From assembly GCA_020723325.1 (NCBI GenBank), contig DYJD01000029.1, forward strand, positions 1-64,000: DNA of 64,000 bases. Reading direction: 5' to 3'. The translations under genes and the position numbers were made by a program. Source of the stretch: Desulfosudis oleivorans (GTDB lineage: Bacteria; Desulfobacterota; Desulfobacteria; Desulfobacterales; SURF-7). Below, piece after piece: positions 1-64,000 of the stretch. The notes under the pieces are model-generated. The model worked only from the letters and a program-made list of their open reading frames with translations. It was not told the DNA's origin and did not search any database. Each line of letters opens with the position of its first letter. Position 1 is the stretch's first letter.

Positions 1-128
1 TACCTGGTGCAGGGACTTTCACCCTACTAGTTCTGTGCCATGCCCGGCACACACGGTTTGGTTGTGGGGCCGCGTTCCCCAGCGGTCCCACACCAACCAA
101 AGGTTAAGGCGTTTTGCTTATTTTGGTT
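1..128. other. Non-coding edge with bulged palindrome
   Basis: No convincing gene is seen here. The stretch folds well: a short hairpin (GTGCC...GGCAC, about 38-50) is followed by a longer bulged palindrome at about 58-102 (GGTTGTGGGGCCGC against GCGGTCCCACACCAACC). This resembles the folded single-strand recombination sites of integron cassettes, but the outer core boxes do not fit the consensus on both sides, so it is described only as a palindrome. Confidence 0.3.
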
Positions 129-320
129 TTATTTTTTGAGAGCTTTTTCTCGAAATTGATCACAGCCCCAAAACCCACCTTCATCGTAACGGCCAAAGCA
201 AGTTGAAATACCCAACTTGCTTTCCATCCCACTTAAAATACAATCCGCGTCAGCAGTGTTACTTGAGCAATACTTTGTTAGTGTTTTTCTAATCTTCGGC
301 TCGTCGGCGGGCTCGTCCAA
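129..320 (-). CDS. Small hypothetical ORF, possible cassette gene
   Basis: A 63-residue, charged, cysteine-containing reading frame (five Cys, acidic start DEPADEP, basic end REKALKK). No family is recognised. Its start lies inside the left core of the attC-like site at 315-377 and it reads away from that site, towards the palindrome at 58-102. No good ribosome binding site is visible. It may be an anonymous integron-cassette gene or a chance frame; there is no independent support for expression. Confidence 0.25.
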   Translation of the reverse strand: MDEPADEPKIRKTLTKYCSSNTADADCILSGMESKLGISTCFGRYDEGGFWGCDQFREKALKK

Positions 321-377
321 CCACAGGATAAGATCGTGGATCGCTTCGCGCTCACGATCTATCCTTATTCGTTAGGC
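315..377 (+). repeat. attC-like integron recombination site
   Basis: A 63-bp imperfect palindrome bounded by GTCCAAC (315-321, fits RYYYAAC) and GTTAGGC (371-377, fits GTTRRRY). Inside, AGGATAAGATCGTG pairs with CACGATCTATCCT with a single unpaired base, around a central GATCGCTTCGCGCT loop. Length, paired core boxes and an extra-helical base are the hallmarks of attC sites. No integron integrase is in the window, so this may be a lone cassette or the edge of an array that lies upstream. Confidence 0.55.
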
Positions 378-723
378 GGATTCTATATTTCGAAAAATTT
401 CCCGCGAAAAGGTCCCAAAACGCATTTAACGTTTGAATTTCGATTTCGAATATAATATTTAGAAAAATATTTAGAATTCTTCAACATCTTTATTCATTTC
501 CATAATAAAAGCATTCCCCGCCTTGTTCAGATTTTATTGAAATTTTATGTGTTAGGACGATTCGGCCTAAATCTTGAAAACTGTTAGGTTGGCTATGGAA
601 AATTTTGAAAATTACCTTTTGAATAATAAATTTATACTTGACCATAGTGTATCATTTGTCCCTATTTTTCTATTTTTAAATTGCCGCCTGTTCAATCCCG
701 CACCGGGAAAAAACGGCCAAACA

Positions 724-753
724 TTGACACCTGGTGAATTGTTTTGAGATAAT
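724..753 (+). promoter_or_regulatory. Sigma-70-type promoter
   Basis: TTGACA (724-729), an 18-nt spacer and GATAAT (748-753) lie about 65 nt before the ATG at 818. The rest of the AT-rich gap 378-723 shows only a small hairpin (TTAGG...CCTAA near 553-571) and no gene. Confidence 0.55.
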
Positions 754-817
754 CATCGAAAGTCGAATCCAAGATATTGAATTTGCATATTAAAGGATAA
801 AAAGAGAGGTTGCGTAC

Positions 818-1498
818 ATGTATCAGGTTGAATACAAATTCAGATTTGGCAATCATGACTGTACGGATTATGTCATCAAAATTGATCCTGAAACCATGAC
901 CAATCAGGTGCCGATACCCGATAAAATTCCGTATTGGGCTCGACTTTCATTCAGACAATGCAAGTGTTGTACTTTGACTGAAGATCAATCACCCTATTGC
1001 CCCATCGCCACCAATATTGTACGTTTGGTAGAAACATTCAAACACCACGCTTCCTACGATAAATGCGAGGTGACCTGTCAAGTGCCTGAGCGTATGTATG
1101 TAAGAAAAACAGATGTCCAGACAGGTCTTTTCTCAGTTTATGGTCTCATAAATGCTACCAGCACATGTCCCATTATGGGCTTTTTCAAACCCATGGCCCG
1201 GTTTCATCTTCCCTTCGCTTCCCTTGAAGAAACTGTTACAAGAACTGCAGCTTATTACCTTCTGGGACAATATTTTAAACAAAAAAGGGGCAACCCTGTC
1301 GATATGGAACTGAAGCTGTTAGACGAATATATTGAAAAAGTTGCTTTGGTGGATGAGGGGATAGTAGAGCGCCTTCGTGACGTTACCGAAAAGGATGCTG
1401 ACAGGAACGCTTTTACGATGCTGCATTCTATGGCAAAAATGCTGTCCATGGGAATCAACGAGAAACTGGAGGATTACGAATCTTTGTTTGCTGAGTGA
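818..1498 (+). CDS. Conserved-looking hypothetical protein with Cys cluster
   Basis: A 226-residue soluble protein with no signal peptide or membrane segment. The N-terminal part is beta-rich and carries a cysteine group around residues 49-62 (CKCC ... CPIAT), further Cys near 83-87 and a TCPIMGFF stretch near 114; the last 90 residues are helical and charged. The CxCC...C spacing suggests a metal or Fe-S site, but this is inference. A GAGAGG ribosome site precedes the ATG and a good sigma-70 promoter lies upstream, so it is probably a live single-gene transcript. It stands alone between an attC-like site and an IS91 remnant. Function unknown. Confidence 0.7.
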   Translation: MYQVEYKFRFGNHDCTDYVIKIDPETMTNQVPIPDKIPYWARLSFRQCKCCTLTEDQSPYCPIATNIVRLVETFKHHASYDKCEVTCQVPERMYVRKTDVQTGLFSVYGLINATSTCPIMGFFKPMARFHLPFASLEETVTRTAAYYLLGQYFKQKRGNPVDMELKLLDEYIEKVALVDEGIVERLRDVTEKDADRNAFTMLHSMAKMLSMGINEKLEDYESLFAE

Positions 1499-1645
1499 CA
1501 AAAAAACACCATTGCGAGCATCCCAATTCAATCGCCCTCCGGTACAGTCTCAATGAAACAACATATTTAATTTTAACATAATTTATTTACGATGCTTTCC
1601 ATTCCTTATCCTTCATGCAGCATCAAGCAAAACAACTGTCAAGAT

Positions 1646-2093
1646 TCAAGAGTTGACCCCTTTGCTTTCCCTGAACCCCTGCCGGGTTCCCAGTTTTTCG
1701 GTTTCTTCTGGAAGCCGCAGCTTGTTCCCCGCATAAGCCCCTTGCAGAAGCACCATGAATTTCGCCCGGAACACAATGGACAGCACTTTTTCCGGGAACA
1801 GATACCCATGGGGGCAGCAGGCAATCCAGCGTTTGCCATTTCCGGACAGAGCCCCGGCCGGAAACCAGGCAGTGAAGATGAAAATGGTCGTTCAGCTGCT
1901 GGTCCCAAGTATGCAGCACGGCAATGAAGCCGATGATTCCGCAAAGGCCGTTTTCAGGATTCCTGCCGAAGGCGAGCAGGGTCGAGGATACGGATCGGAA
2001 CAGGATTGTCAGGATGATGCGCTTGTTGCACAGGATGGTCCGGATGGAGCTTATACTGTTTTTGATAATCCCCGAGATGCGCCCTTATGATCT
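1646..2093 (-). pseudogene. IS91-family transposase remnant, frameshifted
   Basis: Reading the minus strand gives the internal part of an IS91/IS801-type Y2 transposase: a stretch NKRIILTILFRS, then GFIAVLHTWDQQLNDHFHLH (the HxH metal-binding motif of the family), then in another frame YLFPEKVLSIVFRAKF and RLPEETEKLG. The change of frame near 1815-1830, the missing N-terminal zinc-finger part and the early stop after GVNS show it is dead. Known IS91 transposases are about 380-400 residues, so roughly 40% remains. No intact ori/ter ends were recognised. Confidence 0.85.
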
Positions 2094-2132
2094 TGAATGA
2101 TTGATTATGCTACATTTTTTTCTATCTTTGGT

Positions 2133-2288
2133 CTACGTGCGGGAAATGTGATACCGATTCCGTTTTGTTTCCTCTTGGCGTTTTAGAATATCTTCAAAGA
2201 TGGCATCAGGGTCTTCTTTGAATTAGGATGCATATTGTTTTCTTAATTCTCGGGTTTCTTTTACGATTTGGATCTTGCCACATAGCAT
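2133..2288 (-). pseudogene. Decayed antitoxin-like partner of the PIN gene
   Basis: The frame starts with an ATG that overlaps the PIN-fragment stop (TAATG) and reads IQIVKETRELRKQYAS, then a TAA, then continues FKEDPDAIFEDILKRQEETK to a TAG. This charged helical pattern is typical of short partner proteins found next to PIN-domain toxins. The internal TAA makes it a likely pseudogene. The assignment as an antitoxin rests on the pattern and the overlap, not on a search. Confidence 0.5.
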
Positions 2289-2512
2289 TAATCCTCCATC
2301 AGCTCTTGAGGTGTGCATATAACTGGTGGCTCAAAGCCATGATTGCGGCAAACCCACTCGATTTTAGGGCGAATCACCGCATTAGCAATGTGTTTACAGT
2401 TCCAGGTAAGAAGATAATCCATCCCATTCACCGCTGCTACAGCAATATGATATGCATCAATTTCTGAATTATTTATGACTATGCTGCAGCCAGTAAATCG
2501 TTTGATGGGCAA
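2288..2512 (-). pseudogene. PIN-domain (VapC-like) toxin, C-terminal fragment
   Basis: The frame encodes the second half of a PIN-domain protein: an acidic residue before a helix (EIDAYHIAVAA), then MDYLLTWNCKHIANA and a C-terminal PPVICTPQELM, a tail common in this toxin subfamily. PIN proteins normally have about 130-150 residues and begin with a metal-binding Asp in the first strand; here that half is absent and the region upstream has no matching frame. The gene is followed by a decayed partner, so the pair is a remnant. Confidence 0.7.
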
Positions 2513-2666
2513 GCCGTTGGATTATGCTACAATTCAAATTTTGATAAAGGTGATGTTTTTCTTCGTCCTTCAACTTGTTAATATGAAAACATTTTAAAGT
2601 AAAATAGTTTCACTGCATCCCGCATCCTGTTTCCCGAGCCTTTTTGCACAAATTGCATAATTTTTC

Positions 2667-2694
2667 TTGACAGACCGCATTGACTTGGCATAAA
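2667..2694 (+). promoter_or_regulatory. Possible promoter of the hydrogenase-Hdr operon
   Basis: TTGACA at 2667-2672 and CATAAA at 2689-2694 (16-nt spacer) sit immediately before the maturation-protease ATG at 2704. A start about 7 nt downstream would make the first mRNA nearly leaderless, which agrees with the lack of a Shine-Dalgarno sequence before that ATG. Confidence 0.35.
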
Positions 2695-2703
2695 TGGCAC
2701 AAT

Positions 2704-3189
2704 ATGCTGAAGCCGATATTTGACTATGACTGTCTGGTTTTGGGTTGCGGCAATCCCCTCATCGGGGATGACGGCTTTGGACCGGCAGTGATCCAGCATC
2801 TGGAAAGCAATTATAAAATACCGGAATCCGTGGCCGCCATTGACTGCGGAACCTCCATCCGGGACCTCCTCTTCGACGTATTACTGTCCCCCCGCAAGCC
2901 CAACAAAATGATCATCGTCGACGCCGCCAGCACTCCAGGATACGGTGCCGGTGAGATCCGGGAAATCGACATTGACGAGATCCAGCCGGAAAAAATCAGC
3001 GACTTCTCTTTGCACCAGTTTCCCACCACCAACATGCTCAAGGAATTGAAAGAGGAAAGCCCCATGGCGGTAAAGGTATTCGTGGTCCAAGTCTCCACCC
3101 TGCCCGATGAGGTCACGGTGGGACTTTCAGAGCCGGTTCAAGCGGCTGTACCGCGCATGTGCGCGCGGATCATGGCGGAGATCGGCTGA
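2704..3189 (+). CDS. Hydrogenase maturation protease (HyaD/HycI family)
   Basis: A 161-residue endopeptidase that clips the C-terminal tail of a NiFe-hydrogenase large subunit after nickel insertion. Family features seen: N-terminal LVLGCGNPLIGDDGFG with the nickel-binding acidic residue in GDDG, the second acidic site in VDAASTPG, and a His in FSLHQFPTTNM. Length fits the family (about 150-170). An ATG eight codons further upstream (2680) is possible, but homologous proteins begin close to the LVLG strand. It is the first gene of the operon; its expected substrate is the large subunit at 10666, whose last 28 residues follow the CATH cleavage point. No ribosome site is clear, so translation may be leaderless. 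Confidence 0.88.
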   Translation: MLKPIFDYDCLVLGCGNPLIGDDGFGPAVIQHLESNYKIPESVAAIDCGTSIRDLLFDVLLSPRKPNKMIIVDAASTPGYGAGEIREIDIDEIQPEKISDFSLHQFPTTNMLKELKEESPMAVKVFVVQVSTLPDEVTVGLSEPVQAAVPRMCARIMAEIG

Positions 3190-3213
3190 ACACCCAACCA
3201 GACGGAGGTTTGC

Positions 3214-6200
3214 ATGCAGGTGGCAATCCGTGTCGGTCGACTGGCCCAGAAGCTGGGGGTGCATCGCAATACCATCACCAACTGGATCAATTCCGGCAAA
3301 CTCCAGGCCACGGCCACGGTCGGCAAGAAATACCTCATCGACAAAAACCTGTTCCTGATTTTCTGCCGGGAACACGGCATTTCCGAAAATATTCTCCAGG
3401 AGCTGATCGAGATCGGACCGGCTTCTCCCACGGGTGATGACGCCATCACCCCAACCTTTCATCCCAAGCCCAAAGAGGTGCCTATGTCAGCAAAGCCCAT
3501 TGGATCGGTATTGGTGGTGGGTGGCGGCATCGCCGGCATGCAGGCGACGCTGGACCTGGCCAACTCCGGCTATTATGTTCACCTGGTGGAAAAAACCGCC
3601 GGGATCGGCGGAGCCATGGCCCAGCTTGACAAAACCTTCCCCACCAACGACTGCGCCATGTGAATCATCTCGCCCAAACTGGTCGAGGTCGGCCGGCATT
3701 TGAACGTCAATCTCCTGACCTTATCGGAAGTCGTGGATGTTTCCGGCGAAATCGGAAACTTCTCGGTCAAGGTCAAACAACATCCCCGTTACATCGACAT
3801 GGAAAAATGCATCGCCTGCGGCTTGTGCGCCCAGAAATGCCCCCGCAAGGTGGATGACGAATTCAACCTGGGCTTGAACCAGCGCACCTCGGCCTATATC
3901 AAATACGGCCAGGCCGTGCCCCTTAAATACGCCATTGACGGCGAGACCTGCATCTATCTCACCCGGGGCAAGTGCAAGGCCTGTGAGAAATTCTGCCCCA
4001 CCTCGGCCATCAATTTCGAGGACCAGGAGCAAATCATCGACCTGCAGGTGGGCGCCGTGATCCTTTCCCCTGGTTTCAAGCCCTTTGACCCTTCCGGTTT
4101 CGACTTCTACGGCTACCGCAAGATACCGGACGTGGTCACCAGCCTGGAATACGAGCGCCTGCTATCCTCCAGTGGGCCGTGCATGGGGCATCTGGTGCGG
4201 CCCTCGGATCATAAGGAGCCCCGTAGCATCGCCTGGATCCAATGCGTGGGCTCGCGCAGCACCAACCGCTGCGAAAACGGCTACTGTTCCAGCGTGTGCT
4301 GCATGTACGCCATCAAGGAAGCCCTGGTCACCGCCGAACACACATCCGGGGATGGAGTCCGACAAACCATCTTCTACATGGACATCCGCAGCCACGGCAA
4401 GGACTTTGACCGGTTTTACGAGGATGCCAAAGCCAAGGGCGTGCGTTTCATCAAGGCCCGGCCCCACACCATCGAGGCCGGCAAGGACAATTGCGGCGTC
4501 ACCATGCGCTATGCCTGCGAAGACGGAAAGATCATGATCGAGAACTTCGACCTGGCCGTGCTCTCCATCGGCCTTGAACCCACAGCGGACGGGAAGCGCC
4601 TTTCGGATCTTTTCCAACTGAACCTCAACCAGTACCGCTTTGCCAAGACCTCGGACTTCTCCCCGGCCTGCACCAACCGGCCGGGGATCTATGTGGCCGG
4701 TGCCTTTCAGACCCCCAAGGCAATTCCCCGGGCCGTGACCGAGGCCTCCAGCGCGGCCCAGGAAGCAGCCACGGCCCTGATTCACGCCCGCGGCGACCTG
4801 ACCAGAAGCAAGACCTATCCGGCCGAACGCGGCATCGAGGGCCAGGAGGTGCGCGTCGGCGTGTTCGTCTGTTCTTGCGGCATCAACATCGCCGGCATCA
4901 TCAACGTGGACGAGGTGGCCCGCTATGCCCGCACCCTGCCCCATGTGGCCCTGGTGGAGAACAACCTCTTCAGTTGCTCGGCCGACACCCAGGAAATGAT
5001 GGCCAAAAAAATCATGGAACATTCCCTGAACCGCATCGTCATCGCCGCTTGCACCCCGCGCACCCACGAAACCCTGTTCCAGGAAACCCTCCAGGAGACC
5101 GGCCTCAACCCCTATCTGGTGGAAATGGCCAACATCCGCAACCAGAACGCCTGGGTGCACCAGCGCGAACCGGAAATGGCCACCCGCAAGGCCAAGGACC
5201 AGGTGCGCATGGCCGTGGCCAAGGCGGCCCTGAGCGTGCCCATTGAAAGAACCAAGGTCAGCGTGGTCCCCAAAGCCCTGGTCATCGGCGGCGGTGTGGC
5301 CGGCATGCAGGCGGCCCTGAGCCTGGCAGACCAGAATTTTCAGACGGTGCTGCTGGAAAAATCCGATCAACTGGGCGGCAATGCCTGGAAAGTGAACACC
5401 ACGGACCAGGGCGAATATATCCGGCCCTTCCTGGAAAAACTCATCGGACGGGTGGAGTCCCATCCGGCCATCGAGGTGCTGAAAAACGCTCGCCTGACAA
5501 GCGCCAAGGGCTCGGTGGGCAGTTTCACCAGTGAAATTCAGGTGAACGGCGCTTCCCGGGACTTGACCTATGGCGTGGCCGTGCTGGCTGTGGGCGGCCG
5601 GGAAACCACGCCCGCGGAATATCTGTACGGTGAGGACCCCCGGGTGGTCACCCATCTGGAGCTGGACGCCCTGATGCGGGATGATTCCGCCGGGCTGAAA
5701 AAAGCCAAAACCACGGTATTCATCCAGTGTGTCGGCTCCCGGGATGAACGCCGGCCCTATTGCAGCCGCATCTGCTGCACCCATTCCGTCAAGGCCGCCA
5801 TCCATCTCAAGGACCTCAACCCGCAGATGAATGTCTACGTTCTCTACCGCGACATCCGCACCTACGGCGAACGCGAGGACCTGTACCGGAAGGCCCGGGA
5901 CCTGGGAGTGATCTTCATCCACTATACCCCTGAACAAAAACCCCTGGTGGGCCGGGAAGGCGCGGACCTTACCGTGGAAGTCTTCGATCCCATCCTGCGC
6001 CTGCCGGTGAGCATCACCACCGACCGGCTGGTGCTGGCCGCCGCCATGGAGGCCAATGATTCAAAGGATCTGGTGGAGCTGTACAAGTGCGCGGCCAACG
6101 CCGACGGCTTTCTCAACGAGGCCCATCCCAAGCTGCGGCCGGTGGACATGGCCGTGGACGGCCTGTTTGTGGCCGGACTGTGCAATTACCCCAAACCCCT

Positions 6201-6537
6201 CAACGAGACCATTGCCCAGGCCAAGGCTGCCGCGGCCCGGGCCGCGGTGATTCTGTCCCAGACGGAAATGACCCTGGACGCCATCAAGTCCTTTGTCACG
6301 GACAAATGCGACGGCTGCGCTTTGTGCCTGGATGTCTGCCCCTATCGGGCTTTGACCCTCACGGATTACCAGGCCGGGGACGGCCGCACCCATCTCCGCA
6401 TGGCCAGCGACAAGGCCCTGTGCAAAGGCTGCGGCCTGTGCTCGGCCACCTGCCCCAAGGGCGGGGTTTACGTGCACGGCTTCACCATGGACCAATTGCG
6501 GGCCCAGGTTATCGCGGCTTTGGAGGATGTTGCTTGA
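3214..6537 (+). CDS. hdrA: HdrA-type flavoprotein, selenoprotein, with N-terminal HTH
   Basis: A 1107-codon frame with one in-frame TGA (3661-3663), read as selenocysteine. Residues 1-60 are a helix-turn-helix of the excisionase/MerR type ([20 protein letters not shown]). From Met-91 (ATG 3484, with its own AGAGG ribosome site) the protein is HdrA: FAD motif [11 protein letters not shown], then NDCAM[12 protein letters not shown] where other HdrAs have Cys, then a ferredoxin insert ([21 protein letters not shown]). A second HdrA copy follows: CSCGINIAG, a second FAD motif [18 protein letters not shown] and a C-terminal 2x[4Fe-4S] domain ([24 protein letters not shown]). HdrA carries the FAD that performs electron bifurcation in Hdr complexes. 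Both 3214 (GGAGG site) and 3484 are credible starts, so the HTH may be a true fusion or a separately made product. Confidence 0.9.
3661..3690 (+). promoter_or_regulatory. UGA Sec codon and candidate SECIS hairpin in hdrA
   Basis: TGA (3661-3663) in frame with hdrA on both sides. Five nt downstream CTCG (3669-3672) pairs with CGAG (3684-3687), and inside it CCA (3674-3676) pairs with TGG (3680-3682). Bacterial selenocysteine insertion needs such a coding-region hairpin just 3' of UGA. The stem is short, so this is the weakest of the four. Confidence 0.6.
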
Positions 6538-6570
6538 TGCATCCTCAACCGCCCAACACAAGTCGTTCCC

Positions 6571-6716
6571 TCGGGGTCGGGGTCGCTATCGGTATCGGGG
6601 TCGAAAAAGCCTTACCGATGGCCGGGAATTCTTATGTCTTGATCGAACTACTATCAGGTACAAAGAAAACCAATCGGTCCCGATTGCGATTGCGACCCCG
6701 ATACCGACCCCGACGC
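6571..6716. repeat. Hexamer-arm repeat element, copy A (inside operon)
   Basis: The left arm (6571-6603) is built of GGGGTC/GGTATC/GCTATC hexamers and the right arm (6674-6716) of the complementary GACCCC/GATACC units, so the whole can fold into a long hairpin around a 70-bp centre. It fills the 248-bp gap between hdrA and mvhD. The same element type recurs at 15.1, 30.4, 37.3, 41.0 and 51.3 kb. Confidence 0.8.
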
Positions 6717-6785
6717 CGAGTTTAACCGGCAGGTCGAAGACAGGACAAGGGCAACCATAACGAGTATCTCAATAAGGAGTAGGCC

Positions 6786-7244
6786 ATGACAGAAAAATTC
6801 GAACCGGTCATCCTGGGTTTTCTCTGCAACTGGTGCGCCTATGCCGGCGGGGACCTGGCCGGTGTCGGGCGCTTGCAGTACCCGCCCAACATGCGCGCCG
6901 TGCGGGTGATGTGCTCCGGCATGGTCCACCCGGATATCATCCTGACCGCCTTCAACCACGGGGCGGATGGGGTCATCTTGATGGGCTGACATCTCGGGGA
7001 ATGCCATTACCTGGAAGGTAATCTCAAAGCCGTCAACCGCAGTGAAGCCGCCAAAATGGTCCTGGAACTCCAGGGCATCCACCCGGAACGTTTTACCGTG
7101 GAATGGGTTTCCTCCGCCGAGGCCCCCCGCTTTGCCGAGGTGGTGACCCGTTTCACGGAAAAGATCCGCAGTCTTGGGCCCGGCCCCAAGCAACGCCTTA
7201 AATCCGCCGCGCCGGAAGCGCGCGCCCAAGCCCAAGGGAGGTGA
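6786..7244 (+). CDS. mvhD: MvhD/VhuD-type hydrogenase-Hdr linker, selenoprotein
   Basis: A 152-residue iron-sulfur protein that in methanogens passes electrons from the NiFe hydrogenase to HdrA through a [2Fe-2S] cluster. Seen: FLCNWCAYAGGDLAG near the start, VMCSGMV in the middle, then GVILMG-Sec-HLGECHYLEGN, where the usual sequence is GCHxGxCHY. The TGA at 6987-6989 is codon 68; the same frame runs on for 84 more codons of matching family sequence to a normal TGA. Cluster ligation by these positions is known for the family; use of Sec here is inferred from frame, position and hairpin. ATG 6786 has an AAGGAG site. The next gene starts 6 nt after the stop. Confidence 0.93.
6987..7024 (+). 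promoter_or_regulatory. UGA Sec codon and SECIS-like hairpin in mvhD
   Basis: TGA at 6987-6989 is followed 16 nt later by ATTACC (7006-7011), loop TGGAA, GGTAAT (7017-7022): a perfect 6-bp stem with a G-containing pentaloop at the distance expected for a bacterial SECIS element. Confidence 0.8.
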
Positions 7245-7250
7245 GCCGCC

Positions 7251-8549
7251 ATGACCACCCAGCCTGTTAAGATCGGAAAAGAGAGCAAAAGCATTTTCAA
7301 GGACAAGGTCATGCAGTTGCTGCCCGACGGCGGCAATCTCAATGCCTGCCTGACCTGCGGGGCATGCGCCTCGGGCTGCCCGGCCACCGGCCTGGCGGAC
7401 ATGGACCCCAGGAGGTTCCTGCGCATGGCCGTCATGGGCCTGGATGAGCAGATCCTGAAAAGCGAATGGGTTTGGAACTGCACCCTATGCTGGCGCTGCA
7501 TCTATGTCTGCCCCATGAAAATCGACATCCCCCAGCTCGTATACCATGCCCGCAAGAGCTGGCCCCGGGAAGCCCGCCCCAAGGGCATCCGCTCCTCCTG
7601 CGACATGGCCCTCACCAGCGAGAGCTGCAGCGCCATGGGCGCCAAGGAGGAGGATTTCCGAATGGTGGTGGAGGATGTGCTGGAAGAAGTCCGGGCCAAT
7701 CAACCCGGCTGGGAAAACCTGACGGCGCCCATCAACAAGGCCGGGGCCGAATTCTTCCTGAACCAGAACTCCCGGGAGCCGGTCACCGAGCCGGACGAAA
7801 TGGTGCCCCTGTGGAAGATTATGAGTTTTGTGGGCGCGGACTGGACTTATTCCACCAAGGGCTGGGCCGCCGAAAACTACTGCATGTTCATGGCCGACGA
7901 TGAAAACTGGGAGCGCATCGTGCGCATCAAGGCCAAAGCCGTGGACGACCTGGGATGCAAGTACTGGGTCAACACCGAGTGAGGGCATGAACTTTTTGCA
8001 GTCCGGGTCGGACTGAAAAAATTCAACATCCCCCACAAATTCGAGATCACCACCATCGTGCAACTTTACGCCCAATGGATCCGTGAGGGCAGGCTCAGGT
8101 TCAATTCCGACTGGAACCGGGACCTGAAGGTCAAGTTCACGGCCCAGGATCCCTGCAACCAAGTGCGCAAAACCTACGGCGATGCCTATGCCGAAGACCT
8201 GCGCTTTGTCATCAAGAAAGCAGTGGGCGAGGAGAACTTCGTGGACATGACCCCCAACCGCTCCAATAACTACTGTTGCGGCGGGGGCGGCGGCGCCCTG
8301 CAAGGCGGCTATCCCGAGGCCCGCCGCAGTTTCGGCAAGATCAAATTCGACCAGATCGCGGCCACCGGCGCGGCTTACTGTGTGGCCCCCTGCCACAACT
8401 GCCATTCCCAGATCCATGATCTGAACGAACACTTTAACGGCGACTACCACACGGTCCACTTGTGGACCATCATCTGTCTGGCCATGGGGGTCCTGGGCGA
8501 AAACGAGCGGGCCTATCTCGGCCCGGAGCTCATGCAGGTGGGCCTGTGA
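7251..8549 (+). CDS. HdrD/DsrK-like Fe-S protein with CCG domain, selenoprotein
   Basis: A 432-residue protein with TGA as codon 244 (7980-7982). Residues 30-100 form an HdrC-like 2x[4Fe-4S] domain (CLTCGACASGCP and CTLCWRCIYVCP). The C-terminal half has one CCG domain: E-Sec-GHE (usual ECGH), DPCNQVRK, NYCCGGGGG and PCHNC, i.e. the C-x39-CC...CxxC pattern that holds the unusual [4Fe-4S] cluster in HdrB, HdrD, DsrK and GlpC. Classical HdrB/HdrD have two CCG domains; only one is clear here, as in DsrK/HmcF. In Hdr complexes this subunit is the site of disulfide or thiol chemistry, so the Sec may be catalytic or a cluster ligand (inference). Substrate unknown. It is 6 nt after mvhD. Confidence 0.9.
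7980..8020 (+). promoter_or_regulatory. UGA Sec codon and SECIS-like hairpin in CCG gene
   Basis: TGA at 7980-7982 is followed by CAGTCC (7999-8004), loop GGGTC, GGACTG (8010-8015). The stem is lengthened by a T5 run pairing with A5 across one unpaired G. It is the strongest hairpin of the four and starts about 10-16 nt after the UGA. Confidence 0.82.
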
Positions 8550-8586
8550 ACATCCATCAAGCGGACATAACCGGAAAGGAGCGGGT

Positions 8587-9705
8587 ATGAAAACCTTCTT
8601 CGACCTGATTCAGGAAGTACAAAAACCGGGCCTGTGCCACCGCTGCGGCGGCTGCGTCACATTCTGCAGCGCCGTGAACTACGGCGCCCTTGATCTGGAC
8701 AAGGACGGCAAGCCTCTTTACAGCGAGATCGAGAAATGCGTGGAATGCGGCCTGTGCCATGCCATCTGCCCGGAAGTGGACGAGCTGGAAGCTGAAACCA
8801 AGGAACGCTGCGGCTGGACCGCGCCCATGGGCCGCATCATCGAAACCACTGTGGCCAGCTCCACCGACGCGGCCGTACGCAAGAATGCCACCGACGGCGG
8901 CGTGGTCACCGGCCTGCTTCTGCATCTCCTGGAACGCGGCCGCATCGACGGCGCCATCGTCACCAAACAAACCGGTCCCTTTCAGCGTCGGCCCTATTTG
9001 GCCACCTCCACTGAGGAGATCAAAGAGGCCGCCGGATTCTTCTTCGACACCTCCCATGGCATGAAGAATTTCAGCGATCAGTACATGACCTTTTCCACCA
9101 TTGAGGGATTTGATCCGGTCATGAAAAAAGGCCTGAAGCGTGTGGCCCTGGTGGGTACCCCCTGCCAGATCAAATCCGTGCGCCGCATGCAGACCTTGGG
9201 CCTGATTCCTTCGGAAAGCATCAAATTCTGCCTGGGCCTGTTCTGCTCCGGGAATTTCCTGTTCGGGGAGGTGGAGCGCCGCGCCCTGGCCGAATCCGGC
9301 GGCTTCGACTGGAAGGATGTCCGCAAAATAAACATCAAGGAGGACTTGAAGGTCCATCTCAAGAACGGCGAGGCCAAACACATTTCCATGGAACAATTGC
9401 TCAGTATCCGGCGTTTCGCCTGCAGCTTTTGCCAGGACTACTCCTCGGAATTCGCCGACATTTCCTTTGGCGGCCTAGGGGCCGAGGAAGGCTGGACCAC
9501 GGTCATCACCCGTTCGACCCAGGGCCGGGCCGCCTTTGCCGATGCCAAGGGCGCCGGCGCCCTGGAGGAGTTCAGCGTCAAGGACAATCCCGGCTTCGCC
9601 ACCCAGGCCCTGGCCCTGGTGCGTACCCTGTCGGCCCGGAAAAGACGCAGCGCCCAGCAAAACAGGCGGAATTTGGGGAAAAAAGGAGTAAAAATAAAAA
9701 GCTGA
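8587..9705 (+). CDS. FrhB-like flavin/Fe-S oxidoreductase
   Basis: A 372-residue protein of the coenzyme F420 hydrogenase/dehydrogenase beta-subunit family, which binds FAD and moves electrons between clusters and a soluble carrier. Seen: N-terminal 2x[4Fe-4S] set (CHRCGGCVTFC, CVECGLCHAICP), the family core TDGGVVTGLLLHLL, VGTPCQIKSVRRM, GLFCSGNF, and RRFACSFCQDYSSEFADIS near residue 278. The lysine-rich tail (KKGVKIKS) is unusual. An AAGGAGCGGGT site precedes ATG 8587. In this operon it would give the Hdr-hydrogenase complex a second electron exit; whether the partner is F420, NAD(P) or ferredoxin cannot be told. Known relatives accompany Hdr genes in sulfate reducers. Confidence 0.87.
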   Translation: MKTFFDLIQEVQKPGLCHRCGGCVTFCSAVNYGALDLDKDGKPLYSEIEKCVECGLCHAICPEVDELEAETKERCGWTAPMGRIIETTVASSTDAAVRKNATDGGVVTGLLLHLLERGRIDGAIVTKQTGPFQRRPYLATSTEEIKEAAGFFFDTSHGMKNFSDQYMTFSTIEGFDPVMKKGLKRVALVGTPCQIKSVRRMQTLGLIPSESIKFCLGLFCSGNFLFGEVERRALAESGGFDWKDVRKINIKEDLKVHLKNGEAKHISMEQLLSIRRFACSFCQDYSSEFADISFGGLGAEEGWTTVITRSTQGRAAFADAKGAGALEEFSVKDNPGFATQALALVRTLSARKRRSAQQNRRNLGKKGVKIKS

Positions 9706-9722
9706 TTAAGGAGGAACCGATC

Positions 9723-10664
9723 ATGGGTGTCCGAGTTGCAAGTGAATGGTTGAATTCATGCTCCGGATGTGAAATTTCCATCATCGACATGGGCGAGCGT
9801 CTGCTCGACATTCTGGCGGTGGCGGACATTGTGCACCTCCCGGCCTTGGTGGACAGCAAATATTACGGCCAGCGCGGGGATCAGAAGCATCTGTCCCTGC
9901 CCGAAGCGGATGTGGGCATCATCAGCGGCGGCATCCGCAACGAGGAACACCTGGAGGTGGCCCTGGAAATGCGCAAAAAATGCAATCTCATTATCGCCCT
10001 GGGGACCTGCGCCACCCACGGCGGCATCCCCTCCCTGGCCAACACGTACACAGTGGATGAAATCAAGGAACGCGCCTATTCCACCGAAACCACCGACCGG
10101 CCGGATGCCTACCCGTCCGAGGGTCTGCCCGCGCTTCTGGATGCCTGCTATGCCCTGGATGAAAAAATCAAGGTGGACATCCAGTTACCGGGCTGTCCGC
10201 CCCATCCGGATATTATCTTTTCGGCCCTGGTGGCCCTGGTGCAAGGCAAGCCCCTTTCCGTGCCGGACAAGAGCGTGTGCGACACCTGCCCCACCGTACG
10301 CAAAGGCAAGGGCGAGCTGAAAAAAGTGCGGCGCTTCCTCACGGCGCCGGAATACGGGGCCCCGGGCGAACCCCTGGACAAGATGCGCTGTTTGCTGGAA
10401 CAGGGGTTCCTGTGCATGGGCCCGGTCACCCGCGCCGGTTGCGGCGGCGACGGCATTACACCGCGCTGTGTTTCAGCCCGGGTGCCCTGCCGCGGCTGCT
10501 CCGGCCCGGTACGCCATGACGGCAACCAACTGCTGGATATGCTCAATGCCCTGGCCTCCAACGGCATTGACCTGAAATCCATCCCCAACCGGCCCCTGCT
10601 GCTGCGGTTTTCAGGGGCCCACGCCTTGCTCAAACCGGTATTCCAGGAAAGGAGATCGAGTTGA
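9723..10664 (+). CDS. [NiFe]-hydrogenase small subunit (MvhG/FrhG type)
   Basis: A 313-residue electron-transfer subunit of group 3 cytoplasmic hydrogenases. It lacks the Tat signal of periplasmic enzymes. Proximal-cluster ligands are seen in SCSGCEIS (residues 12-19), GTCATHGG and LPGCPPHPD; further cysteines CDTCP, FLCMGP, AGCGG and VPCRGCSGP supply the other clusters. The reading frame extends open upstream, but the start is ATG 9723, preceded by TAAGGAGGAACC. It follows frhB by 17 nt and meets the large-subunit gene with a 1-nt gap. It hands electrons from the Ni site to the MvhD-like protein in known Mvh complexes. Confidence 0.93.
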   Translation: MGVRVASEWLNSCSGCEISIIDMGERLLDILAVADIVHLPALVDSKYYGQRGDQKHLSLPEADVGIISGGIRNEEHLEVALEMRKKCNLIIALGTCATHGGIPSLANTYTVDEIKERAYSTETTDRPDAYPSEGLPALLDACYALDEKIKVDIQLPGCPPHPDIIFSALVALVQGKPLSVPDKSVCDTCPTVRKGKGELKKVRRFLTAPEYGAPGEPLDKMRCLLEQGFLCMGPVTRAGCGGDGITPRCVSARVPCRGCSGPVRHDGNQLLDMLNALASNGIDLKSIPNRPLLLRFSGAHALLKPVFQERRSS

Positions 10665-10665
10665 T

Positions 10666-12120
10666 ATGACCCAAACCATCACCATTCAACCGATTACCCG
10701 CATCGAGGGCCACGCCGCCATCAACATCTGGCTGGACGATGCGGGCAATTATAAGGATGCCCGCGTGAACTACATGTCCCTGCGGGGATTCGAGAAATTC
10801 GTGGAAGGCAAACCGGCCGAGGAACTCCCGGACATTGTCTGCCGGATCTGCGGCATCTGCCCCTGGATGCACCACTTGGCCTCCAACAAGGCCGTGGACC
10901 GCTGCTTCGGCGTCACCCCGCCCCCGGCCGGCCATAAGCTGCGGGAGCTGATGCAGACCATTGCCCATGCCGAAGACAAACTGCTGAACTTCTACTTCCT
11001 GGCGGCGCCGGATTTCGTCATCGGACCCGATGCCGATTATTCCGTGCGCAATGTGGTGGGCATTGCCAAGGCCAATCCGGAACTGGCCCAGCAGGTGATC
11101 AAGACCCGTTACATGGTCAAGATGATTCTGGACAAGTTCTCCCGCAAGACCATTCACCCCGTGGCCGGCGTGCCCGGCGGCTTTTCCAAACCCATGCTGG
11201 AGGAGGAGCGCCGCGAGATCCTGGAAAAAATGAAACAGGTATTGGACTTCTCCCAGTTCACCCTGGACTTTGCCAAAAAGAACGTGTTCCCCAAATACAT
11301 GGACGCCATCAAGACCCTGGGGGTCATCACCACCGGGTTCATCGGCACCGTGGATGAAAAGGGCGGCCATAACCTTTACGACGGCAAAATCCGCCTGATG
11401 AAAGCCGACGGCAGTTATACGGACTTCGATGCCCAGGATTACGCGGACTATCTGGGCGAGCAGGTAGTACCCTATTCCTACGGCAAGTTCCCTTACGCCC
11501 GTTGCTGGAATGAAGGCTTTGACCTGGATGTGGACCATCCCAAGGGCATTTACCGGGCCAACACCCTGGCGCGCATCAACGTGGCCGACCATATGGCCAC
11601 CCCCAAGGCCCAGGCCGAGCTGGAGGAATTCCGCTCCCTATTCGGCCGGCCGGCCCAGGCCACCCTGCTCTACCACTATGCCCGGCTCATCGAAGGGGTT
11701 TACGCCGGCGAACGCGCCATCGAGATCCTGAGTGATCCAACCATCACCGATCCTGATGTGCGCGCACCCTTTGAACCCCAGGCCGGCCGGGGCGTGGGCT
11801 GCGTGGAAGCCCCACGGGGAACCCTGATCCACGACTATTCCACGGACCAGAACGGCCTGATCACCAGGGCCAATCTCATTGTGGGGACCACCCACAATCT
11901 CGGGCCCATGAACCTGAGCGTCAAACAGGCGGCCCGGGCCTTGATCCAAAACGGCAATGTAACCGAAGGCATCCTCAACCGGATTGAAATGGCGGTGCGC
12001 GCCTACGACCCCTGAATCAGTTGCGCCACCCATCGCCTGGACGGCGATCACATTGTGACCATCAAAATCATGGACGCCCAAAATCGGGTAATCAAGGATT
12101 GGCCTGAGCGGAAAATGTAA
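10666..12120 (+). CDS. [NiFeSe]-hydrogenase large subunit, selenoprotein
   Basis: A 484-residue catalytic subunit of a group 3 (Mvh/Vhu-like) hydrogenase. N-terminal Ni-Fe ligands are in RICGICPWMHH (CxxCxxxH). The C-terminal motif reads AYDP-Sec-ISCATH: TGA at 12013-12015 (codon 450) stands where the first Cys of DPCxxC bridges or binds Ni, and the frame continues for 34 codons to TAA. Ending at the TGA would remove the second Cys and the protease site, leaving a dead enzyme. By family knowledge a specific protease cuts after CATH, removing 28 residues; a fitting protease starts this operon. Sec at this place defines [NiFeSe] enzymes and is also found in VhuU of Methanococcus. Such enzymes are often more oxygen tolerant and faster in H2 production. 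Confidence 0.95.
12013..12050 (+). promoter_or_regulatory. UGA Sec codon and SECIS-like hairpin in large subunit
   Basis: TGA at 12013-12015; 16 nt later ATCGCC (12032-12037), loop TGGAC, GGCGAT (12043-12048). Stem length, pentaloop with a G pair and distance match the mvhD hairpin almost exactly. Confidence 0.82.
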
Positions 12121-12131
12121 GGAGGATAATC

Positions 12132-13268
12132 ATGAGCGCAACCACTCCCGTTGTATACTTGGCTTCCCCTGTGTTTCGGGAGATCGCTGACAATCCCAAG
12201 GTCTCCGTGAAATACAAATTCATGATTAATAAAGTCTGGAGCAATCTCAACACCGCGGCCGAAGTCATTGTGGCGGAAAGCCGCTTTCCCAGCACGGAAG
12301 AAATCGTCCAGACCGTGACGGAAAAGGAGGTCGATTTCATCGGCTGCCACCTGGGCCACCGCATCACCGAGGAGATCGTTTCCATTCAAAGTGTCAAGGC
12401 CGTCAGCACCAGCAATGTGGGTTGGAACCATATCCATCTTCACCCGGCCATAGTCGTCACCAACACCCCCGGCGTCCTGGCCGGCACCATTGCCGACTAT
12501 ACCGTGTCCCTGATCCTGGCCAACCTGCGCAATATCGTGGGGCTCAGCAACTATTTGTGGAACGGCAAATGGACTCCGGCTGATAAATGGGACCTGGACC
12601 GCCACATCGGTAAAAACACCGAGAACCTTACCTACGGCATTCTCGGCCTGGGTCAAATCGGCCGGGAAGTGGTCCAGCGGGTGGCGCCCTGGGGTATCCA
12701 CATCGCCTACCACGATATTTTCCAGAGCATGGAAATGGAAGAGCGCTTTCCGAACCTGACTTATTACGAGGACGTGGAACAGCTTTTCAAGACCGCCGAC
12801 ATCATCTCCATCCACATTCCGCTGGATGAAAGCACCCAGCACTTTGTGGGTGAACATCTTCTGCAACTCATGCGTCCCCATGCTCTTCTAGTCAACACGG
12901 CCCGGGGCGGGGTCATCGATACCGCGGCCCTGATTCGCCTTCTGAAAAACAAGGACATCGCCATCCACCTGGCTCTGGATGTTTACGAGGACGAACCCCT
13001 GCCGGCCGAGACCCTGGACGAGTTCCGCGAGATCACTGCGGAAAGACCGGATCTGCGCTTCATCTTCACCCCCCACAGCGCGACCGCCGATGCCGACACC
13101 CGGGCGCGCATGTCCGCCACCATGCTGGCCAACCTGAATTCCCTGGCGCGCTCCACCACGGCCCGGGACATCAAGGAACTGAACGTGGTCCCACCCATGG
13201 CCTTTTTGAAAAAAGAGCCGCGCATGATCGAGGACTTCCGCATTTTCAGGTGGTGGCAGGGGAAATGA
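12132..13268 (+). CDS. D-isomer-specific 2-hydroxyacid dehydrogenase
   Basis: A 378-residue NAD-dependent oxidoreductase of the family that includes D-3-phosphoglycerate, glycerate and NAD-formate dehydrogenases. Seen: NAD motif GILGLGQIGREV (about residues 173-184), the acidic residue closing the following strand (HDIF), VNTARGGVID with the catalytic Arg, ALDVYEDEP with the Glu, and TPHSA with the catalytic His. Its N-terminal part (GCHLGHRITEEIV, SVKAVSTSNVGWNHI) is typical. ATG has a TAAGGAGGATAATC site 11 nt after the hydrogenase stop, so it shares the transcript. Substrate unknown; a link between H2-derived electrons and reduction of a 2-oxoacid is only a guess. Confidence 0.88.
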   Translation: MSATTPVVYLASPVFREIADNPKVSVKYKFMINKVWSNLNTAAEVIVAESRFPSTEEIVQTVTEKEVDFIGCHLGHRITEEIVSIQSVKAVSTSNVGWNHIHLHPAIVVTNTPGVLAGTIADYTVSLILANLRNIVGLSNYLWNGKWTPADKWDLDRHIGKNTENLTYGILGLGQIGREVVQRVAPWGIHIAYHDIFQSMEMEERFPNLTYYEDVEQLFKTADIISIHIPLDESTQHFVGEHLLQLMRPHALLVNTARGGVIDTAALIRLLKNKDIAIHLALDVYEDEPLPAETLDEFREITAERPDLRFIFTPHSATADADTRARMSATMLANLNSLARSTTARDIKELNVVPPMAFLKKEPRMIEDFRIFRWWQGK

Positions 13269-13567
13269 GATCGGGATATGCGTTACGGGTTGCGGACTGT
13301 GAGATACGGGAGGGCCTTGATCATCGTTTCGGCCGTATCGCGGCTGGAAGCCGCTCCCACCGAGCAGCGACGTCCGAAATGATGTTCATGACCTATTGAG
13401 AGAGTAAGCCTTAATAGCCTCGTAAGAAATCCCAACCGCTGTCACTCCCGCGCAGGCGGGAGTCCAGAGCTACTCGAAAAAACCGGATTATTGCCTGCGC
13501 GGGAATGACGGGAAAAGGTGTTTTTGCGACTTTTTACGAATGCATCAAGCCTTTTGGAAGTTCAGGC
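13269..13567. repeat. Intergenic gap with two REP-like repeats
   Basis: Two repeat units and no gene. The first (about 13311-13360) is the 50-bp unit centred on GCGGCTGGAAGCCGC, also found near 15150, 45790 and 51470. The second (13441-13511) is an inverted pair: GTCACTCCCGCGCAGGCGGG on the left and CCTGCGCGGGAATGACGG on the right, related to the copy at 25275-25346. The left part could act as a transcription end for the hydrogenase operon, but it has no T-run. Confidence 0.75.
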
Positions 13568-14002
13568 TTATTCACATCTGTATTTTCGGGTTGAGACCAG
13601 GTCATCCCCATTGTTCTTGAACACGAATTCTTCGCATTCACTAAAAATCGCATTGGTGGTTTTGGTCATATAGGTCCAGATGATTTTGTCGCCCCGTTTT
13701 TCGCTGTTGGTGGGCAGACGTTTTTGGTGGTCATTGCAGACCTGCTCCATAGCTTTATGGCCTTTGACGAACTTGTCGAAGCGTTCATCGCGCTCCGCCT
13801 GTTGTTTCTCGTCCTTGACCTTTCTCTCGGCCATTTTGGCGCAGATCATTTCCGCCCGCTTACGCTCCGGCGGGCTCATTTTGGCCATATCCGCCGGATC
13901 GCATGAAATCTTTCCCGAAGCGGCCATAATGGTTACAGGGGTCGCCAGCATTCCGACAAACAACACCAACAGTACAACACGGACTTTTTTCTCCTTTTGC
14001 AT
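13568..14002 (-). CDS. Small secreted hypothetical protein
   Basis: A 144-residue protein with a clear Sec signal peptide (MQKEKKVRVVLLVLFVGML, cut near IMA-AS). The mature part is about 115 residues, strongly charged and helical (ERKRAEMICAKMAERKV... ) with four or five Cys (C in KISCDP, MICAK, QVCND, SECEE, YRCE) that could form disulfides in the periplasm. The end (ISSECEEF, STRKYRCE) looks like a small folded cap. An AAGGAGGA site precedes the start. It lies just downstream of the lipoprotein hydrolase in the same direction, 46 nt apart. No family recognised. Confidence 0.7.
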   Translation of the reverse strand: MQKEKKVRVVLLVLFVGMLATPVTIMAASGKISCDPADMAKMSPPERKRAEMICAKMAERKVKDEKQQAERDERFDKFVKGHKAMEQVCNDHQKRLPTNSEKRGDKIIWTYMTKTTNAIFSECEEFVFKNNGDDLVSTRKYRCE

Positions 14003-14047
14003 GCTGTCCTCCTTAATTGTCTATGGGGCTATGGTTAATAGAAAAAA

Positions 14048-14773
14048 TCATCCAGCCGGAGTCCGCAAGGCCTTTTCCAATACTTTGTCCAGGGTCGGGT
14101 TGAACTTGTCAGGCGCTTCCAGCATGGGGAAATGCCCCAGGCCGGGCATGATGATCAATTCATAACCGGTCATGTGACGCTGATTAGCCTCTGAATTGGT
14201 AGGCCAGAGATCGGTATTGATGCAATAAACCGGAATCCGCACTGCCTCGAATACTTCGTGGGCCTTGCCCTGAACATACAACCCGAAAAATTCCTTCAGG
14301 CTTTCCTTGGCAACAAAATCCGGCGCGCAAGCCACATCGTCTAAAATCCATTGCCGCAGCTTGGGATCGGTGTCGGCCACGAACATCGTGCCCACAAAAC
14401 CTTTAATGCCCTTCATAAAATCGGCTTCAAAGGCTTGCATAACACCGTCTAATTCCTCCTGCACATCCGCACCATAGGCCGCCATGGTATAGGCCTTGCG
14501 GTTCAAACCCGAATGCCCGTGTCCGGCCAGATCCAGGGTGACCACCAGATACTTCTTTGCATAATAATCCACCTGCCGGCTCCAGTAACGGCTGTCGCAA
14601 CTCCAGCCGTGGATGAACACCAGGGCCGTGTCCCCGCTCCCATAAACATTGTAATTGATGGGTACGCCATCGGCTGAGTAAACAATGCCGGGAAGCGCCT
14701 TTTGTGATGTGCAATGACAACCGGCCAGCAAGATGCTCCAAACCAGCCCGAACAATATAAAGTATTTTTTCAT
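14048..14773 (-). CDS. Alpha/beta hydrolase lipoprotein lacking nucleophile elbow
   Basis: Frame of 241 residues starting at the Met with a GAGGAAGCC site. The signal sequence ends in LLAGC, so it is a predicted lipoprotein. The hydrolase fold starts normally: VFIHGWSCDSRYW (oxyanion HG), LVVTLDLAGHGHSG, and ends with GLGHFP carrying the catalytic His. Between AAYGADVQEELDGVMQ and AFEADFMKGIKG the expected GHSMGG nucleophile segment is missing; about 40-60 residues seem to have been removed in frame. No Ser in a GxSxG setting remains, so the product is probably inactive or has another role. Related intact proteins have about 280-300 residues. Confidence 0.75.
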   Translation of the reverse strand: MKKYFILFGLVWSILLAGCHCTSQKALPGIVYSADGVPINYNVYGSGDTALVFIHGWSCDSRYWSRQVDYYAKKYLVVTLDLAGHGHSGLNRKAYTMAAYGADVQEELDGVMQAFEADFMKGIKGFVGTMFVADTDPKLRQWILDDVACAPDFVAKESLKEFFGLYVQGKAHEVFEAVRIPVYCINTDLWPTNSEANQRHMTGYELIIMPGLGHFPMLEAPDKFNPTLDKVLEKALRTPAG

Positions 14774-15280
14774 TTTTGGCTTCCTCTGTAGTGTAGGCAA
14801 ATAGACTGAAGGCTGAAACTTTTTGGGTCTAGATCAGGCCATATCCGACGGTTGCGCTCTTCATCGGTCGCTTCTTTTTGTGATCCGTTGAAGTAGATCG
14901 GAATGGTCTTTAATATACTAGGCCGTTAATTCGAATGCAAGCCCAGATCCTGGCAGGGGAATCCCATGCAAACTTGGCGCGGAACGTGCGGCCATTAATT
15001 ACCAATATTTCATTTAGCGAAAACTATTGCCCACAGAAACAAAGCGATTCGTGAATGCTTGGGTTTTGTCTCTGCCATCCATCTTCTCGGGGTCGGGGTC
15101 GGGGTCGGTATCGGTATCGGTATCGAGTTTTTTCATCTGTATGCATTATCGCGGCTGGAAGCCGCTCCCACGATGGAGGATGACCGCAACGATGATCAAG
15201 GCAAAAAAAATTCAATTCGATACCGATCCCGATACCGACCCCGACCCCGAAAAAAACCATGTGCGATTACCCTGGATATT
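14774..15280. repeat. Gap with hexamer-arm repeat element, copy B
   Basis: No gene is seen. 14774-15080 is featureless. The left arm of the repeat (15087-15125, GGGGTC/GGTATC units) and right arm (15218-15250) enclose a 50-bp REP-like unit (TCGCGGCTGGAAGCCGC at 15149-15168). Reading frames through the arms give VGVGIGIG-type peptides, which are artefacts of the repeat. Confidence 0.8.
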
Positions 15281-15283
15281 GTC

Positions 15284-15313
15284 TTGACATATCTGCCCCT
15301 TTTTGAAATACAT
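15284..15313 (+). promoter_or_regulatory. Possible promoter of the liv operon
   Basis: TTGACA at 15284-15289 is perfect; the -10 part (AATACATT, about 15307-15314) is weak. It lies about 100 nt upstream of the livK start. Confidence 0.4.
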
Positions 15314-15415
15314 TAGGACTAATTATAAGTCCGACGCCATTTCAACCCAAACAGATAAACCAATACACCGTTGCACAATTTGAACTTTTAACCATCAAAA
15401 GGAGGGGAAAGCGCC

Positions 15416-16600
15416 ATGATGAAAAAAACGCTTACTGTAGTATTGTTGTTGGCTGTTGCATTGATTCCGGTTGCCGTACTGGCACAAGGCGGGACCATCA
15501 AGATCGCCACCCAGTCACCCCTTTCCGGCGGGCAATCGGCCATCGGCGTGGATATCAAAAACGGCGCCGAGCTGGCCTTGGAGCAACTCAAGGCCCCTCT
15601 TGAAAAAATGGGCTTCAAGGTTGAACTCGCGCCTTACGATGACCAGGCCAACCCGGACAACGGCGTGGCCAATTCGAAAAACATCGTAGCGGATCCCACC
15701 ATTCTGGCAGTGGTCGGGCATTACAATTCCGGCGTGCAGATCCCCTCTTCTGAAAATTATCATTCCGCCAACCTGGCCAATGTGTCGCCGGCCAACACCA
15801 ATCCCAAAGTCACCGATCGCGGTTATGCGGAAGTCAGCAGAATCGTGGGCCGGGATGATGTGCAAGGGGTTGTGGCCGCCCAATTCGTCCATTCCAAGGG
15901 CATGAAGAGCGCTTATGTACTCCATGACAAAACCGCCTACGGCCAGGGTATCGCCACTTTCTTCCAGCAGGAAGCCAAAAAACTCGGTATGAAGGTCCAG
16001 GGCTTTGAAGGCACCGAAGAAAAGGCCAATTTCGACGCCATCCTAGCGCCGGTGATAGCGGCCAAGTCGGATGTGATCTTTTTCGGCGGCATTTACGACC
16101 AAGCTTCGGTTTTCTTCAAGCAGGCCCGGGAAAAAGGCTATAAAGGCATGTTCATCAGCGACGACGGCTATGACTCCCCCGAGGCCGTCAGCATCGGCGG
16201 CCCGGCCCTTTTGGAAGGCGGCGGGCTATACTACACCACCGTGGCCGGTCCGGCCAAACTCTATCCCGGCACCGCCAAATTCCAGACGGATTTCAAGGCC
16301 AAATACGGCGCCGATCCCAGACCCTTTGCGGCCCAGGGCTATGACTCCATGGCCATCTGCCTGAAAGGCATTGAAGAGGCTGCCAAAGCCGCTGGCAACA
16401 AGCTTCCCGCCCGCAAGGATGTGGCCGCCGCCGTCCGCAAGCTCAAGGACTTTAATGGAATCACGGGCAAGATCAATTTCAACGAAAAAGGCGACCTGAC
16501 CGTGGCCAAATATTTCGTGATCCAAGTCATTTCGCCGGATCCGGCCAAATGGAACGACAATAAAATTGACAAGACCCTTGATATTGCCCCGCCTAAATGA
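15416..16600 (+). CDS. livK: Branched-chain amino acid ABC transporter, binding protein
   Basis: A 394-residue periplasmic binding protein. A Sec signal peptide (MMKKTLTVVLLLAVALIPVA, cut after VLA) is followed by GTIKIATQSPLSGGQSAIG and DDQANPDNGVANSKNIVAD, typical of the Leu/Ile/Val family, then VVGHYNSGVQIPSS (ligand-contact loop) and SDVIFFGGIYDQA. It delivers amino acids or related small acids to the LivHM channel. AAAGGAGG lies well placed before the ATG. The permease genes follow after a 194-bp gap that holds an inverted repeat, which may lower expression of the downstream genes relative to the binding protein. Confidence 0.93.
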   Translation: MMKKTLTVVLLLAVALIPVAVLAQGGTIKIATQSPLSGGQSAIGVDIKNGAELALEQLKAPLEKMGFKVELAPYDDQANPDNGVANSKNIVADPTILAVVGHYNSGVQIPSSENYHSANLANVSPANTNPKVTDRGYAEVSRIVGRDDVQGVVAAQFVHSKGMKSAYVLHDKTAYGQGIATFFQQEAKKLGMKVQGFEGTEEKANFDAILAPVIAAKSDVIFFGGIYDQASVFFKQAREKGYKGMFISDDGYDSPEAVSIGGPALLEGGGLYYTTVAGPAKLYPGTAKFQTDFKAKYGADPRPFAAQGYDSMAICLKGIEEAAKAAGNKLPARKDVAAAVRKLKDFNGITGKINFNEKGDLTVAKYFVIQVISPDPAKWNDNKIDKTLDIAPPK

Positions 16601-16637
16601 TGCGGATGGGGACTTTAGCTGATACAGAATAAAATTG

Positions 16638-16736
16638 TTTTCACCACGAAGGGCACGAAGAAAAAAATTCTGATACTTCGGTATGCTAACAAACACTTCG
16701 TGTCCTTCGTGTACTGCGAAGCGGGTGGTGGAAAAA
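16638..16736. repeat. Inverted repeat between livK and livH
   Basis: CACGAAGGGCACGAAG (about 16645-16660) pairs with CTTCGTGTCCTTCGTG (16696-16711) with one mismatch, and outer TTTTCACCAC pairs with GTGGTGGAAAA. The stem could stabilise the livK message or attenuate transcription into livH. CACGAAG words of the same kind also occur near 45880. Confidence 0.75.
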
Positions 16737-16794
16737 ATGCAGGTAGACTGCCAATTGATTACTAACCATTACCGATGACTTCCGGAAGCCCTGA

Positions 16795-17985
16795 ATGATT
16801 GCCGTCCCCATACGCCGCTTTTACCAAAATCCTTCCATTCGTGAATTGATCCGTCCCCTGGGACAAATCATCTCGTTTTCCGCAGCCAGCAGCGTAGTGC
16901 TTTCGCTGTTGATCCTGCTGGTCGCCCTGGTCCTGCGGGGTACAGCCGTGAACGAGTATGCCCTCAGCCATTACCAGGTGGACATCCTGACCCTGACCCT
17001 GAAGAACCTTCCCCAGGTCCTGATTGACGGCATCACCTTGGGCTTTGTCTATGCCGCCATTGCCTTGGGCTACACCATGGTTTACGGTGTGTTGGAATTC
17101 ATCAATTTCGCCCACAGTGAAATCTTTGCCATCGGCGCCTTTGTGGGCGTTGAAGTCCTGATCGCAATGAACAATGCCGGTGTTTTTACCGGAATTTCAC
17201 TTTGGGCCGCCTATGGTTTTCTGATCATCGCCATCCTGGTGGGGATGGTCGCTGCCGGCGGCACAGCGGTCTTGATGGAAATCGTGGCCTACCGCCCCCT
17301 GCGCGGAGCGCCGCGGCTGGTGCCGCTCATCTCCGCCATCGGCGTTTCCTTTTTCTTGCAGGATCTGATCCGGCTGGTGGAAAGCCTGACCACCGGCCAG
17401 TTTCACCGCATTTTCCCCACCTTCGGCAACTTTGACAAGCGTTTGCTGATTTCGAATTTTGATATCGCCGGCACCACCCTGGAGCTGAACATCCAATTCA
17501 AGTCCATCATTGTCATCATCGCCGCGGTGGTGATGTTGATGCTCCTGAATTACATCGTAAACGCCACCAAAATCGGCACCGCCATCCGCGCCGTGGCCCA
17601 GGACCGGGCTTCGGCCAGCCTGATGGGCATCAATATCAATCTTTGTGTGGTGGTCACTTTTCTCATCGGCGGGGCCCTGGGCGGCGCGGCCGGCGTATTG
17701 TACGCCCTGAAATTCACCCGCATCGATCCCTTTGTGGGTTTTTTCCCGGGCCTGAAGGCCTTTACAGCCGCCGTGCTGGGGGGCATCGGCAATCTCACCG
17801 GCGCGTTGTTGGGCGGTCTGGTGCTGGGTTTGCTGGAAACCTTTGCCGGGTCCTACCTCTATATTTTCACCATGGGCGCGGCCGGCGCTGAATATAAAGA
17901 CATTCTGGCCTTTGCCATTCTGATCATCGTGCTCATTTTCCGTCCCTCCGGCCTGCTGGGCGAGCAAGTGGGCCAAAAGGCTTAG
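16795..17985 (+). CDS. livH: Branched-chain amino acid ABC transporter permease LivH
   Basis: A 396-residue inner-membrane permease. After an N-terminal extension with one extra hydrophobic segment (about residues 25-45), the LivH core starts: INFAHSEIFAIGAFVG, GVPLISAIGVSFFLQ-like stretch, AIRAVAQDRASASLMGININ (the EAA-type loop contacting the ATPase) and AAVLGGIGNLTGALLGG. Usual LivH has about 300 residues, so the 90-residue extension is odd; a later start is possible, yet the frame has no better ATG with a ribosome site. LivM follows 9 nt after its stop. Confidence 0.92.
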   Translation: MIAVPIRRFYQNPSIRELIRPLGQIISFSAASSVVLSLLILLVALVLRGTAVNEYALSHYQVDILTLTLKNLPQVLIDGITLGFVYAAIALGYTMVYGVLEFINFAHSEIFAIGAFVGVEVLIAMNNAGVFTGISLWAAYGFLIIAILVGMVAAGGTAVLMEIVAYRPLRGAPRLVPLISAIGVSFFLQDLIRLVESLTTGQFHRIFPTFGNFDKRLLISNFDIAGTTLELNIQFKSIIVIIAAVVMLMLLNYIVNATKIGTAIRAVAQDRASASLMGININLCVVVTFLIGGALGGAAGVLYALKFTRIDPFVGFFPGLKAFTAAVLGGIGNLTGALLGGLVLGLLETFAGSYLYIFTMGAAGAEYKDILAFAILIIVLIFRPSGLLGEQVGQKA

Positions 17986-17994
17986 GAGGATCAA

Positions 17995-19396
17995 ATGGCC
18001 GCCATCAAATCCGGCAAGGCTTCTGCCTCATCAATTGTAAACAACTTCCTGAACCAGGGCAAAAGGCCTTATTTTCTTGCATCGGTCTACCTGGCGCTGG
18101 GCACTCTCCTTGTTTATTTTAATCCCTTGAATATGGCCTCCTTCTTTTTTCTACTTTCGTCGGCTTTTGTCATTTACAAGCTGCAAATGCACGGCGGCTT
18201 CAAGCTGGCCATCACCGCCGTGGCGCTGTTGATCATCGTGCCCATCATCGGCATCCGCAACATTTTCTATCTGGAAGTTATTTTTCAGATCAGCGTTTTC
18301 GCGGCCCTGGCCTTGGGCTTGAATGTGGTGGTGGGCTTTGCCGGTCTGCTGGACCTGGGTTATGTGGCTTTTTATGCGGTGGGCGCTTATCTCTGGGCCT
18401 TTTTCGGCTCCCAGCAAATGTTTCTGCTGGCTGAAATCCCTGGGACAGCCCCCTCCGGCACGCCTTTCTTCCTGCCCGCCGATATGTTCTACCTGTTCGC
18501 CTTTCTCGGCATTGTGGTGGCGGCCCTCACCGGCATCCTGCTGGGCTTGCCGGTATTACGCCTGCGCGGCGACTATCTTGCCGTGGTGACCCTGGGGTTC
18601 GGTGAAGTCATCCGGGTGCTGGCCAACAATCTAGATAAACCCCTCAACATCACCAACGGCCCCCAGGGCATCACACCCATTCAGCGGCCCACCCTGCCGG
18701 AAGGGCTCCTCAATTCCCTGCGGGTGCTCATGGATCCCCTGGTGGGGCGGGATGTCAGCCAAGGCGAATTTTACAATTTGTTTTTTTATTTGTTGGCCCT
18801 TTTGGTCATCATTTTTGTCATCATCGTGGTGCGACGATTGGATGATTCAAAAATCGGCCGGGCCCTCACCGCCATCCGCGAGGATGAAACCGCGGCGGTC
18901 TCCATGGGCATTCCCTTGACGCGCATGAAACTCACGGCCTTTGCCGTGGGCGCCTCCTTTGCGGGTATCATGGGCGTCATGTTTGCCGCCAACCGCACCT
19001 TTGTCAGCCCCGAATCCTTTTCCTTCATGCAATCCATCGGTGTGCTGACCATGGTGATCCTGGGCGGCATCGGCAGTATCCCGGGCGTGATCCTGGGAGC
19101 GGCGGTGGTCATCATCTTAAACCTGCAGGTTCTGCAAGGGCTTTCCCTGTACCTCAGCCAATTGCGCCAAAGCGAGGCGGTCATCCCCATCATCGATTTT
19201 GCCTGGAAAAACCTCTCCACCCAGTTGGACCCGGCCAAGTATCAGCGCATGCTGTTCGGTATCATTCTGATCCTGATGATGATCTACCGCCCGGCCGGCT
19301 TGATTCCGGCAGCCCGGCGCAAGCGCGAGCTTTCCACCCGTAGCAAAGATAAAAAAAAGCCGATAACCCCTTCTTCCACGGCAGCGGAGGCGGATC

Positions 19397-19410
<14 letters not shown>
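17995..19410 (+). CDS. livM: Branched-chain amino acid ABC transporter permease LivM
   Basis: A 471-residue permease with about ten membrane segments. Family motifs: LGLNVVVGFAGLLDLGYVAFYAVGAY split over residues 100-126, LRLRGDYLAVVTLGFGEVIRV, the cytoplasmic loop ALTAIREDETAAVSMGIPL and VILGGIGSIPGVILGA. A large soluble insert (residues 255-280 to LYLSQL) and a basic tail (RRKRELSTRSKDKKKP) enlarge it beyond the usual 330-420 residues. ATG has a TTAGGAGGATC site. The gene overlaps the fused ATPase gene by 14 nt. Confidence 0.93.
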
Positions 19411-20950
<1,540 letters not shown>

Positions 20951-20984
20951 TTATGGTTGGGGCGGGTGGATATCCATCACCGTA

Positions 20985-21006
20985 GGGGCGGTTCGCGAAC
21001 CGCCCC
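20985..21006. repeat. Perfect hairpin after liv operon
   Basis: GGGGCGGTT, loop CGCG, AACCGCCCC: a perfect 9-bp GC-rich stem (the whole 22 nt is palindromic) lying between the liv operon and the convergent gene at 21021. It has no T-run, so it may act as a bidirectional mRNA end or be a REP-type repeat. Confidence 0.6.
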
Positions 21007-21020
21007 AACAGAAGATCCCA

Positions 21021-21458
21021 TCAATCCGACAGAATTCTTTCAAGGATATTGATCGTATTCGCGACATAACCTTTGCAGAAATCCGCCTTGATATTTTTCT
21101 CGACAAATTGCTTATAACCCTCGGCCGAAAACAGGTCGAGACCGATCAGCTCCGGGCAATTGATCTTGCCGTGCAAGGCTTGAAAAGCCTGCACAAAGGT
21201 TTTGACTTTTCCCATCACTTTTTGAAACCGTTCCGGGTCGCCGGGATGGGCAAAGCCGTATTTCAGTCCGATCACCAAATAAGCGCCGCTGACCGCGCCG
21301 CATTCCCCGCCCACTCCGGAACCGCCGGCCAGGCCGATGGAAATCGTGCGGGCCAGATCCGGGTCCATATTGTAATCCGGGGCAAAGGCCGCCAATACCG
21401 CCTGGGAGCAACGGTATCCGTTCATAAAATCCGCAACAGCGGTTTCTTGTTTGCTCAT
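21021..21458 (-). CDS. C_GCAxxG_C_C family redox protein
   Basis: A 145-residue protein of the C_GCAxxG_C_C family (Pfam name from its conserved cysteines), often found near metal or Se/S redox genes in anaerobes; its biochemical role is unknown. Seen: NGYRCSQAVLAAFAPDY (C-SQ/GCA box), AGGSGVGGECGAVSGAYLVIG (GxxCGAV), NCPELIG and a C-terminal ADFCKGYV. The start chosen (MSKQ) has GGAGGAG at ideal distance; five codons further upstream is another Met. It is single and convergent with the liv operon. Confidence 0.85.
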   Translation of the reverse strand: MSKQETAVADFMNGYRCSQAVLAAFAPDYNMDPDLARTISIGLAGGSGVGGECGAVSGAYLVIGLKYGFAHPGDPERFQKVMGKVKTFVQAFQALHGKINCPELIGLDLFSAEGYKQFVEKNIKADFCKGYVANTINILERILSD

Positions 21459-21604
21459 TTTTTTCTCCTCCATTTATCTTGGTATTTTAATACTACGGGT
21501 TGAGAGGCATGCCCAAGCTGGGTAATACATAACCGATCGAAATTTACGTGTCCAACGATTTAATTCGATGGTAATTATCGAAAAAATTGAACGATGAGGT
21601 CGGC

Positions 21605-21841
21605 ATGAAATAGCGCCAATTAAAAACGTTTTTCACCGTGGCCCAATTGCTGGGTTTTAACAAAGCCGCGGAAACCCTGCATTACGCCCAGTCAACCGTC
21701 TCGGCCCAGATCCGCTTACTGGAGGAGGAATTCGGCAAGCCGCTCTTCGACCGCATCGGCAAGACCGTTGTCCAGGCAATAGTAGAGCAGATAGATAAAT
21801 ATTGGGATAATCTTTTTGCAGATCCGAATGCGATTGACTAG
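21605..21841 (+). pseudogene. LysR-family regulator, broken N-terminal fragment
   Basis: From ATG 21605 the frame reads MK, then TAG, then RQLKTFFTVAQLLGFNKAAE and TLHYAQSTVSAQIRLLEEEF...PLFDRIGKTV, a perfect LysR winged helix-turn-helix. The TAG stands where family members have a tryptophan or leucine (MxWRQL), so a single TGG-to-TAG change explains it. After residue 60 the sequence leaves the family (VVQAIVEQIDKYWDNLF) and stops; the 200-residue effector domain is gone. Dead gene. Confidence 0.85.
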
Positions 21842-22003
21842 CAGAAAACCGATTCCCAGGTGGTTTTATAATTGACAGGCCGCCGGATTTCGCCTATAGT
21901 TTCGGCCTTCCAAACAAAATCCGGACCCATCCGGAGATCAGGAATGCCATGGCTCCGCAATTCGGCGCCATGATTCGTTTAAAGAATATCGGGGAGAAAA
22001 CAC

Positions 22004-23122
22004 ATGATCAAGGTAGCTTTTATCGGTTGGCGCGGTATGGTCGGGTCGGTATTGATGGACCGCATGAATGCGGAAAAGGATTTCAAGGGCTTTGAACCGC
22101 TCTTTTTCACCACCTCCCAGGTGGGGGCACCGGGCCCGGAAATCGGTCTTCCAACCCCGCCCCTCAAGGATGCCTTTGACACCGCCACCCTTAAGCAAAT
22201 GGATATCATCGTCACCTGCCAGGGCAGCGACTATACCAAGGAGGTCCACCCCAAGCTCAGGCAAGCCGGCTGGAAAGGCTATTGGATCGATGCCGCCTCG
22301 GCCCTGCGCATGGCCAAGGACAGCGTCATCGTCCTCGACCCGGTGAACCGCAACGTCATCGACCAGGCCCTCTCTGATGGTTTGAAAGACTATATCGGCG
22401 GCAACTGCACGGTCAGCCTGATGCTCATGGCCATGGGCGGTTTGTTCCAAAAAGGCCATATCCAATGGATGACCTCCATGACCTACCAGGCCGCCTCCGG
22501 CGCCGGCGCCAAGAATATGCGCGAGTTGGTGGACCAGATGGCGGTGATCGGCCGGGTCTCCAAGGATCTGCTGGACAATCCGGCCTCGGCCATTGCCGAT
22601 CTGGATCGCCGGGTGATCACCACCATGCGCCGCCAGGATTTTCCCACGGACAATTTCGGCGCGCCCCTGGCCGGCAGCGTGATTCCGTGGATCGACAGCG
22701 CCATGGAAAACGGCCAGACCCGGGAGGAGTGGAAAGGTCTTGCGGAAACCAACAAAATCCTCAATACCAAAACCCCTATTCCCATTGATGGAATCTGCGT
22801 CCGCATCGGCGCCATGCGCTGCCACAGCCAGGCCCTTACCGTCAAGCTGAACCGGGATATCCCCCTTGCGGATATCACCGACATGTTGGCCAATGCCAAC
22901 CCCTGGGTGAAAGTGGTGCCCAATACCAAGGCCGAAGTCCTTCAGGCCCTTACACCGGCAGCCGTTACCGGCACTCTGACCGTGCCCATCGGCCGCATCC
23001 GCAAGCTCAATATGGGCCCGGAATTCATGACCGCCTATACCGTGGGTGATCAACTGCTTTGGGGCGCGGCTGAACCCATCCGCCGGATGCTGAACATCAC
23101 CTTGGATTTCCTGGGGAGATAA
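22004..23122 (+). CDS. asd: Aspartate-semialdehyde dehydrogenase
   Basis: A 372-residue cytoplasmic enzyme that reduces aspartyl-4-phosphate to aspartate semialdehyde with NADPH, the branch point to lysine, threonine, methionine and diaminopimelate. Seen: NADP motif [16 protein letters not shown], the active-site Cys in [17 protein letters not shown] (residue about 133), [11 protein letters not shown], and [19 protein letters not shown] with substrate-binding Arg and catalytic His. Length and motifs fit the gamma/delta-proteobacterial type rather than the shorter Gram-positive type. A GGGGAGAAAACAC site precedes the ATG. The next gene begins 25 nt later. Confidence 0.95.
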
Positions 23123-23146
23123 GCGCTGTTCGCCGATCGGGAGGCC

Positions 23147-24277
23147 ATGGAAAGACCCATTTCAGCCGCCATCCAGGAGCACCTGGAAAATTCCATCCTC
23201 AAAGGCCTGCGGCTGGAATGGCAGGCCATTCACCAGGACCTGCCAGGGGAATACCGGAGCCGGCTGCGTCTGCCGGCCTTCCGGCTCACCAGTGGTGCGC
23301 ACCCACTGGCCTCCTGGATCTCGGCGGATCACCTCATGTCCTTTTCCAGGGCCTTTGTCCTCCAGGCGGACTGGGGTTCCCTTGTGGAAGTGCTGCGCCA
23401 TGAAGTGGCCCATCAGCTTGCCGCCACTTTCCCAGGGGCGGACCAGGAAACCTCCCATGGCCCGCTTTTCCGCCGGGCCTGCGAAATCCTCCGCGCCGAT
23501 CCCCGGGCCACCACCCGCCTGGGTCGTGACCGCCTCCTACAGGACACAAGCCCGGATGCAACGCCCCACGACCGTCTGATCCGCAAAGTCCGGCTTTTAA
23601 TGCAACTGGCCGAATCCGCCAACCCCCATGAGTCGGCCCAGGCCGCGGCCAAGGCCAATGCCCTGATCATCAAATACAATCTCGATATCCTTACTAACGA
23701 CGAGACCCGGAACTTTGTGAGCCTTTTTCTGGGGAAACCGGCCCTGCGCCACAGTGCCCACACGGTCGGCATCACCGCCCTGCTGGAAGCCCATTATTTT
23801 GTTCAGGTGGTCTGGGTGTCTGCCTATGTACTGGAAAAAGGCAAAATGGGCCGCGTACCGGAAGTTTCCGGCACCCTGCCCAATGTGCGCATTGCCGGTT
23901 ATGTTTTTGACTACCTGTTGCAGTACATCGCCTCCCAATGGAATCAATACCGGCAACACAATTCAACGGTAACAAGGGACCGATCAGGTTTTTCCCTCGG
24001 AATCGTGGACGGCTTCCGGAAAACCCTGGACAGTCGGAAAGTCAAGACCCTGCAAGACTACACAGAAACTGTTCAAGACCGGAGTCTGATCGTTCTGGAA
24101 GACGAAAGGCTCAAGACTTACATGGGCGAGCGCTACAACCGGTTGCGCGCCTTCAGGCGCGGATCACGCATTGATTCCTCGGCCTATTCCGCCGGAAAAA
24201 AAATCGGTGAAAAGCTGGTCATTTCCAAGGGGATCGACCATTCCCCTGTGAAGAGCGGAAAATTTCTGCCGCTATAA
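23147..24277 (+). CDS. SprT-like/DUF2786 protein with HExxH
   Basis: A 376-residue protein. Residues 60-130 look like a SprT-type metallopeptidase: VLRHEVAHQLAATFPG has the HExxH zinc motif, followed by SHGPLFRRACEIL with the third ligand. From about 145 the DUF2786 pattern begins (IRKVRLLMQLAESANPHESAQAAAKANALI, an anti-phage/antirestriction-associated domain of unknown role), then a conserved C-terminal part (GFSLGIVDGFRKTLDSRK). No signal peptide. It is 25 nt after asd and probably co-transcribed, but no functional link to lysine synthesis is known. Confidence 0.82.
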   Translation: MERPISAAIQEHLENSILKGLRLEWQAIHQDLPGEYRSRLRLPAFRLTSGAHPLASWISADHLMSFSRAFVLQADWGSLVEVLRHEVAHQLAATFPGADQETSHGPLFRRACEILRADPRATTRLGRDRLLQDTSPDATPHDRLIRKVRLLMQLAESANPHESAQAAAKANALIIKYNLDILTNDETRNFVSLFLGKPALRHSAHTVGITALLEAHYFVQVVWVSAYVLEKGKMGRVPEVSGTLPNVRIAGYVFDYLLQYIASQWNQYRQHNSTVTRDRSGFSLGIVDGFRKTLDSRKVKTLQDYTETVQDRSLIVLEDERLKTYMGERYNRLRAFRRGSRIDSSAYSAGKKIGEKLVISKGIDHSPVKSGKFLPL

Positions 24278-24490
24278 ATTTTACGGCTTAAGTTGAGTAA
24301 CCCATGTAGAATTCCGGTAAGTCTTTCCGTTGCATTTTCTGTCCTCACTGAATTCAATTGCATGATGCGATTGGGTTTGAGCCCAATGCAAACCCCAACT
24401 ATACAGGCCAATAGGACGCTTGTCTTGATAGTTTTCAATTCGACTGTCGCGACCAAAGGCTTCAAGCATTAGATGATTTCCCTTGATCCT
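24278..24490. other. Gap without gene
   Basis: 213 bp between the SprT-like gene and vapC. No promoter, terminator or gene was recognised; base composition shifts here from GC-rich to AT-rich, marking the edge of the accessory stretch. Confidence 0.4.
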
Positions 24491-24889
24491 TTATCTTAAT
24501 TCTTCCCAAATTCTTAGGCCATTAATGTTTTTGAAATGTACATCATATGTGATCAATTTGGAGCCGGTCTCGATTGCATGCGCTGCTATCCAAATGTCAT
24601 TTATTGGGATCATTTTCCCTTTCTTGCTGAGTTCTGCTTTTATTTCACCAAATATTTCTGAAGTTTCTATTGTTACATCTAATGTTATAACCCCATCCTT
24701 TTGAAGAAATTGTTTCAACTCACGGACATTTTCAAGATATTTTTTGCCTCCAATAAATCCAGCGAAGAGTTCTCCTGCCATTATTGTTGATACAAATATC
24801 TTTTCTGATTCAATGATATAATCAAAAACGATTTGGTCGCCATACATAAATGCAGTATAAGCATTTGTATCTAGCAGAATTTTCTTCAT
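24491..24889 (-). CDS. vapC: VapC-family PIN-domain toxin
   Basis: A 132-residue PIN-domain ribonuclease. Acidic site residues: Asp in KILLDTNAY (residue about 6), Glu in MAGELFAGF, and Asp in PINDIWIAAHAIE, with the late Asp in LITYDVHFKNI. Such toxins cut tRNA or mRNA when freed from the antitoxin. The start used is the ATG that overlaps the antitoxin stop (ATGA), giving translational coupling; an earlier Met three codons upstream is less likely. The gene is AT-rich compared with its neighbours, consistent with horizontal transfer. Confidence 0.9.
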   Translation of the reverse strand: MKKILLDTNAYTAFMYGDQIVFDYIIESEKIFVSTIMAGELFAGFIGGKKYLENVRELKQFLQKDGVITLDVTIETSEIFGEIKAELSKKGKMIPINDIWIAAHAIETGSKLITYDVHFKNINGLRIWEELR

Positions 24890-25140
24890 TTTTTCCAATC
24901 CGATTCATCGATCTTTTCAAAATCCTTGATTCTGTTCTCAAATTCGGCCTTTTCTTGTGATGTCCATTTTCCAAATAAATCGGAGAAGGCCTTTTTTTTT
25001 GCTGCTTTTTGATCTGCCAGTAATGTACTTTGAAGTATATATTTCACTGTACGGTTTTGACTTAATCCATATTCTTTTGACTTTTCTGCGATCTTTTTAT
25101 CAAGATCATTATCAATGCCGTGTATAGTTATTGATTTCAT
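24886..25140 (-). CDS. VapC-associated antitoxin
   Basis: An 84-residue antitoxin. The N-terminal part (KSITIHGIDNDLDKKIAEKS...LSQNRTVKYILQ) fits a ribbon-helix-helix DNA-binding fold, and the tail (FGKWTSQEKAEFENRIKDFE) is the acidic helix that would wrap the toxin. The start is the Met preceded by GGAGG at 10 nt; an upstream extension of 19 codons has no ribosome site. It precedes and overlaps vapC. Autoregulation by the complex is known for the family. Confidence 0.87.
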   Translation of the reverse strand: MKSITIHGIDNDLDKKIAEKSKEYGLSQNRTVKYILQSTLLADQKAAKKKAFSDLFGKWTSQEKAEFENRIKDFEKIDESDWKK

Positions 25141-25274
25141 TGAAGCCTCCAAATTGAACCATAATTTATTATCATATAGTTCATTTTTGTTGTTCAAATC
25201 AAGACAAAATCAAATATCTCCAAATAGTGCCCAATCGAATATTGATGCATTTGTATGTCGTAAAACACTTTTTT

Positions 25275-25346
25275 CCGTCATTCCCGTGCAGGCGGGAATC
25301 CAGGTTTTAGAGTAGTTCTGGACTCCCGCCTATGCGGGAGTGACGG
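25275..25346. repeat. Inverted repeat pair (GTCATTCCCG type)
   Basis: CCGTCATTCCCGTGCAGGCGG on the left and CCGCCTATGCGGGAGTGACGG on the right form two nested hairpins around GGAATCCAGG...CTGGACTCC. This is the same family as the unit at 13441-13511. Such palindromic units are common mobile intergenic repeats. Confidence 0.8.
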
Positions 25347-25503
25347 TGGTTGGGACTTTTATCGAAGTTGATAAATTACCCAACGGCAGGATCGTGGTAA
25401 GAGCAGCCGCCCGAAATGGCACGATTTCAGATATCATTGGCTACCTTTCGCAAGAAAGCAGGCACATTATGTTTGCCTATATTGATAAAAGCCATCTCCA
25501 TTA
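25347..25503 (+). pseudogene. Possible AbrB/MazE-type antitoxin remnant
   Basis: Directly after the repeat, an open stretch reads TFIEVDKLPNGRIVVRAAAR and then NGTISDIIGYLSQES before a TAA. The DGRIVVRxAxxxGxIxDxxGxL pattern is that of the tail of AbrB-type antitoxins. The DNA-binding half is missing, as if the repeat had displaced it. The match is by pattern only. Confidence 0.35.
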
Positions 25504-26006
25504 AAGGATCATTCTGAACTTTGCCCGTTTTGCGGCAAACGTCTGATTCGTTCCGTCATCCTCAACCTATCCCCATGGTTGCGCATGCAAGCGATTCGCC
25601 GATACACCATTTCACAGAGCGGTTGGCCGCATGATCTCGTCATTCGGAATATATCTGCTTGACGTAGGCGGCGAGCTGTTGCTAAATTCAGCTTTAAATT
25701 GTGGAGATTGTAAATTTTTTGGGACAGGATGCCACCGGAATCGAAAAAACTTGGAACTCGGTATCCGGAAAAAAGCATTATCACACAAAGGGACCCGCTT
25801 TAATCCTGATGGTAGTGCATTGAATTCCCATAGCGCCAATACCGAGCGGTGGCTCTGTCCAACAAAACGATGATACAGACGAACCTGGTTGCCTTGACCG
25901 GTCCACGACCTTGGCAGTCTGCAATGCAGTATTTATATGGGCTGCTTCCCGACAAACCCGGTTCGCTGCATATCTAAATGTGCTAGCTCAAAGAAAGTAG
26001 GTTCTA
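25504..26006. other. Gap without convincing gene
   Basis: About 500 bp. Short frames occur on both strands (for example 25631-25873 forward), but none shows a family pattern, a good ribosome site or a sensible composition. The sequence may be debris of accessory DNA. Confidence 0.4.
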
Positions 26007-26342
26007 TTGGAATTTGATAAAAAAGCCAAATTGTCAACAGCGCATGTATGCAACTGTTGTGGAACATGTTGCAGGAATTTCGCCTTTATTCTGCTGGCTC
26101 AAGCCGATATCAAGAAGCTTGAAAACTTCACGGGACTGACCTCGGAAGAATTTACAGAAAATATTGATAAAAACGGGGAGAAGCGTTTTATGAAATTTCA
26201 AGAGAACGGAGATTGTATCTTCCTGAAAATTATAGATGGTTCCTATTCATGCAGCATATATGAAGCGCGATCGGCGACGTGTCGAGACTATCCATCAACC
26301 GATATTCAGAGAGAGACCTGTCGTGTTTGGAGTGGCCGTTGA
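26007..26342 (+). CDS. YkgJ-family Fe/Zn-chelating cysteine-cluster protein
   Basis: A 111-residue protein of the YkgJ family, whose cysteines are thought to bind a metal. Seen: HVCNCCGTCCRNFAF (residues 13-27), ENGDCIFL, YSCSIYEARSATCRDYP, and a final ETCRVWSG. The frame lacks an early ATG; the TTG at 26007 is taken as start because the conserved cluster begins soon after, although an ATG could lie further upstream in a different arrangement. Its stop codon overlaps the start of the next gene (TTGA). Confidence 0.8.
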   Translation: MEFDKKAKLSTAHVCNCCGTCCRNFAFILLAQADIKKLENFTGLTSEEFTENIDKNGEKRFMKFQENGDCIFLKIIDGSYSCSIYEARSATCRDYPSTDIQRETCRVWSGR

Positions 26343-26527
26343 AATTCTGGCCATTGTTTCTAATCGCTGGCGGTGTGCTGATTGTGTTTGGGGGATTCAT
26401 TTATGGTGTGATGTTTGCCGGTATCCCCTACCAAGACCCGACACCACAGCAGAACCGTAGTAGATATAATTCACAAATGAATTCAAACATCTTTGATTCA
26501 TTTATTAAATTTAACCAACAACGATAA
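26339..26527 (+). CDS. Tiny inner-membrane protein coupled to YkgJ gene
   Basis: A 62-residue protein: one hydrophobic helix ([20 protein letters not shown]) followed by [12 protein letters not shown], a conserved-looking motif in small single-span proteins, and a polar tail. The likely start is TTG 26339, which overlaps the upstream TGA (TTGA) and has GGAG five nt before it, so translation is coupled to the YkgJ frame. An ATG at 26279 in the same frame is possible but would give a polar 20-residue leader. Function unknown. Confidence 0.65.
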
Positions 26528-26541
26528 AGGTAGAAAACAAA

Positions 26542-26748
26542 ATGAGTAAAGGAACAGTAAAATGGTTTAACGCTGATAAAGGTTACGGTTTTATAACTCC
26601 AGATGATGGTGGTAAAGATTTGTTTGTACATCATTCGGAAATACAAAGCGGTAGTGGGTATGCCACCTTAAACGAAGGTCAAAAAGTTGAATTTGAAGTC
26701 GGAAAGGGTAAAAAAGGTCCATGCGCCACAAAAGTTAAGGCGATTTAA
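26542..26748 (+). CDS. Cold-shock-domain protein (CspA family)
   Basis: A 68-residue single-strand nucleic-acid-binding protein. RNP1 is KGYGFI, RNP2 is DLFVHHSEI; the protein covers a whole cold-shock domain (usual length 66-70). The ending CATKVKAI is like other bacterial Csps. It starts 14 nt after the small membrane gene, with an AAAGG-type site. A long inverted repeat follows 15 nt after the stop. Confidence 0.95.
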
Positions 26749-26763
26749 AAAAGCAAAACTACA

Positions 26764-26882
26764 CATAACCAATGGCTTGAGGCAGCGCGTAGGGTGATGG
26801 CATTTCCGAATTATTATGTAATTTTAACAAAATACCATTAGCAAAGGGTGTATGACCCTGCGCGTTGCCTCAGGTTCATGTT
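26764..26882. repeat. Long imperfect inverted repeat after csp gene
   Basis: CATAACC...GAGGCAGCGCGTAGGGT on the left pairs with ACCCTGCGCGTTGCCTCAGGTTCATG on the right (two mismatches in 17 bp of inner stem, one bulge in the outer). A 50-nt AT-rich loop separates the arms. The layout (about 120 bp, bulged stem, outer AACC/GGTT boxes) recalls long VCR-like attC sites, but the core boxes do not fit the consensus well. It could equally be a terminator-like or regulatory hairpin. Confidence 0.55.
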
Positions 26883-26901
26883 GGACCGAAGGAAAGGAAA
26901 C

Positions 26902-27921
26902 ATGAAAGACCACCCGCTACATAACGACCCGAGTCGCCTGCTCAGATATAGAGACTCGATTTATGCGTCGGATTTGCTGGTATGCGCGATCGCCTACTTC
27001 GATTTCTTCACATTCCTGAACGAAGGTCCCAAGACGTTTGATGAAATCTGCGACAAGATGCGAATCCAGTCGCGGCCGGCGGATGTCCTGGTGTCGCTTC
27101 TTGTGTCCATGGAATTGATTGAAACGCGTGAGGATAGATATGGGTTGACAGACATCGCTGCCACATACCTTGTCAGCAACAGCCCCAACAGTCTGGTGCC
27201 TTATTATAATTCTCTCAAGAACCGTCCTCAATGCATGGAATTCCGTGAGGTCCTCCAAACCGGAAAGCCTGCTGGATGGTCAAGCAAGAAAGAGGGCCAA
27301 GATTGGATGAAAAGCATGCAGGACCAGGCGTTTGCCGATTCCTTTACCGCGGCCATGGATAGCCGCGGCGCCTTTCTTGCCCAAAGGCTTGCCGAGAGGC
27401 TCAACCTCAGCCGGCACGCCGCTCTCTTGGATATTGCCGGTGGGTCAGGCGTATACGCTTGTGCCATCGCCCGTCTGAATAACCACCTTGCTGCCACTGT
27501 CCTTGAAATACCGCCTGTGAACCTCGCCGCCGCGCGCTCAATTGAATCAAAGAGCATGTCGTCCAGGGTGAATGTCGTCGCTGGGAACATGTTTGAAGAA
27601 ATTCCTACTAGTTATGACGTTCATCTGTTTGCTAACGCTTTTCACGATTGGGGTATAGATTCCGTGATAAAACTAGCGGCCAATTCCTTCAAGAGTCTGG
27701 CTTCCGGCGGTCTCATAGCCGTCTTTGATGCCCATCTGAATCAATTCAAGAGCGGTCCTCTTCCCGTTGCAGAGTATTCCTGTCTTTTGATGCATTCGAC
27801 GGAAGGTAAATGCTATTCCACGAAAGAAATAGGCGACATTCTCACATCCACTGGTTTTGCTCAAATAGAAGTCACTAATGTAGCAGCAGATCGGACCTTA
27901 ATCACTGGAAAAAAGGATTGA
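26902..27921 (+). CDS. O-methyltransferase (acetylserotonin-type, winged-helix dimer)
   Basis: A 339-residue SAM-dependent methyltransferase. The N-terminal 90 residues form the winged-helix dimerisation domain (FFTFLNEGPKTFDEICDKM...DVLVSLLVSMELI). The SAM motif is LLDIAGGSGVYACAIA (about residue 175), with VAGNMFEE and NAFHDWGIDSVIKL, the His-Asp pair typical of Methyltransf_2 enzymes, then GGLIAVFDAHL. The start chosen has GAAAGGAAAC before ATG; 18 codons upstream is another Met inside the inverted repeat. Substrate unknown (phenolic or quinone type in relatives). Confidence 0.85.
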   Translation: MKDHPLHNDPSRLLRYRDSIYASDLLVCAIAYFDFFTFLNEGPKTFDEICDKMRIQSRPADVLVSLLVSMELIETREDRYGLTDIAATYLVSNSPNSLVPYYNSLKNRPQCMEFREVLQTGKPAGWSSKKEGQDWMKSMQDQAFADSFTAAMDSRGAFLAQRLAERLNLSRHAALLDIAGGSGVYACAIARLNNHLAATVLEIPPVNLAAARSIESKSMSSRVNVVAGNMFEEIPTSYDVHLFANAFHDWGIDSVIKLAANSFKSLASGGLIAVFDAHLNQFKSGPLPVAEYSCLLMHSTEGKCYSTKEIGDILTSTGFAQIEVTNVAADRTLITGKKD

Positions 27922-27936
27922 TGTGTCGACTTTTAA

Positions 27937-28467
27937 ATGCAATGGAGCGATGCGATGCTTAAAATTCGTTCGAGTCAGCCGATGTCGCCGGGGATGGCCT
28001 TTTTTTTCAGCCGGATTTTCCCTTTGATCTTTATCGGCTGCGGCGCAATGGTTCTGTATTTTGGCTGGCAGGATATTCAACACGCCATGGCGAGCAGCAA
28101 TTGGCCCACGGCGCCGGGAATGATTCAATCCTCATCGGTTGAATATCATCGCAGTCAAAAAGGCTCCGGAACCTATGGTGCCAAAGTCCTGTACAGCTTC
28201 ACGGCAAACGATCTTGCTTATAACGGCGGACAAGTGGCTTTCGGGGATTATAGCTCCGGTTCGCCCGACCATGCCAACAGCATTGTGAACCGGTATCCTC
28301 AAGGTGAATCCGTAACCGTTTATTATGATCCGGCCAATCCGGAATTCTGTGTTCTGGAACCCGGCTTAAAGTGGCAAACCTGGATGCTGCCCATCTTCGG
28401 TCTTGTTTTTTTCTCGGCCGGAATTTTCATGGCCGTGTCTATTCCAAAAGCCATCCGGAAATCATAA
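27937..28467 (+). CDS. DUF3592 membrane protein
   Basis: A 176-residue protein with two membrane helices (about residues 25-45 and 145-170) that flank a periplasmic beta domain. The domain has the DUF3592 pattern: NWPTAPGMIQSSSVEYH, VLYSFTANDLAYNGGQVAFG and YPQGESVTVYYDPANPEFCVLEPG. Role unknown. Start may be ATG 27937 or 27955. It lies 15 nt after the methyltransferase. Confidence 0.85.
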   Translation: MQWSDAMLKIRSSQPMSPGMAFFFSRIFPLIFIGCGAMVLYFGWQDIQHAMASSNWPTAPGMIQSSSVEYHRSQKGSGTYGAKVLYSFTANDLAYNGGQVAFGDYSSGSPDHANSIVNRYPQGESVTVYYDPANPEFCVLEPGLKWQTWMLPIFGLVFFSAGIFMAVSIPKAIRKS

Positions 28468-28553
28468 AGAGAAAAGGATAATGGGTTTGACAAGGCCGGG
28501 GAGTTCATCGTAAAAGCGGCATGAAATTTAGGCCAAGCAGGGAGAAAAACAGG

Positions 28554-29492
28554 ATGAACTCGATATTGAATCCCCCTGGCCCGCCGCCGGAGCACCAGGA
28601 ATTGGGCGGCGTGCAAGTGGAAGTCCACCGTATCCTTACCGAGGACAACATTGAACTGGCTGTGAGCCGCATTCGCCCCCGGAACGGCAGCACACCGCCG
28701 ACTCCCGTGGTGCTGGTACACGGGACTTACTGCATGCGCAGTTTCTGGATTTCATCCAAAGGCATCGGCATGGGGGCCTATTTGTGGGAGCAAGGCTTTG
28801 ATGTCTGGATTCCGGAACTGCGGGGCCACGGGCTGTCCCCCAAAGGTTCGTCGTTTTCGGGCTTTTCCGTGGAGGACCAGATCCGCCATGACCTGCCGGC
28901 TGTTCAGAAATATGTGCAGCAGATTACAGGGATACCGGTCTTCTGGATAGGTCATTCCTTCGGCGGCTTGTGCATTATCGCCGCCCTGGGCATGCAACAC
29001 CTTGACCAGAACCTTATGCTCGGCATGGTCACCTTCGGCAGCCAGATCAGCCTGGGGGACTGCTATCTCAAAATTCCGCCCCTGGCCTGGATCATTGCCT
29101 TGCTGCTGAAAATCCTGGGGCATCTGCCGGCCCCCAAACTCGGCCTGGGGCCTGAGATCGAGCCGGCCGGAGTCATCCTGGAAACCATCCGCTGGAAAAA
29201 GCTCTTCGGAAAATGGACCGATTCTAACGGCCGCTCCTACTGGGAAGGACTGCAAGACATCCGGATCCCGGTGCTGACCTTTGCCGCCGCCAATGATAAA
29301 AATGATCCGGCCGAAGGTTGCCGAATCCTCCACGAATGCTATGCCGGCAGAGACAAAACCTTTTTGGTTCTGGGAAAAGCCGGCGGCTTTGCAAAGGACT
29401 ATGATCATGTGGGCATGGTGGTGAGCAAGGAAGCCCAGGTGGAGGTTTGGCCGCGAATTTCCCAGTGGATAAAAGAAAGAGAGAACTTATAA
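28554..29492 (+). CDS. Alpha/beta hydrolase
   Basis: A 312-residue hydrolase. Oxyanion strand VVLVHGTYCMRSFW, nucleophile elbow WIGHSFGGLC with Ser, an Asp in FAAANDKNDPAEG and the terminal His in YDHVGMV. No signal peptide; the cap region (LLKILGHLPAPKLGLGPEIEP) is hydrophobic, as in lipid-active members. The start chosen has a GGGAGAAAAACAGG site; an upstream in-frame Met (28521) is possible. TauE-type gene follows 10 nt later. Substrate unknown. Confidence 0.87.
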   Translation: MNSILNPPGPPPEHQELGGVQVEVHRILTEDNIELAVSRIRPRNGSTPPTPVVLVHGTYCMRSFWISSKGIGMGAYLWEQGFDVWIPELRGHGLSPKGSSFSGFSVEDQIRHDLPAVQKYVQQITGIPVFWIGHSFGGLCIIAALGMQHLDQNLMLGMVTFGSQISLGDCYLKIPPLAWIIALLLKILGHLPAPKLGLGPEIEPAGVILETIRWKKLFGKWTDSNGRSYWEGLQDIRIPVLTFAAANDKNDPAEGCRILHECYAGRDKTFLVLGKAGGFAKDYDHVGMVVSKEAQVEVWPRISQWIKERENL

Positions 29493-29502
29493 AAAATTTT
29501 TC

Positions 29503-30300
29503 ATGTTAATCATACTATCAACCTATTTATTGGTGGGCGCCCTTGCGGGAGTTCTGGCCGGACTGTTGGGTATCGGCGGCGGACTGGTTATCGTGCCCAT
29601 GCTGGTGTTTTGCCTGTCCAGGCAGGCGGTTGCCCCCCAAGCCGTCATGCATATCGCCCTGGGGACTTCCATGGCCAGCATCATGTTCACGGCCGTGTCC
29701 AGCTTTTCAGCCCATCACAAACGCGGCGCCGTGCATTGGCCGGCGGTACGCCGCATTGTTCCAGGAATTCTCACCGGCACTTTCCTGGGCTCCTGGGTGG
29801 CCTCGCGCCTGTCCACCAATTTTCTTAAGGCCTTTTTTGTGGTCTTTCTGTATTATGTGGCCTTTCAAATGCTGACGAATGGAAAGCCCCGGGCCTCCCG
29901 GGACTTTCCTGGAAACGCCGGCATGTTCGGCGCCGGCAATGTCATCGGCCTGGTGTCCAGCCTGGTGGGCATCGGCGGCGGCACTTTGTCGGTGCCGTTC
30001 ATGCTGTGGTGCAATCTGGCGGTGCACCAAGCCATCGGCACCTCGGCTGCCATCGGTTTTCCCATTGCCGTGGCCGGGACCGTCGGATATATCTTCAACG
30101 GTTGGCACCTGACCGGGTTACCGGTTCCTTCCCTGGGTTATATCTACCTCCCGGCCCTGGCCGGCATTGTGGCCGCCAGCGTCCTGACCGCGCCCCTGGG
30201 AGTACGCCTGGCCCACAGCTTGCCGGTGGACAAGCTTAAGCGCGTGTTTGCGGTTTTGCTCATTGTGGTGGGAACCCGTATGCTGGTGGGATTGGTTTGA
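29503..30300 (+). CDS. TauE/SafE-family permease
   Basis: A 265-residue inner-membrane protein with about eight helices. The duplicated family motifs are GVLAGLLGIGGGLVIVPML (residues 15-33) and NVIGLVSSLVGIGGGTLSVPF (about 145-165), followed by IGTSAAIGFPIAVAGTVGY. The family exports or takes up sulfonate-type organic anions such as sulfite, sulfoacetate or taurine products. A possible link to the sulfur metabolism of the host is inference. It lies in the same run as the hydrolase, with a 10-nt gap. Confidence 0.9.
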   Translation: MLIILSTYLLVGALAGVLAGLLGIGGGLVIVPMLVFCLSRQAVAPQAVMHIALGTSMASIMFTAVSSFSAHHKRGAVHWPAVRRIVPGILTGTFLGSWVASRLSTNFLKAFFVVFLYYVAFQMLTNGKPRASRDFPGNAGMFGAGNVIGLVSSLVGIGGGTLSVPFMLWCNLAVHQAIGTSAAIGFPIAVAGTVGYIFNGWHLTGLPVPSLGYIYLPALAGIVAASVLTAPLGVRLAHSLPVDKLKRVFAVLLIVVGTRMLVGLV

Positions 30301-30357
30301 AAGGGGTTACGGGATGCGGGTTGAGGGAGCGCAAAAAAATTCAACAGGGTAAAAACT

Positions 30358-30514
30358 CGATACCGATCCCGATACCGATACCGATTCCGACCCCGAGAGG
30401 TTGGATGATTGAGGAGAACTATAATAATCCCAACTCGCTGGTTCTTACGGTTAATGGTATCAAGACGATTGCCGTCCATGATCGGGGTCGGGGTCGCTAT
30501 CGGGATCGGGGTCG
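30358..30514. repeat. Hexamer-arm repeat element, copy C
   Basis: Left arm 30358-30397 (GATACC/GATCCC/GACCCC units), right arm 30481-30514 (GGGGTC/GCTATC/GGGATC). The centre begins GAGAGGTTGGATGATTG and includes ACTCGCTGGTTCTTACGG, clearly related to the centre of copy F at 51.3 kb. It fills the gap between the permease and the SDR gene. Confidence 0.85.
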
Positions 30515-30545
30515 AAAACAAAATAATGAGAGATAATGAGAGATA

Positions 30546-31415
30546 ATGAACGATTTACAGCATTCATCCGATTTTCAGAAAAAGGTCGCCATTGTAACCG
30601 GCGGGGCGTCGGGCATCGGCAAGGCGCTTTGCGGGGAACTGGCCAAACGCGGCTGTAGTGTGGTCTTGGCCGATCTCCAAATGCAATTGGCTGAGGAAAC
30701 AGCGGCACAAATCCGTCAAGCCGGCGGCCGGGCCGAGGCTTTTGAACTGGATGTGGTGCAATTTGCCATGGTGCAGGCCCTGGTTCAACAAACCCTCCAG
30801 CGTGAAGGCCGCATCGACTATATGTTCAACAATGCCGGCATCGGCATCGGCGGCGAGGTGCGGCATTTTTCCATCGAAGACTGGGATCGCATCATTAATG
30901 TCAACTTCCGCGGGGTAGTCAACGGGATTCAAGCGGTTTACTGTCCCATGATCGAGCAGGGTTTCGGGCATATCATCAACACCGCCTCCATGGCGGGCCT
31001 TGGCCCGACCCCCTTGACTGTGGCATATTCGGCCACCAAGCACGGGGTGGTGGGGCTCTCCAAGTCCTTGCGGGCCGAAGCCGCCGTTTATGGTGTGCGG
31101 GTCAGCGTTCTCTGTCCGGGGGTCGTCCGTACCCCCATCCTTACCGGCGGAAAATACGGCAAATTTTTAATGCGCGCCCCTGTGGACAAAATCGCATCCA
31201 TGATGGAACTCCTGAAACCCATGTCGCCTGAAATTTTTGCCCCGAAAGTAATCAACGCCGTGGTTCGCAACCAGGCGGTCATCATTGTCCCGGCCTGGTG
31301 GAAGCTCATTTGGTACCTCCATCGTATTGCCCCCCTGCTGGGGATATATCTGGCCGGGAAATCCTTTCAGAGCGCGCGGAAAAGGCTGGACCTGGATAAG
31401 CCGGAATGTCCATAA
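30546..31415 (+). CDS. Short-chain dehydrogenase/reductase
   Basis: A 289-residue NAD(P)-dependent oxidoreductase. Cofactor motif VTGGASGIGKALCGEL, NNAGIGIGGE, catalytic Ser in NTASMAGLG and YSATKHGVVGLSKSL with the Tyr and Lys. The acidic residue after the second strand (LADLQ) suggests NAD preference. The last 50 residues (VVRNQAVIIVPAWWKLIWYL...) are hydrophobic and may lie on the membrane. The RND-type gene follows after 51 nt, so a shared hydrophobic substrate is possible (inference). Confidence 0.88.
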   Translation: MNDLQHSSDFQKKVAIVTGGASGIGKALCGELAKRGCSVVLADLQMQLAEETAAQIRQAGGRAEAFELDVVQFAMVQALVQQTLQREGRIDYMFNNAGIGIGGEVRHFSIEDWDRIINVNFRGVVNGIQAVYCPMIEQGFGHIINTASMAGLGPTPLTVAYSATKHGVVGLSKSLRAEAAVYGVRVSVLCPGVVRTPILTGGKYGKFLMRAPVDKIASMMELLKPMSPEIFAPKVINAVVRNQAVIIVPAWWKLIWYLHRIAPLLGIYLAGKSFQSARKRLDLDKPECP

Positions 31416-31466
31416 TCGTGAACCGCCCGCATCTTCCATACCATGGCAACAGGATATGAATTTCCC

Positions 31467-34400
31467 ATGAACACCAATCGATTCAGATGGCTGCTGATTA
31501 TCGTGATTGCCGCGACCCTCGGCGGGCTTTTCGCATACCAGGTCAAGCATTTCTCCATTGATACGGATATTGTCAAGAATCTCCCCCAGAATGACCCGGT
31601 TTTAATCGACGCCCGGCATGTCATTCAGAACCTGCCCATTCAGGACCGGGTGATCATCAATGTGGGCCATGTAAAAGCAGACAAGGATTTGCTGGTGGAA
31701 GGAGCAGTCTACATTGAAAAGGCCCTTGAAAAAAGCGGACTTTTTAAAAGCGTGGGCATGGCAGAGCTTCAGGAGCAAATCCCCGGCCTGCTGTTGCACA
31801 TTTCCCAAAATCTGCCCCTGCTCTTCACGGAACAGGAACTGGAAGAAAAAATCAAGCCGCTCCTGTCAATGGATCATATCCAAAGCTCCCTTGCCGCGGC
31901 GATTGAACAGCTTCAAAGCCTGGAAGGCATCGGTCGGGGCGCCTTCATCACCCATGATCCCCTTGGCTTTTCCAACAGTCTGATGGCCAAACTGTCCGGA
32001 CTCATGCCAGCCGCCGGTGCTTCCATCTATCGCGGCAAGCTCTTCTCCGCCGACGAAAAAAACCTGCTGCTGGTGGCGGAATTAAAGACTTCCGGAACCG
32101 ATACCAAATCCGCGGCCGCCATCCGAACCGCCCTGGATCAAATCAGCCGGGAGGTCAACAGCGCTTTTGAAACCGGCGGGGAGCGCTTCACCCTCACGCC
32201 TGTGGGTGCTTACCGGGCGGCCCTGGACAATGAAGAGATCACCAAACGGGACACGGAAAAAGCCGTCACCATTTCAACCATTGTCATCGCCCTGCTGCTG
32301 TTTTTCGGCTTTCCAAGGCCGCTCATCGGCCTTTTGGCCCTTTTGCCTTCCATGCTCGGCACCATGCTGGCCTTCATTATTTACTCCCTGATGCATCCGT
32401 CTGTAAGCATCCTGGCCATCGGTTTCGGCGGCGCCATCATTTCCTTTACCGTGGACTACGGCATAACTTATCTCTTGTTCCTGGATCGGCCCTTTGCGAC
32501 CAAAGGAATGGAAGCCACCAGGGAAGTCTGGTCCCTGGGCCTTTTGGCCATGCTCACCACCGCCCTTTCCTTTGCTTTTCTGTTCATCAGCGGGTTCCCG
32601 GCCCTGGCCGACATCGGTGAATTCTCAGCTCTGGGGGTGGTCTTTACCTATATTTGCGTGCATGCTTTCTTTCCCCTGGTGTTTCCCACCTTAGGGCCGG
32701 CAAAGCGCCAAGGCCTGCTGCCGCTCCACGGACTGATTCATCGCCTGATTTCATCCAAGGGCAAGTATCGATTTTATGCGGCCTCCGCCTTTGGAATTGT
32801 CATGCTGCTGTTTGCCAAACCTGAATTTCACATCGATCTGAATGCCATGAACACCGTCAGCCCGGAAACCTTGGCTGCTGAACAGCAGGTCAAAGCCATC
32901 TGGGGGGACATCTTCAACCGCATCTACCTGCTGATGGAAGGTGACAGCATGGAGGAATTGCAGCAAAAGGGCGATCAACTGGCAGCCCTGCTGGACCAGG
33001 ATGCGAAAAGCAACCGGCTTGCCCCGGCTTTCATTCCCTCCTTGCTTTTTCCCGGCCCCCAGGGAATCGAGCGCAATTTCATTGCCTGGAAAAATTTCTG
33101 GAATCAGGAACGAATGGAAGACCTGCGCAAGAACATGCGGGCCGCCGCCGTTCAGTCTGGTTTTCAACCCAACGCCTTTGACGGCTTTTTGAGCCTGCTC
33201 CAAGCCCCCCGGCCCCAGGTTTTGACCATACCCCAGGGCTTGCACAGCCTGCTCGGCATTTCACCGTCAAGTGAAAAAGGCGGCTTTCGGCAATTCACCA
33301 TGCTTTCCATTGGCCCGGCTTATGACGCCGGGGAATTCTATACCCGCTATTCCCAAACCGGCCTCACGCGGGTGTTTGATCCGGCCCTTTTCGCAAAAAA
33401 ACTGGGTCATACCTTCATGACCGGCTTTATCAAAATGGGGCTGCTGGTGGGTTTGATCACCATCCTGGTGGCCTGGATCTATCTCTTTGACCTGCGTTTG
33501 ACCGCCATCGCCGTCCTGCCCACGGTTTTTGCCCTGGTCTGCACCTTCGGCACTCTGAATCTGGCCGGAGTCCCCTTGGGCATTCCCTTTATCATGGTCA
33601 CGGTGGTGGTCATCGGCATGGGTACTGATTACGCCCTTTATCTAGTGCGGGCCTATCAGCGCTATTTGGATGAAGACCACCCTTCCCTGCGGCTTGTGCA
33701 CATGTCGGTCTTTTTATCCTTTGCCACCACTTTTGCCGGCTTCGGTGTGCTGGCCCTGTCCGACCATGCCCTATTGAAAAACGCCGGCTTGTGCCTGGCC
33801 CTGGGAATCGGCTATTCCTTTATCGGCGCGGTTTTCATCGTTCCGTCATTGTTGCGGCGTCTGTTCGCCCCAATCCCTGCAGACAAAATCATCCACCTGC
33901 CGGGCTCCCCCCTGCATAGGAAGGCTGTAATGGCCCGCTACCGCCATCTGGAAGCCCCGGCACGCCTTTCCGCCCGCTGGAGGTGCCGCCATGATTCCCT
34001 GTTTCCGCGCCTGGCGGATTTTATTCAATCCCCGCAGACCATTCTGGATATCGGTTGCGGTTATGGAACGCCGGCAGCCTGGCTCCAGGCCCTCTATCCC
34101 GGAATACGTATCTACGCTTTGGAAAAAAATCCCCAAAAAGCCGCCGCCGCCGCACAGGTGCTGGGTCCGACATGTAAGGTGGAAATCGGCGTGGCTCCGG
34201 CCCTGCCAGATATTTCTGAAAACTTGGACCTGGTCCTGATGCTGGACGTAATCCATTATCTGAGCGATGCGGATTTGTACTTGACCTTGCAAAGCCTTCA
34301 AAAAAAGATTAAAGAAGACGGCTTTGTCTTGGTGCGCACGGATTTTCCAGGCAGTTCCGGCTTGTCCTGGAAGCACAGGCTGGAATCGTTGCGCTGGGCC

Positions 34401-34544
34401 CTGGAAGGCCTGGGCCGTCCCATTTACCGGTCTGGGGAACGCTTGACCGCCATGGCGGCCGAGGCTGGATTCAAGGTGGATTTCGTGGAATCGTGCGCGG
34501 TGGGGAGTACTAAATTTTGGATGGTTTTGAAAATCAGCCAGTAA
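31467..34544 (+). CDS. RND/MMPL-type exporter fused to a SAM methyltransferase
   Basis: A 1025-residue fusion. Residues 1-830 form an MMPL exporter with the usual double layout: one helix near 5-25, a large periplasmic domain, five helices (about 265-400), then a second copy, ending GTDYALYLVRAYQRYLDED (proton-relay helix) and LLRRLFAPIP. From about 830 comes a soluble class I methyltransferase: ILDIGCGYGTPAAWLQ, IYALEKNP, LVLMLDVIHYLSD and FVLVRTDFPG. MMPL proteins move lipids or polyenes. The fusion has no stop or ribosome site between the parts, so export and methylation may act on one product. The start is uncertain by 8 codons (ATG 31443 also fits). Confidence 0.87.
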   Translation: MNTNRFRWLLIIVIAATLGGLFAYQVKHFSIDTDIVKNLPQNDPVLIDARHVIQNLPIQDRVIINVGHVKADKDLLVEGAVYIEKALEKSGLFKSVGMAELQEQIPGLLLHISQNLPLLFTEQELEEKIKPLLSMDHIQSSLAAAIEQLQSLEGIGRGAFITHDPLGFSNSLMAKLSGLMPAAGASIYRGKLFSADEKNLLLVAELKTSGTDTKSAAAIRTALDQISREVNSAFETGGERFTLTPVGAYRAALDNEEITKRDTEKAVTISTIVIALLLFFGFPRPLIGLLALLPSMLGTMLAFIIYSLMHPSVSILAIGFGGAIISFTVDYGITYLLFLDRPFATKGMEATREVWSLGLLAMLTTALSFAFLFISGFPALADIGEFSALGVVFTYICVHAFFPLVFPTLGPAKRQGLLPLHGLIHRLISSKGKYRFYAASAFGIVMLLFAKPEFHIDLNAMNTVSPETLAAEQQVKAIWGDIFNRIYLLMEGDSMEELQQKGDQLAALLDQDAKSNRLAPAFIPSLLFPGPQGIERNFIAWKNFWNQERMEDLRKNMRAAAVQSGFQPNAFDGFLSLLQAPRPQVLTIPQGLHSLLGISPSSEKGGFRQFTMLSIGPAYDAGEFYTRYSQTGLTRVFDPALFAKKLGHTFMTGFIKMGLLVGLITILVAWIYLFDLRLTAIAVLPTVFALVCTFGTLNLAGVPLGIPFIMVTVVVIGMGTDYALYLVRAYQRYLDEDHPSLRLVHMSVFLSFATTFAGFGVLALSDHALLKNAGLCLALGIGYSFIGAVFIVPSLLRRLFAPIPADKIIHLPGSPLHRKAVMARYRHLEAPARLSARWRCRHDSLFPRLADFIQSPQTILDIGCGYGTPAAWLQALYPGIRIYALEKNPQKAAAAAQVLGPTCKVEIGVAPALPDISENLDLVLMLDVIHYLSDADLYLTLQSLQKKIKEDGFVLVRTDFPGSSGLSWKHRLESLRWALEGLGRPIYRSGERLTAMAAEAGFKVDFVESCAVGSTKFWMVLKISQ

Positions 34545-34553
34545 AGGAAATCT

Positions 34554-37154
34554 ATGACCAGAGCCAATATTCTGATTGCAGTGGCGGTGGCGGTGATCAC
34601 CATCAGCTTTTGGGGCTATTTGAACCGGCCGGAGCAGGAACCGCCCTGGCCCGAGCGCATTCAAGGTTTCTCTTTTTCCCCCTTGCGGGAGGGCCAGAGT
34701 TCCATTGACCATATCTTGCCCAGCGAAGCTGAAATCGAGGCAGATCTGGCTTTGCTGGCCGGCAAGACCAATGCCGTACGTTCCTATACTCTGGAAGGCC
34801 CACTGGAAAAAATACCGGCCCTGGCCCGCAAATACGGCATCAACGTGGCTCTGGGGGCCTGGATCAACGCGGATTCGGAAAACAACGAAGCGGAAATCGA
34901 CAAGCTGATCAAAACCGCCAAGGAAAACTACCGCAATGTGGTGCGGGTGATCGTGGGCAACGAGGCCCTTTTGCGGGAAGAAATAAAAATCGATCAACTG
35001 GTGGAATATCTGGACCAGGTCCGGGAAGCCCTGCCCATGCCGGTCAGCACCGCCGAACCCTGGCATGTCTGGATCAAATATCCGGAACTGGCCCAGCATG
35101 TGGACTATCTGGCCGTGCATATGCTGCCTTTCTGGGAAGGAATCGACGTGGACCGGGCCGTGGACTATATCGTTGATCACATCAATCTTCTCAGAACCAG
35201 ATTTCCGGACAAACCCATCGTCATCGCCGAAGTCGGCTGGCCCAGCAACGGCCGCACCCGTCATTCGGCCGTGGCTTCGGTGTCCAACCAGGCCGCCTTC
35301 CTGCGTCGCTTTCTGGACAGGGCGGCCAAGGAAAAATACATTTACTATGTCATGGAGGCCTTTGACCAGCCCTGGAAACGAGGCTCCGAGGGCGCGGTGG
35401 GGGCCTACTGGGGGGTATACGATGTCTATCGCCAGCCCAAATTCCCCTTTTCCGAACCCCTGGTGGATATTCCCGAATGGCGCATCCTGGCCAGCATTTC
35501 CGTGGGCATCGCCATCATCACCTTTGCCCTGCTGCTCATCGACAGCCAAACCCTCACCACCCGTGGCCGCAGTTTTCTGGCCACCATCGCCTTCATCGCC
35601 TCCACCCCCGCGGTTTGGATCGTCTACAGCTTCACCAAGCAATATATGACCCTTTCCACCCTCATGGTGGGATTGCTCATGACCATCGGCTTGATCGGCG
35701 TGGTGGTGGTGCTGTTGGCCGAAGCCCATGAATGGGCCGAAGCCATTTTTGTGGCGAGAAGGCGGCGGCCCTTCACCCCTGTCCAGGTGCCGGATGGGGA
35801 GCTGCCCATGGTTTCAGTGCATGTTCCGGCCTACAACGAGCCGCCGGAAATGCTCATGGAAACCCTGAACGCCCTGGCCGCCTCGGATTATCCTATGTTT
35901 GAAGTCCTGGTGATCGACAACAACACCAAGGACCCGGCGGTCTGGCAACCCGTGGAAGCCCATTGTCAGAAACTGGGGCCGCGGTTCCGCTTTTTTCACG
36001 TGGATCCCCTGGCCGGTTTCAAGGCCGGGGCCCTCAATTTCGCCCTGGCCCACACCGCGCCCGCGGCGACTGTGATCGCTGTTATTGACAGCGACTACAT
36101 GGTTACCCCTGACTGGTTGCGGGATCTGGCCCCCCAGTTTGCCAGGCCCGGCATGGCCATTGTCCAGGCCCCCCAGGACTACCGGGATGAAAGTGAAAAC
36201 CTGTTCAAGGCCATGTGTTATTCCGAATACCGCGGTTTTTTCTACATCGGCATGCTCACCCGCAACGAGCGCAATGCCATCATCCAGCACGGCACCATGA
36301 CCATGGTGCGGCGCACGGTGCTGGAAGAAGTGAACGGCTGGGCCGAATGGTGCATCACCGAGGATGCCGAGCTAGGCCTGCGCATCTTTGAAAAAGGCTA
36401 CGAAGCCACATATATCCCCCGCAGCTACGGCCGGGGGGTCATGCCCGATACCTATATCGATTTCAAGAAGCAACGCTTTCGCTGGGCCTACGGTTCCATC
36501 CAGATTATGCGCCGCCATGCCGCGTCCCTGCTCGGTTTCGGAAAAACCAAACTTACCTGGGGCCAGCGCTATCACTTCATCGCCGGCTGGCTGCCCTGGA
36601 TCGCCGACAGCATCAACCTGATCTTCACCCTGGGGGCCGTATTTTGGTCCGTGGCCATGATCCTCGCACCCAAACAGGTGGATCCGCCCCTATTGACCCT
36701 GTCGGTCCTGCCCCTGACCCTCTTTATTTTTAAATCCGCCAAGATGTTTTTTCTGTACCGCAACCGGGTTTCCGCCACCGTATCCCAGACCCTGGCGGCG
36801 GCCGCAGCCGGTCTGTCCCTGTCCCATACCATTGCCAAGGCCGTGCTCAACGGCTTTGTCACTAAAAACAAACCGTTTTTCCGCACGCCCAAAATGGTGG
36901 GGGCCAATGCCCTGATTCAGGCCCTGGTCTCGTCCCGGGAGGAATTCCTGGTCATGTCGGCCCTGTGGCTGGCCGCGGCCGTGATCGCCAGGGGGCACCG
37001 GACCGAAACACCGGATCATCTGGTCTGGATTCTGTTTCTACTGATCCAATCCGTTCCCTATCTGGCCGCCGTGTTCATGTCTTTGCTGAGCGGTCTCACG
37101 CGCATGCCCAAGACCCTCATCAACCGCATGACGGAATCGCCGGATAGGATATAG
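34554..37154 (+). CDS. GH17-GT2 beta-glucan synthase (NdvC-like)
   Basis: An 866-residue membrane protein that resembles NdvC-type beta-(1,6)-glucan synthases. After one N-terminal helix, residues 35-300 form a GH17-like domain: the acid/base Glu in IVGNEALLREE and the nucleophile Glu in VIAEVGWPSNG. Four helices follow (305-410), then a GT2 domain from 418: VHVPAYNEPPEML, IDSDYMVTPDW (DxD), TEDAELGLRIF and QRFRWAYGS (QxxRW), with more helices to the end. Such enzymes make periplasmic or surface cyclic glucans. It follows the exporter by 9 nt. Glucan linkage cannot be read from the sequence. Confidence 0.9.
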   Translation: MTRANILIAVAVAVITISFWGYLNRPEQEPPWPERIQGFSFSPLREGQSSIDHILPSEAEIEADLALLAGKTNAVRSYTLEGPLEKIPALARKYGINVALGAWINADSENNEAEIDKLIKTAKENYRNVVRVIVGNEALLREEIKIDQLVEYLDQVREALPMPVSTAEPWHVWIKYPELAQHVDYLAVHMLPFWEGIDVDRAVDYIVDHINLLRTRFPDKPIVIAEVGWPSNGRTRHSAVASVSNQAAFLRRFLDRAAKEKYIYYVMEAFDQPWKRGSEGAVGAYWGVYDVYRQPKFPFSEPLVDIPEWRILASISVGIAIITFALLLIDSQTLTTRGRSFLATIAFIASTPAVWIVYSFTKQYMTLSTLMVGLLMTIGLIGVVVVLLAEAHEWAEAIFVARRRRPFTPVQVPDGELPMVSVHVPAYNEPPEMLMETLNALAASDYPMFEVLVIDNNTKDPAVWQPVEAHCQKLGPRFRFFHVDPLAGFKAGALNFALAHTAPAATVIAVIDSDYMVTPDWLRDLAPQFARPGMAIVQAPQDYRDESENLFKAMCYSEYRGFFYIGMLTRNERNAIIQHGTMTMVRRTVLEEVNGWAEWCITEDAELGLRIFEKGYEATYIPRSYGRGVMPDTYIDFKKQRFRWAYGSIQIMRRHAASLLGFGKTKLTWGQRYHFIAGWLPWIADSINLIFTLGAVFWSVAMILAPKQVDPPLLTLSVLPLTLFIFKSAKMFFLYRNRVSATVSQTLAAAAAGLSLSHTIAKAVLNGFVTKNKPFFRTPKMVGANALIQALVSSREEFLVMSALWLAAAVIARGHRTETPDHLVWILFLLIQSVPYLAAVFMSLLSGLTRMPKTLINRMTESPDRI

Positions 37155-37390
37155 GCTGAAGGCCGAGCAGTTACAATTGATTTATATCCTCATCCCCTAT
37201 AGCCTCAGGGGAATCGCATATAGTTTTTTCGGTATCGGTATCGGTATCGAATCTTTTTTTATCATACCCTGAGCCCGATTCAACAATTTGCATTCTGGAA
37301 ATCGTGTTTTACATCTCGACCCCGATACCGATAGCGACCCCGACCCCGATCATATGTCACTTCTTTAAATGTGATTGCCCTGCCTATAGC
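37155..37390. repeat. Gap with hexamer-arm repeat element, copy D
   Basis: No gene. Left arm 37229-37249 (three GGTATC units), right arm 37317-37350 (GACCCCGATACC-type units). The element sits between two convergent genes. Confidence 0.8.
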
Positions 37391-38497
37391 CTATTCCCCT
37401 TGTTGTATGGGCAGGCGCACATGGAAAGTAGTCCCCAGGCCCATTTGACTTTCAACGCTTATGTCTCCGCCGAGCTTCTTGACGATTCCATAGCAGATGG
37501 ACAGCCCCAATCCAGTGCCCTTGCCCACGGGTTTGGTGGTGAAGAAAGGATCAAAAATCCTCTCAAGCTGGGAATCGGGGATGCCCTTGCCGTTGTCGGT
37601 GATGTCCACCACCGCCCAATTTTCCTGAACCCTTGTGCGGATTTGAATCAGGCCGGCAGTGGTGCCTGTACCGATGGCATCCACGGCATTGTTGAGGATG
37701 TTCAGCAACACCTGCTGTACTTCAGAAGGCGAAGCCTGGATGGGCGGCAGGTTGGGTTGGAATTCGGTTTCAATGCCGATATTGCCGGAGCGCAATCGAC
37801 GGCGGTAGGTGGTGATCAACTCTGCGATGAGATTGTTGATTTGCACCTCAAATACCCGGGCATCGCCCTGCCGGGCAAAACTCAACAGCTTTTGAGTGAT
37901 TTCCTTGCAGCGCTCGCCTTGGGTTTTGATTTTCAGCAAGGCGCGTTTCAATTCCTCCAGATTTTCATTTTGGTTGAAATCCCCATCCTTGATAAGATCG
38001 TCGATCCAGCCCGCTTCCTCCACCATAATGGCCACAGGATTGTTGATTTCATGGGCGATTCCCGCGGCAAGATTGCCCACCGGCCCCATGATGCGATCGA
38101 TCTCGGCATGGCGGATACGGTCCTCTTGTTCGCTCTTGCGGCGATAGGCCTTGGCGATTTTCTCAATCAGATTTATCGTGTCCACTGGCTTGATCAAAAA
38201 ATCAAAAGCACCAAGCCGCATGCCTTCTACAGCGGTTTCAAAGGTGCCGTGACCGGTAAGCATGATCACTTCCACCAGGGGAATTTTGCGTTTGATTTCC
38301 CGCAGGGTTGCAAGCCCATCCATCCCCGGCAGCATCACATCCAAAATCACCACGTCGATTCCGATGGCTTCCAGCACCTGCAAGGCCTCATCCCCGCTGA
38401 AGGCCTTGGACACTTCAAAATCCCGCAATGTCAGACGTTCTGCCAGGACATTTACGATTTCCTTTTCATCATCCACCAGCAGTACTCGAATTTTCAT
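37391..38497 (-). CDS. Receiver-histidine kinase hybrid
   Basis: A 368-residue soluble kinase with an N-terminal receiver: [20 protein letters not shown], phosphoacceptor Asp in [13 protein letters not shown] and Lys in FDFLIKPVD. After a coiled stretch comes HisKA with the His in [16 protein letters not shown], then the ATPase domain ([48 protein letters not shown]). Lacking membrane segments, it would be an intermediate in a phosphorelay. The start chosen (MKIR) has AGGAAGCTGTT before it; another Met is five codons upstream. It is on its own strand, convergent with the glucan synthase. Confidence 0.93.
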
Positions 38498-38701
38498 AAC
38501 AGCTTCCTGCAAAGCAAAGAAAATAATCGCTGCCCTGAAGTTCAGGCAGCAGCGGCAGCCATGGCGATTGAAGCTTCAAACTGCCAGAAAAGTTCTTCAA
38601 CGTCAACGGGAATATACACCCTTCCAGGGAACAACCATCTGCATTCATATATGGATTGACTTGTTCGGCGCCCATGTTATATTCAAACAGGAGGTGACGC
38701 C

Positions 38702-39451
38702 ATGAACGCATTCCTCAACTGCTCTTGCCATCTTCTTTTCCTTGTTTTTCTCATACTGCTGTTTTCATTTCCCGCTTGTGCCGGCAGCGATGGTGATCCG
38801 CCACCGGAGCAATTATTCGACGATTTGCGCAACAAAATGGTCGAGCGGCAAATCCAGGGGCGTGGTGTCGGGAATCCCAAAGTACTTGACGCCATGCGTA
38901 AGGTGAAGCGGCATTTGTTCGTTGCCCCTGAACATCGCCAGCAGGCCTATGAGGATTATCCCCTGCCCATCGGTGAAGGCCAAACCATCTCCCAGCCGTA
39001 CATTGTGGGCTTGATGTCCGAAACCCTGGCTTCGGGAAAAACCGGACGGGTGCTGGAGATCGGTACAGGTTCCGGTTATCAGGCCGCTGTTTTGGCGGAA
39101 TTCTATGCTGAGGTTTTCACCATTGAAATCGTGGAATCCCTGGGCACCAGGGCGGAGAAACTGCTCCAGGAACTGGGCTATAAGAATATCCATGTTAAAA
39201 TCGGTGATGGCTACAAAGGTTGGCTAGAGCATGGTCCCTTTGATGCCGTCATCGTAACCTGCGCTCCCACCCATATTCCCCAGCCCTTGAAAGATCAGCT
39301 TGCCGAGGGTGGTCGCATGGTCATTCCCGTGGGTGAGACTTATGACCAGCAATTGGTATTGTTGAAAAAGGAAAAAGGAGAAATTGTCACCAAGGAGATC
39401 ATTCCAGTGCGGTTTGTGCCCATGGTGGATAAAGCCGGCAAGCCTTACTAG
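38702..39451 (+). CDS. pcm: Secreted protein-L-isoaspartate O-methyltransferase
   Basis: A 249-residue repair methyltransferase that acts on isoaspartyl residues of damaged proteins. Signal peptide (HLLFLVFLILLFSFPACAG) precedes the Pcm core: MVERQIQGRGVGNPKVLDAM, EDYPLPIGEGQTISQPYIV, LEIGTGSGYQAAVLAE (SAM site) and DAVIVTCAPTHIPQPL. Normal Pcm is cytoplasmic at about 210 residues; the leader points to the periplasm, where SAM is not expected, so either the leader is not cleaved or methyl transfer has an unusual supply. A GGAGG site precedes ATG 38702. Convergent with the gene at 39473. Confidence 0.9.
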   Translation: MNAFLNCSCHLLFLVFLILLFSFPACAGSDGDPPPEQLFDDLRNKMVERQIQGRGVGNPKVLDAMRKVKRHLFVAPEHRQQAYEDYPLPIGEGQTISQPYIVGLMSETLASGKTGRVLEIGTGSGYQAAVLAEFYAEVFTIEIVESLGTRAEKLLQELGYKNIHVKIGDGYKGWLEHGPFDAVIVTCAPTHIPQPLKDQLAEGGRMVIPVGETYDQQLVLLKKEKGEIVTKEIIPVRFVPMVDKAGKPY

Positions 39452-39472
39452 CAACCTGTGTTTTAAGCCCGC

Positions 39473-40222
39473 TTATTTTATATATTTCTTTAAGATTTGA
39501 TCATATTCTCCCTGGGCTTTGAGCTCATCCAGGACTTTCTGGATTTTTTCAACGAGCTCATCCGGTGTATTGCGATGAAAAGCGAAATAATGCCGGCCTT
39601 CTTCAATTACAAAAACCGTTTCAAAATTTTCCTGACTCAACCCATAGGTATGGATTAACCAAAAGGCGACATTCTCATCATAGGCAAAGAGGTCGGTCCG
39701 GCCCGCATTCAACATCTGAATGCTTTGAATGGCATTTGCGTTGATTTCCAGATCCTCCATTCTCAATCCGGTCTGGCTGACCACAAGCTGGGCTCCGGCA
39801 TCGTTTCGAACAGCACTGATTCGATACTTTTTCGCCGCCTGGATGGAATCGATCTTAATGCCGGCTTTCTTTTTTGCAATCAGAACATTGCGGGCTGTGG
39901 ATATGGGCCCCACCCATTTGAAAAGCTTTTCGCGTTCACGGGTTTTGGTCATCACGAACAAAACTGTATTTTCCTTTTCCAATATATGCTTATACGCTCT
40001 GGCCCAGGGCAACACCTGGATATCTTCCCGCCGTAATTTTGAATTCATTTTCTGCAGAATCAATTCGATCAGGTCAACCGAAGTACCCTGTAATTTGCCT
40101 TTTTCTCGAAAATTATAGGGAGGAAATTCCTCGGTCATCAGGATCAGATCGTCCATGGTCTGGGCTGTGCCCATGGACGCGCACAACAGGCAGAAGAAAA
40201 TGAAAAAATATAACGTTCTCAA
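39473..40222 (-). CDS. Periplasmic solute-binding protein, family 3 type
   Basis: A 249-residue secreted binding protein. Signal peptide MRTLYFFIFFCLLCASMGTA; the mature part starts LILMTEEFPPYNFREKGKL and has GTSVDLIELILQKM, WVGPISTARNVLIAKK and INANAIQSIQMLNAGRTDLFAYD, the two-lobed family-3 pattern. It is of the short, amino-acid-binding kind often found without a permease, where it may serve a sensor instead of a transporter. No permease gene is near, but several kinases are. It lies 26 nt downstream of the gene at 40249-40869. Confidence 0.85.
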   Translation of the reverse strand: MRTLYFFIFFCLLCASMGTAQTMDDLILMTEEFPPYNFREKGKLQGTSVDLIELILQKMNSKLRREDIQVLPWARAYKHILEKENTVLFVMTKTREREKLFKWVGPISTARNVLIAKKKAGIKIDSIQAAKKYRISAVRNDAGAQLVVSQTGLRMEDLEINANAIQSIQMLNAGRTDLFAYDENVAFWLIHTYGLSQENFETVFVIEEGRHYFAFHRNTPDELVEKIQKVLDELKAQGEYDQILKKYIK

Positions 40223-40248
40223 ATCACCGTCCTCTGATATGACCGCAA

Positions 40249-40869
40249 TTACATTTGATCCATGGACTCCTGCATCTCGCTGTCGCTGATCTCCTTTTTC
40301 ATTTGAATATCCGGGGAAACCGGCGCCATTAAATGTTTCAACTTTCGACTCCAGTAATTGATTTGGCAGGTAATCTTAAAATCCCCGCCGGTCAGAACCA
40401 GATCGATCTCGGTTGTGTCCGTTATCCAGGCAGATCGGCAAGTCAGCTTGCCGGTGCTGACGGCAAAGCCCCATTGGGAGGGATCCTTTTGGAAAAAATC
40501 ACCACCTTTCCAGATTTTTTGATCTTCCTTGGGTTCACCGTATTTTTGGATCAGGACGGTTTTCAAGTCTTCAAAATCTTGAACATATTTCCGATCGATG
40601 ATATGGGGCCGGGCCGGTTCATACTTGGCGCCGATCAGGCGATCCTCGGCAAAAATGTATTTTAGGATCATTTCCTTTTCCAGCAGATTGGCTTCAAATG
40701 CCAGATAATGGGGACCCGTTGCAGCCGGTTGCCGATCTTCGGCGGCGATGATCTGGGTCCGGGAATCCCCCCAGCGGCTCTTGCGGAAATCGTATGATTC
40801 ACCGGAACAAAGTGGCGGAAGAATCATCATGGCTATAATCAGCAAGACGGTTGCCCGCGTTTTCTTCAT
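40249..40869 (-). CDS. Secreted hypothetical protein
   Basis: A 206-residue protein with a Sec signal peptide (MKKTRATVLLIIAMMILPPL, cut near CSG-ES). The mature part starts YDFRKSRWGDSRTQIIAAE, a common pattern in small periplasmic proteins of unknown role, with MILKYIFAEDRLIGAKYE and LIQKYGEPKEDQKIWKGGD, then ends in a charged tail. It probably shares a transcript with the binding-protein gene downstream. No family function can be given. Confidence 0.75.
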   Translation of the reverse strand: MKKTRATVLLIIAMMILPPLCSGESYDFRKSRWGDSRTQIIAAEDRQPAATGPHYLAFEANLLEKEMILKYIFAEDRLIGAKYEPARPHIIDRKYVQDFEDLKTVLIQKYGEPKEDQKIWKGGDFFQKDPSQWGFAVSTGKLTCRSAWITDTTEIDLVLTGGDFKITCQINYWSRKLKHLMAPVSPDIQMKKEISDSEMQESMDQM

Positions 40870-40969
40870 TTATCGAACTCCGAATAATAACGTGCGATTG
40901 GAAATGCAAGGGATTATGATTCATACCTATTGCCATGATGCTTGCCAAAAGGCAAGTATGGATTCAATT

Positions 40970-41060
40970 CAGAATTAGGAATTACGAATTAGGAATTGTG
41001 GTATTCTATCTTTTTCTATTTTCGGACTCCGATCCCGATAGCGATCCCGACCCCGACTAT
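40970..41060. repeat. Repeat block with 40-bp unit and hexamer half element, copy E
   Basis: The 428-bp gap 40870-41297 has no gene. At 40970-41010 is an AT-rich unit made of TTAGGAATTACGAATTAGG and TGGTATTCTATC, present in inverted orientation at 51524-51564. At 41029-41058 are hexamer units (GATCCCGATAGCGATCCCG), followed by a centre (GACCGTCTTGATTATATGA) like that of copy C in reverse; the second arm is missing. Confidence 0.75.
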
Positions 41061-41297
41061 AGACAGTGACCGTCTTGATTATATGACCCTCAAGAACCTG
41101 GGTAATATCCATATATTCATTGACTTCCGAATCGCCCTGGCCTATACTGAAGGCCTAAGAAAAATCAAAAAGGGTCCTTATCTTTTGTCTTTGCATGTCC
41201 TAGATTGAATCCCGTTCCACCAGCGCCGATATGAGGAGCTATAACAAACTTATCCGTCTTTGGAGCCTATAAAGCCGCTTCCAGCGATGATGACAGG

Positions 41298-42182
41298 ATG
41301 ATCCGATATATGGCCACTGCCGAAACCTTTCTAAGCAAATTTCGCACGATTAAAACCCTTCCCCACGTCGCCCTGCGCTTGTCTAAAATGATTTCGGACG
41401 ATAAATGTTCTATGGAAGAGTTTGAGGAAATCATTAAAATGGACCCTACCCTGGTGATCCGGATTTTACGTCTGGTGAACAGCCCATATTACGCCTTGCG
41501 GGAAAAAGTGAAAAGTATTTCACAGGCGTTGCTGTTCATCGGCATGAACAATCTGCGCAATATGGTGGCTTTGGAGGCTGTTAAAGCCATTTTCCGAAAT
41601 ACCCATGAAACAGAAGGTTTTTCCAGGAGCAACTTATGGCTGCATTGCGCGGCCGTCAGTATTTGCGGGCAGATGGTTTCCGAACGAATCTTCGGAAAAA
41701 ACGGTGAGGATGCGTTTTTATGCGGCATTCTCCATGATGTGGGCATGATTGTGGAAGATCAGGTGGCGCCGGAAATTTTCAGCCGAATTGTCCGGGATTA
41801 CCAGTCGTCCTATGGCTCATTTGTTCAATACGAAAACGACGTCATCGGTACCGACCATTGCAAAATCGGGTATCTGCTTGCCCAGGATTGGAAGCTTTCA
41901 TTGGAAATCCAGGATGGAATCAAGCGCCATCATACCTACACCGAGGCCATCACACCCTCCAGCATGGCCGGGATCATACAGATTGCGGAATACCTGGTGG
42001 CCAGGCTGAACATGACGGCTTTTCCAAGTATGAAATACAGCTTGTCTGATTCCATCAAGGAGCATATCCGGGAAACCATCGAAGAGTACCGGGTTCTGAG
42101 CAATGATCTGCCCCAGGAAATAGCCAGGGCCAAAGAATTGTATGAAATCGATTCTGACCTTAAAGAAGCTGCCCATGAATGA
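41298..42182 (+). CDS. HDOD-domain protein
   Basis: A 294-residue protein consisting of an HDOD domain, a relative of HD phosphohydrolases found in signalling proteins, where it usually has no catalytic site. Seen: LSKFRTIKTLPHVALRLSKM, IIKMDPTLVIRILRLVNSPYYAL (residues 49-71), ISQALLFIGMNNLRNMV, and LCGILHDVGMI. Its stop overlaps the start of the following kinase gene by 8 nt, which couples the two and suggests that it acts in the same signal path. Start may be ATG 41298 or 41310. Confidence 0.9.
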   Translation: MIRYMATAETFLSKFRTIKTLPHVALRLSKMISDDKCSMEEFEEIIKMDPTLVIRILRLVNSPYYALREKVKSISQALLFIGMNNLRNMVALEAVKAIFRNTHETEGFSRSNLWLHCAAVSICGQMVSERIFGKNGEDAFLCGILHDVGMIVEDQVAPEIFSRIVRDYQSSYGSFVQYENDVIGTDHCKIGYLLAQDWKLSLEIQDGIKRHHTYTEAITPSSMAGIIQIAEYLVARLNMTAFPSMKYSLSDSIKEHIRETIEEYRVLSNDLPQEIARAKELYEIDSDLKEAAHE

Positions 42183-44808
42183 TATCGATGATTTATTCGA
42201 GGATACAAAAAAGACCGAAAAAGAGCTGAGGGCTTTTCTGAAACTCCTCGGGTCGCAACTTCCAGGCTTTGCTTTTCGGATTATAACCACCGATGGAAAG
42301 TCATATGGTGATGAAGGGGCGGATATGGTCATCCCGGCGCAGCACAAGGACCTTATCCAGACAGCACGAAATTCGTCCACCATGGTCCGGGTTCCTGGTG
42401 ACCCCTCTTTTTCCCCAGGCCTTCTCTTCATTCCCGAGTTGAACGTCAGCCTTTTGCTGTTCCCCGCCGGCTCCGTGATTGCGGCCGAGGATCTTCTGAC
42501 CAGGGCCGTGCGCCTCAGTGTTGAGCTTTTTCAAACCCTGGATAACCTGCAAGAGGAAAGAATCCATATCCAAACCAAAGAAAATCAGCTCAACCGGCAG
42601 CTCCGGGTTTTACAGCAAAAGAACTACCAGATTCTGGAGGAAAATCAGAAGCAACAGTCTGATTATGCCAGGAGGCTCAAGTCTGAAATCAAACGACAAA
42701 CCGCGGAATTGCGCATCACCAACAAAGAATTGATCAAAGCCCGCCAGGAAGCAGAGGCAGCCAGCCAAGCCAAAAGCGATTTTTTGGCCAATATGAGCCA
42801 TGAAATCCGCACGCCGTTGAACGGCATCATCGGAATGACGGAAATCGCCCTGGACAGCAGCGTGAACGCCAATTTGAAAGGCCTGCTCAGCACCATTCTC
42901 ACAGAAGCCGAGTCTTTACTCGGGCTGATCAACGATATCCTGGATTTTTCCAAGATCGAAGCCGGCAAGTTGGAATTGGAAACCCTGGCTTTTGATTTGC
43001 GGGAAGTGATGGATGAATTCTGTGAGGCCATGGCCTTATCCGCCCAGATGAAAGATTTGGAATTCATCAGTTATCTGCCACCTGAGTGCCCCTCACGTTT
43101 GCTGGGCGACCCCCACCGCCTGAAACAAATTCTGGTAAATCTGGCCGGCAACGCTGTTAAATTCACCAGCCAGGGGGAAATTAAAATTACCGCCGAGCTG
43201 ATGGAGGAAACCCCTGACCGCGCTGTGCTGCGCTTCATCGTCAGCGATACGGGCATCGGCATTCCAGAAGAAAAACAAGCCAAGGTCTTTGAAATGTTTT
43301 CCCAAGTGGACAGCTCCACGACTCGTGAATACGGCGGCACCGGTCTGGGTACGACCATCTCCAAGCAGCTCGTGGAACTAATGGACGGTAAAATCGGATT
43401 GGAAAGCACAACAGGTGAAGGCACTACTTTTTGGTTTGAAATTCCCTTCACCAAACAAACACCGATCCCGTCCGTTAGAAGCATTTCTTCACCGGAGCGG
43501 CTGCAAGCCCTGATCCTTGACTCCAATCCCACTGTGCGGGGGGTGCTTGCCTCCTATTTTACTGCCCTGGGGGTGGAAGCCATGTCGGCCAATGCCCTGG
43601 ACCAGGCTGTAAAAATACTGGAAGAAGCACATTCCCGGGGTGAGCCCTTCCCGCTTGTATTGATTGCCGATCACTATTGGCAGGGCGATGAAAAAAAACT
43701 GCTATTGTCTGCCCTGAAAACCGATCAAAAAAAATCACCGCTTCTAGGCCTGCTTTCACCCAAAAACCGACTGGTGGAAAACGGGGCGGACATCGGCCTG
43801 ATCTGGCAACAAGTATATAAGCCGGTCACACTGAAGGACCTTGAAAAATTGATTCAAAAAACCGCCCAAAAGCAACTGCCCCAGAAAGCTGCAATTGCCC
43901 CTGAAACCTCGCCAGCAATTTCCCCGCCCCAGCAGCCCCTGCAAGTGCTTCTGGCCGAAGACTACCCCACCAATCAAAAGGTGGCCCTGGGACATCTGAC
44001 CAAGGCCGGCTTTGCCGTAACCGTGGCCGATAACGGTGCACAAGCCGTGGAGGCCTGTCGCCGCCGGACTTTTGATTTGATTCTCATGGATATCCAAATG
44101 CCGGTGATGGACGGTTATATGGCCACCAAGGCCATTCGCGAGCTGGAAAAAACCAATGGAAAAAAACAGACCCCCATCATCGCCCTCACGGCTCATGCCA
44201 TCAAGGGGTATCGGGAGCATTGCCTGCAAAAAGGAATGGATGATTTCATCACCAAGCCGTTCAAGCGGGACACCCTGCTGGCCATCATCAACAAATGGGG
44301 ATCACGGCCGGAGCATGAAACTGACGTCCCTCATTCCCTGGAAAAGCATTCCCGCGAACCGGAGCATCGACTTCAAGCAGAACTCGGCACCTTGCAGGAA
44401 ACCGGACTTGTGCTGCCACCGCTGCTGCCCACATCTACGGAAACAATTGATTTAAAAGAGCTAAATGAAATCTGGGATAACGACAAGGAAGCCATCATCA
44501 ATGCTTTCAGCGATTTTTTCGGCAAATCCCAATCCATGCTGACAGATATTCAAACAGCTATCACCACAGCTGATACGGATAAATTGGATCGGTGTGCTCA
44601 CAAATTCAAAGGGGCCATGCTTTATTTTGCCGCCCCGCACGCAACGGAATTGGCCTATCAATTGGAAATGATGGGTAAGAATAAAGACTTAAACTCGGCT
44701 GGGGCGACTTTCGTAGCCCTGGTTCGCGCGTGTGAGGAATTTCAGATCTGCGCCCGGAAAATCCAGCAAGACCTGGGCGCAGGGTCCGAGCCCAATGAAA
44801 CCCAATAG
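42175..44808 (+). CDS. Hybrid sensor kinase with receiver and HPt domains
   Basis: An 877-residue soluble phosphorelay protein. An N-terminal sensory part (to about residue 190) ends in a long coiled coil (QEERIHIQTKENQLNRQLRV...). HisKA His is in NMSHEIRTPLNGIIGM, ATPase motifs DTGIGIPEEKQ and GGTGLGTTISKQLV. A degenerate receiver-like stretch (LQALILDSNPTVRGVL) precedes a true receiver (VLLAEDYPTNQKVA, Asp in LILMDIQMPVMDGYM, Lys in FITKPFKRD). The C-terminal HPt has CAHKFKGAMLYF with the phosphorylatable His. The start ATGAATGATATC overlaps the HDOD gene. The CheY-like gene 15 nt downstream is a plausible target. Confidence 0.93.
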   Translation: MNDIDDLFEDTKKTEKELRAFLKLLGSQLPGFAFRIITTDGKSYGDEGADMVIPAQHKDLIQTARNSSTMVRVPGDPSFSPGLLFIPELNVSLLLFPAGSVIAAEDLLTRAVRLSVELFQTLDNLQEERIHIQTKENQLNRQLRVLQQKNYQILEENQKQQSDYARRLKSEIKRQTAELRITNKELIKARQEAEAASQAKSDFLANMSHEIRTPLNGIIGMTEIALDSSVNANLKGLLSTILTEAESLLGLINDILDFSKIEAGKLELETLAFDLREVMDEFCEAMALSAQMKDLEFISYLPPECPSRLLGDPHRLKQILVNLAGNAVKFTSQGEIKITAELMEETPDRAVLRFIVSDTGIGIPEEKQAKVFEMFSQVDSSTTREYGGTGLGTTISKQLVELMDGKIGLESTTGEGTTFWFEIPFTKQTPIPSVRSISSPERLQALILDSNPTVRGVLASYFTALGVEAMSANALDQAVKILEEAHSRGEPFPLVLIADHYWQGDEKKLLLSALKTDQKKSPLLGLLSPKNRLVENGADIGLIWQQVYKPVTLKDLEKLIQKTAQKQLPQKAAIAPETSPAISPPQQPLQVLLAEDYPTNQKVALGHLTKAGFAVTVADNGAQAVEACRRRTFDLILMDIQMPVMDGYMATKAIRELEKTNGKKQTPIIALTAHAIKGYREHCLQKGMDDFITKPFKRDTLLAIINKWGSRPEHETDVPHSLEKHSREPEHRLQAELGTLQETGLVLPPLLPTSTETIDLKELNEIWDNDKEAIINAFSDFFGKSQSMLTDIQTAITTADTDKLDRCAHKFKGAMLYFAAPHATELAYQLEMMGKNKDLNSAGATFVALVRACEEFQICARKIQQDLGAGSEPNETQ

Positions 44809-44823
44809 CCCGGGGGGGGAGCA

Positions 44824-45231
44824 ATGAAAATCTTGATTGTTGATGATGAGCTGATCAGTCGTAAGGCCATGGAGAAAATTTTCATAAAATTCGGTGAGTG
44901 CCGGATCGCTGAAAGCGGCGCAAGCGCTGAAGTCGAATTCCAGCAGGCACTGAATGAGAATCAAGTCTTCCAGCTTGTGGTGCTGGATATTTCCATGGAA
45001 GATAAAAGCGGCCTGGACGTGCTGAAATCCTTGCGAAGCATGGAAGCGGAAAAAAAGCTGGAGCAAAATAAGCGCGCCAAAATCTTCATGGCCACCGGCA
45101 ACCGCGAAATGCAGATGGTCAAGTCCTGTGTTACCGCCGGCTGCAACGACTATATCCTGAAGCCTCTGAAACCCGAGGTGGTCATTAAAAAATTGGCGGA
45201 TATCGGGATTCGGCCGGTTGGGGAGGGATGA
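44824..45231 (+). CDS. Single-domain response regulator (CheY-like)
   Basis: A 135-residue receiver: acidic pocket ILIVDDELISRKAM, phosphoacceptor Asp in LVVLDISMEDKSGLDV, Thr in FMATGNREM and Lys in DYILKPLKPEV. No output domain is attached, so it would pass a signal by protein contact. A GGGGGGAGCA site precedes ATG 44824. It closes the HDOD-kinase-receiver operon. Confidence 0.94.
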   Translation: MKILIVDDELISRKAMEKIFIKFGECRIAESGASAEVEFQQALNENQVFQLVVLDISMEDKSGLDVLKSLRSMEAEKKLEQNKRAKIFMATGNREMQMVKSCVTAGCNDYILKPLKPEVVIKKLADIGIRPVGEG

Positions 45232-45238
45232 TCGCAGA

Positions 45239-45270
45239 GTAAGAGTAAGAGTAAGAGTAAGAGCAAGAGT
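45239..45270. repeat. Tandem hexamer repeat (AGTAAG)
   Basis: Five to six copies of AGTAAG/AGCAAG directly after the response-regulator stop, at the convergent junction with the membrane-protein gene. Its register is 6 bp, like the arms of the dispersed hexamer elements, though the word differs. Confidence 0.75.
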
Positions 45271-45273
45271 TGA

Positions 45274-45714
45274 TTATGGACCTTGTTCCTTTAATTGACC
45301 TAACAGAATCCGCAAATAGCGGATGCTTGAAAGGATCAGGGCCAGGCCGATGCCGATATAGAGCACTGAAAGATAAGGCTTGGGAAGGGATGAATGGCGC
45401 AAGCCCGCGCCCATGGCCGCCATGCCGGCCACCAACAAATAGCTTTTCCAGGGCATAAAGGCAAAGACGCATTTTTTGCCCTGCATGGGCAAGATCCGTC
45501 CCAAATTTTTGTCCACGATCCGCAAGAATCCAAAATGATGAATGAGCAGGGCCGCAGCCACGCCGGCGGCGGCAAATATCCGGAAGAAATGAACAGGTTC
45601 AGCCGCCAACCAAACATAGGCCAGCCTGAGCAGCATGGCACCCACGGCGATCCACATCAACCCGGCTAATAATATCAAGATGCGTTTGTCCACCGCTGGT
45701 GTGATTCTGTTCAT
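45274..45714 (-). CDS. Small integral-membrane hypothetical protein
   Basis: A 146-residue protein with four predicted helices (about residues 12-32, 42-60, 85-102, 112-130) and positive loops (DKNLGRILPMQGKKC between helices 2 and 3). The pattern KRILILLAGLMWIAVGAMLLR is common in small conserved membrane proteins of Desulfobacterota. No function can be given. Confidence 0.75.
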   Translation of the reverse strand: MNRITPAVDKRILILLAGLMWIAVGAMLLRLAYVWLAAEPVHFFRIFAAAGVAAALLIHHFGFLRIVDKNLGRILPMQGKKCVFAFMPWKSYLLVAGMAAMGAGLRHSSLPKPYLSVLYIGIGLALILSSIRYLRILLGQLKEQGP

Positions 45715-45756
45715 GAATCAAATCTTTCAGGATACTGTAAAAGTTTTTTTCAGCCG

Positions 45757-45840
45757 CGATCATCGTTTCGGTCATCCCTTCACGGTAGGAGCGGCTTCCA
45801 TCTGCGATGCGGCCGGAATGATGATTAAGGCCTATTTCTC
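45757..45840. repeat. REP-like unit, diverged copy
   Basis: In reverse orientation it matches the 50-bp unit of 13311-13360 (GGCCTTAATCATCATTCCGG, then a TGGAAGCCGCTCCTACC part). The rest of the gap to 46011 contains CACGAAAGTCACGAAA words and an AT-rich stretch with no gene. Confidence 0.6.
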
Positions 45841-46011
45841 AAATTCAGTATAACAAATCAAAGCCACAAAAACACACGAAAGTCACGAAAAATACTAATC
45901 CTTATGTTTCAATCTAAAAAAACGAACGCTCGTTATATATATTGACATCTGCCTTTATTCCAACTATTATTTTTTCACAATGCAATATTTGACATGAAGA
46001 AAAACCATACC

Positions 46012-47565
46012 ATGGAAAAATTCGAGACCTTTGACCAATTGTTGTTTGAGATTTCTTCCAAATTCGTCAACCTGCCGGCGGCTGAGGTTGACAAGGAAAT
46101 CAACAATGCCCTCAAGGCCATTGTGGAGTTTCTGGACATTGATCAAAGCGTTTTCGGCGAATTCAAGGATGACGGCGATTCCCTGCTGGTCATGCACGGC
46201 TATACCGCTTACAAATGGCAGGAAAACCGCGGACTGGTGCTGAACAAAATCGCCCCCCATGTCACCCGGGAATTACGACTCGGCCGGGTGGTGAATCTCG
46301 CGCGGCTTCCGGATGAAATCCCGGCTGATTGGGAAGAAGAACGCGCCTATGTGGCCAAGGTCGGCTTGAAATCATGCTTGGGGGTCAGCCTGAAAGTGGG
46401 CGGCTCGGTCCTGGGAGTGATCATTTTTGAATCTTACCGTTCCTTTCAGACCTGGACCGAGCAGACCCTCCGGCAGATGCGCCTGTTGGCCCAGGTTTTT
46501 TCCAATGCCCTGGAACGTAAGCAAACGGAAATCAAATTAAACAAAGCCTTCACCAAAATCAAGGAACTCTCGGAACTGCTGAAAGCCGAAAACCAATATT
46601 TACGGGAAACCATCAGCAGCCAGAGCCGTTATGAAGAAGTCATCGGCCGCAGTCAGGCCATCCGCTACGTCCTAGGTAAAATCGAGCAAGTGGCCGAGAC
46701 CAATTCCACCGTACTGCTTTTAGGGGAAACCGGCACTGGCAAGACCCTCCTGGCCCAACTGGTGCATAAACTAAGTCCGCGCAAAAACAAGACCATGGTA
46801 AAGGTCAATTGCGCCACTTTACCGGCCAATCTATTGGAAAGCGAACTGTTCGGCCATGAAAAAGGCGCTTTTACCGGCGCGGTCACCAAAAAAATCGGCC
46901 GTTTTGAGATTGCCAACGGCTCCACCCTCTTCCTAGATGAAATCGGTGAATTGCCCCTGGACCTCCAGACTAAACTGCTGCGGGTCCTGGATGAAGGCGA
47001 GTTCGAGCGCCTGGGCAACGCCAAATCCATCAAAGTGGATGTGCGCATTGTGGCTGCCACCAACCGGGATCTTTCACATATGGTGCGGGAAGGGAAATTC
47101 CGGTCGGATCTTTACTACCGCCTGAACGTCTACCCCATTACCGTGCCGCCTTTGCGGGAACGCAAGGAGGACATTCCGGCTATGGTTTTTGCCTTTGTCA
47201 AAGCCTTTTGCAAAACCATGGGCAGAAAGGTGGAGAGCATTCCCAAAAGCGGCCTGGACGCCATCATGGGCTATACCTGGCCCGGCAATATCCGCGAATT
47301 GAAAAATGTTGTGGAAAACGCCATGATCTCCAACCGCACGGAAATATTGCATCTGCATCCTCCGGAAAGCACCCTGCTCGACACCCGGGAGGATCTGACC
47401 TTTGAAGACGCCGAACGCCGGCATATCCTTTCTGTCCTCCAACGCACCGGCTGGCAAATCAAAGGCCCAACCGGCGCCGCAGAACTGCTCCACCTGAAAC
47501 CCTCCACCCTCTATTCCAAGATGAAACGCCTGGGCATTCACCCACGCAGCCAGAAAGGGTTGTAG
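46012..47565 (+). CDS. Sigma-54-dependent activator with GAF domain
   Basis: A 517-residue enhancer-binding protein of the FhlA/NorR type. Residues 20-175 form a GAF sensory domain ([40 protein letters not shown]). A coiled linker leads to the AAA+ domain: Walker [30 protein letters not shown] with the sigma-54 contact loop GAFTGA, Walker [12 protein letters not shown], arginine-finger region. The C-terminus is a Fis-type HTH ([20 protein letters not shown]). The first ATG (45994) is another possible start. A perfect dyad just after its stop and a -24/-12 promoter further on make the gene at 47832 its likely target. Confidence 0.93.
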
Positions 47566-47573
47566 CGCCGGGT

Positions 47574-47603
47574 CGAAATATCGTCCATGGGTTTGATATT
47601 TCG
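47574..47603. promoter_or_regulatory. Candidate enhancer site (perfect dyad)
   Basis: GAAATATC (47575-47582) and GATATTTC (47595-47602) form a perfect 8-bp dyad with centres 20 nt apart, framed by C and G. It begins 9 nt after the activator stop and lies about 95 bp upstream of the -24 box, a usual place for a sigma-54 enhancer. Confidence 0.65.
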
Positions 47604-47693
47604 TCCCCAATGCTTGGAAAACAACCACCAGAGCCCGCGGCCGAAAACAATATATCCTTAACATTCATGTGGTTGTCACAATAAAAATCAATC

Positions 47694-47709
47694 TGGCACA
47701 TTTCTGGCT
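47694..47709 (+). promoter_or_regulatory. Sigma-54 (-24/-12) promoter
   Basis: TGGCAC-ATTTC-TGGCT: the GG (47695-47696) and GC (47707-47708) doublets have the exact spacing of the sigma-54 consensus TGGCAC-N5-TTGCW. It lies about 120 nt before the dehydratase start. Confidence 0.7.
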
Positions 47710-47831
47710 CTATCTGTCCGGCAAGAGGATGGAGCAAGCCGCATGAGCAGGAATTGTTTGTTCAGGACGTCTTGGATTTGCTCCTGGTTTGTTAGGAAAT
47801 TGTGAACAACCTATTTGCAAAGGAATCGGCC

Positions 47832-49298
47832 ATGCGCACCAAGCAACAATACATTGAGCATTTGTTTCGAAAAAACCGGAATGTGTATTATAAAGGCGAA
47901 AAAATCGGTCGGGACCATGAAGTTTTGGAGCAAAGCATCGGAGTGCTGGGGCATACCTTTGATGCGGCCCGCAATCCGGAAACCGCTGAACTGTGCACGG
48001 CCAAATCCCATCTCAGCGGCGAGCTCATCAACCGCTTCTGCCATGTGCACCAATCCACGGATGATCTGCACAAAAAACAGGACATGACCCGCGCCTTGTG
48101 TCGCCAGGTGGGCTACTGCATCGGCCGCTGTATGGGCGTTGATTCCCTCAATGCCGTCAATGCGGTTTCCTATGAAGCCGATCGCATGAACAGCGGCAAA
48201 ACCCAATACCACAAACATTTCTTGAATTGGCTGGACTATTTTCAGAAAAATGATCTGGTGGGGGCCTGCGCCCAGACCGATGTCAAGGGCGATCGCCTGC
48301 TGCGTCCTTCCCAGCAGCCGGATCCGGACCAATACCTGCATGTGGTGGAACGTAAGAAAGACGGAATCGTGGTCAGGGGCTGCAAGGTACACATCACCCA
48401 GGCTTCGGTGGCGGATGAAATCATCGTGGTGCCCACCCGCTCTCTCTCCCCTGAGGAAAAAGATTATGCCGTGGCCTTTGCCGTGCCCGCGGATTATGAG
48501 GGCGTCACCCAGGTGATCCATCCCCACAACATGCGCAAGCGCGAGCATTTCAAACGGGGTTTCAATTTCGGCGCTGCGGACTCCTATGTCATCTTTGATA
48601 ATGTCTTTGTGCCCTGGGAGCGGGTCTTCTTATGCGGCGAATATCAGCATGGCGGTATCTGCGCCTTGTTGTTCGCCCTCTTTCACCGTCACAGCTATTC
48701 CGGGTGCAAACCAGCTATCGGCGATATCGCCCTGGGCATGGCAGCCCTGGCAGCGGAAGTCAACGGCATTGAAAAGGTCCCCCATGTCAAAGAAAAACTG
48801 GCAAAAATCATTCAGGTCTCTGAATTGGGTTATGCTGCCGGTTTCACCGCCTCGGAAATGGGTAAAGCGGAGATCTATATTCCCGGTATGGGCCAGGTTC
48901 CCTATGGGCCCGGCTCCTGCATTCCCAATTCCATCTATTGTAATGTGGGCCGTTGTCTGACTGGCGAGGCTGTCTTTCATGAGCAGGAGATTCTGTGTGA
49001 TATCGCCGGCGGCGTGCCGGCCACCTTCCCTTTTGAACAGGATCTCATCAACGCAGATCTCAAACCGTTCATGGAAAAATATCTGAAGCGCAATTCCAAA
49101 ATGCAGGTGGAGGATCAAATTAAATTCTGGCTCTATTTAAGTGATATGACCGTATCCGACCTGGCAGGCGGTTTGAATTACGCCAGTTACCACGGCGGCG
49201 GTTCACCGGTAATGGAGCAGATCGCCATCACTTCCCAGTATGACATCCAGCAACGCAAGAATATCGTAAAAAAGCTGGCAGGAATGACCTTGGAATAA
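47832..49298 (+). CDS. 4-hydroxybutyryl-CoA dehydratase-family enzyme
   Basis: A 488-residue FAD/[4Fe-4S] enzyme of the 4-hydroxybutyryl-CoA dehydratase/4-hydroxyphenylacetate hydroxylase family. The cluster ligands of the dehydratase (C-x3-C...H-x6-C) are present: VGYCIGRCMGVD and FALFHRHSYSGCKPA, so it is of the dehydratase rather than the hydroxylase branch. FAD and substrate parts: CAQTDVKGDR, YLHVVERKKDGIVVRGCKVH, DNVFVPWERVF, and a C-terminal YASYHGGGSPVMEQ. The family makes crotonyl-CoA from 4-hydroxybutyryl-CoA by a radical step. The ATG chosen has AAAGGA; a GTG 10 codons upstream is possible. Here CoA partners are not obvious, so the true substrate may differ. Confidence 0.88.
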   Translation: MRTKQQYIEHLFRKNRNVYYKGEKIGRDHEVLEQSIGVLGHTFDAARNPETAELCTAKSHLSGELINRFCHVHQSTDDLHKKQDMTRALCRQVGYCIGRCMGVDSLNAVNAVSYEADRMNSGKTQYHKHFLNWLDYFQKNDLVGACAQTDVKGDRLLRPSQQPDPDQYLHVVERKKDGIVVRGCKVHITQASVADEIIVVPTRSLSPEEKDYAVAFAVPADYEGVTQVIHPHNMRKREHFKRGFNFGAADSYVIFDNVFVPWERVFLCGEYQHGGICALLFALFHRHSYSGCKPAIGDIALGMAALAAEVNGIEKVPHVKEKLAKIIQVSELGYAAGFTASEMGKAEIYIPGMGQVPYGPGSCIPNSIYCNVGRCLTGEAVFHEQEILCDIAGGVPATFPFEQDLINADLKPFMEKYLKRNSKMQVEDQIKFWLYLSDMTVSDLAGGLNYASYHGGGSPVMEQIAITSQYDIQQRKNIVKKLAGMTLE

Positions 49299-49363
49299 GG
49301 GGAGGGTGGAAGTGTGAAGTGTGAAGGGAGAAATGTGAAGGGAGAAAGGGGGAAGCCGAAGCC

Positions 49364-49558
49364 ATGCAAAAAAAATCGGGTCAAAGGCAAGAGAAATTAC
49401 AGGACACGGGCAAGAAAAATCCTGTGAATATGAAAGTGCCCCAGAACAAAGTCGCTGATGAGATAAGGGGCGCCTTTATGGAGCAGCAAAGCAAAATCGT
49501 GAACGAAATCAACAAAAGCATCAATGCAGAGCATGTGGGGGAGAAAAATGAAAGCTGA
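49364..49558 (+). CDS. Small basic hypothetical protein
   Basis: A 64-residue, Lys/Gln-rich frame (QKKSGQRQEKLQDTGKKNPV, then an amphipathic helix IRGAFMEQQSKIVNEINKSI). It has GGGGGAAG before ATG and overlaps the next gene by 11 nt, as real operon members do. Upstream 49303-49352 consists of repeated GTGAAG words, which may have produced the ribosome site by chance. Function unknown. Confidence 0.5.
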   Translation: MQKKSGQRQEKLQDTGKKNPVNMKVPQNKVADEIRGAFMEQQSKIVNEINKSINAEHVGEKNES

Positions 49559-50450
49559 CGACATCAAGCGCGTACTCATTTTAGGCAGCGGGACCATGGG
49601 GCAGCAGATCGGTTATCTGTGCGCCCTGCATGGCCTGGAAGTGGTCATTTACGACATTTCCGAGGAAATCCTGCAAAAGGCGGCCCGGCGCATCCGCAAA
49701 AGCAAGGATTCCATGTCACTGTATGGTCGATTCACCCCGGAAGCAATCGCGGCGGCCCTGGCCAGAATCAGTTACTCCAGCAACCCGCAAAAAGCAGCGG
49801 AGGGCATCCAGTTGATCAGTGAATCCGTGCCCGAAGACCCGCTGCTGAAAGGCAGGGTGCTGCAACAATTCAACGCCCTGTGTCCTCCGGAAACCATCTT
49901 CACCACCAATACTTCCTCCCTGGTTCCGTCCATGTTTGCCGAGGCCACCGGCCGGCCGCAAAAATTCTGCGCCCTGCATTTCCATGTGGTCAGCCTCACC
50001 AACATCGTGGATGTGATGCCCCATGGCGGCACTGCCCCGGAAACCGTGGAACTGGTGACCGGGTTTGCTAGAAAGATCGGCCAGATCCCCATTGTAATGA
50101 ATAAGGAAAACAACGGCTATGTGTACAATTTCATGCTCATGGCCCTGTTGGAATCTGCCCTGACCCTGGCCTCAAGGGGCATTGTGACCGTGGAAGACGT
50201 GGACCGGGCCTGGATGGGGGTGATGCGCGCGCCCATGGGGCCCTTTGGCATCATCGACACCATTGGACTTGCCACGGCCCATAAGATAACGGAATTTTGG
50301 GCCAAGGTGCGCAATGACAAAAAGGCCCTGGCCAATGCCGAATTTTTGCGCATGTATGTGGACCAGGGCAAACTGGGTATCCAGTCCGGTGAAGGATTTT
50401 ATACCTACCCCCAACCGGCCTATGCTGACCCTGATTTTGTCAAAGGATAA
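49548..50450 (+). CDS. 3-hydroxyacyl-CoA dehydrogenase
   Basis: A 300-residue NAD-dependent enzyme that oxidises 3-hydroxyacyl-CoA (or a related 3-hydroxy acid, e.g. in the carnitine dehydrogenase branch). NAD motif VLILGSGTMGQQIGYLCA, ISESVPEDPLLKGRVL, TNTSSLVPSMFAEAT, catalytic His in CALHFHVV and Glu later in PAPETVELV-like stretch, NNGYVYNFMLMALLESALTLASRG, GPFGIIDTIGL. The ATG chosen has GGGGGAGAAAA. It fits as the step after dehydration/hydration of the acyl chain made by the upstream enzyme. Confidence 0.9.
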   Translation: MKADDIKRVLILGSGTMGQQIGYLCALHGLEVVIYDISEEILQKAARRIRKSKDSMSLYGRFTPEAIAAALARISYSSNPQKAAEGIQLISESVPEDPLLKGRVLQQFNALCPPETIFTTNTSSLVPSMFAEATGRPQKFCALHFHVVSLTNIVDVMPHGGTAPETVELVTGFARKIGQIPIVMNKENNGYVYNFMLMALLESALTLASRGIVTVEDVDRAWMGVMRAPMGPFGIIDTIGLATAHKITEFWAKVRNDKKALANAEFLRMYVDQGKLGIQSGEGFYTYPQPAYADPDFVKG

Positions 50451-50463
50451 TAAGGAGGATCGT

Positions 50464-51219
50464 GTGCTTTCATTTTCATTGACCGACAAGATCGCCCTGA
50501 TCACCGGGGCCAGCCGGGGAATCGGGGAGCAGATCGCCCTGACCCTTGCAGAAAACGGTGCCCACTGCATCCTGGTGAGCCGCAAGCTCGCCGGATTGGA
50601 AAGTGTTGTAGAAAAAATAATCCATCACGGCGGCAAAGCCGAAGCCATTGCCTGCAACATGGGCGAATTGGATCAGATCAAAATCCTGATGGCAGAGGTT
50701 CAGGCCAGGCACGGCCGCCTGGACATCCTGATCAACAATGCCGCGGCCAATCCCTATTTTGGTGAAATGCTCAATGCCGAAGAATGGGCCTGGGACAAAA
50801 CCAACCAGGTGAATCTCAAAGGCCCCTTTTTCATGACCCAATTGGGCGCCAAACTCATGCAGGCCAGAGGCGGCAGCATTGTGAACGTGTCTTCAGTGAA
50901 CGGAGTGCGGCCGGCGCCCATGCAGGGCATCTATTCCATCACCAAGGCGGCCCTGATTGCCAAGACCAAGGCCTTTGCCAAGGAATTGGCTGCTTATAAG
51001 ATCCGGGTCAATGCCCTGCTTCCAGGCATGACCGAGACCAAATTTTCCAGCATCATCACCGAAAATAAGGAAATCGAAAAGGAAGTGATTGCCAGGATTC
51101 CCCTGGGCCGCATTGCCATGCCGGCGGAAATGGCCGGAGCGGTGCTCTACCTAGCTTCCGAGGCCGCCTCCTATACCACCGGAACCTGTCTCATCTGTGA
51201 CGGGGGAATGCTGGCCTGA
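50464..51219 (+). CDS. Short-chain dehydrogenase (FabG-like)
   Basis: A 251-residue SDR oxidoreductase. Cofactor motif ITGASRGIGEQIALTL, NNAAANPYFGE, Ser in VNVSSVNGVRP, YSITKAALIAKTKAFAKEL with Tyr and Lys, and the C-terminal TGTCLICDGGMLA, all of the classical FabG type. GTG 50464 is preceded by AAGGAGGAT and is the likely start. It follows the 3-hydroxyacyl-CoA dehydrogenase by 13 nt and so belongs to the same catabolic run. Confidence 0.9.
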   Translation: MLSFSLTDKIALITGASRGIGEQIALTLAENGAHCILVSRKLAGLESVVEKIIHHGGKAEAIACNMGELDQIKILMAEVQARHGRLDILINNAAANPYFGEMLNAEEWAWDKTNQVNLKGPFFMTQLGAKLMQARGGSIVNVSSVNGVRPAPMQGIYSITKAALIAKTKAFAKELAAYKIRVNALLPGMTETKFSSIITENKEIEKEVIARIPLGRIAMPAEMAGAVLYLASEAASYTTGTCLICDGGMLA

Positions 51220-51282
51220 AAAGAGAAACCGTTTCCGTTGGGGGTCGAGATCGGAAAAAAGATTTAATGGCAAAAAAAGATA

Positions 51283-51564
51283 GATACCGATTCTGATCCC
51301 GAGAGGTTGGATGATTGCGGAGAAGTATAGCAGCCACGACTCGCTGGTTTTTTAAAGGCTATGAAACCAGGCTGATCATGTCCACTATCGGGGTCGGGGT
51401 CGCTATCGGTATCGGGGTCGTCGGAAAAGCAAAATACGGGCCTTGATCATTGCTTCGGCCCTATCGCGGCTGGAAGCCGCTCCCACAAAGACCTGGGAGA
51501 AACACTATATGAAAATAATAATTGATAGAATACCACAATTCCTAATTCGTAATTCCTAATTCAT
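51283..51564. repeat. Composite repeat block, copy F
   Basis: The gap 51220-51771 has no gene. It holds: hexamer-arm element F (left arm 51283-51303, right arm 51387-51420, centre GAGAGGTTGGATGATTG as in copy C); the 50-bp REP-like unit (51438-51486, GGGCCTTGATCATTGCTTCG then GCGGCTGGAAGCCGC); and an AT-rich 40-bp unit (51524-51564) that is the inverse of 40970-41010. Three families therefore sit side by side. Confidence 0.85.
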
Positions 51565-51771
51565 AATTGATGCTGAAACCCGCCTGCCAGCACCCCGTGA
51601 TTCCCCCCTGACCGCCCCCTCAATAATAATGCTTGACACTGTGAGACAATTTTGACATCTCGAAACATACCATTTGGTTTGTTTTTTTTGATCAACTTTC
51701 TTTTTATGCAGGAACCCAAGATGAAATAACCGATTTTTCTTACTACCCATCCAATCAACAGGAGAAAAACC

Positions 51772-52701
51772 ATGTTACAGTTTGGAGCCGTGGAAAAGGT
51801 GTTATTACCCGTCATGCTCGCCATCATCATGCTGGGAATGGGGCTGGGCCTGACTTTCAAAGACTTCAGACGCATCCTGGAGACGCCTTTTCAGGTGATG
51901 CTGGGAAGTTTCGGACATTTCGTCATCATGCCCCTGGCCGCCTGCTGCGTGGTGTTCCTGCTGAAGCTCCCATTCGAGCTGGCCCTGGGGGTTATGCTGG
52001 TGGGCTCCTGCCCCAGCGGCGCGACCTCCAACCTGATCAATTATCTGGCCAAAGGGGACGTTGCCCTGGCCATAACCATCACCACCCTTTCCACCTTGAT
52101 CTGCCCCTTGTTCACCCCCTTGATCCTCTCCCTGTTTTCAGCCTTGATGAACGTGCCGGGCAACGAGATCAGCATCTCCTTTGTGGAAATGCTGAAAATG
52201 GTTTTGGTGATCATCGCCGTCCCCATCAGCCTCGGTATGACTTTGCGCCATTTTTTTTACAAATTTTCCCAGGCCATTGAAAAACCGTATAAGATTTTTT
52301 CCATCCTCTTCCTGGTGTTTGTCATCGTTTTCGTGCTCCACAAGAATCGCAGCGAGATTTGGAGCATGATCGGTCTGGTGGGAATAGCTGTAGTGCTACA
52401 CAATATTCTCGGCTTTGCCTTGGGATACATCATTCCAAAATTTCTGCGCATTCCGGAAATACAGTCCCGCACCATCGCCATTGAAATGGCCATCCAGAAC
52501 ACCACCCTGGGTATGACCATCGCGGTACAGTTCTTTCCGCCTTCCGTGGCTCTGCCGTCGGCAGTGTTCAGCATCTGGATGTATATTACCGGCCTTTTCA
52601 TGGCCTATGTCTGGTCGCGCCTGCGACCGGCTCAGCAGCAAAGCGGCTGGATCGTTAAAAGCAACCCGGCCAAGGATCTGGTTTCAGACGTTCTGCCGTA
52701 G
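51772..52701 (+). CDS. Bile acid:sodium symporter-family transporter
   Basis: A 309-residue membrane protein with about nine helices of the BASS family, which imports organic acids with sodium. Seen: MLGMGLGLTFKDFRRIL, the crossover motif SCPSGATSNLINYLAKGDVALA (residues 79-100), and IQNTTLGMTIAVQFFPP in the second crossover region. AACAGGAG lies before ATG 51772. Placed between the SDR and enolase genes, it is probably the uptake step for the unknown substrate of this cluster. Confidence 0.93.
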   Translation: MLQFGAVEKVLLPVMLAIIMLGMGLGLTFKDFRRILETPFQVMLGSFGHFVIMPLAACCVVFLLKLPFELALGVMLVGSCPSGATSNLINYLAKGDVALAITITTLSTLICPLFTPLILSLFSALMNVPGNEISISFVEMLKMVLVIIAVPISLGMTLRHFFYKFSQAIEKPYKIFSILFLVFVIVFVLHKNRSEIWSMIGLVGIAVVLHNILGFALGYIIPKFLRIPEIQSRTIAIEMAIQNTTLGMTIAVQFFPPSVALPSAVFSIWMYITGLFMAYVWSRLRPAQQQSGWIVKSNPAKDLVSDVLP

Positions 52702-52713
52702 TAAAGGAAGATT

Positions 52714-53967
52714 ATGAGTAAAATTGTTAAAGTGGAACTGTTTCATGTCCGCATCCCCCTGGATGTCCCGTTCTACCCGAGCTGGATACCCGGTTACCCC
52801 CAAACGGAGAACCGCTTTGATCTGATCCGCATCACCACTGCCGACGGCATTGAAGGCTACTCGGCCGGACCGGCCATCGCCCGGGAGCGCAAGGGGCTGG
52901 GAGAACTGATCGCGCCTTATCTTATTGATCAAGACGCTGCCGATCTCGACCTGATGCACCAGCGTCTGCGGGAAGTATCCTACCTCGGCTTGCGCTGCCA
53001 CTGGATCGAGCCGGCTTTTTGGGACATCAAAGGTAAAACGGCCGGCAAGCCCGTGTATGAACTCCTGGGCGGAACCCTTCAAAAAATCGATCTCTATGCC
53101 TCCACCGGCGAAGTCAAAGGCCCCCAGGAGCGCATCGAAGAAGTCCGGCAGCGCTATGAAGAAGGTTTCCGCTGGGTCAAGCTGCGGGTCCATGATTTTG
53201 ATGTGAAAAAAGATATTGAACAAGTGGAAGCCGTGGCCAAGGCCATGGGTGACAAGATTAAAATCGGCGTGGATGTGAACCAGGCCTGGCGGGTTACCAT
53301 CGTGAACGACGCACCTTTGTGGGATCTTAGGCGGGCCAAATATTTCGCCGATGCCTGCGCTGATCTCGGAATTGCCTGGATCGAAGAACCCCTGCCCATG
53401 GACGATTACGAGTCCCAGGCGGCCCTCACGGCTTACAGCAAGGTGCCCATCAGCGGCGCAGAGCTGCATTCATCAGGCCTGCCGGAGCTGAAAATGATGA
53501 TCGAACGCCGCTGTTACCATATTTTTCAGCCCGACGCCATCATGGCCGGCGGCATTAGCCAGGTCATGGAAGTCGCCCGGTTGTGCCGGAAGCACGGCCT
53601 GATCTTTACACCCCATACCTGGACCAACGGCATCGGTTTCGCCGTCAACCTGCAACTGATGTTGGCAGGCGGATTTGCCGATGCCAAACCCTTGGAATTT
53701 CCTATCAACCCGCCTTCCTGGACCGTGGCGAAAAGGGACGGTCTCCTGACCGAGCCGTTTCAGCACGTCAACGGCACCCTCACTCCTTCCAAACGGCCTG
53801 GGCTGGGTTTTGAAATCGACAAGGGTGCGCTGAAAAAATACGGCAAGCGATTTTTTAGCATGGGACGCCTGGGGCTCAAATTCTACGCGGTGCGGGACAA
53901 GGGCCTTAAAACCGCCTTGGAAATCGACCGCAATCGCAAACGCTTTGGTGTGGGAGCAAAAAAATAA
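52714..53967 (+). CDS. Enolase-superfamily (mandelate racemase-like) enzyme
   Basis: A 417-residue Mg-dependent enzyme that removes an alpha proton of a carboxylate. Seen: WIPGYPQTENRFDLIRITTADG, second-strand base RWVKLRVHDFD (Lys), metal ligands in IGVDVNQAW (Asp), WIEEPLPMDDYE (Glu) and SGAELHSSG (Glu), IFQPDAIMAGGI with the Asp and TPHTWTNGIG with the His of the His-Asp dyad. This is the mandelate racemase subgroup (acid-sugar dehydratase or racemase). It starts 12 nt after the transporter. A substrate such as a hydroxy or sugar acid is likely but not identified. Confidence 0.9.
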   Translation: MSKIVKVELFHVRIPLDVPFYPSWIPGYPQTENRFDLIRITTADGIEGYSAGPAIARERKGLGELIAPYLIDQDAADLDLMHQRLREVSYLGLRCHWIEPAFWDIKGKTAGKPVYELLGGTLQKIDLYASTGEVKGPQERIEEVRQRYEEGFRWVKLRVHDFDVKKDIEQVEAVAKAMGDKIKIGVDVNQAWRVTIVNDAPLWDLRRAKYFADACADLGIAWIEEPLPMDDYESQAALTAYSKVPISGAELHSSGLPELKMMIERRCYHIFQPDAIMAGGISQVMEVARLCRKHGLIFTPHTWTNGIGFAVNLQLMLAGGFADAKPLEFPINPPSWTVAKRDGLLTEPFQHVNGTLTPSKRPGLGFEIDKGALKKYGKRFFSMGRLGLKFYAVRDKGLKTALEIDRNRKRFGVGAKK

Positions 53968-53973
53968 CCGATT

Positions 53974-54885
53974 TCAGCCGTTGAAATAGCGGATGACCGT
54001 GGCTTTTCTTCCGGCGGCACGCTGGAAAATTTCCTCCGGATATCCCAGGGCGATGGCGGCATAGGGTTTCTCGTCCTCGTCCAGGCCGATCTGACGGCCC
54101 ATGGCCGGCTCGCGCTTCATGGCTTCAATGACAAAACCGATCAGACAAGTGCCCAGCCCCATGGCATGGGCGGCTAATAGAATATTCTGGGTGGCCAGCA
54201 AGGCATCCTCGGCCGGACAACTGGCATCGTTTTGCGCGCTCACGATGATGGCGGCCGGTGCGCCGTGAAACAGCATATCGCGGCCGCCGGCGTCATATTC
54301 AGCCAGCCCTTCTTTCACCCTCTGGTAGTAGTTCTGATAATAACGCTCCAATTTGGGTTTGCCCAATAAGTTCATGAGAGCCCGCAGCCAAGCCTTTTCC
54401 GCCAGGCGGTTGAGGCGCTGATAGAAATCGGCTGTTTTACGGCCCAGAATATTCACAGCCTGACGATCCGGCAGGAGGGTGAAACGCCAAGGCTGGCAAT
54501 TGGAGCCCGAGGGCGCCGTAATCCCGATTTTCACCAGGTCTTCCAGTATGCCTTTGTCCACGGGCTTGTTGCTGAAATTGCGGCAGGAACGCCGGGATTG
54601 CATCAGCAGGACTAGTTGGGCCAGATCATAACGGCCGTGGGGCAACCATTTTCCATCGGTCTTGAAAGTTTGAAATTCCGCCATGGCCGGGTCGATTCCG
54701 TTGACCCGCACGGCACCGGTGGGGCAGGCTGCCGCGCAATGGCCGCAGTTCAGCGACTCCAATCCGACCACACAGGCTTTTTGATCCTGAAGGGCGATGG
54801 TTTCCCGGGGACAGACCTGGATGCAAAGTCCGCATCCGGTGCACAGCTCTGATTCAATGACGGTGGTGACGGTTCGATCCAGCAT
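53974..54885 (-). CDS. Nitroreductase with N-terminal ferredoxin domain
   Basis: A 303-residue FMN oxidoreductase. Residues 10-60 are a 2x[4Fe-4S] ferredoxin (CTGCGLCIQVCP, CGHCAAACPTGAVRV). The nitroreductase fold starts at about 85: LMQSRRSCRNFSNKPVD, ITAPSGSNCQPWRF (FMN site), GAPAAIIVSAQND, AHAMGLGTCLIGFV and a final YPEEIF. Such fusions use ferredoxin electrons to reduce flavin substrates in anaerobes. It is convergent with the enolase-type gene; a short hairpin (ATTTCA...TGAAAT) lies at the junction. Confidence 0.92.
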   Translation of the reverse strand: MLDRTVTTVIESELCTGCGLCIQVCPRETIALQDQKACVVGLESLNCGHCAAACPTGAVRVNGIDPAMAEFQTFKTDGKWLPHGRYDLAQLVLLMQSRRSCRNFSNKPVDKGILEDLVKIGITAPSGSNCQPWRFTLLPDRQAVNILGRKTADFYQRLNRLAEKAWLRALMNLLGKPKLERYYQNYYQRVKEGLAEYDAGGRDMLFHGAPAAIIVSAQNDASCPAEDALLATQNILLAAHAMGLGTCLIGFVIEAMKREPAMGRQIGLDEDEKPYAAIALGYPEEIFQRAAGRKATVIRYFNG

Positions 54886-55046
54886 GGTTTCCTATCCGCG
54901 AATTTCGTGAGGGTTGAACTTGACGACCTTGCTATATGTATCCGCTCATTACAATCAGAAGCTGAAAAAAGCAAGCAGGGATTTTTTTAGAAGAACTTGC
55001 GAAATCAGTTTTTTCTTATTCAGGCACCTGTGTCCCCCTGGAAGCA
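54886..55046. other. Gap, no gene recognised
   Basis: A short AT-rich stretch between the nitroreductase gene start and the small gene at 55047. It probably holds the promoter of the leftward nitroreductase gene, but no clear boxes were found. Confidence 0.35.
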
Positions 55047-55295
55047 TCAAAAATGGCTTTGGACAGCTCTCTGACTGATCAACTTGGAAAGACTCGGCCA
55101 CAGGTATTTTTCCATCATGGACGGATCCTGGGTGTCCACATGGGCGCTGTTTATCTTTTTCTTATTTGTACGTCTGCGATCCTTGCCGCTTCTGCGATCA
55201 CCGCCGGAACGCCTCTCCGGATAATGCTCCACAGGAGCTGTATTGCGCCTGTCCGCTTCCAAGCGCCGTCCGCCGCTGTCAATATAGTTTTCCAT
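55047..55295 (-). CDS. Small Arg-rich conserved protein
   Basis: An 82-residue protein. Its middle part has a characteristic run of RR pairs: GGRRLEADRRNT, PERRSGGDRRSGKDRRRT, seen in short proteins and linkers near PilZ-type or signalling domains in Desulfobacterota. The C-terminal third (SMMEKYLWPSLSKLISQRA) is amphipathic. The Arg repeats might bind nucleic acid or c-di-GMP, but this is a guess. It starts with AAAGAAAATATGG and sits on the same strand as the receiver gene upstream. Confidence 0.7.
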   Translation of the reverse strand: MENYIDSGGRRLEADRRNTAPVEHYPERRSGGDRRSGKDRRRTNKKKINSAHVDTQDPSMMEKYLWPSLSKLISQRAVQSHF

Positions 55296-55321
55296 ATTTT
55301 CTTTTCCTTCAATTCTTGAAT

Positions 55322-55729
55322 TTATTTGACTGGGTCAATCACGGCTTGCACTGTGTTTCTTGAATCTTTTGATCTGGTTTCAATTAAGGAAAAAATTGAT
55401 TCTAGACAACTGAAGGTCAAGGGCTTACGAAGGCATTCATGAATCCCGATTTCAAATGCCAAATCGATCAGTTCAGGTGTCACTTCCACCGATGTCAGCA
55501 CCTTGATGGAAGCATACCCTTCCAAGGCAATGCGCCTGAAAAATTCCAGTCCGTTCATTCTCGGCAAGTGATAATCACAAACCACCAGATTAAATCGTTC
55601 CACAGACATTTTTTGCAAAGCTTCTTCAGCGGTCTCGGCTATGACAAGCACGGAGTTTTCTACTTTGCAAATGAACTGCAGTAAATTCATATCCATCTGA
55701 TCCTGGTTGATCAAAAGTATGTTTGCCAT
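55322..55729 (-). CDS. Single-domain response regulator
   Basis: A 135-residue receiver domain. The phosphoacceptor Asp is in LVVCDYHLPRMNGLEFF and the Lys in ECLRKPLTF; the usual acidic pair near the start is altered to NQDQMD, so metal binding may be weaker. The tail (RSKDSRNTVQAVIDPVK) has no output domain. The start is uncertain between the Met of MANILL and one five codons upstream. It may be a partner of the large kinase at 56158, which reads the other way. Confidence 0.88.
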   Translation of the reverse strand: MANILLINQDQMDMNLLQFICKVENSVLVIAETAEEALQKMSVERFNLVVCDYHLPRMNGLEFFRRIALEGYASIKVLTSVEVTPELIDLAFEIGIHECLRKPLTFSCLESIFSLIETRSKDSRNTVQAVIDPVK

Positions 55730-55950
55730 GGTCTGAGTCACCATTGGGAAAAGGATGGACGAGAGAAAGAATTCAGGAGCCAGGAATCAGAACAGTTATA
55801 TGGCGACTTTTTTATTCTGAATTCCGACTTCTGAATTCTGTCATTCCTGGAATGCATTTCCCATGCAAAAACGAACCGCTTTTATAAAGATTCAATGTAA
55901 TCAAGAAAATCGCCCAAGGTCTGGAATCCTGAGGGGGGTGAATTAAATGC

Positions 55951-56000
55951 ACGGAAACGCTCAGTTGGAGCGTTTCCGATGTGCGAAAACGCACATCGGC
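55951..56000. repeat. Twin hairpins in kinase upstream region
   Basis: Two adjacent stems: GGAAACGCTC, loop AGTTG, GAGCGTTTCC, followed at once by GATGTGCG, loop AAAA, CGCACATC. They lie in the 428-bp divergent gap between the receiver gene and the kinase gene. No T-run follows on the + strand within a few bases, so a regulatory or repeat role is as likely as termination. The rest of the gap has no gene. Confidence 0.7.
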
Positions 56001-56157
56001 GACTTCTTTAAAAAAAGGAAATAGTTGAATGTAATGCTTAAACAAACCGAAAAAAACTTAGCATGTCTTTTGCAAGATGATTGGAGCGGTATGGCAACGG
56101 GCTGTACATTCGTCAATGCTGAAGAGTTTTTTCAGGTCATGTCAGTGAGGAGAACAA

Positions 56158-59100
56158 ATGAGTAGTAAGGATACAAAATTGAAATCCTTACGATTCAAGA
56201 TTTTAATCATTTTGATGGGCATTTTTTTGCTCTATGGCTTGGCGGATTTCGGAATCCAGCGGTTCATCATATATCCGACATTTCTAGACCTGGAAAACAA
56301 TGAAGCCGTCAAAGACGCCAATCGTTGTGTGCAATCCATTCAAAGGGAAATTTATCATCTGGATGGCGTGTGCCACGATTACGCCGCCTGGGATGATACG
56401 TATGAATTTATACATACCTCTTCTGAGGATTATATCAAAACCAATCTGGTGATTGATTCTTTTATCAACAACAGACTGAATCTCATCTATCTGTGTGATG
56501 AACAAGGCCAGGTCGTTTGGGGCGAAATTTTTGATCTTGAAACAAAGGAAGGGATCGATTTAAGCGAATTCCGCCGAGACGCCTTTCTTCAACAACACCC
56601 ATTAGTAACATATAACGTGGGTAACAAACCGCTCGCGGAGATCGGCATTTCCGGCCTTATGATGACACAAAAAGGCCCATTGCTGATCTCCTCCCGTCCC
56701 ATTGTCACTAGCAAACATGAAGGTCCCATCCGCGGTTCGGTCATCATGGCCAAGTTCATAGATCAGTCCATGATAACAACTCTCGCCGAACAGACGCAGG
56801 TGAAATTTCAAGTCATTCCCATTCAAAAAAGGGTGGCAACCGCCGCCCAGCAGGAGCTTCTGAAAAAAGTCCACGACACGTCCGGATACCATATTGAAAT
56901 CACCGCTGTGGATTCGCTGGATGTTTTCACAGTTCTCCCGGACATCCATGATCAATTCACTTTTCTTTTTAAAGTGACGGTTCCGAGAAAAATTTCAACC
57001 AAAGGAACCATAGCCGTTCAATATGCGGTTTATTCCATCTTGACCGCTGCCTTTGTTACCCTCGTGATCATGCTGCTGATGACCGAAAGGGCGGTTTTAA
57101 ACCCGATCACAAAATTGACCCGGCATGCGCTTTCCATAGCGACCAGCGGCGATCCCTCCGCCCGCCTGAATTTGAAGCGGATGGATGAGATCGGCCGATT
57201 GGCCCAGGTGTTCAATCAAATGCTGGAGAAATTGGCGGTAAAAACCAGTGAACTTGAAAAGGTGAATCAGGAACTGCTGGAAGATGTGGCCATACGTAGA
57301 CGAACCGAGGAGGAATTGAGCCAGGCCCAAGCCCTGCTTTCAGCAGCAGTTGAGCAGACACCGGCCGGCATCATTATCATTGATGCAAAGGATTTGAAAA
57401 TCCGGCTGGCCAATTCCACGGCCATTGAAATTCTTGGGTCTTTGCGACCGAATCAGTGGCAGGCTTTCCAGCCCAATGGCCGTCTTTCCTCACCGGATGA
57501 ATTACCGTTGCTCCAGGCGATAAAGGAAGGCCGAACGACTCAAAACACAGAGATTATCGTCCGACGAAAAGATGGTGAAGAAAGATGGGTGCTGGGCAAT
57601 GCTGCTCCTGTGCGTGATGAAAAAGGGGAAATCGTGGCCGGAGTGATGGTCTTTCCAGATATCACCGAGCAGAAACGCAACGAGAAGATTTTACGCCGCT
57701 CCGAGGAGAAATACCGCCTGCTGGTGGAAAACGCCCATGACGGCATATTCATCCTGCAAAAGGACGGGATCAAATTCGCCAATCCAAGTACGTTGCGTAT
57801 CCTGGGGTACACTGAAGAAGAACTGACGGGAATCGGCATTGCCGATATTCTGCATTCCAATGATCGCAATGCCATGCTGGCAGGCTTGACAAGATGCCTG
57901 CAAGGGAAAAAGCCGTCCAATCCATATTCCTTTCGCGTTATAGACAAGGAAAAGAACACTCTTTGGTTGCAAATGACCGTCATAGGAATGTTCTGGGAGG
58001 AAGAACCAGCGGTTTTATGCTTTATACGGGATGTCAGTGAGACTCGCAAACTTGAAACCCAGCTCCTGCAAACCCAGCGAATGGAGTCCATCGGCACTCT
58101 GGCCGGCGGCATTGCCCACGATTTCAACAATATTCTGTCTCCGATCATCGGCTATACCGAACTGGCCATGCAACTCATGCCCGAAACGCAAAATCGATCA
58201 AAAACATATCTGCAGCGCGTCCTTGCAGCCACTTCGCGGGCTGTTGAACTGGTTCAGCAGATTTTGACATTCAGCCGCCAAAGCGAACAGGAAATGAAGC
58301 CCCTGCTGCCCCACCTGGTCGTCAAAGAGGCCCTCAAATTACTACGCGCCTCCATACCGGCAAATATTCATATTGAGCAGGAAATCGATGCAAACTGTTC
58401 CCCTATTATGGCAAACACTACCCAAATCCACCAGATTATCATGAATCTGTGCACCAACGCCTATCATGCCATGGAGGATGCCGGCGGTCGAATGATGGTT
58501 ACACTAAATGAAGTGGATCTCAGTCATGAAACGGCCCAAGAAATGATTGATTTCCCGGGTGGTCGCTATGTTCAGCTCACGGTAAGTGATGCCGGCAAAG
58601 GCATGACCCGCGAAATCATGGACAAAATTTTCGATCCGTTTTTCACAACAAAACCGGAAGGCAAAGGAACAGGCCTTGGATTATCGGTGGTTCACGGCAT
58701 TGTGAAATCACACGGCGGCAGAATAAAAGTCGACAGTGGATTGGGGCAAGGGACCACCTTTACAATTTACTTCCCTATTTCCACAGCGGATTTGTCTGCC
58801 GGAACCTCTGTGGGTGAGGAGCCGATTCCTACCGGTAGCGAACATATTCTGCTGGTGGATGACGAACCGATGATTATTGAAATGGAGCAGGAAATGCTGG
58901 AAGAGCTGGGCTATCGGGTATCCTCCCGTACCAGCAGCATTGACGCCCTGGAAGCGATTCGCGCAAATGGCGGTCAGTATGATCTGATCATTTCCGACGT
59001 TACCATGCCTCAAATGACCGGTGATGAGCTCGCGCGCCATATCCGTCAAATTCATCCGGGATTGCCGGTGATACTATGCACCGGCTTCAGCGGACGCATC

Positions 59101-59247
59101 ACCCCTGAACGAGCTCGGGCCTTGGGCGTGGCGGCTCTGGTCATGAAACCCATTCAACAACGAACCCTGGCCACCACCATTCGAAATGTGTTGGAAAAAT
59201 CCGGTGCCCGCAAACGATCGTCGGATGTTGTTGCAGATATCTTTTGA
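56158..59247 (+). CDS. CHASE4/PAS hybrid histidine kinase with receiver
   Basis: A 1029-residue membrane kinase. Helix at about 14-35, then a periplasmic CHASE4-type domain ([13 protein letters not shown]), second helix near 285-308 and HAMP. Two PAS domains follow ([39 protein letters not shown]). HisKA His is in [20 protein letters not shown], the ATPase has [35 protein letters not shown] and [13 protein letters not shown]. The C-terminal receiver has [13 protein letters not shown], Asp in [13 protein letters not shown] and Lys in LVMKPIQ. ATG has GAGGAG. It senses an external signal via CHASE4; no dedicated output gene is adjacent on this strand. Confidence 0.94.
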
Positions 59248-59254
59248 TAAGCAG

Positions 59255-59410
59255 CAAAAAAAAGAGGTCAATTTAGGATTATCCCAGATAGACAGCGTAA
59301 CCCAGCAAAACACTGCCAATTCCGAGCAAAGCTCCGCAGCCGCTGAGGAGCTCTCTTCCCAGGCGGCCCAGGTAAAAATGCTGTTGTCGGTGTTTCAGCT
59401 CCAGCAGGGA
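59255..59410 (+). pseudogene. Chemotaxis receptor C-terminal remnant
   Basis: Right after the kinase stop a frame reads GLSQIDSVTQQNTANSEQSS, AAAEELSSQAAQVKMLLSVF and QL, the last 45 residues of a methyl-accepting chemotaxis protein. There is no start or membrane part, and after FQLQQG the frame is random. The rest of the receptor has been lost. The gap up to 59558 has nothing else. Confidence 0.85.
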
Positions 59411-59558
59411 GACCCTCGGCCGCCGATGCGATTGCCTTGGCTCTATGCTCTTACTCCGGTAAAGGCTTCACACTCATGGCTGCGCCTTCACGTGCATTTT
59501 CCTCGTCATCAACCTATTACCTGGAAACCATCATGTGGGCCAATTGAATTTTAGGTCA

Positions 59559-60899
<1,341 letters not shown>

Positions 60900-60932
60900 T
60901 TATTCGACCCTTCAATCAATATTCCAAACTAT

Positions 60933-61412
60933 TTAGGTCATGCCGCCCGAAGATGCAACAGATTTTCGTTTCATTCGAAAAAAATCCTGCAGCAAGGTCC
61001 GGCATTCCTCGGCCCGCACACCTGCCAATCGGGCAGTCTGATGATTCAGGCGGGTATCTGCACAAAAATCGTATAGGGAACCGGCCGCCCCCCATTTGGA
61101 ATCCAATGCGCCAAAAACCACCAAAGCCACCCGGGCGTGGATGATCGCACCCATGCACATGGGACATGGCTCGATGGTTGAATACAGCACAGTTCCCGGT
61201 AATCTGTAATTGGCCATTTTTTTCGCTGCCGAACGCAAAGCCAGGATTTCAGCATGGGCAGTAGGATCTGAACTGGAAATGGTGCGGTTATATTCCATTG
61301 CCAGAATTTTCCCATCCCCATCCACCAATACCGCACCCACCGGCACTTCATCCATGTCCCTGGCTTTTAACGCCTCTTTCAAGGCGAGCCCCATAAAATC
61401 AAAATGATTCAT
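60933..61412 (-). CDS. tadA: tRNA-specific adenosine deaminase
   Basis: A 159-residue zinc deaminase that converts A34 to inosine in tRNA-Arg(ACG). The zinc site is in DPTAHAEILALR (His and catalytic Glu) and STIEPCPMCMGAIIHARV (PCxxC). VPVGAVLVDGDGKIL and ARLAGVRAEECRTLLQDFF are typical. Length is normal. It sits between purA and the tRNA-Arg(ACG) gene, which lies 104 bp away on the other strand and is its known substrate. Confidence 0.96.
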   Translation of the reverse strand: MNHFDFMGLALKEALKARDMDEVPVGAVLVDGDGKILAMEYNRTISSSDPTAHAEILALRSAAKKMANYRLPGTVLYSTIEPCPMCMGAIIHARVALVVFGALDSKWGAAGSLYDFCADTRLNHQTARLAGVRAEECRTLLQDFFRMKRKSVASSGGMT

Positions 61413-61516
61413 GCAAACCGCTTTACCATATTTTTTTTCACAAATAAAAGAGAACTTCTCATTGACACACCCCGCAATCTATATTAAGTAAGATGACTCT
61501 TTGGGCCATTCCTTGC

Positions 61517-61593
61517 GCGCCCGTAGCTCAGATGGATAGAGTGCCGGACTACGAATCCGTTGGTCGGGGGTTCGAATCCCTCCGGGCGCGCCA
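61517..61593 (+). tRNA. tRNA-Arg (anticodon ACG)
   Basis: A 77-nt cloverleaf: acceptor GCGCCCG/CGGGCGC, D-arm GCTCAGATGGATAGAGT, anticodon loop CTACGAA giving ACG, T-loop GGTTCGAATCC and an encoded CCA at 61591-61593. The ACG anticodon needs A-to-I editing by TadA to read CGU, CGC and CGA. Confidence 0.97.
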
Positions 61594-61600
61594 ATAAAAT
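61575..61600 (+). other. Probable attachment site at tRNA 3' end
   Basis: The integrase gene ends 7 nt past the tRNA and reads towards it, the usual layout when an element inserts in the 3' part of a tRNA gene and restores it. The crossover is expected within the T-arm to CCA; the second copy must lie beyond the right end of the window, so its exact limits are unknown. Confidence 0.55.
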
Positions 61601-62751
61601 CAAGGGTTTACGTTAAGCGCCGTAAACCCTTTTTTGCTTTTGGTCTCCATTTGGTCTCCATTGCAATCCAAAACCATTTTTTCAAGCCGACAGGCCGCTT
61701 CTTGATTAATCGGTTTTAGAAGGTGAGCATATGTATTCAGGGTAACGCTCGGGTTTGAATGTCCCAATTGTGTTTGAATGTATTTGAGGTTTTCCCCCTG
61801 TTCGATCAAAAGACTTGCATACGTATGGCGCAGATCATGAAACCGTAATTTCGGGATTCCGGCGGCCTTTAAAGCCGGTTGAAAATGACGATGCATCATA
61901 TTTGCCTGACACATAGGTTTTCCGGCTTCATTTGGAAAAATCAAATCAAGCTCGCTTGGCGGACATTCCAACCGCCATTTTTTCAAATCGGACACAACAG
62001 ACGGCCCTAGGTCGATTTTACGCCTTGATGTTTTTGTTTTAGGGTCATACCAGGCACCTTTATTGAATGTCCTCTTGATGTAAAGTTGATTCGTCGCCCA
62101 AAGCACATCCGTCCATTTGAGGCCGAGCAATTCCCCTTCACGTGCTCCTGTAAAAACTGCCAGCTTGAAGAGAATAAAGTATTTCCTATCTGAAACGATG
62201 GACAATAAAGAATTTATTTGTATTGGCGATAGAACCCGGATTTTATCAGACTCGGGCTTTTCAATATTTCTCGCCTTGGGTCTTTCGGCTTCCCTCACTG
62301 GGTTATAGTCAATCAGCCGGTGACGGACTGAATAATTCATCACCTGGTTAAATGTTATCAAAATTTTTCTAAGCGTTGCGCGTTTTGTACCTACTGAAAG
62401 CTTTTCGGTTATAAATTTTTCAACCGTCTGTGTTGTTATATGGTTAATCTTGATCGGATCAATGTCAAAAAAATGATTCCTCAAGTGTCCTTCATATCCC
62501 TCACAAGTCGAAGCCCTCACATTATGCCTTTTCTGTTCAAGCCAATCCCCGGCCACCTTCTTGAAGCTCGGAGCATCTTTTGATGGAATGTAAATCCGTT
62601 TTTCAATTTGCTCCTCAATCTCGCGTAGCCATTTTTTAGCCTCGGTTTTCGTCGCCCCTTGTGGAAGCACCTTCAGCCGCCTCTTGCCGTTCTGATCATA
62701 AAAATCAATGCACCATCGGCCCTTCTTTTTCGTGTTGGTCAAGCACGCCAT
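61600..62751 (-). CDS. int: Tyrosine recombinase (phage-type integrase)
   Basis: A 383-residue site-specific recombinase. N-terminal arm-binding part ([20 protein letters not shown]), core-binding SAM-like domain ([31 protein letters not shown] split over residues 78-108), then the catalytic domain with Arg in [26 protein letters not shown] (HxxR), [15 protein letters not shown] with the tyrosine. ATG 62751 has GAGGGGCTTTT; a 33-codon upstream extension is less likely. It would insert the element at the tRNA-Arg next door. All catalytic residues are present, so it looks functional. Confidence 0.95.
61604..61635 (+). terminator. Intrinsic terminator after tRNA-Arg
   Basis: GGGTTTACG (61604-61612), loop TTAAGCGC, CGTAAACCC (61621-61629), then six T. 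The perfect 9-bp stem with T-run fits rho-independent termination of the tRNA transcript. It lies within the last codons of the integrase gene on the other strand. Confidence 0.85.
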
Positions 62752-62888
62752 AAAAGCCCCTCGCTTTCTCCCTGATGAATTTCCCCATGAAGCCGGGCAG
62801 GGTCCCCGGCTTATCGGCTCCGGTCGCCTATCATGGGTATTGTGAAACATGTCAAACGCTGCCGTTAATTGACGGCCGCCTTGTATAA

Positions 62889-63095
62889 CTATCTGGATGA
62901 TTTATCTAAAAGCTCTCTTGCATCCTGAATAGTATCGATATTTTTTCTTAAAATGCCGGAAAGGCCACACATACCTGGTCCTGAAATTTGGACTCCATCA
63001 GCCACAGCGCCTTTGAAAAGATCATGAAGCCCCTCCAATTGATCAATGACATCCGATATTTTCCCATCAAACAGATACAAGGTTTTCTCATCCAT
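62889..63095 (-). CDS. Small element-encoded hypothetical protein
   Basis: A 68-residue acidic protein (MDEKTLYLFDGKISDVIDQL, then a GPGMCGLSGILRKN loop and a helical end ARELLDKSSR). The Met used is eight nt from an AAAGGA site; a longer form is possible but would overlap the primase end. It starts 3 nt after the primase stop and so is co-transcribed in the mobile element. No family recognised. Confidence 0.6.
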   Translation of the reverse strand: MDEKTLYLFDGKISDVIDQLEGLHDLFKGAVADGVQISGPGMCGLSGILRKNIDTIQDARELLDKSSR

Positions 63096-63097
63096 AA

Positions 63098-64000
63098 TCA
63101 TTTCCTTTCTTTTCCCTCGTGTTTTTGTGTATCCCAAAAGTTGCCGCCGTGGATGATGTCCGCCGGGTGGTCATGCAGGTAATCCAGAACCACAGGATTG
63201 AAATACAGCATGTTTGAAATTGCCCGGCTGATGTCCCAATTCTTTGCCGACCAGGCTTGATTTTCAATCAATGTTGTTCGTTCGGCCGTTGCCCGGATCT
63301 TGACCGGGTATTTCTTCAGAGACTCATAAAACGCTATCAAGTCCGGATGGCGATCCGAACAAGGACCATCATCCGGCATATCTTCAACAGGTTTTTCCCC
63401 GGTACCCGTCGCCACCTGGATCTTTTCGACCGGCTTCTCGTCAGTAGGCCCGCCGTCAAATTTAAGATTGATCGAAAACACCGGCGGAAGTCCGGCAAGT
63501 ATCCAGCTTTTTAGGTCCACCCCGGCCGCGAAGGCTTCACCGGGATCTTTGCCGTCAGGGACCGGCCACCGTTCGGCCTGGTCGAAATGGTCTTTCCACC
63601 AGCCCCAGGCGCCGGCGCCGGCCTGGTCAAAGTCCAGTGCGTTCAGAATGCAAAGGGAGTTCGCCAGCGCCTTAAAGGCGGCCGAGTCGGGCTTTGTCGT
63701 CGCCGAACCAAGGCCGATGGAACCACAAACCCCGCCGGTCTCTTGATCAAGCAGGATGGCGTCAAGCTCGGTCTCAACCACCACGAAGGCCCGGCTCTTC
63801 GGCCGGTTGATCATGGTGGCCATACCGGAACCGGGCAAGACGTAGTATTTCGGCCCGCCTTCATCAAATCGCCTGATTCGTATCCGCTGAATCACGCCAT
63901 CAACAAAGAAAGGAACCACTATTCCCCGTGGAAGCCACAGCTTTTTTTTCTGGCCGTCATCCTTCAGAACGGTATCAAGTCCCCACGATTCACGAGTACG
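63098..64000 (-). CDS. Toprim-domain primase-like protein (5' end outside window)
   Basis: At least 300 residues, open to the right edge of the window, so the N-terminal part (probably a zinc-binding CHC2 domain) is missing. Seen: LWLPRGIVVPFFV and IRIRRFDEGGPKYYVLPGSG (primase core), then the Toprim acidic motifs VVVETELDAILL and NALDFDQAGAGAWGWWKDHF, and a variable C-terminal part ending GGNFWDTQKHEG. Such primases are carried by phage satellites and integrative elements. Together with the integrase at 61600 it marks an element that reaches beyond the window. Confidence 0.8.
   Translation of the reverse strand, partial: RTRESWGLDTVLKDDGQKKKLWLPRGIVVPFFVDGVIQRIRIRRFDEGGPKYYVLPGSGMATMINRPKSRAFVVVETELDAILLDQETGGVCGSIGLGSATTKPDSAAFKALANSLCILNALDFDQAGAGAWGWWKDHFDQAERWPVPDGKDPGEAFAAGVDLKSWILAGLPPVFSINLKFDGGPTDEKPVEKIQVATGTGEKPVEDMPDDGPCSDRHPDLIAFYESLKKYPVKIRATAERTTLIENQAWSAKNWDISRAISNMLYFNPVVLDYLHDHPADIIHGGNFWDTQKHEGKERK

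Follow-up and report, generated by a model that had tools for sequence, protein, structure and literature searches.

Analysis of a 64,000-nucleotide stretch of DNA (hereafter the window) from a relative of sulfate-reducing bacteria revealed an operon of seven genes, from hycI to a hydrogenase large subunit, in which, judging from the sequence, four subunits very probably each carry a predicted selenocysteine (Sec). The likely product of this operon is a [NiFeSe] hydrogenase-Hdr complex that resides in the cytoplasm and belongs to the Vhu/Mvh-Hdr type. Its four Sec would be inserted by SelB at UGA codons that each have a hairpin downstream, and the proposed electron path is given below. The gene order is HycI-HdrA-MvhD-CCG-FrhB-Small-Large (Table 1), so that FrhB and a CCG protein are both present, as the preliminary description of this DNA had stated. 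Protein functions are transferred from distant relatives, because none of the curated NCBIfam cut-offs for HdrA, VhuD, VhuG, VhuA, FrhB and TmcB was reached by the proteins of the operon (score/cut-off: VhuA 451.8/800, VhuD 121.8/215, HdrA2 937.5/1100, VhuG 226.4/450). The large subunit matches NF041785 at residues 4-427 and NF041786 (VhuU) at residues 433-461, both below cut-off, and the CCG protein has an HdrC-like N-terminal sequence and a structure model matching HdrB and HdrC chains. The 2-hydroxyacid dehydrogenase gene downstream is probably accessory. The inverted-repeat element between hdrA and mvhD has related copies at other places in the window, and the gap that it occupies measures about 30 nt in loci L022 and L023 and about 130 nt in L024.

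Table 1. Positions in the window of the genes, UGA codons, hairpins and upstream elements of the operon.
Feature	Position	Strand	Remarks
Upstream pair of 9-bp direct repeats, candidate operator	2641..2658	+	unit WWWTKGCAY; overlaps TTGCACAAATTGCATAA
Promoter-like TTGACA-N16-CATAAA	2667..2694	+	our own reading; absent from a promoter scan, which proposes different candidates, one of them at 2680
Second pair of 9-bp direct repeats	2683..2700	+	1 mismatch; overlaps the -10 region, immediately before the hycI ATG
hycI-type hydrogenase maturation protease	2704..3189	+	ATG 2704, alternative TTG 2680; PF01750, TIGR00072
hdrA	3214..6537	+	tandem/rearranged: N-terminal HTH, TrxR domain, HdrA N-domain, second TrxR domain, C-terminal ferredoxin domain
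BldC-like HTH_17 domain	3214..3417	+	PF12728; in-frame fusion to the HdrA N-terminus
UGA, predicted Sec150 of HdrA	3661..3663	+	context DCAMU
SECIS-like hairpin of hdrA	3679..3696	+	apical loop AGGT
Dispersed inverted-repeat element	6570..6720	.	TCGGGG/TCGGTA type; between hdrA and mvhD
mvhD/vhuD (FlpD)	6786..7244	+	PF02662
UGA, predicted Sec68 of MvhD	6987..6989	+	context GUHLGECHY
SECIS-like hairpin of mvhD	7006..7022	+	loop TGGAA
CCG protein	7251..8549	+	HdrC-like ferredoxin domain and HdrB/TmcB/HmcF/DsrK-like CCG domain
UGA, predicted Sec244 of CCG protein	7980..7982	+	context EUGH
SECIS-like hairpin of CCG gene	7999..8015	+	two-sided stem changes
frhB-like flavin/Fe-S protein	8587..9705	+	PF04422, PF04432; no internal UGA
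Hydrogenase small subunit, VhuG/MvhG-like	9723..10664	+	NF045875, below cut-off
[NiFeSe] hydrogenase large subunit	10666..12120	+	VhuA-like and VhuU-like parts in a single chain
UGA, predicted Sec450 of large subunit	12013..12015	+	context DPUxxC
SECIS-like hairpin of large-subunit gene	12032..12048	+	loop TGGAC
2-hydroxyacid dehydrogenase, downstream neighbour	12132..13268	+	matched in only 3 of 80 loci; some contigs stop earlier

Under the standard code, hdrA is broken into 3214-3663 and 3700-6537, mvhD into 6786-6989 and 7056-7244, and the CCG gene into 7251-7982 and 8058-8549, in line with the splitting that had been foreseen for all four genes; the large-subunit gene is not split, being instead truncated to 10666-12015. 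When TGA is read as an amino acid, four full-length proteins are obtained with one internal UGA apiece, and the coordinates of the preliminary description are correct. A wholesale reassignment of UGA was ruled out, since the HdrA, MvhD and CCG genes also terminate in this codon. Both the arrest of standard ORF calling at the four UGAs and the use of UGA as terminal stop in three of the four genes would also fit true stops, or sequencing or decay artefacts, the genes then being split pseudogenes or coding for truncated products. We find this hardly credible considering the matching columns of 80 related loci, each count being limited to the loci that cover the column. TGA was found in 59 of 61 loci for HdrA (TGC/TGT in the remaining 2), in 65 of 71 for MvhD (TGC/TGT in the remaining 6), in 45 of 50 for the CCG protein (TGC in 4, ATC (Ile) in 1) and in all 80 for the large subunit, which has a Cys counterpart in 9sw2_F. 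Relatives could have carried unrelated codons at these columns; homologues without UGA carry Cys instead, with the one Ile of CCG as the exception, in agreement with the earlier proposal that the UGAs occupy conserved Cys positions. In alignment A1 (30 sequences, L071 left out), the CCG Sec244 column is invariantly Cys/Sec. Terminal stop codons, unlike these conserved internal columns, are mixed across the 80 loci. Moreover, substitutions relative to L022, L023, L024 and L029 are commonest at third codon positions both before and after every UGA, a protein-like pattern that also argues against stops or decay and shows the family sequence running on across the codons, as had been claimed. In the solved structure 9sfi, presumably from an organism of the Methanococcus/Methanocaldococcus type, an X, taken as Sec, stands at the Sec150 column of HdrA (9sfi_A) and at the Sec68 column of MvhD (9sfi_K), and in the large subunit we take the DPUxxC position of Sec450 to be that of a Ni ligand. 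The selenoprotein reading also depended on the genome having selA, selB, selC and selD. All four are present: selA at 605 bits, selB above cut-off at two loci, selC as a tRNA-Sec of 51.9 bits (gathering score 47) and selD at 368 bits in a gene with an internal TGA, and this machinery again speaks against stops or decay. UGA-to-Sec decoding is a prediction strongly supported by the sequence at all four sites.

A stem-loop had been proposed after each UGA, and each of the four is followed by a hairpin with a stem of 6-7 bp, a G in the apical loop as in SECIS, and that loop at +23 (about 22 nt downstream), a common geometry picked after inspecting these same hairpins. Among the other internal UGAs in HdrA and MvhD copies of the genome, 3 of 8 misfit it. 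For hdrA, a rival hairpin with loop GGTCG at +28 outscores the +23 hairpin in 44 of 60 sequences, and the six pairs of the mvhD stem are unchanged in all except one of 58 distinct sequences. Covariation is limited to the large subunit, with 22 two-sided changes at +18:+32 (78 distinct sequences), and to CCG, with 10 at +20:+30 and 9 at +19:+31 (43 distinct sequences); none occurs in the HdrA and MvhD stems. Folding directly 3' of the UGA was compared with synonymous-codon shuffles, giving a mean z of -2.15 for CCG (46 sites) and -1.92 for HdrA (60), a weak -1.06 for MvhD and a value near zero (-0.36) for the large subunit; among the four sequences of the window itself, CCG alone stands out. 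The few homologues with Cys fold equally well (mean z -1.94 for CCG, n = 4; -1.98 for HdrA, n = 2), so that part of this energy signal may reflect coding constraint or a remnant. Rfam (E<=10, positions 2600-13500) returned no relevant RNA, its eight matches all lying far under gathering scores. Elsewhere in the window, TGAs at 26853 (+), 46534 (-) and 30828 (-) with matching hairpin geometry were rejected, having several in-frame stops in the preceding 50 codons. The TGA at 5527 (-), which shares the geometry, lies on the opposite strand of hdrA.

In the complex that we propose, SelB would insert Sec at each UGA by means of the bacterial SECIS hairpin downstream. The large subunit, with Sec as Ni ligand, would split or produce H2, and electrons would then reach the flavin of HdrA, whose first flavin domain contains the predicted Sec150, by way of the small subunit and MvhD (Sec68). 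We infer that HdrA would bifurcate or confurcate electrons, with a low-potential carrier on one side and, on the other, the HdrB/TmcB-like CCG protein (Sec244), which may act on a disulfide such as DsrC, FrhB being a putative further or alternative electron port. The claim that every transfer step uses selenium was too strong, because the small subunit and FrhB have no internal UGA and MvhD has a single Sec, against two X positions in the VhuD-type chain 9sfi_K. Across the 80 homologous loci, the H2-to-Hdr electron path of sulfate-reducer relatives would nonetheless carry selenium at four points. Of the 80 loci, 9 keep the operon order of the window, to which 2 loci truncated at their 5' ends may be added; UGA occupies all four columns in 8 of the 9.

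It is also conceivable, at a clearly lower probability, that the selenoproteins are real without forming a single bifurcating complex. In that case CCG and FrhB would form a branch of their own, linked to DsrC or ferredoxin, and the operon would be a hydrogen-metabolism gene set under common regulation. CCG is indeed missing from 11 (plus 2 cut) and FrhB from 36 of the otherwise similar operons among the 80 loci, CCG comes closest in NCBIfam to TmcB/HmcF/DsrK, every one below cut-off, and the same genome holds a Cys-only CCG-HdrA-MvhD set without hydrogenase adjoining selB-selC, the Sec set being one among several isoforms. Conserved synteny across loci argues instead for one complex, as does the co-occurrence of HdrA-, MvhD- and large-subunit-like chains in the solved entries 5odc and 9sfi, in searches made with these three subunits. 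The operons can now be sorted into CCG-only, FrhB-only and CCG+FrhB forms, and electron exits look modular from locus to locus in gene content. The match of FrhB to FrhB/FpoF families might further suggest that it turns the complex F420-dependent, which we regard as very unlikely: a search that took CofD alone among CofC/D/E/G/H left this genome (99.5% complete) without a hit at E<=0.001, and CofD was over cut-off in 0 of 17 related genomes with FrhB-type operons, six of them having weak partial matches far below. With CofD missing, it is improbable that FrhB relies on F420 synthesised by its own cell.

This type of operon has been on record since 2006, and the additions here are the FrhB-type subunit and the HTH domain fused to HdrA. 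We equate the GlpC of the earlier operons with the CCG family by name, not by aligning sequences. In the available part of Zhang et al. (2006, PMC1794560), a glpC-hdrA-frhD-frhG-frhA operon is described in Syntrophobacter fumaroxidans and Desulfotalea psychrophila, with Sec in GlpC, HdrA, FrhD and FrhA; it combines the same four selenoprotein families with a small subunit in one deltaproteobacterial operon, with hdrA doubled. There, glpC comes first and frhB does not appear, whereas here CCG follows MvhD, FrhB is added and HdrA carries the HTH domain. The CCG protein of the window is only about 32-37% identical to that of CCG-first operons. In the part seen of PMC2702500, Desulfobacterium autotrophicum HRM2 has a Sec hydrogenase MvhA2DG clustered with a Sec HdrA1, for which H2-driven bifurcation was proposed; a Sec hydrogenase thus lies beside a Sec HdrA in both cases, but the name FrhB occurs nowhere in that text and HysAB genes are named in the HRM2 cluster. 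Methanococcus/Methanocaldococcus selenoproteins include hdrA, vhuD and vhuU (PMC2933860, in part). The likeness to these archaeal proteins that had been noted is supported by the 9sfi X positions in the Sec columns of HdrA and of MvhD and by the VhuU-like C-terminus of the large subunit. On the contrary, VhuA and VhuU parts are joined here in one chain, MvhD has one Sec where the 9sfi chain has two X positions, a fused CCG protein replaces separate HdrB/HdrC, and the hairpin lies within the reading frame. According to the portion available of a proteomic study of S. fumaroxidans, Mvh1, Mvh2 and Frh were undetected save one Frh subunit, although these may not be this operon type (PMC8691401). 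A 2026 review, in its accessible part, considers it still unclear how FrhA/FrhD interact with the HdrA and GlpC selenoproteins (PMC13188914); because operon parts swap modularly, these interactions are testable. In our literature searches, no title or abstract described an operon of this type that combines CCG with FrhB, nor the HTH fusion accompanied by 9-bp direct repeats at the promoter; the parts seen of PMC5109826, PMC12054007 and PMC10553843 describe neither FrhB nor the HTH fusion in such operons.

The HTH domain, which was absent from the preliminary description, is the sole match in this genome, and its fusion partner is the subunit encoded next to hycI on the downstream side, HdrA in this operon and CCG elsewhere. 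Tentatively, the complex may regulate its own genes, the BldC-like HTH on the post-hycI subunit, an enzyme component dependent on redox state and selenium, binding the WWWTKGCAY repeats that flank the hycI promoter as a repressor or activator. PutA, an enzyme doubling as transcriptional regulator of its own genes, is a model for such autoregulation, which we infer from the fusion and the repeats. The Sec codon comes after the HTH in one chain, so a failure to decode it would yield a shortened protein that retains its HTH, possibly a selenium sensor. If the fusion is an autoregulator, transcription may be tied directly, through this enzyme-regulator, to the supply of selenium or to redox state. 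The best Foldseek matches of the HTH model are BldC-DNA complexes (6amk/6ama), with E only 0.02-0.03 and none at E<=0.001, and the candidate sites here are also 9-bp direct repeats, one BldC repeat being CATTTGCAC (PMC5859096, as far as seen). BldC, a MerR-like winged HTH protein that lacks a dimerisation helix and occupies direct repeats of 9 bp arranged head to tail, is, however, a free-standing regulator of 68 residues, whereas the HTH here is joined to an enzyme subunit.

Concerning the sites themselves, a search of the 7.2 Mb genome for TTGCAYAAWTTGCAYAA with <=1 mismatch hits only TTGCACAAATTGCATAA (2644-2660), TTGACA is found in 4 of 7 aligned upstream sequences (the window, L022, L023 and L024), and 9-bp repeats are kept at the promoter in many relatives. 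One exact 17-mer operator everywhere was ruled out, as <=2 mismatches within 400 bp upstream were seen in 26 of 54 HTH and 4 of 10 non-HTH loci. The mean best operator mismatch was 3.1 in HTH (54) and non-HTH (10) loci alike (shuffles, 5.6 and 5.8). A strict pairing of the operator with a cis HTH was also rejected, considering that the repeats occur at L031, L034 and L039 although the operon there lacks an HTH. An HTH copy was found at another place in the genomes of these three loci, and in Desulfacinum and Desulfosoma, with one operon lacking the HTH, the CCG-fused copy elsewhere could act in trans.

The preliminary description had predicted that standard gene calling would break four genes of the operon, and indeed the ORFs for HdrA, MvhD and the CCG protein were each split and that of the large subunit was cut off early. 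Reading TGA as a residue gave four products with one internal UGA apiece, which Pfam and NCBIfam placed as HdrA, FlpD/MvhD, a ferredoxin-CCG protein and a nickel hydrogenase large subunit. From the numbers of ordinary Cys codons (see table), the probability that four random UGAs all fall on Cys/Sec columns is near 1e-6 by simple multiplication, a figure that takes no account of UGA being a single step away from the Cys codons; relatives provide a better test. The source genome (7.2 Mb, 113 contigs, 99.5% complete) contains the window as C12:1-64000. A scan of genome contigs with the large subunit as query gave 134 relatives; the 80 best of them served as loci. Most of these carry Desulfobacterota names, some being labelled just "Deltaproteobacteria" or "Proteobacteria", and the nearest large subunit among the matches listed (L022, 93% identity) comes from a metagenome assembly labelled Desulfosudis oleivorans.

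Codons at the UGA columns were read from plus-strand matches in these best 80 of 134 relatives, and terminal stops were located by walking onward from the ends of the matches. Results showed TGA in most covered relatives and Cys in the remainder except for one Ile, in agreement with the earlier proposal of in-frame UGAs at conserved Cys positions.

Features of the four UGA-containing genes (codons at the UGA column in the best 80 loci; z, folding after the UGA)
Gene	Length (aa)	Ordinary Cys codons	Codon at UGA column	Terminal stops	Mean z (sites)
HdrA	1107	37	TGA 59, TGC 1, TGT 1, uncovered 19	TGA 45, TAA 17, TAG 7	-1.92 (60)
MvhD	152	4	TGA 65, TGC 4, TGT 2, uncovered 9	TGA 23, TAA 33, TAG 15	-1.06 (66)
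CCG	432	19	TGA 45, TGC 4, ATC 1, uncovered 30	TGA 11, TAA 21, TAG 18	-2.15 (46)
Large subunit	484	7	TGA 80/80	TGA 23, TAA 35, TAG 22	-0.36 (81)

The sole TGC at the HdrA column belongs to a 35% identical match (L044) that is probably another paralogue, and the Ile codon (ATC) to a CCG match (L071) that is 32% identical and aligns well elsewhere. Compared with four close loci, third-position substitutions were the commonest on both sides of the UGA in all four genes. Six loci (L047-L049, L052, L067 and L071) have Cys (or Ile) in at least one of MvhD, CCG and HdrA and keep the large-subunit UGA. The first five, three of them labelled Desulfobacula, have a Cys codon at MvhD and also at CCG or HdrA where covered.

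The genome also encodes the machinery whose presence had been proposed as a check, as selA, selB, selC and selD were all found. Two loci match SelB above the curated cut-off, one directly adjoining the single tRNA-Sec that exceeds its gathering score and the other away from selC, and selD itself contains one internal TGA. In PDB 9sfi, which presumably derives from a Methanococcus, the chain A sequence has X, here taken as Sec, at the HdrA UGA column, and chain K has X at both MvhD columns 17 and 68, whereas the window MvhD has UGA at column 68 only. A MvhD paralogue of the same genome has UGA at column 17 only (CxxU), not at 68. The large-subunit UGA occupies the first Cys position of the C-terminal DPCxxC, the Ni ligand position; the VhuU model NF041786 spans it with a score below cut-off.

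The stem-loop described after each UGA was present in all four cases, with the apical loop starting at +23 and a G within the first two loop bases. Stems of at least 6 pairs at this geometry follow 5 of the 1154 plus-strand TGAs of the window (four being the Sec codons) and 3 of 1234 on the minus strand, counts that are descriptive, as the geometry was taken from these hairpins beforehand. Two-sided changes, found at pair +18:+32 of the large subunit (22 in 78 distinct sequences) and at +20:+30 and +19:+31 of CCG (10 and 9 in 43), provide independent support for these hairpins. The MvhD and HdrA stems were almost invariant or varied on one side, giving little evidence for or against pairing, and in HdrA an alternative hairpin at +28 outscores the +23 form in 44 of 60 sequences. 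Folding was also scored as z against synonymous-codon shuffles (see table); control stretches of the Sec genes ranged from -1.11 (just 5' of the CCG UGA) to +0.22. Coding constraint, or a remnant, may account for part of the folding signal, because the few Cys homologues of CCG (-1.94, n=4) and HdrA (-1.98, n=2) fold there too; those of MvhD gave +0.30 (n=6). Among eight other internal UGAs in the HdrA/MvhD copies of the genome, 5 fit the +23 geometry and 3 do not.

The central claim of four selenoproteins in one operon is thus right, for a kind of operon already known, since it was reported by Zhang et al. in 2006 (PMC1794560), and restated as a four-selenoprotein-gene operon in a 2026 review (PMC13188914), as far as the available portions of these sources go. 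H2-driven bifurcation by MvhADG-HdrA had likewise been suggested already, in the HRM2 genome paper (PMC2702500, in the portion available). The CCG plus FrhB gene order, and the HTH fusion with promoter repeats, appear as new features on this known kind: neither was found in print in the open-licence PMC listings and passages covered, and "FrhB" and "helix-turn-helix" have zero occurrences in the 2006 text (PMC1794560).

HdrA is a tandem form, in which residues 97-523 match an HdrA model from about position 140 and residues 544-722 the archaeal N-terminal part, with a ferredoxin domain at the C-terminus. In the CCG protein, an HdrC-like ferredoxin domain is joined to an HdrB-like fold (AlphaFold pLDDT 84); comparison with the PDB gave seven matches at E<=0.001, of which five were HdrB-type chains and the others mycobacterial EtfD and a LUTA-LUTB model. 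The closest profile matches of the protein were TmcB, HmcF and DsrK, all below cut-off.

Gene order among the best 80 loci was HycI-CCG-HdrA-MvhD-Small-Large in 36, HycI-HdrA-MvhD-FrhB-Small-Large in 11 (+2), the window type HycI-HdrA-MvhD-CCG-FrhB-Small-Large in 9 (+2 with hycI out of view), and incomplete or odd in 20. UGA is at all four columns in 8 of the 9 complete window-order loci, the exception (L048) having it in the large subunit only. The same genome carries a second Sec operon (HdrA-MvhD-FrhB-small-large), with 75% identity in the large subunit, no HTH in the matched HdrA and no CCG 5' of the hydrogenase. It also has, beside selB and tRNA-Sec, a Cys-only CCG-HdrA-MvhD set, whose CCG is 62% identical to that of the window. 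Considering these gene orders and isoforms, CCG and FrhB seem to act as electron ports that replace or supplement one another. FrhB is unlikely to serve home-made F420, because CofD, the F420 gene examined, had no match in this genome and exceeded its cut-off in none of 17 genomes carrying FrhB-type operons (weak partial matches in six).

The sequences themselves show that the UGAs are conserved and followed by hairpins and that the Sec machinery is encoded; they also show the gene order, the isoforms, the fusion of the HTH and the repeats. The operon proteins would form one complex. Electrons would pass, in one direction or the other, between H2, the large and small subunits, MvhD and the HdrA flavin, and from there to or from CCG (with a disulfide such as that of DsrC) plus a low-potential carrier, FrhB being a putative further port.

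Coordinates of additional features (L-numbers, extracted regions; G000, the source genome)
Feature	Location	Extracted region
MvhD paralogue, UGA at column 17	G000:C76	L125:7314-7739
Second Sec operon	G000:C105	L123:4187-11246
Cys-only CCG-HdrA-MvhD set	G000:C1 ~60425-65228	L122:4426-9229
Second SelB-family protein	G000:C92:43990-45882	
Hexamer element, long inverted repeats	window 6570-6720, 15084-15253	
Hexamer element, other copies	window 30358-30518, 37316-37349, 41029-41056, 51388-51420	

A TCGGGG/TCGGTA hexamer element is dispersed in the window, its first long inverted repeat falling in the hdrA-mvhD gap of the operon, which measures only about 30 nt in L022 and L023 and about 130 nt in L024.

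An HTH_17 domain is joined in frame to the window HdrA, as the single copy in this genome. In the best 80 loci it was HdrA-fused in 17, CCG-fused in 35, standalone in 2 and not found in 26, several of the latter being incomplete, and it comes after hycI wherever hycI is in view. Its recognition helix, GVHRNT(I/V)xNWI, is near-invariant across HdrA- and CCG-fusions, and the top structural matches of its model (pLDDT 80) were BldC-DNA complexes, weak at E 0.02-0.03 with none at 0.001. Ten of ten other genomes examined, chosen for carrying the operon, have the HTH (11 copies); in four of them the query operon lacks it, yet it is found on a CCG gene elsewhere. HTH and HdrA can be separate proteins, because stop codons lie between them in L027.

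Two pairs of 9-bp direct repeats flank a TTGACA box 5' of hycI; BldC binds 9-bp direct repeats, one being CATTTGCAC (PMC5859096, in the portion available). The 17-mer TTGCAYAAWTTGCAYAA (at most 1 mismatch) occurs once in the genome, at the window operon promoter, and over 31 genomes gave 23 matches, 12 of them at operons of the window kind (11 genomes), vs 5 for a reversed control pattern. The best tandem repeat match within 150 bp 5' of hycI had at most 3 mismatches in 38 of 63 relatives and in 0 of 63 inside hycI, where relatives alone count, as the consensus was derived from the window. The repeats were weaker in mostly CCG-first loci (18/39 vs 20/24 in others). The HTH may mediate autoregulation of the operon; speaking against a simple cis pairing of HTH and repeats, loci without HTH carry the repeats equally well. 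In L141 the repeat pattern was also seen upstream of a gene resembling a Tat-exported hydrogenase small subunit, and in L145 upstream of nuoA/nuoB-like genes, both named by eye.
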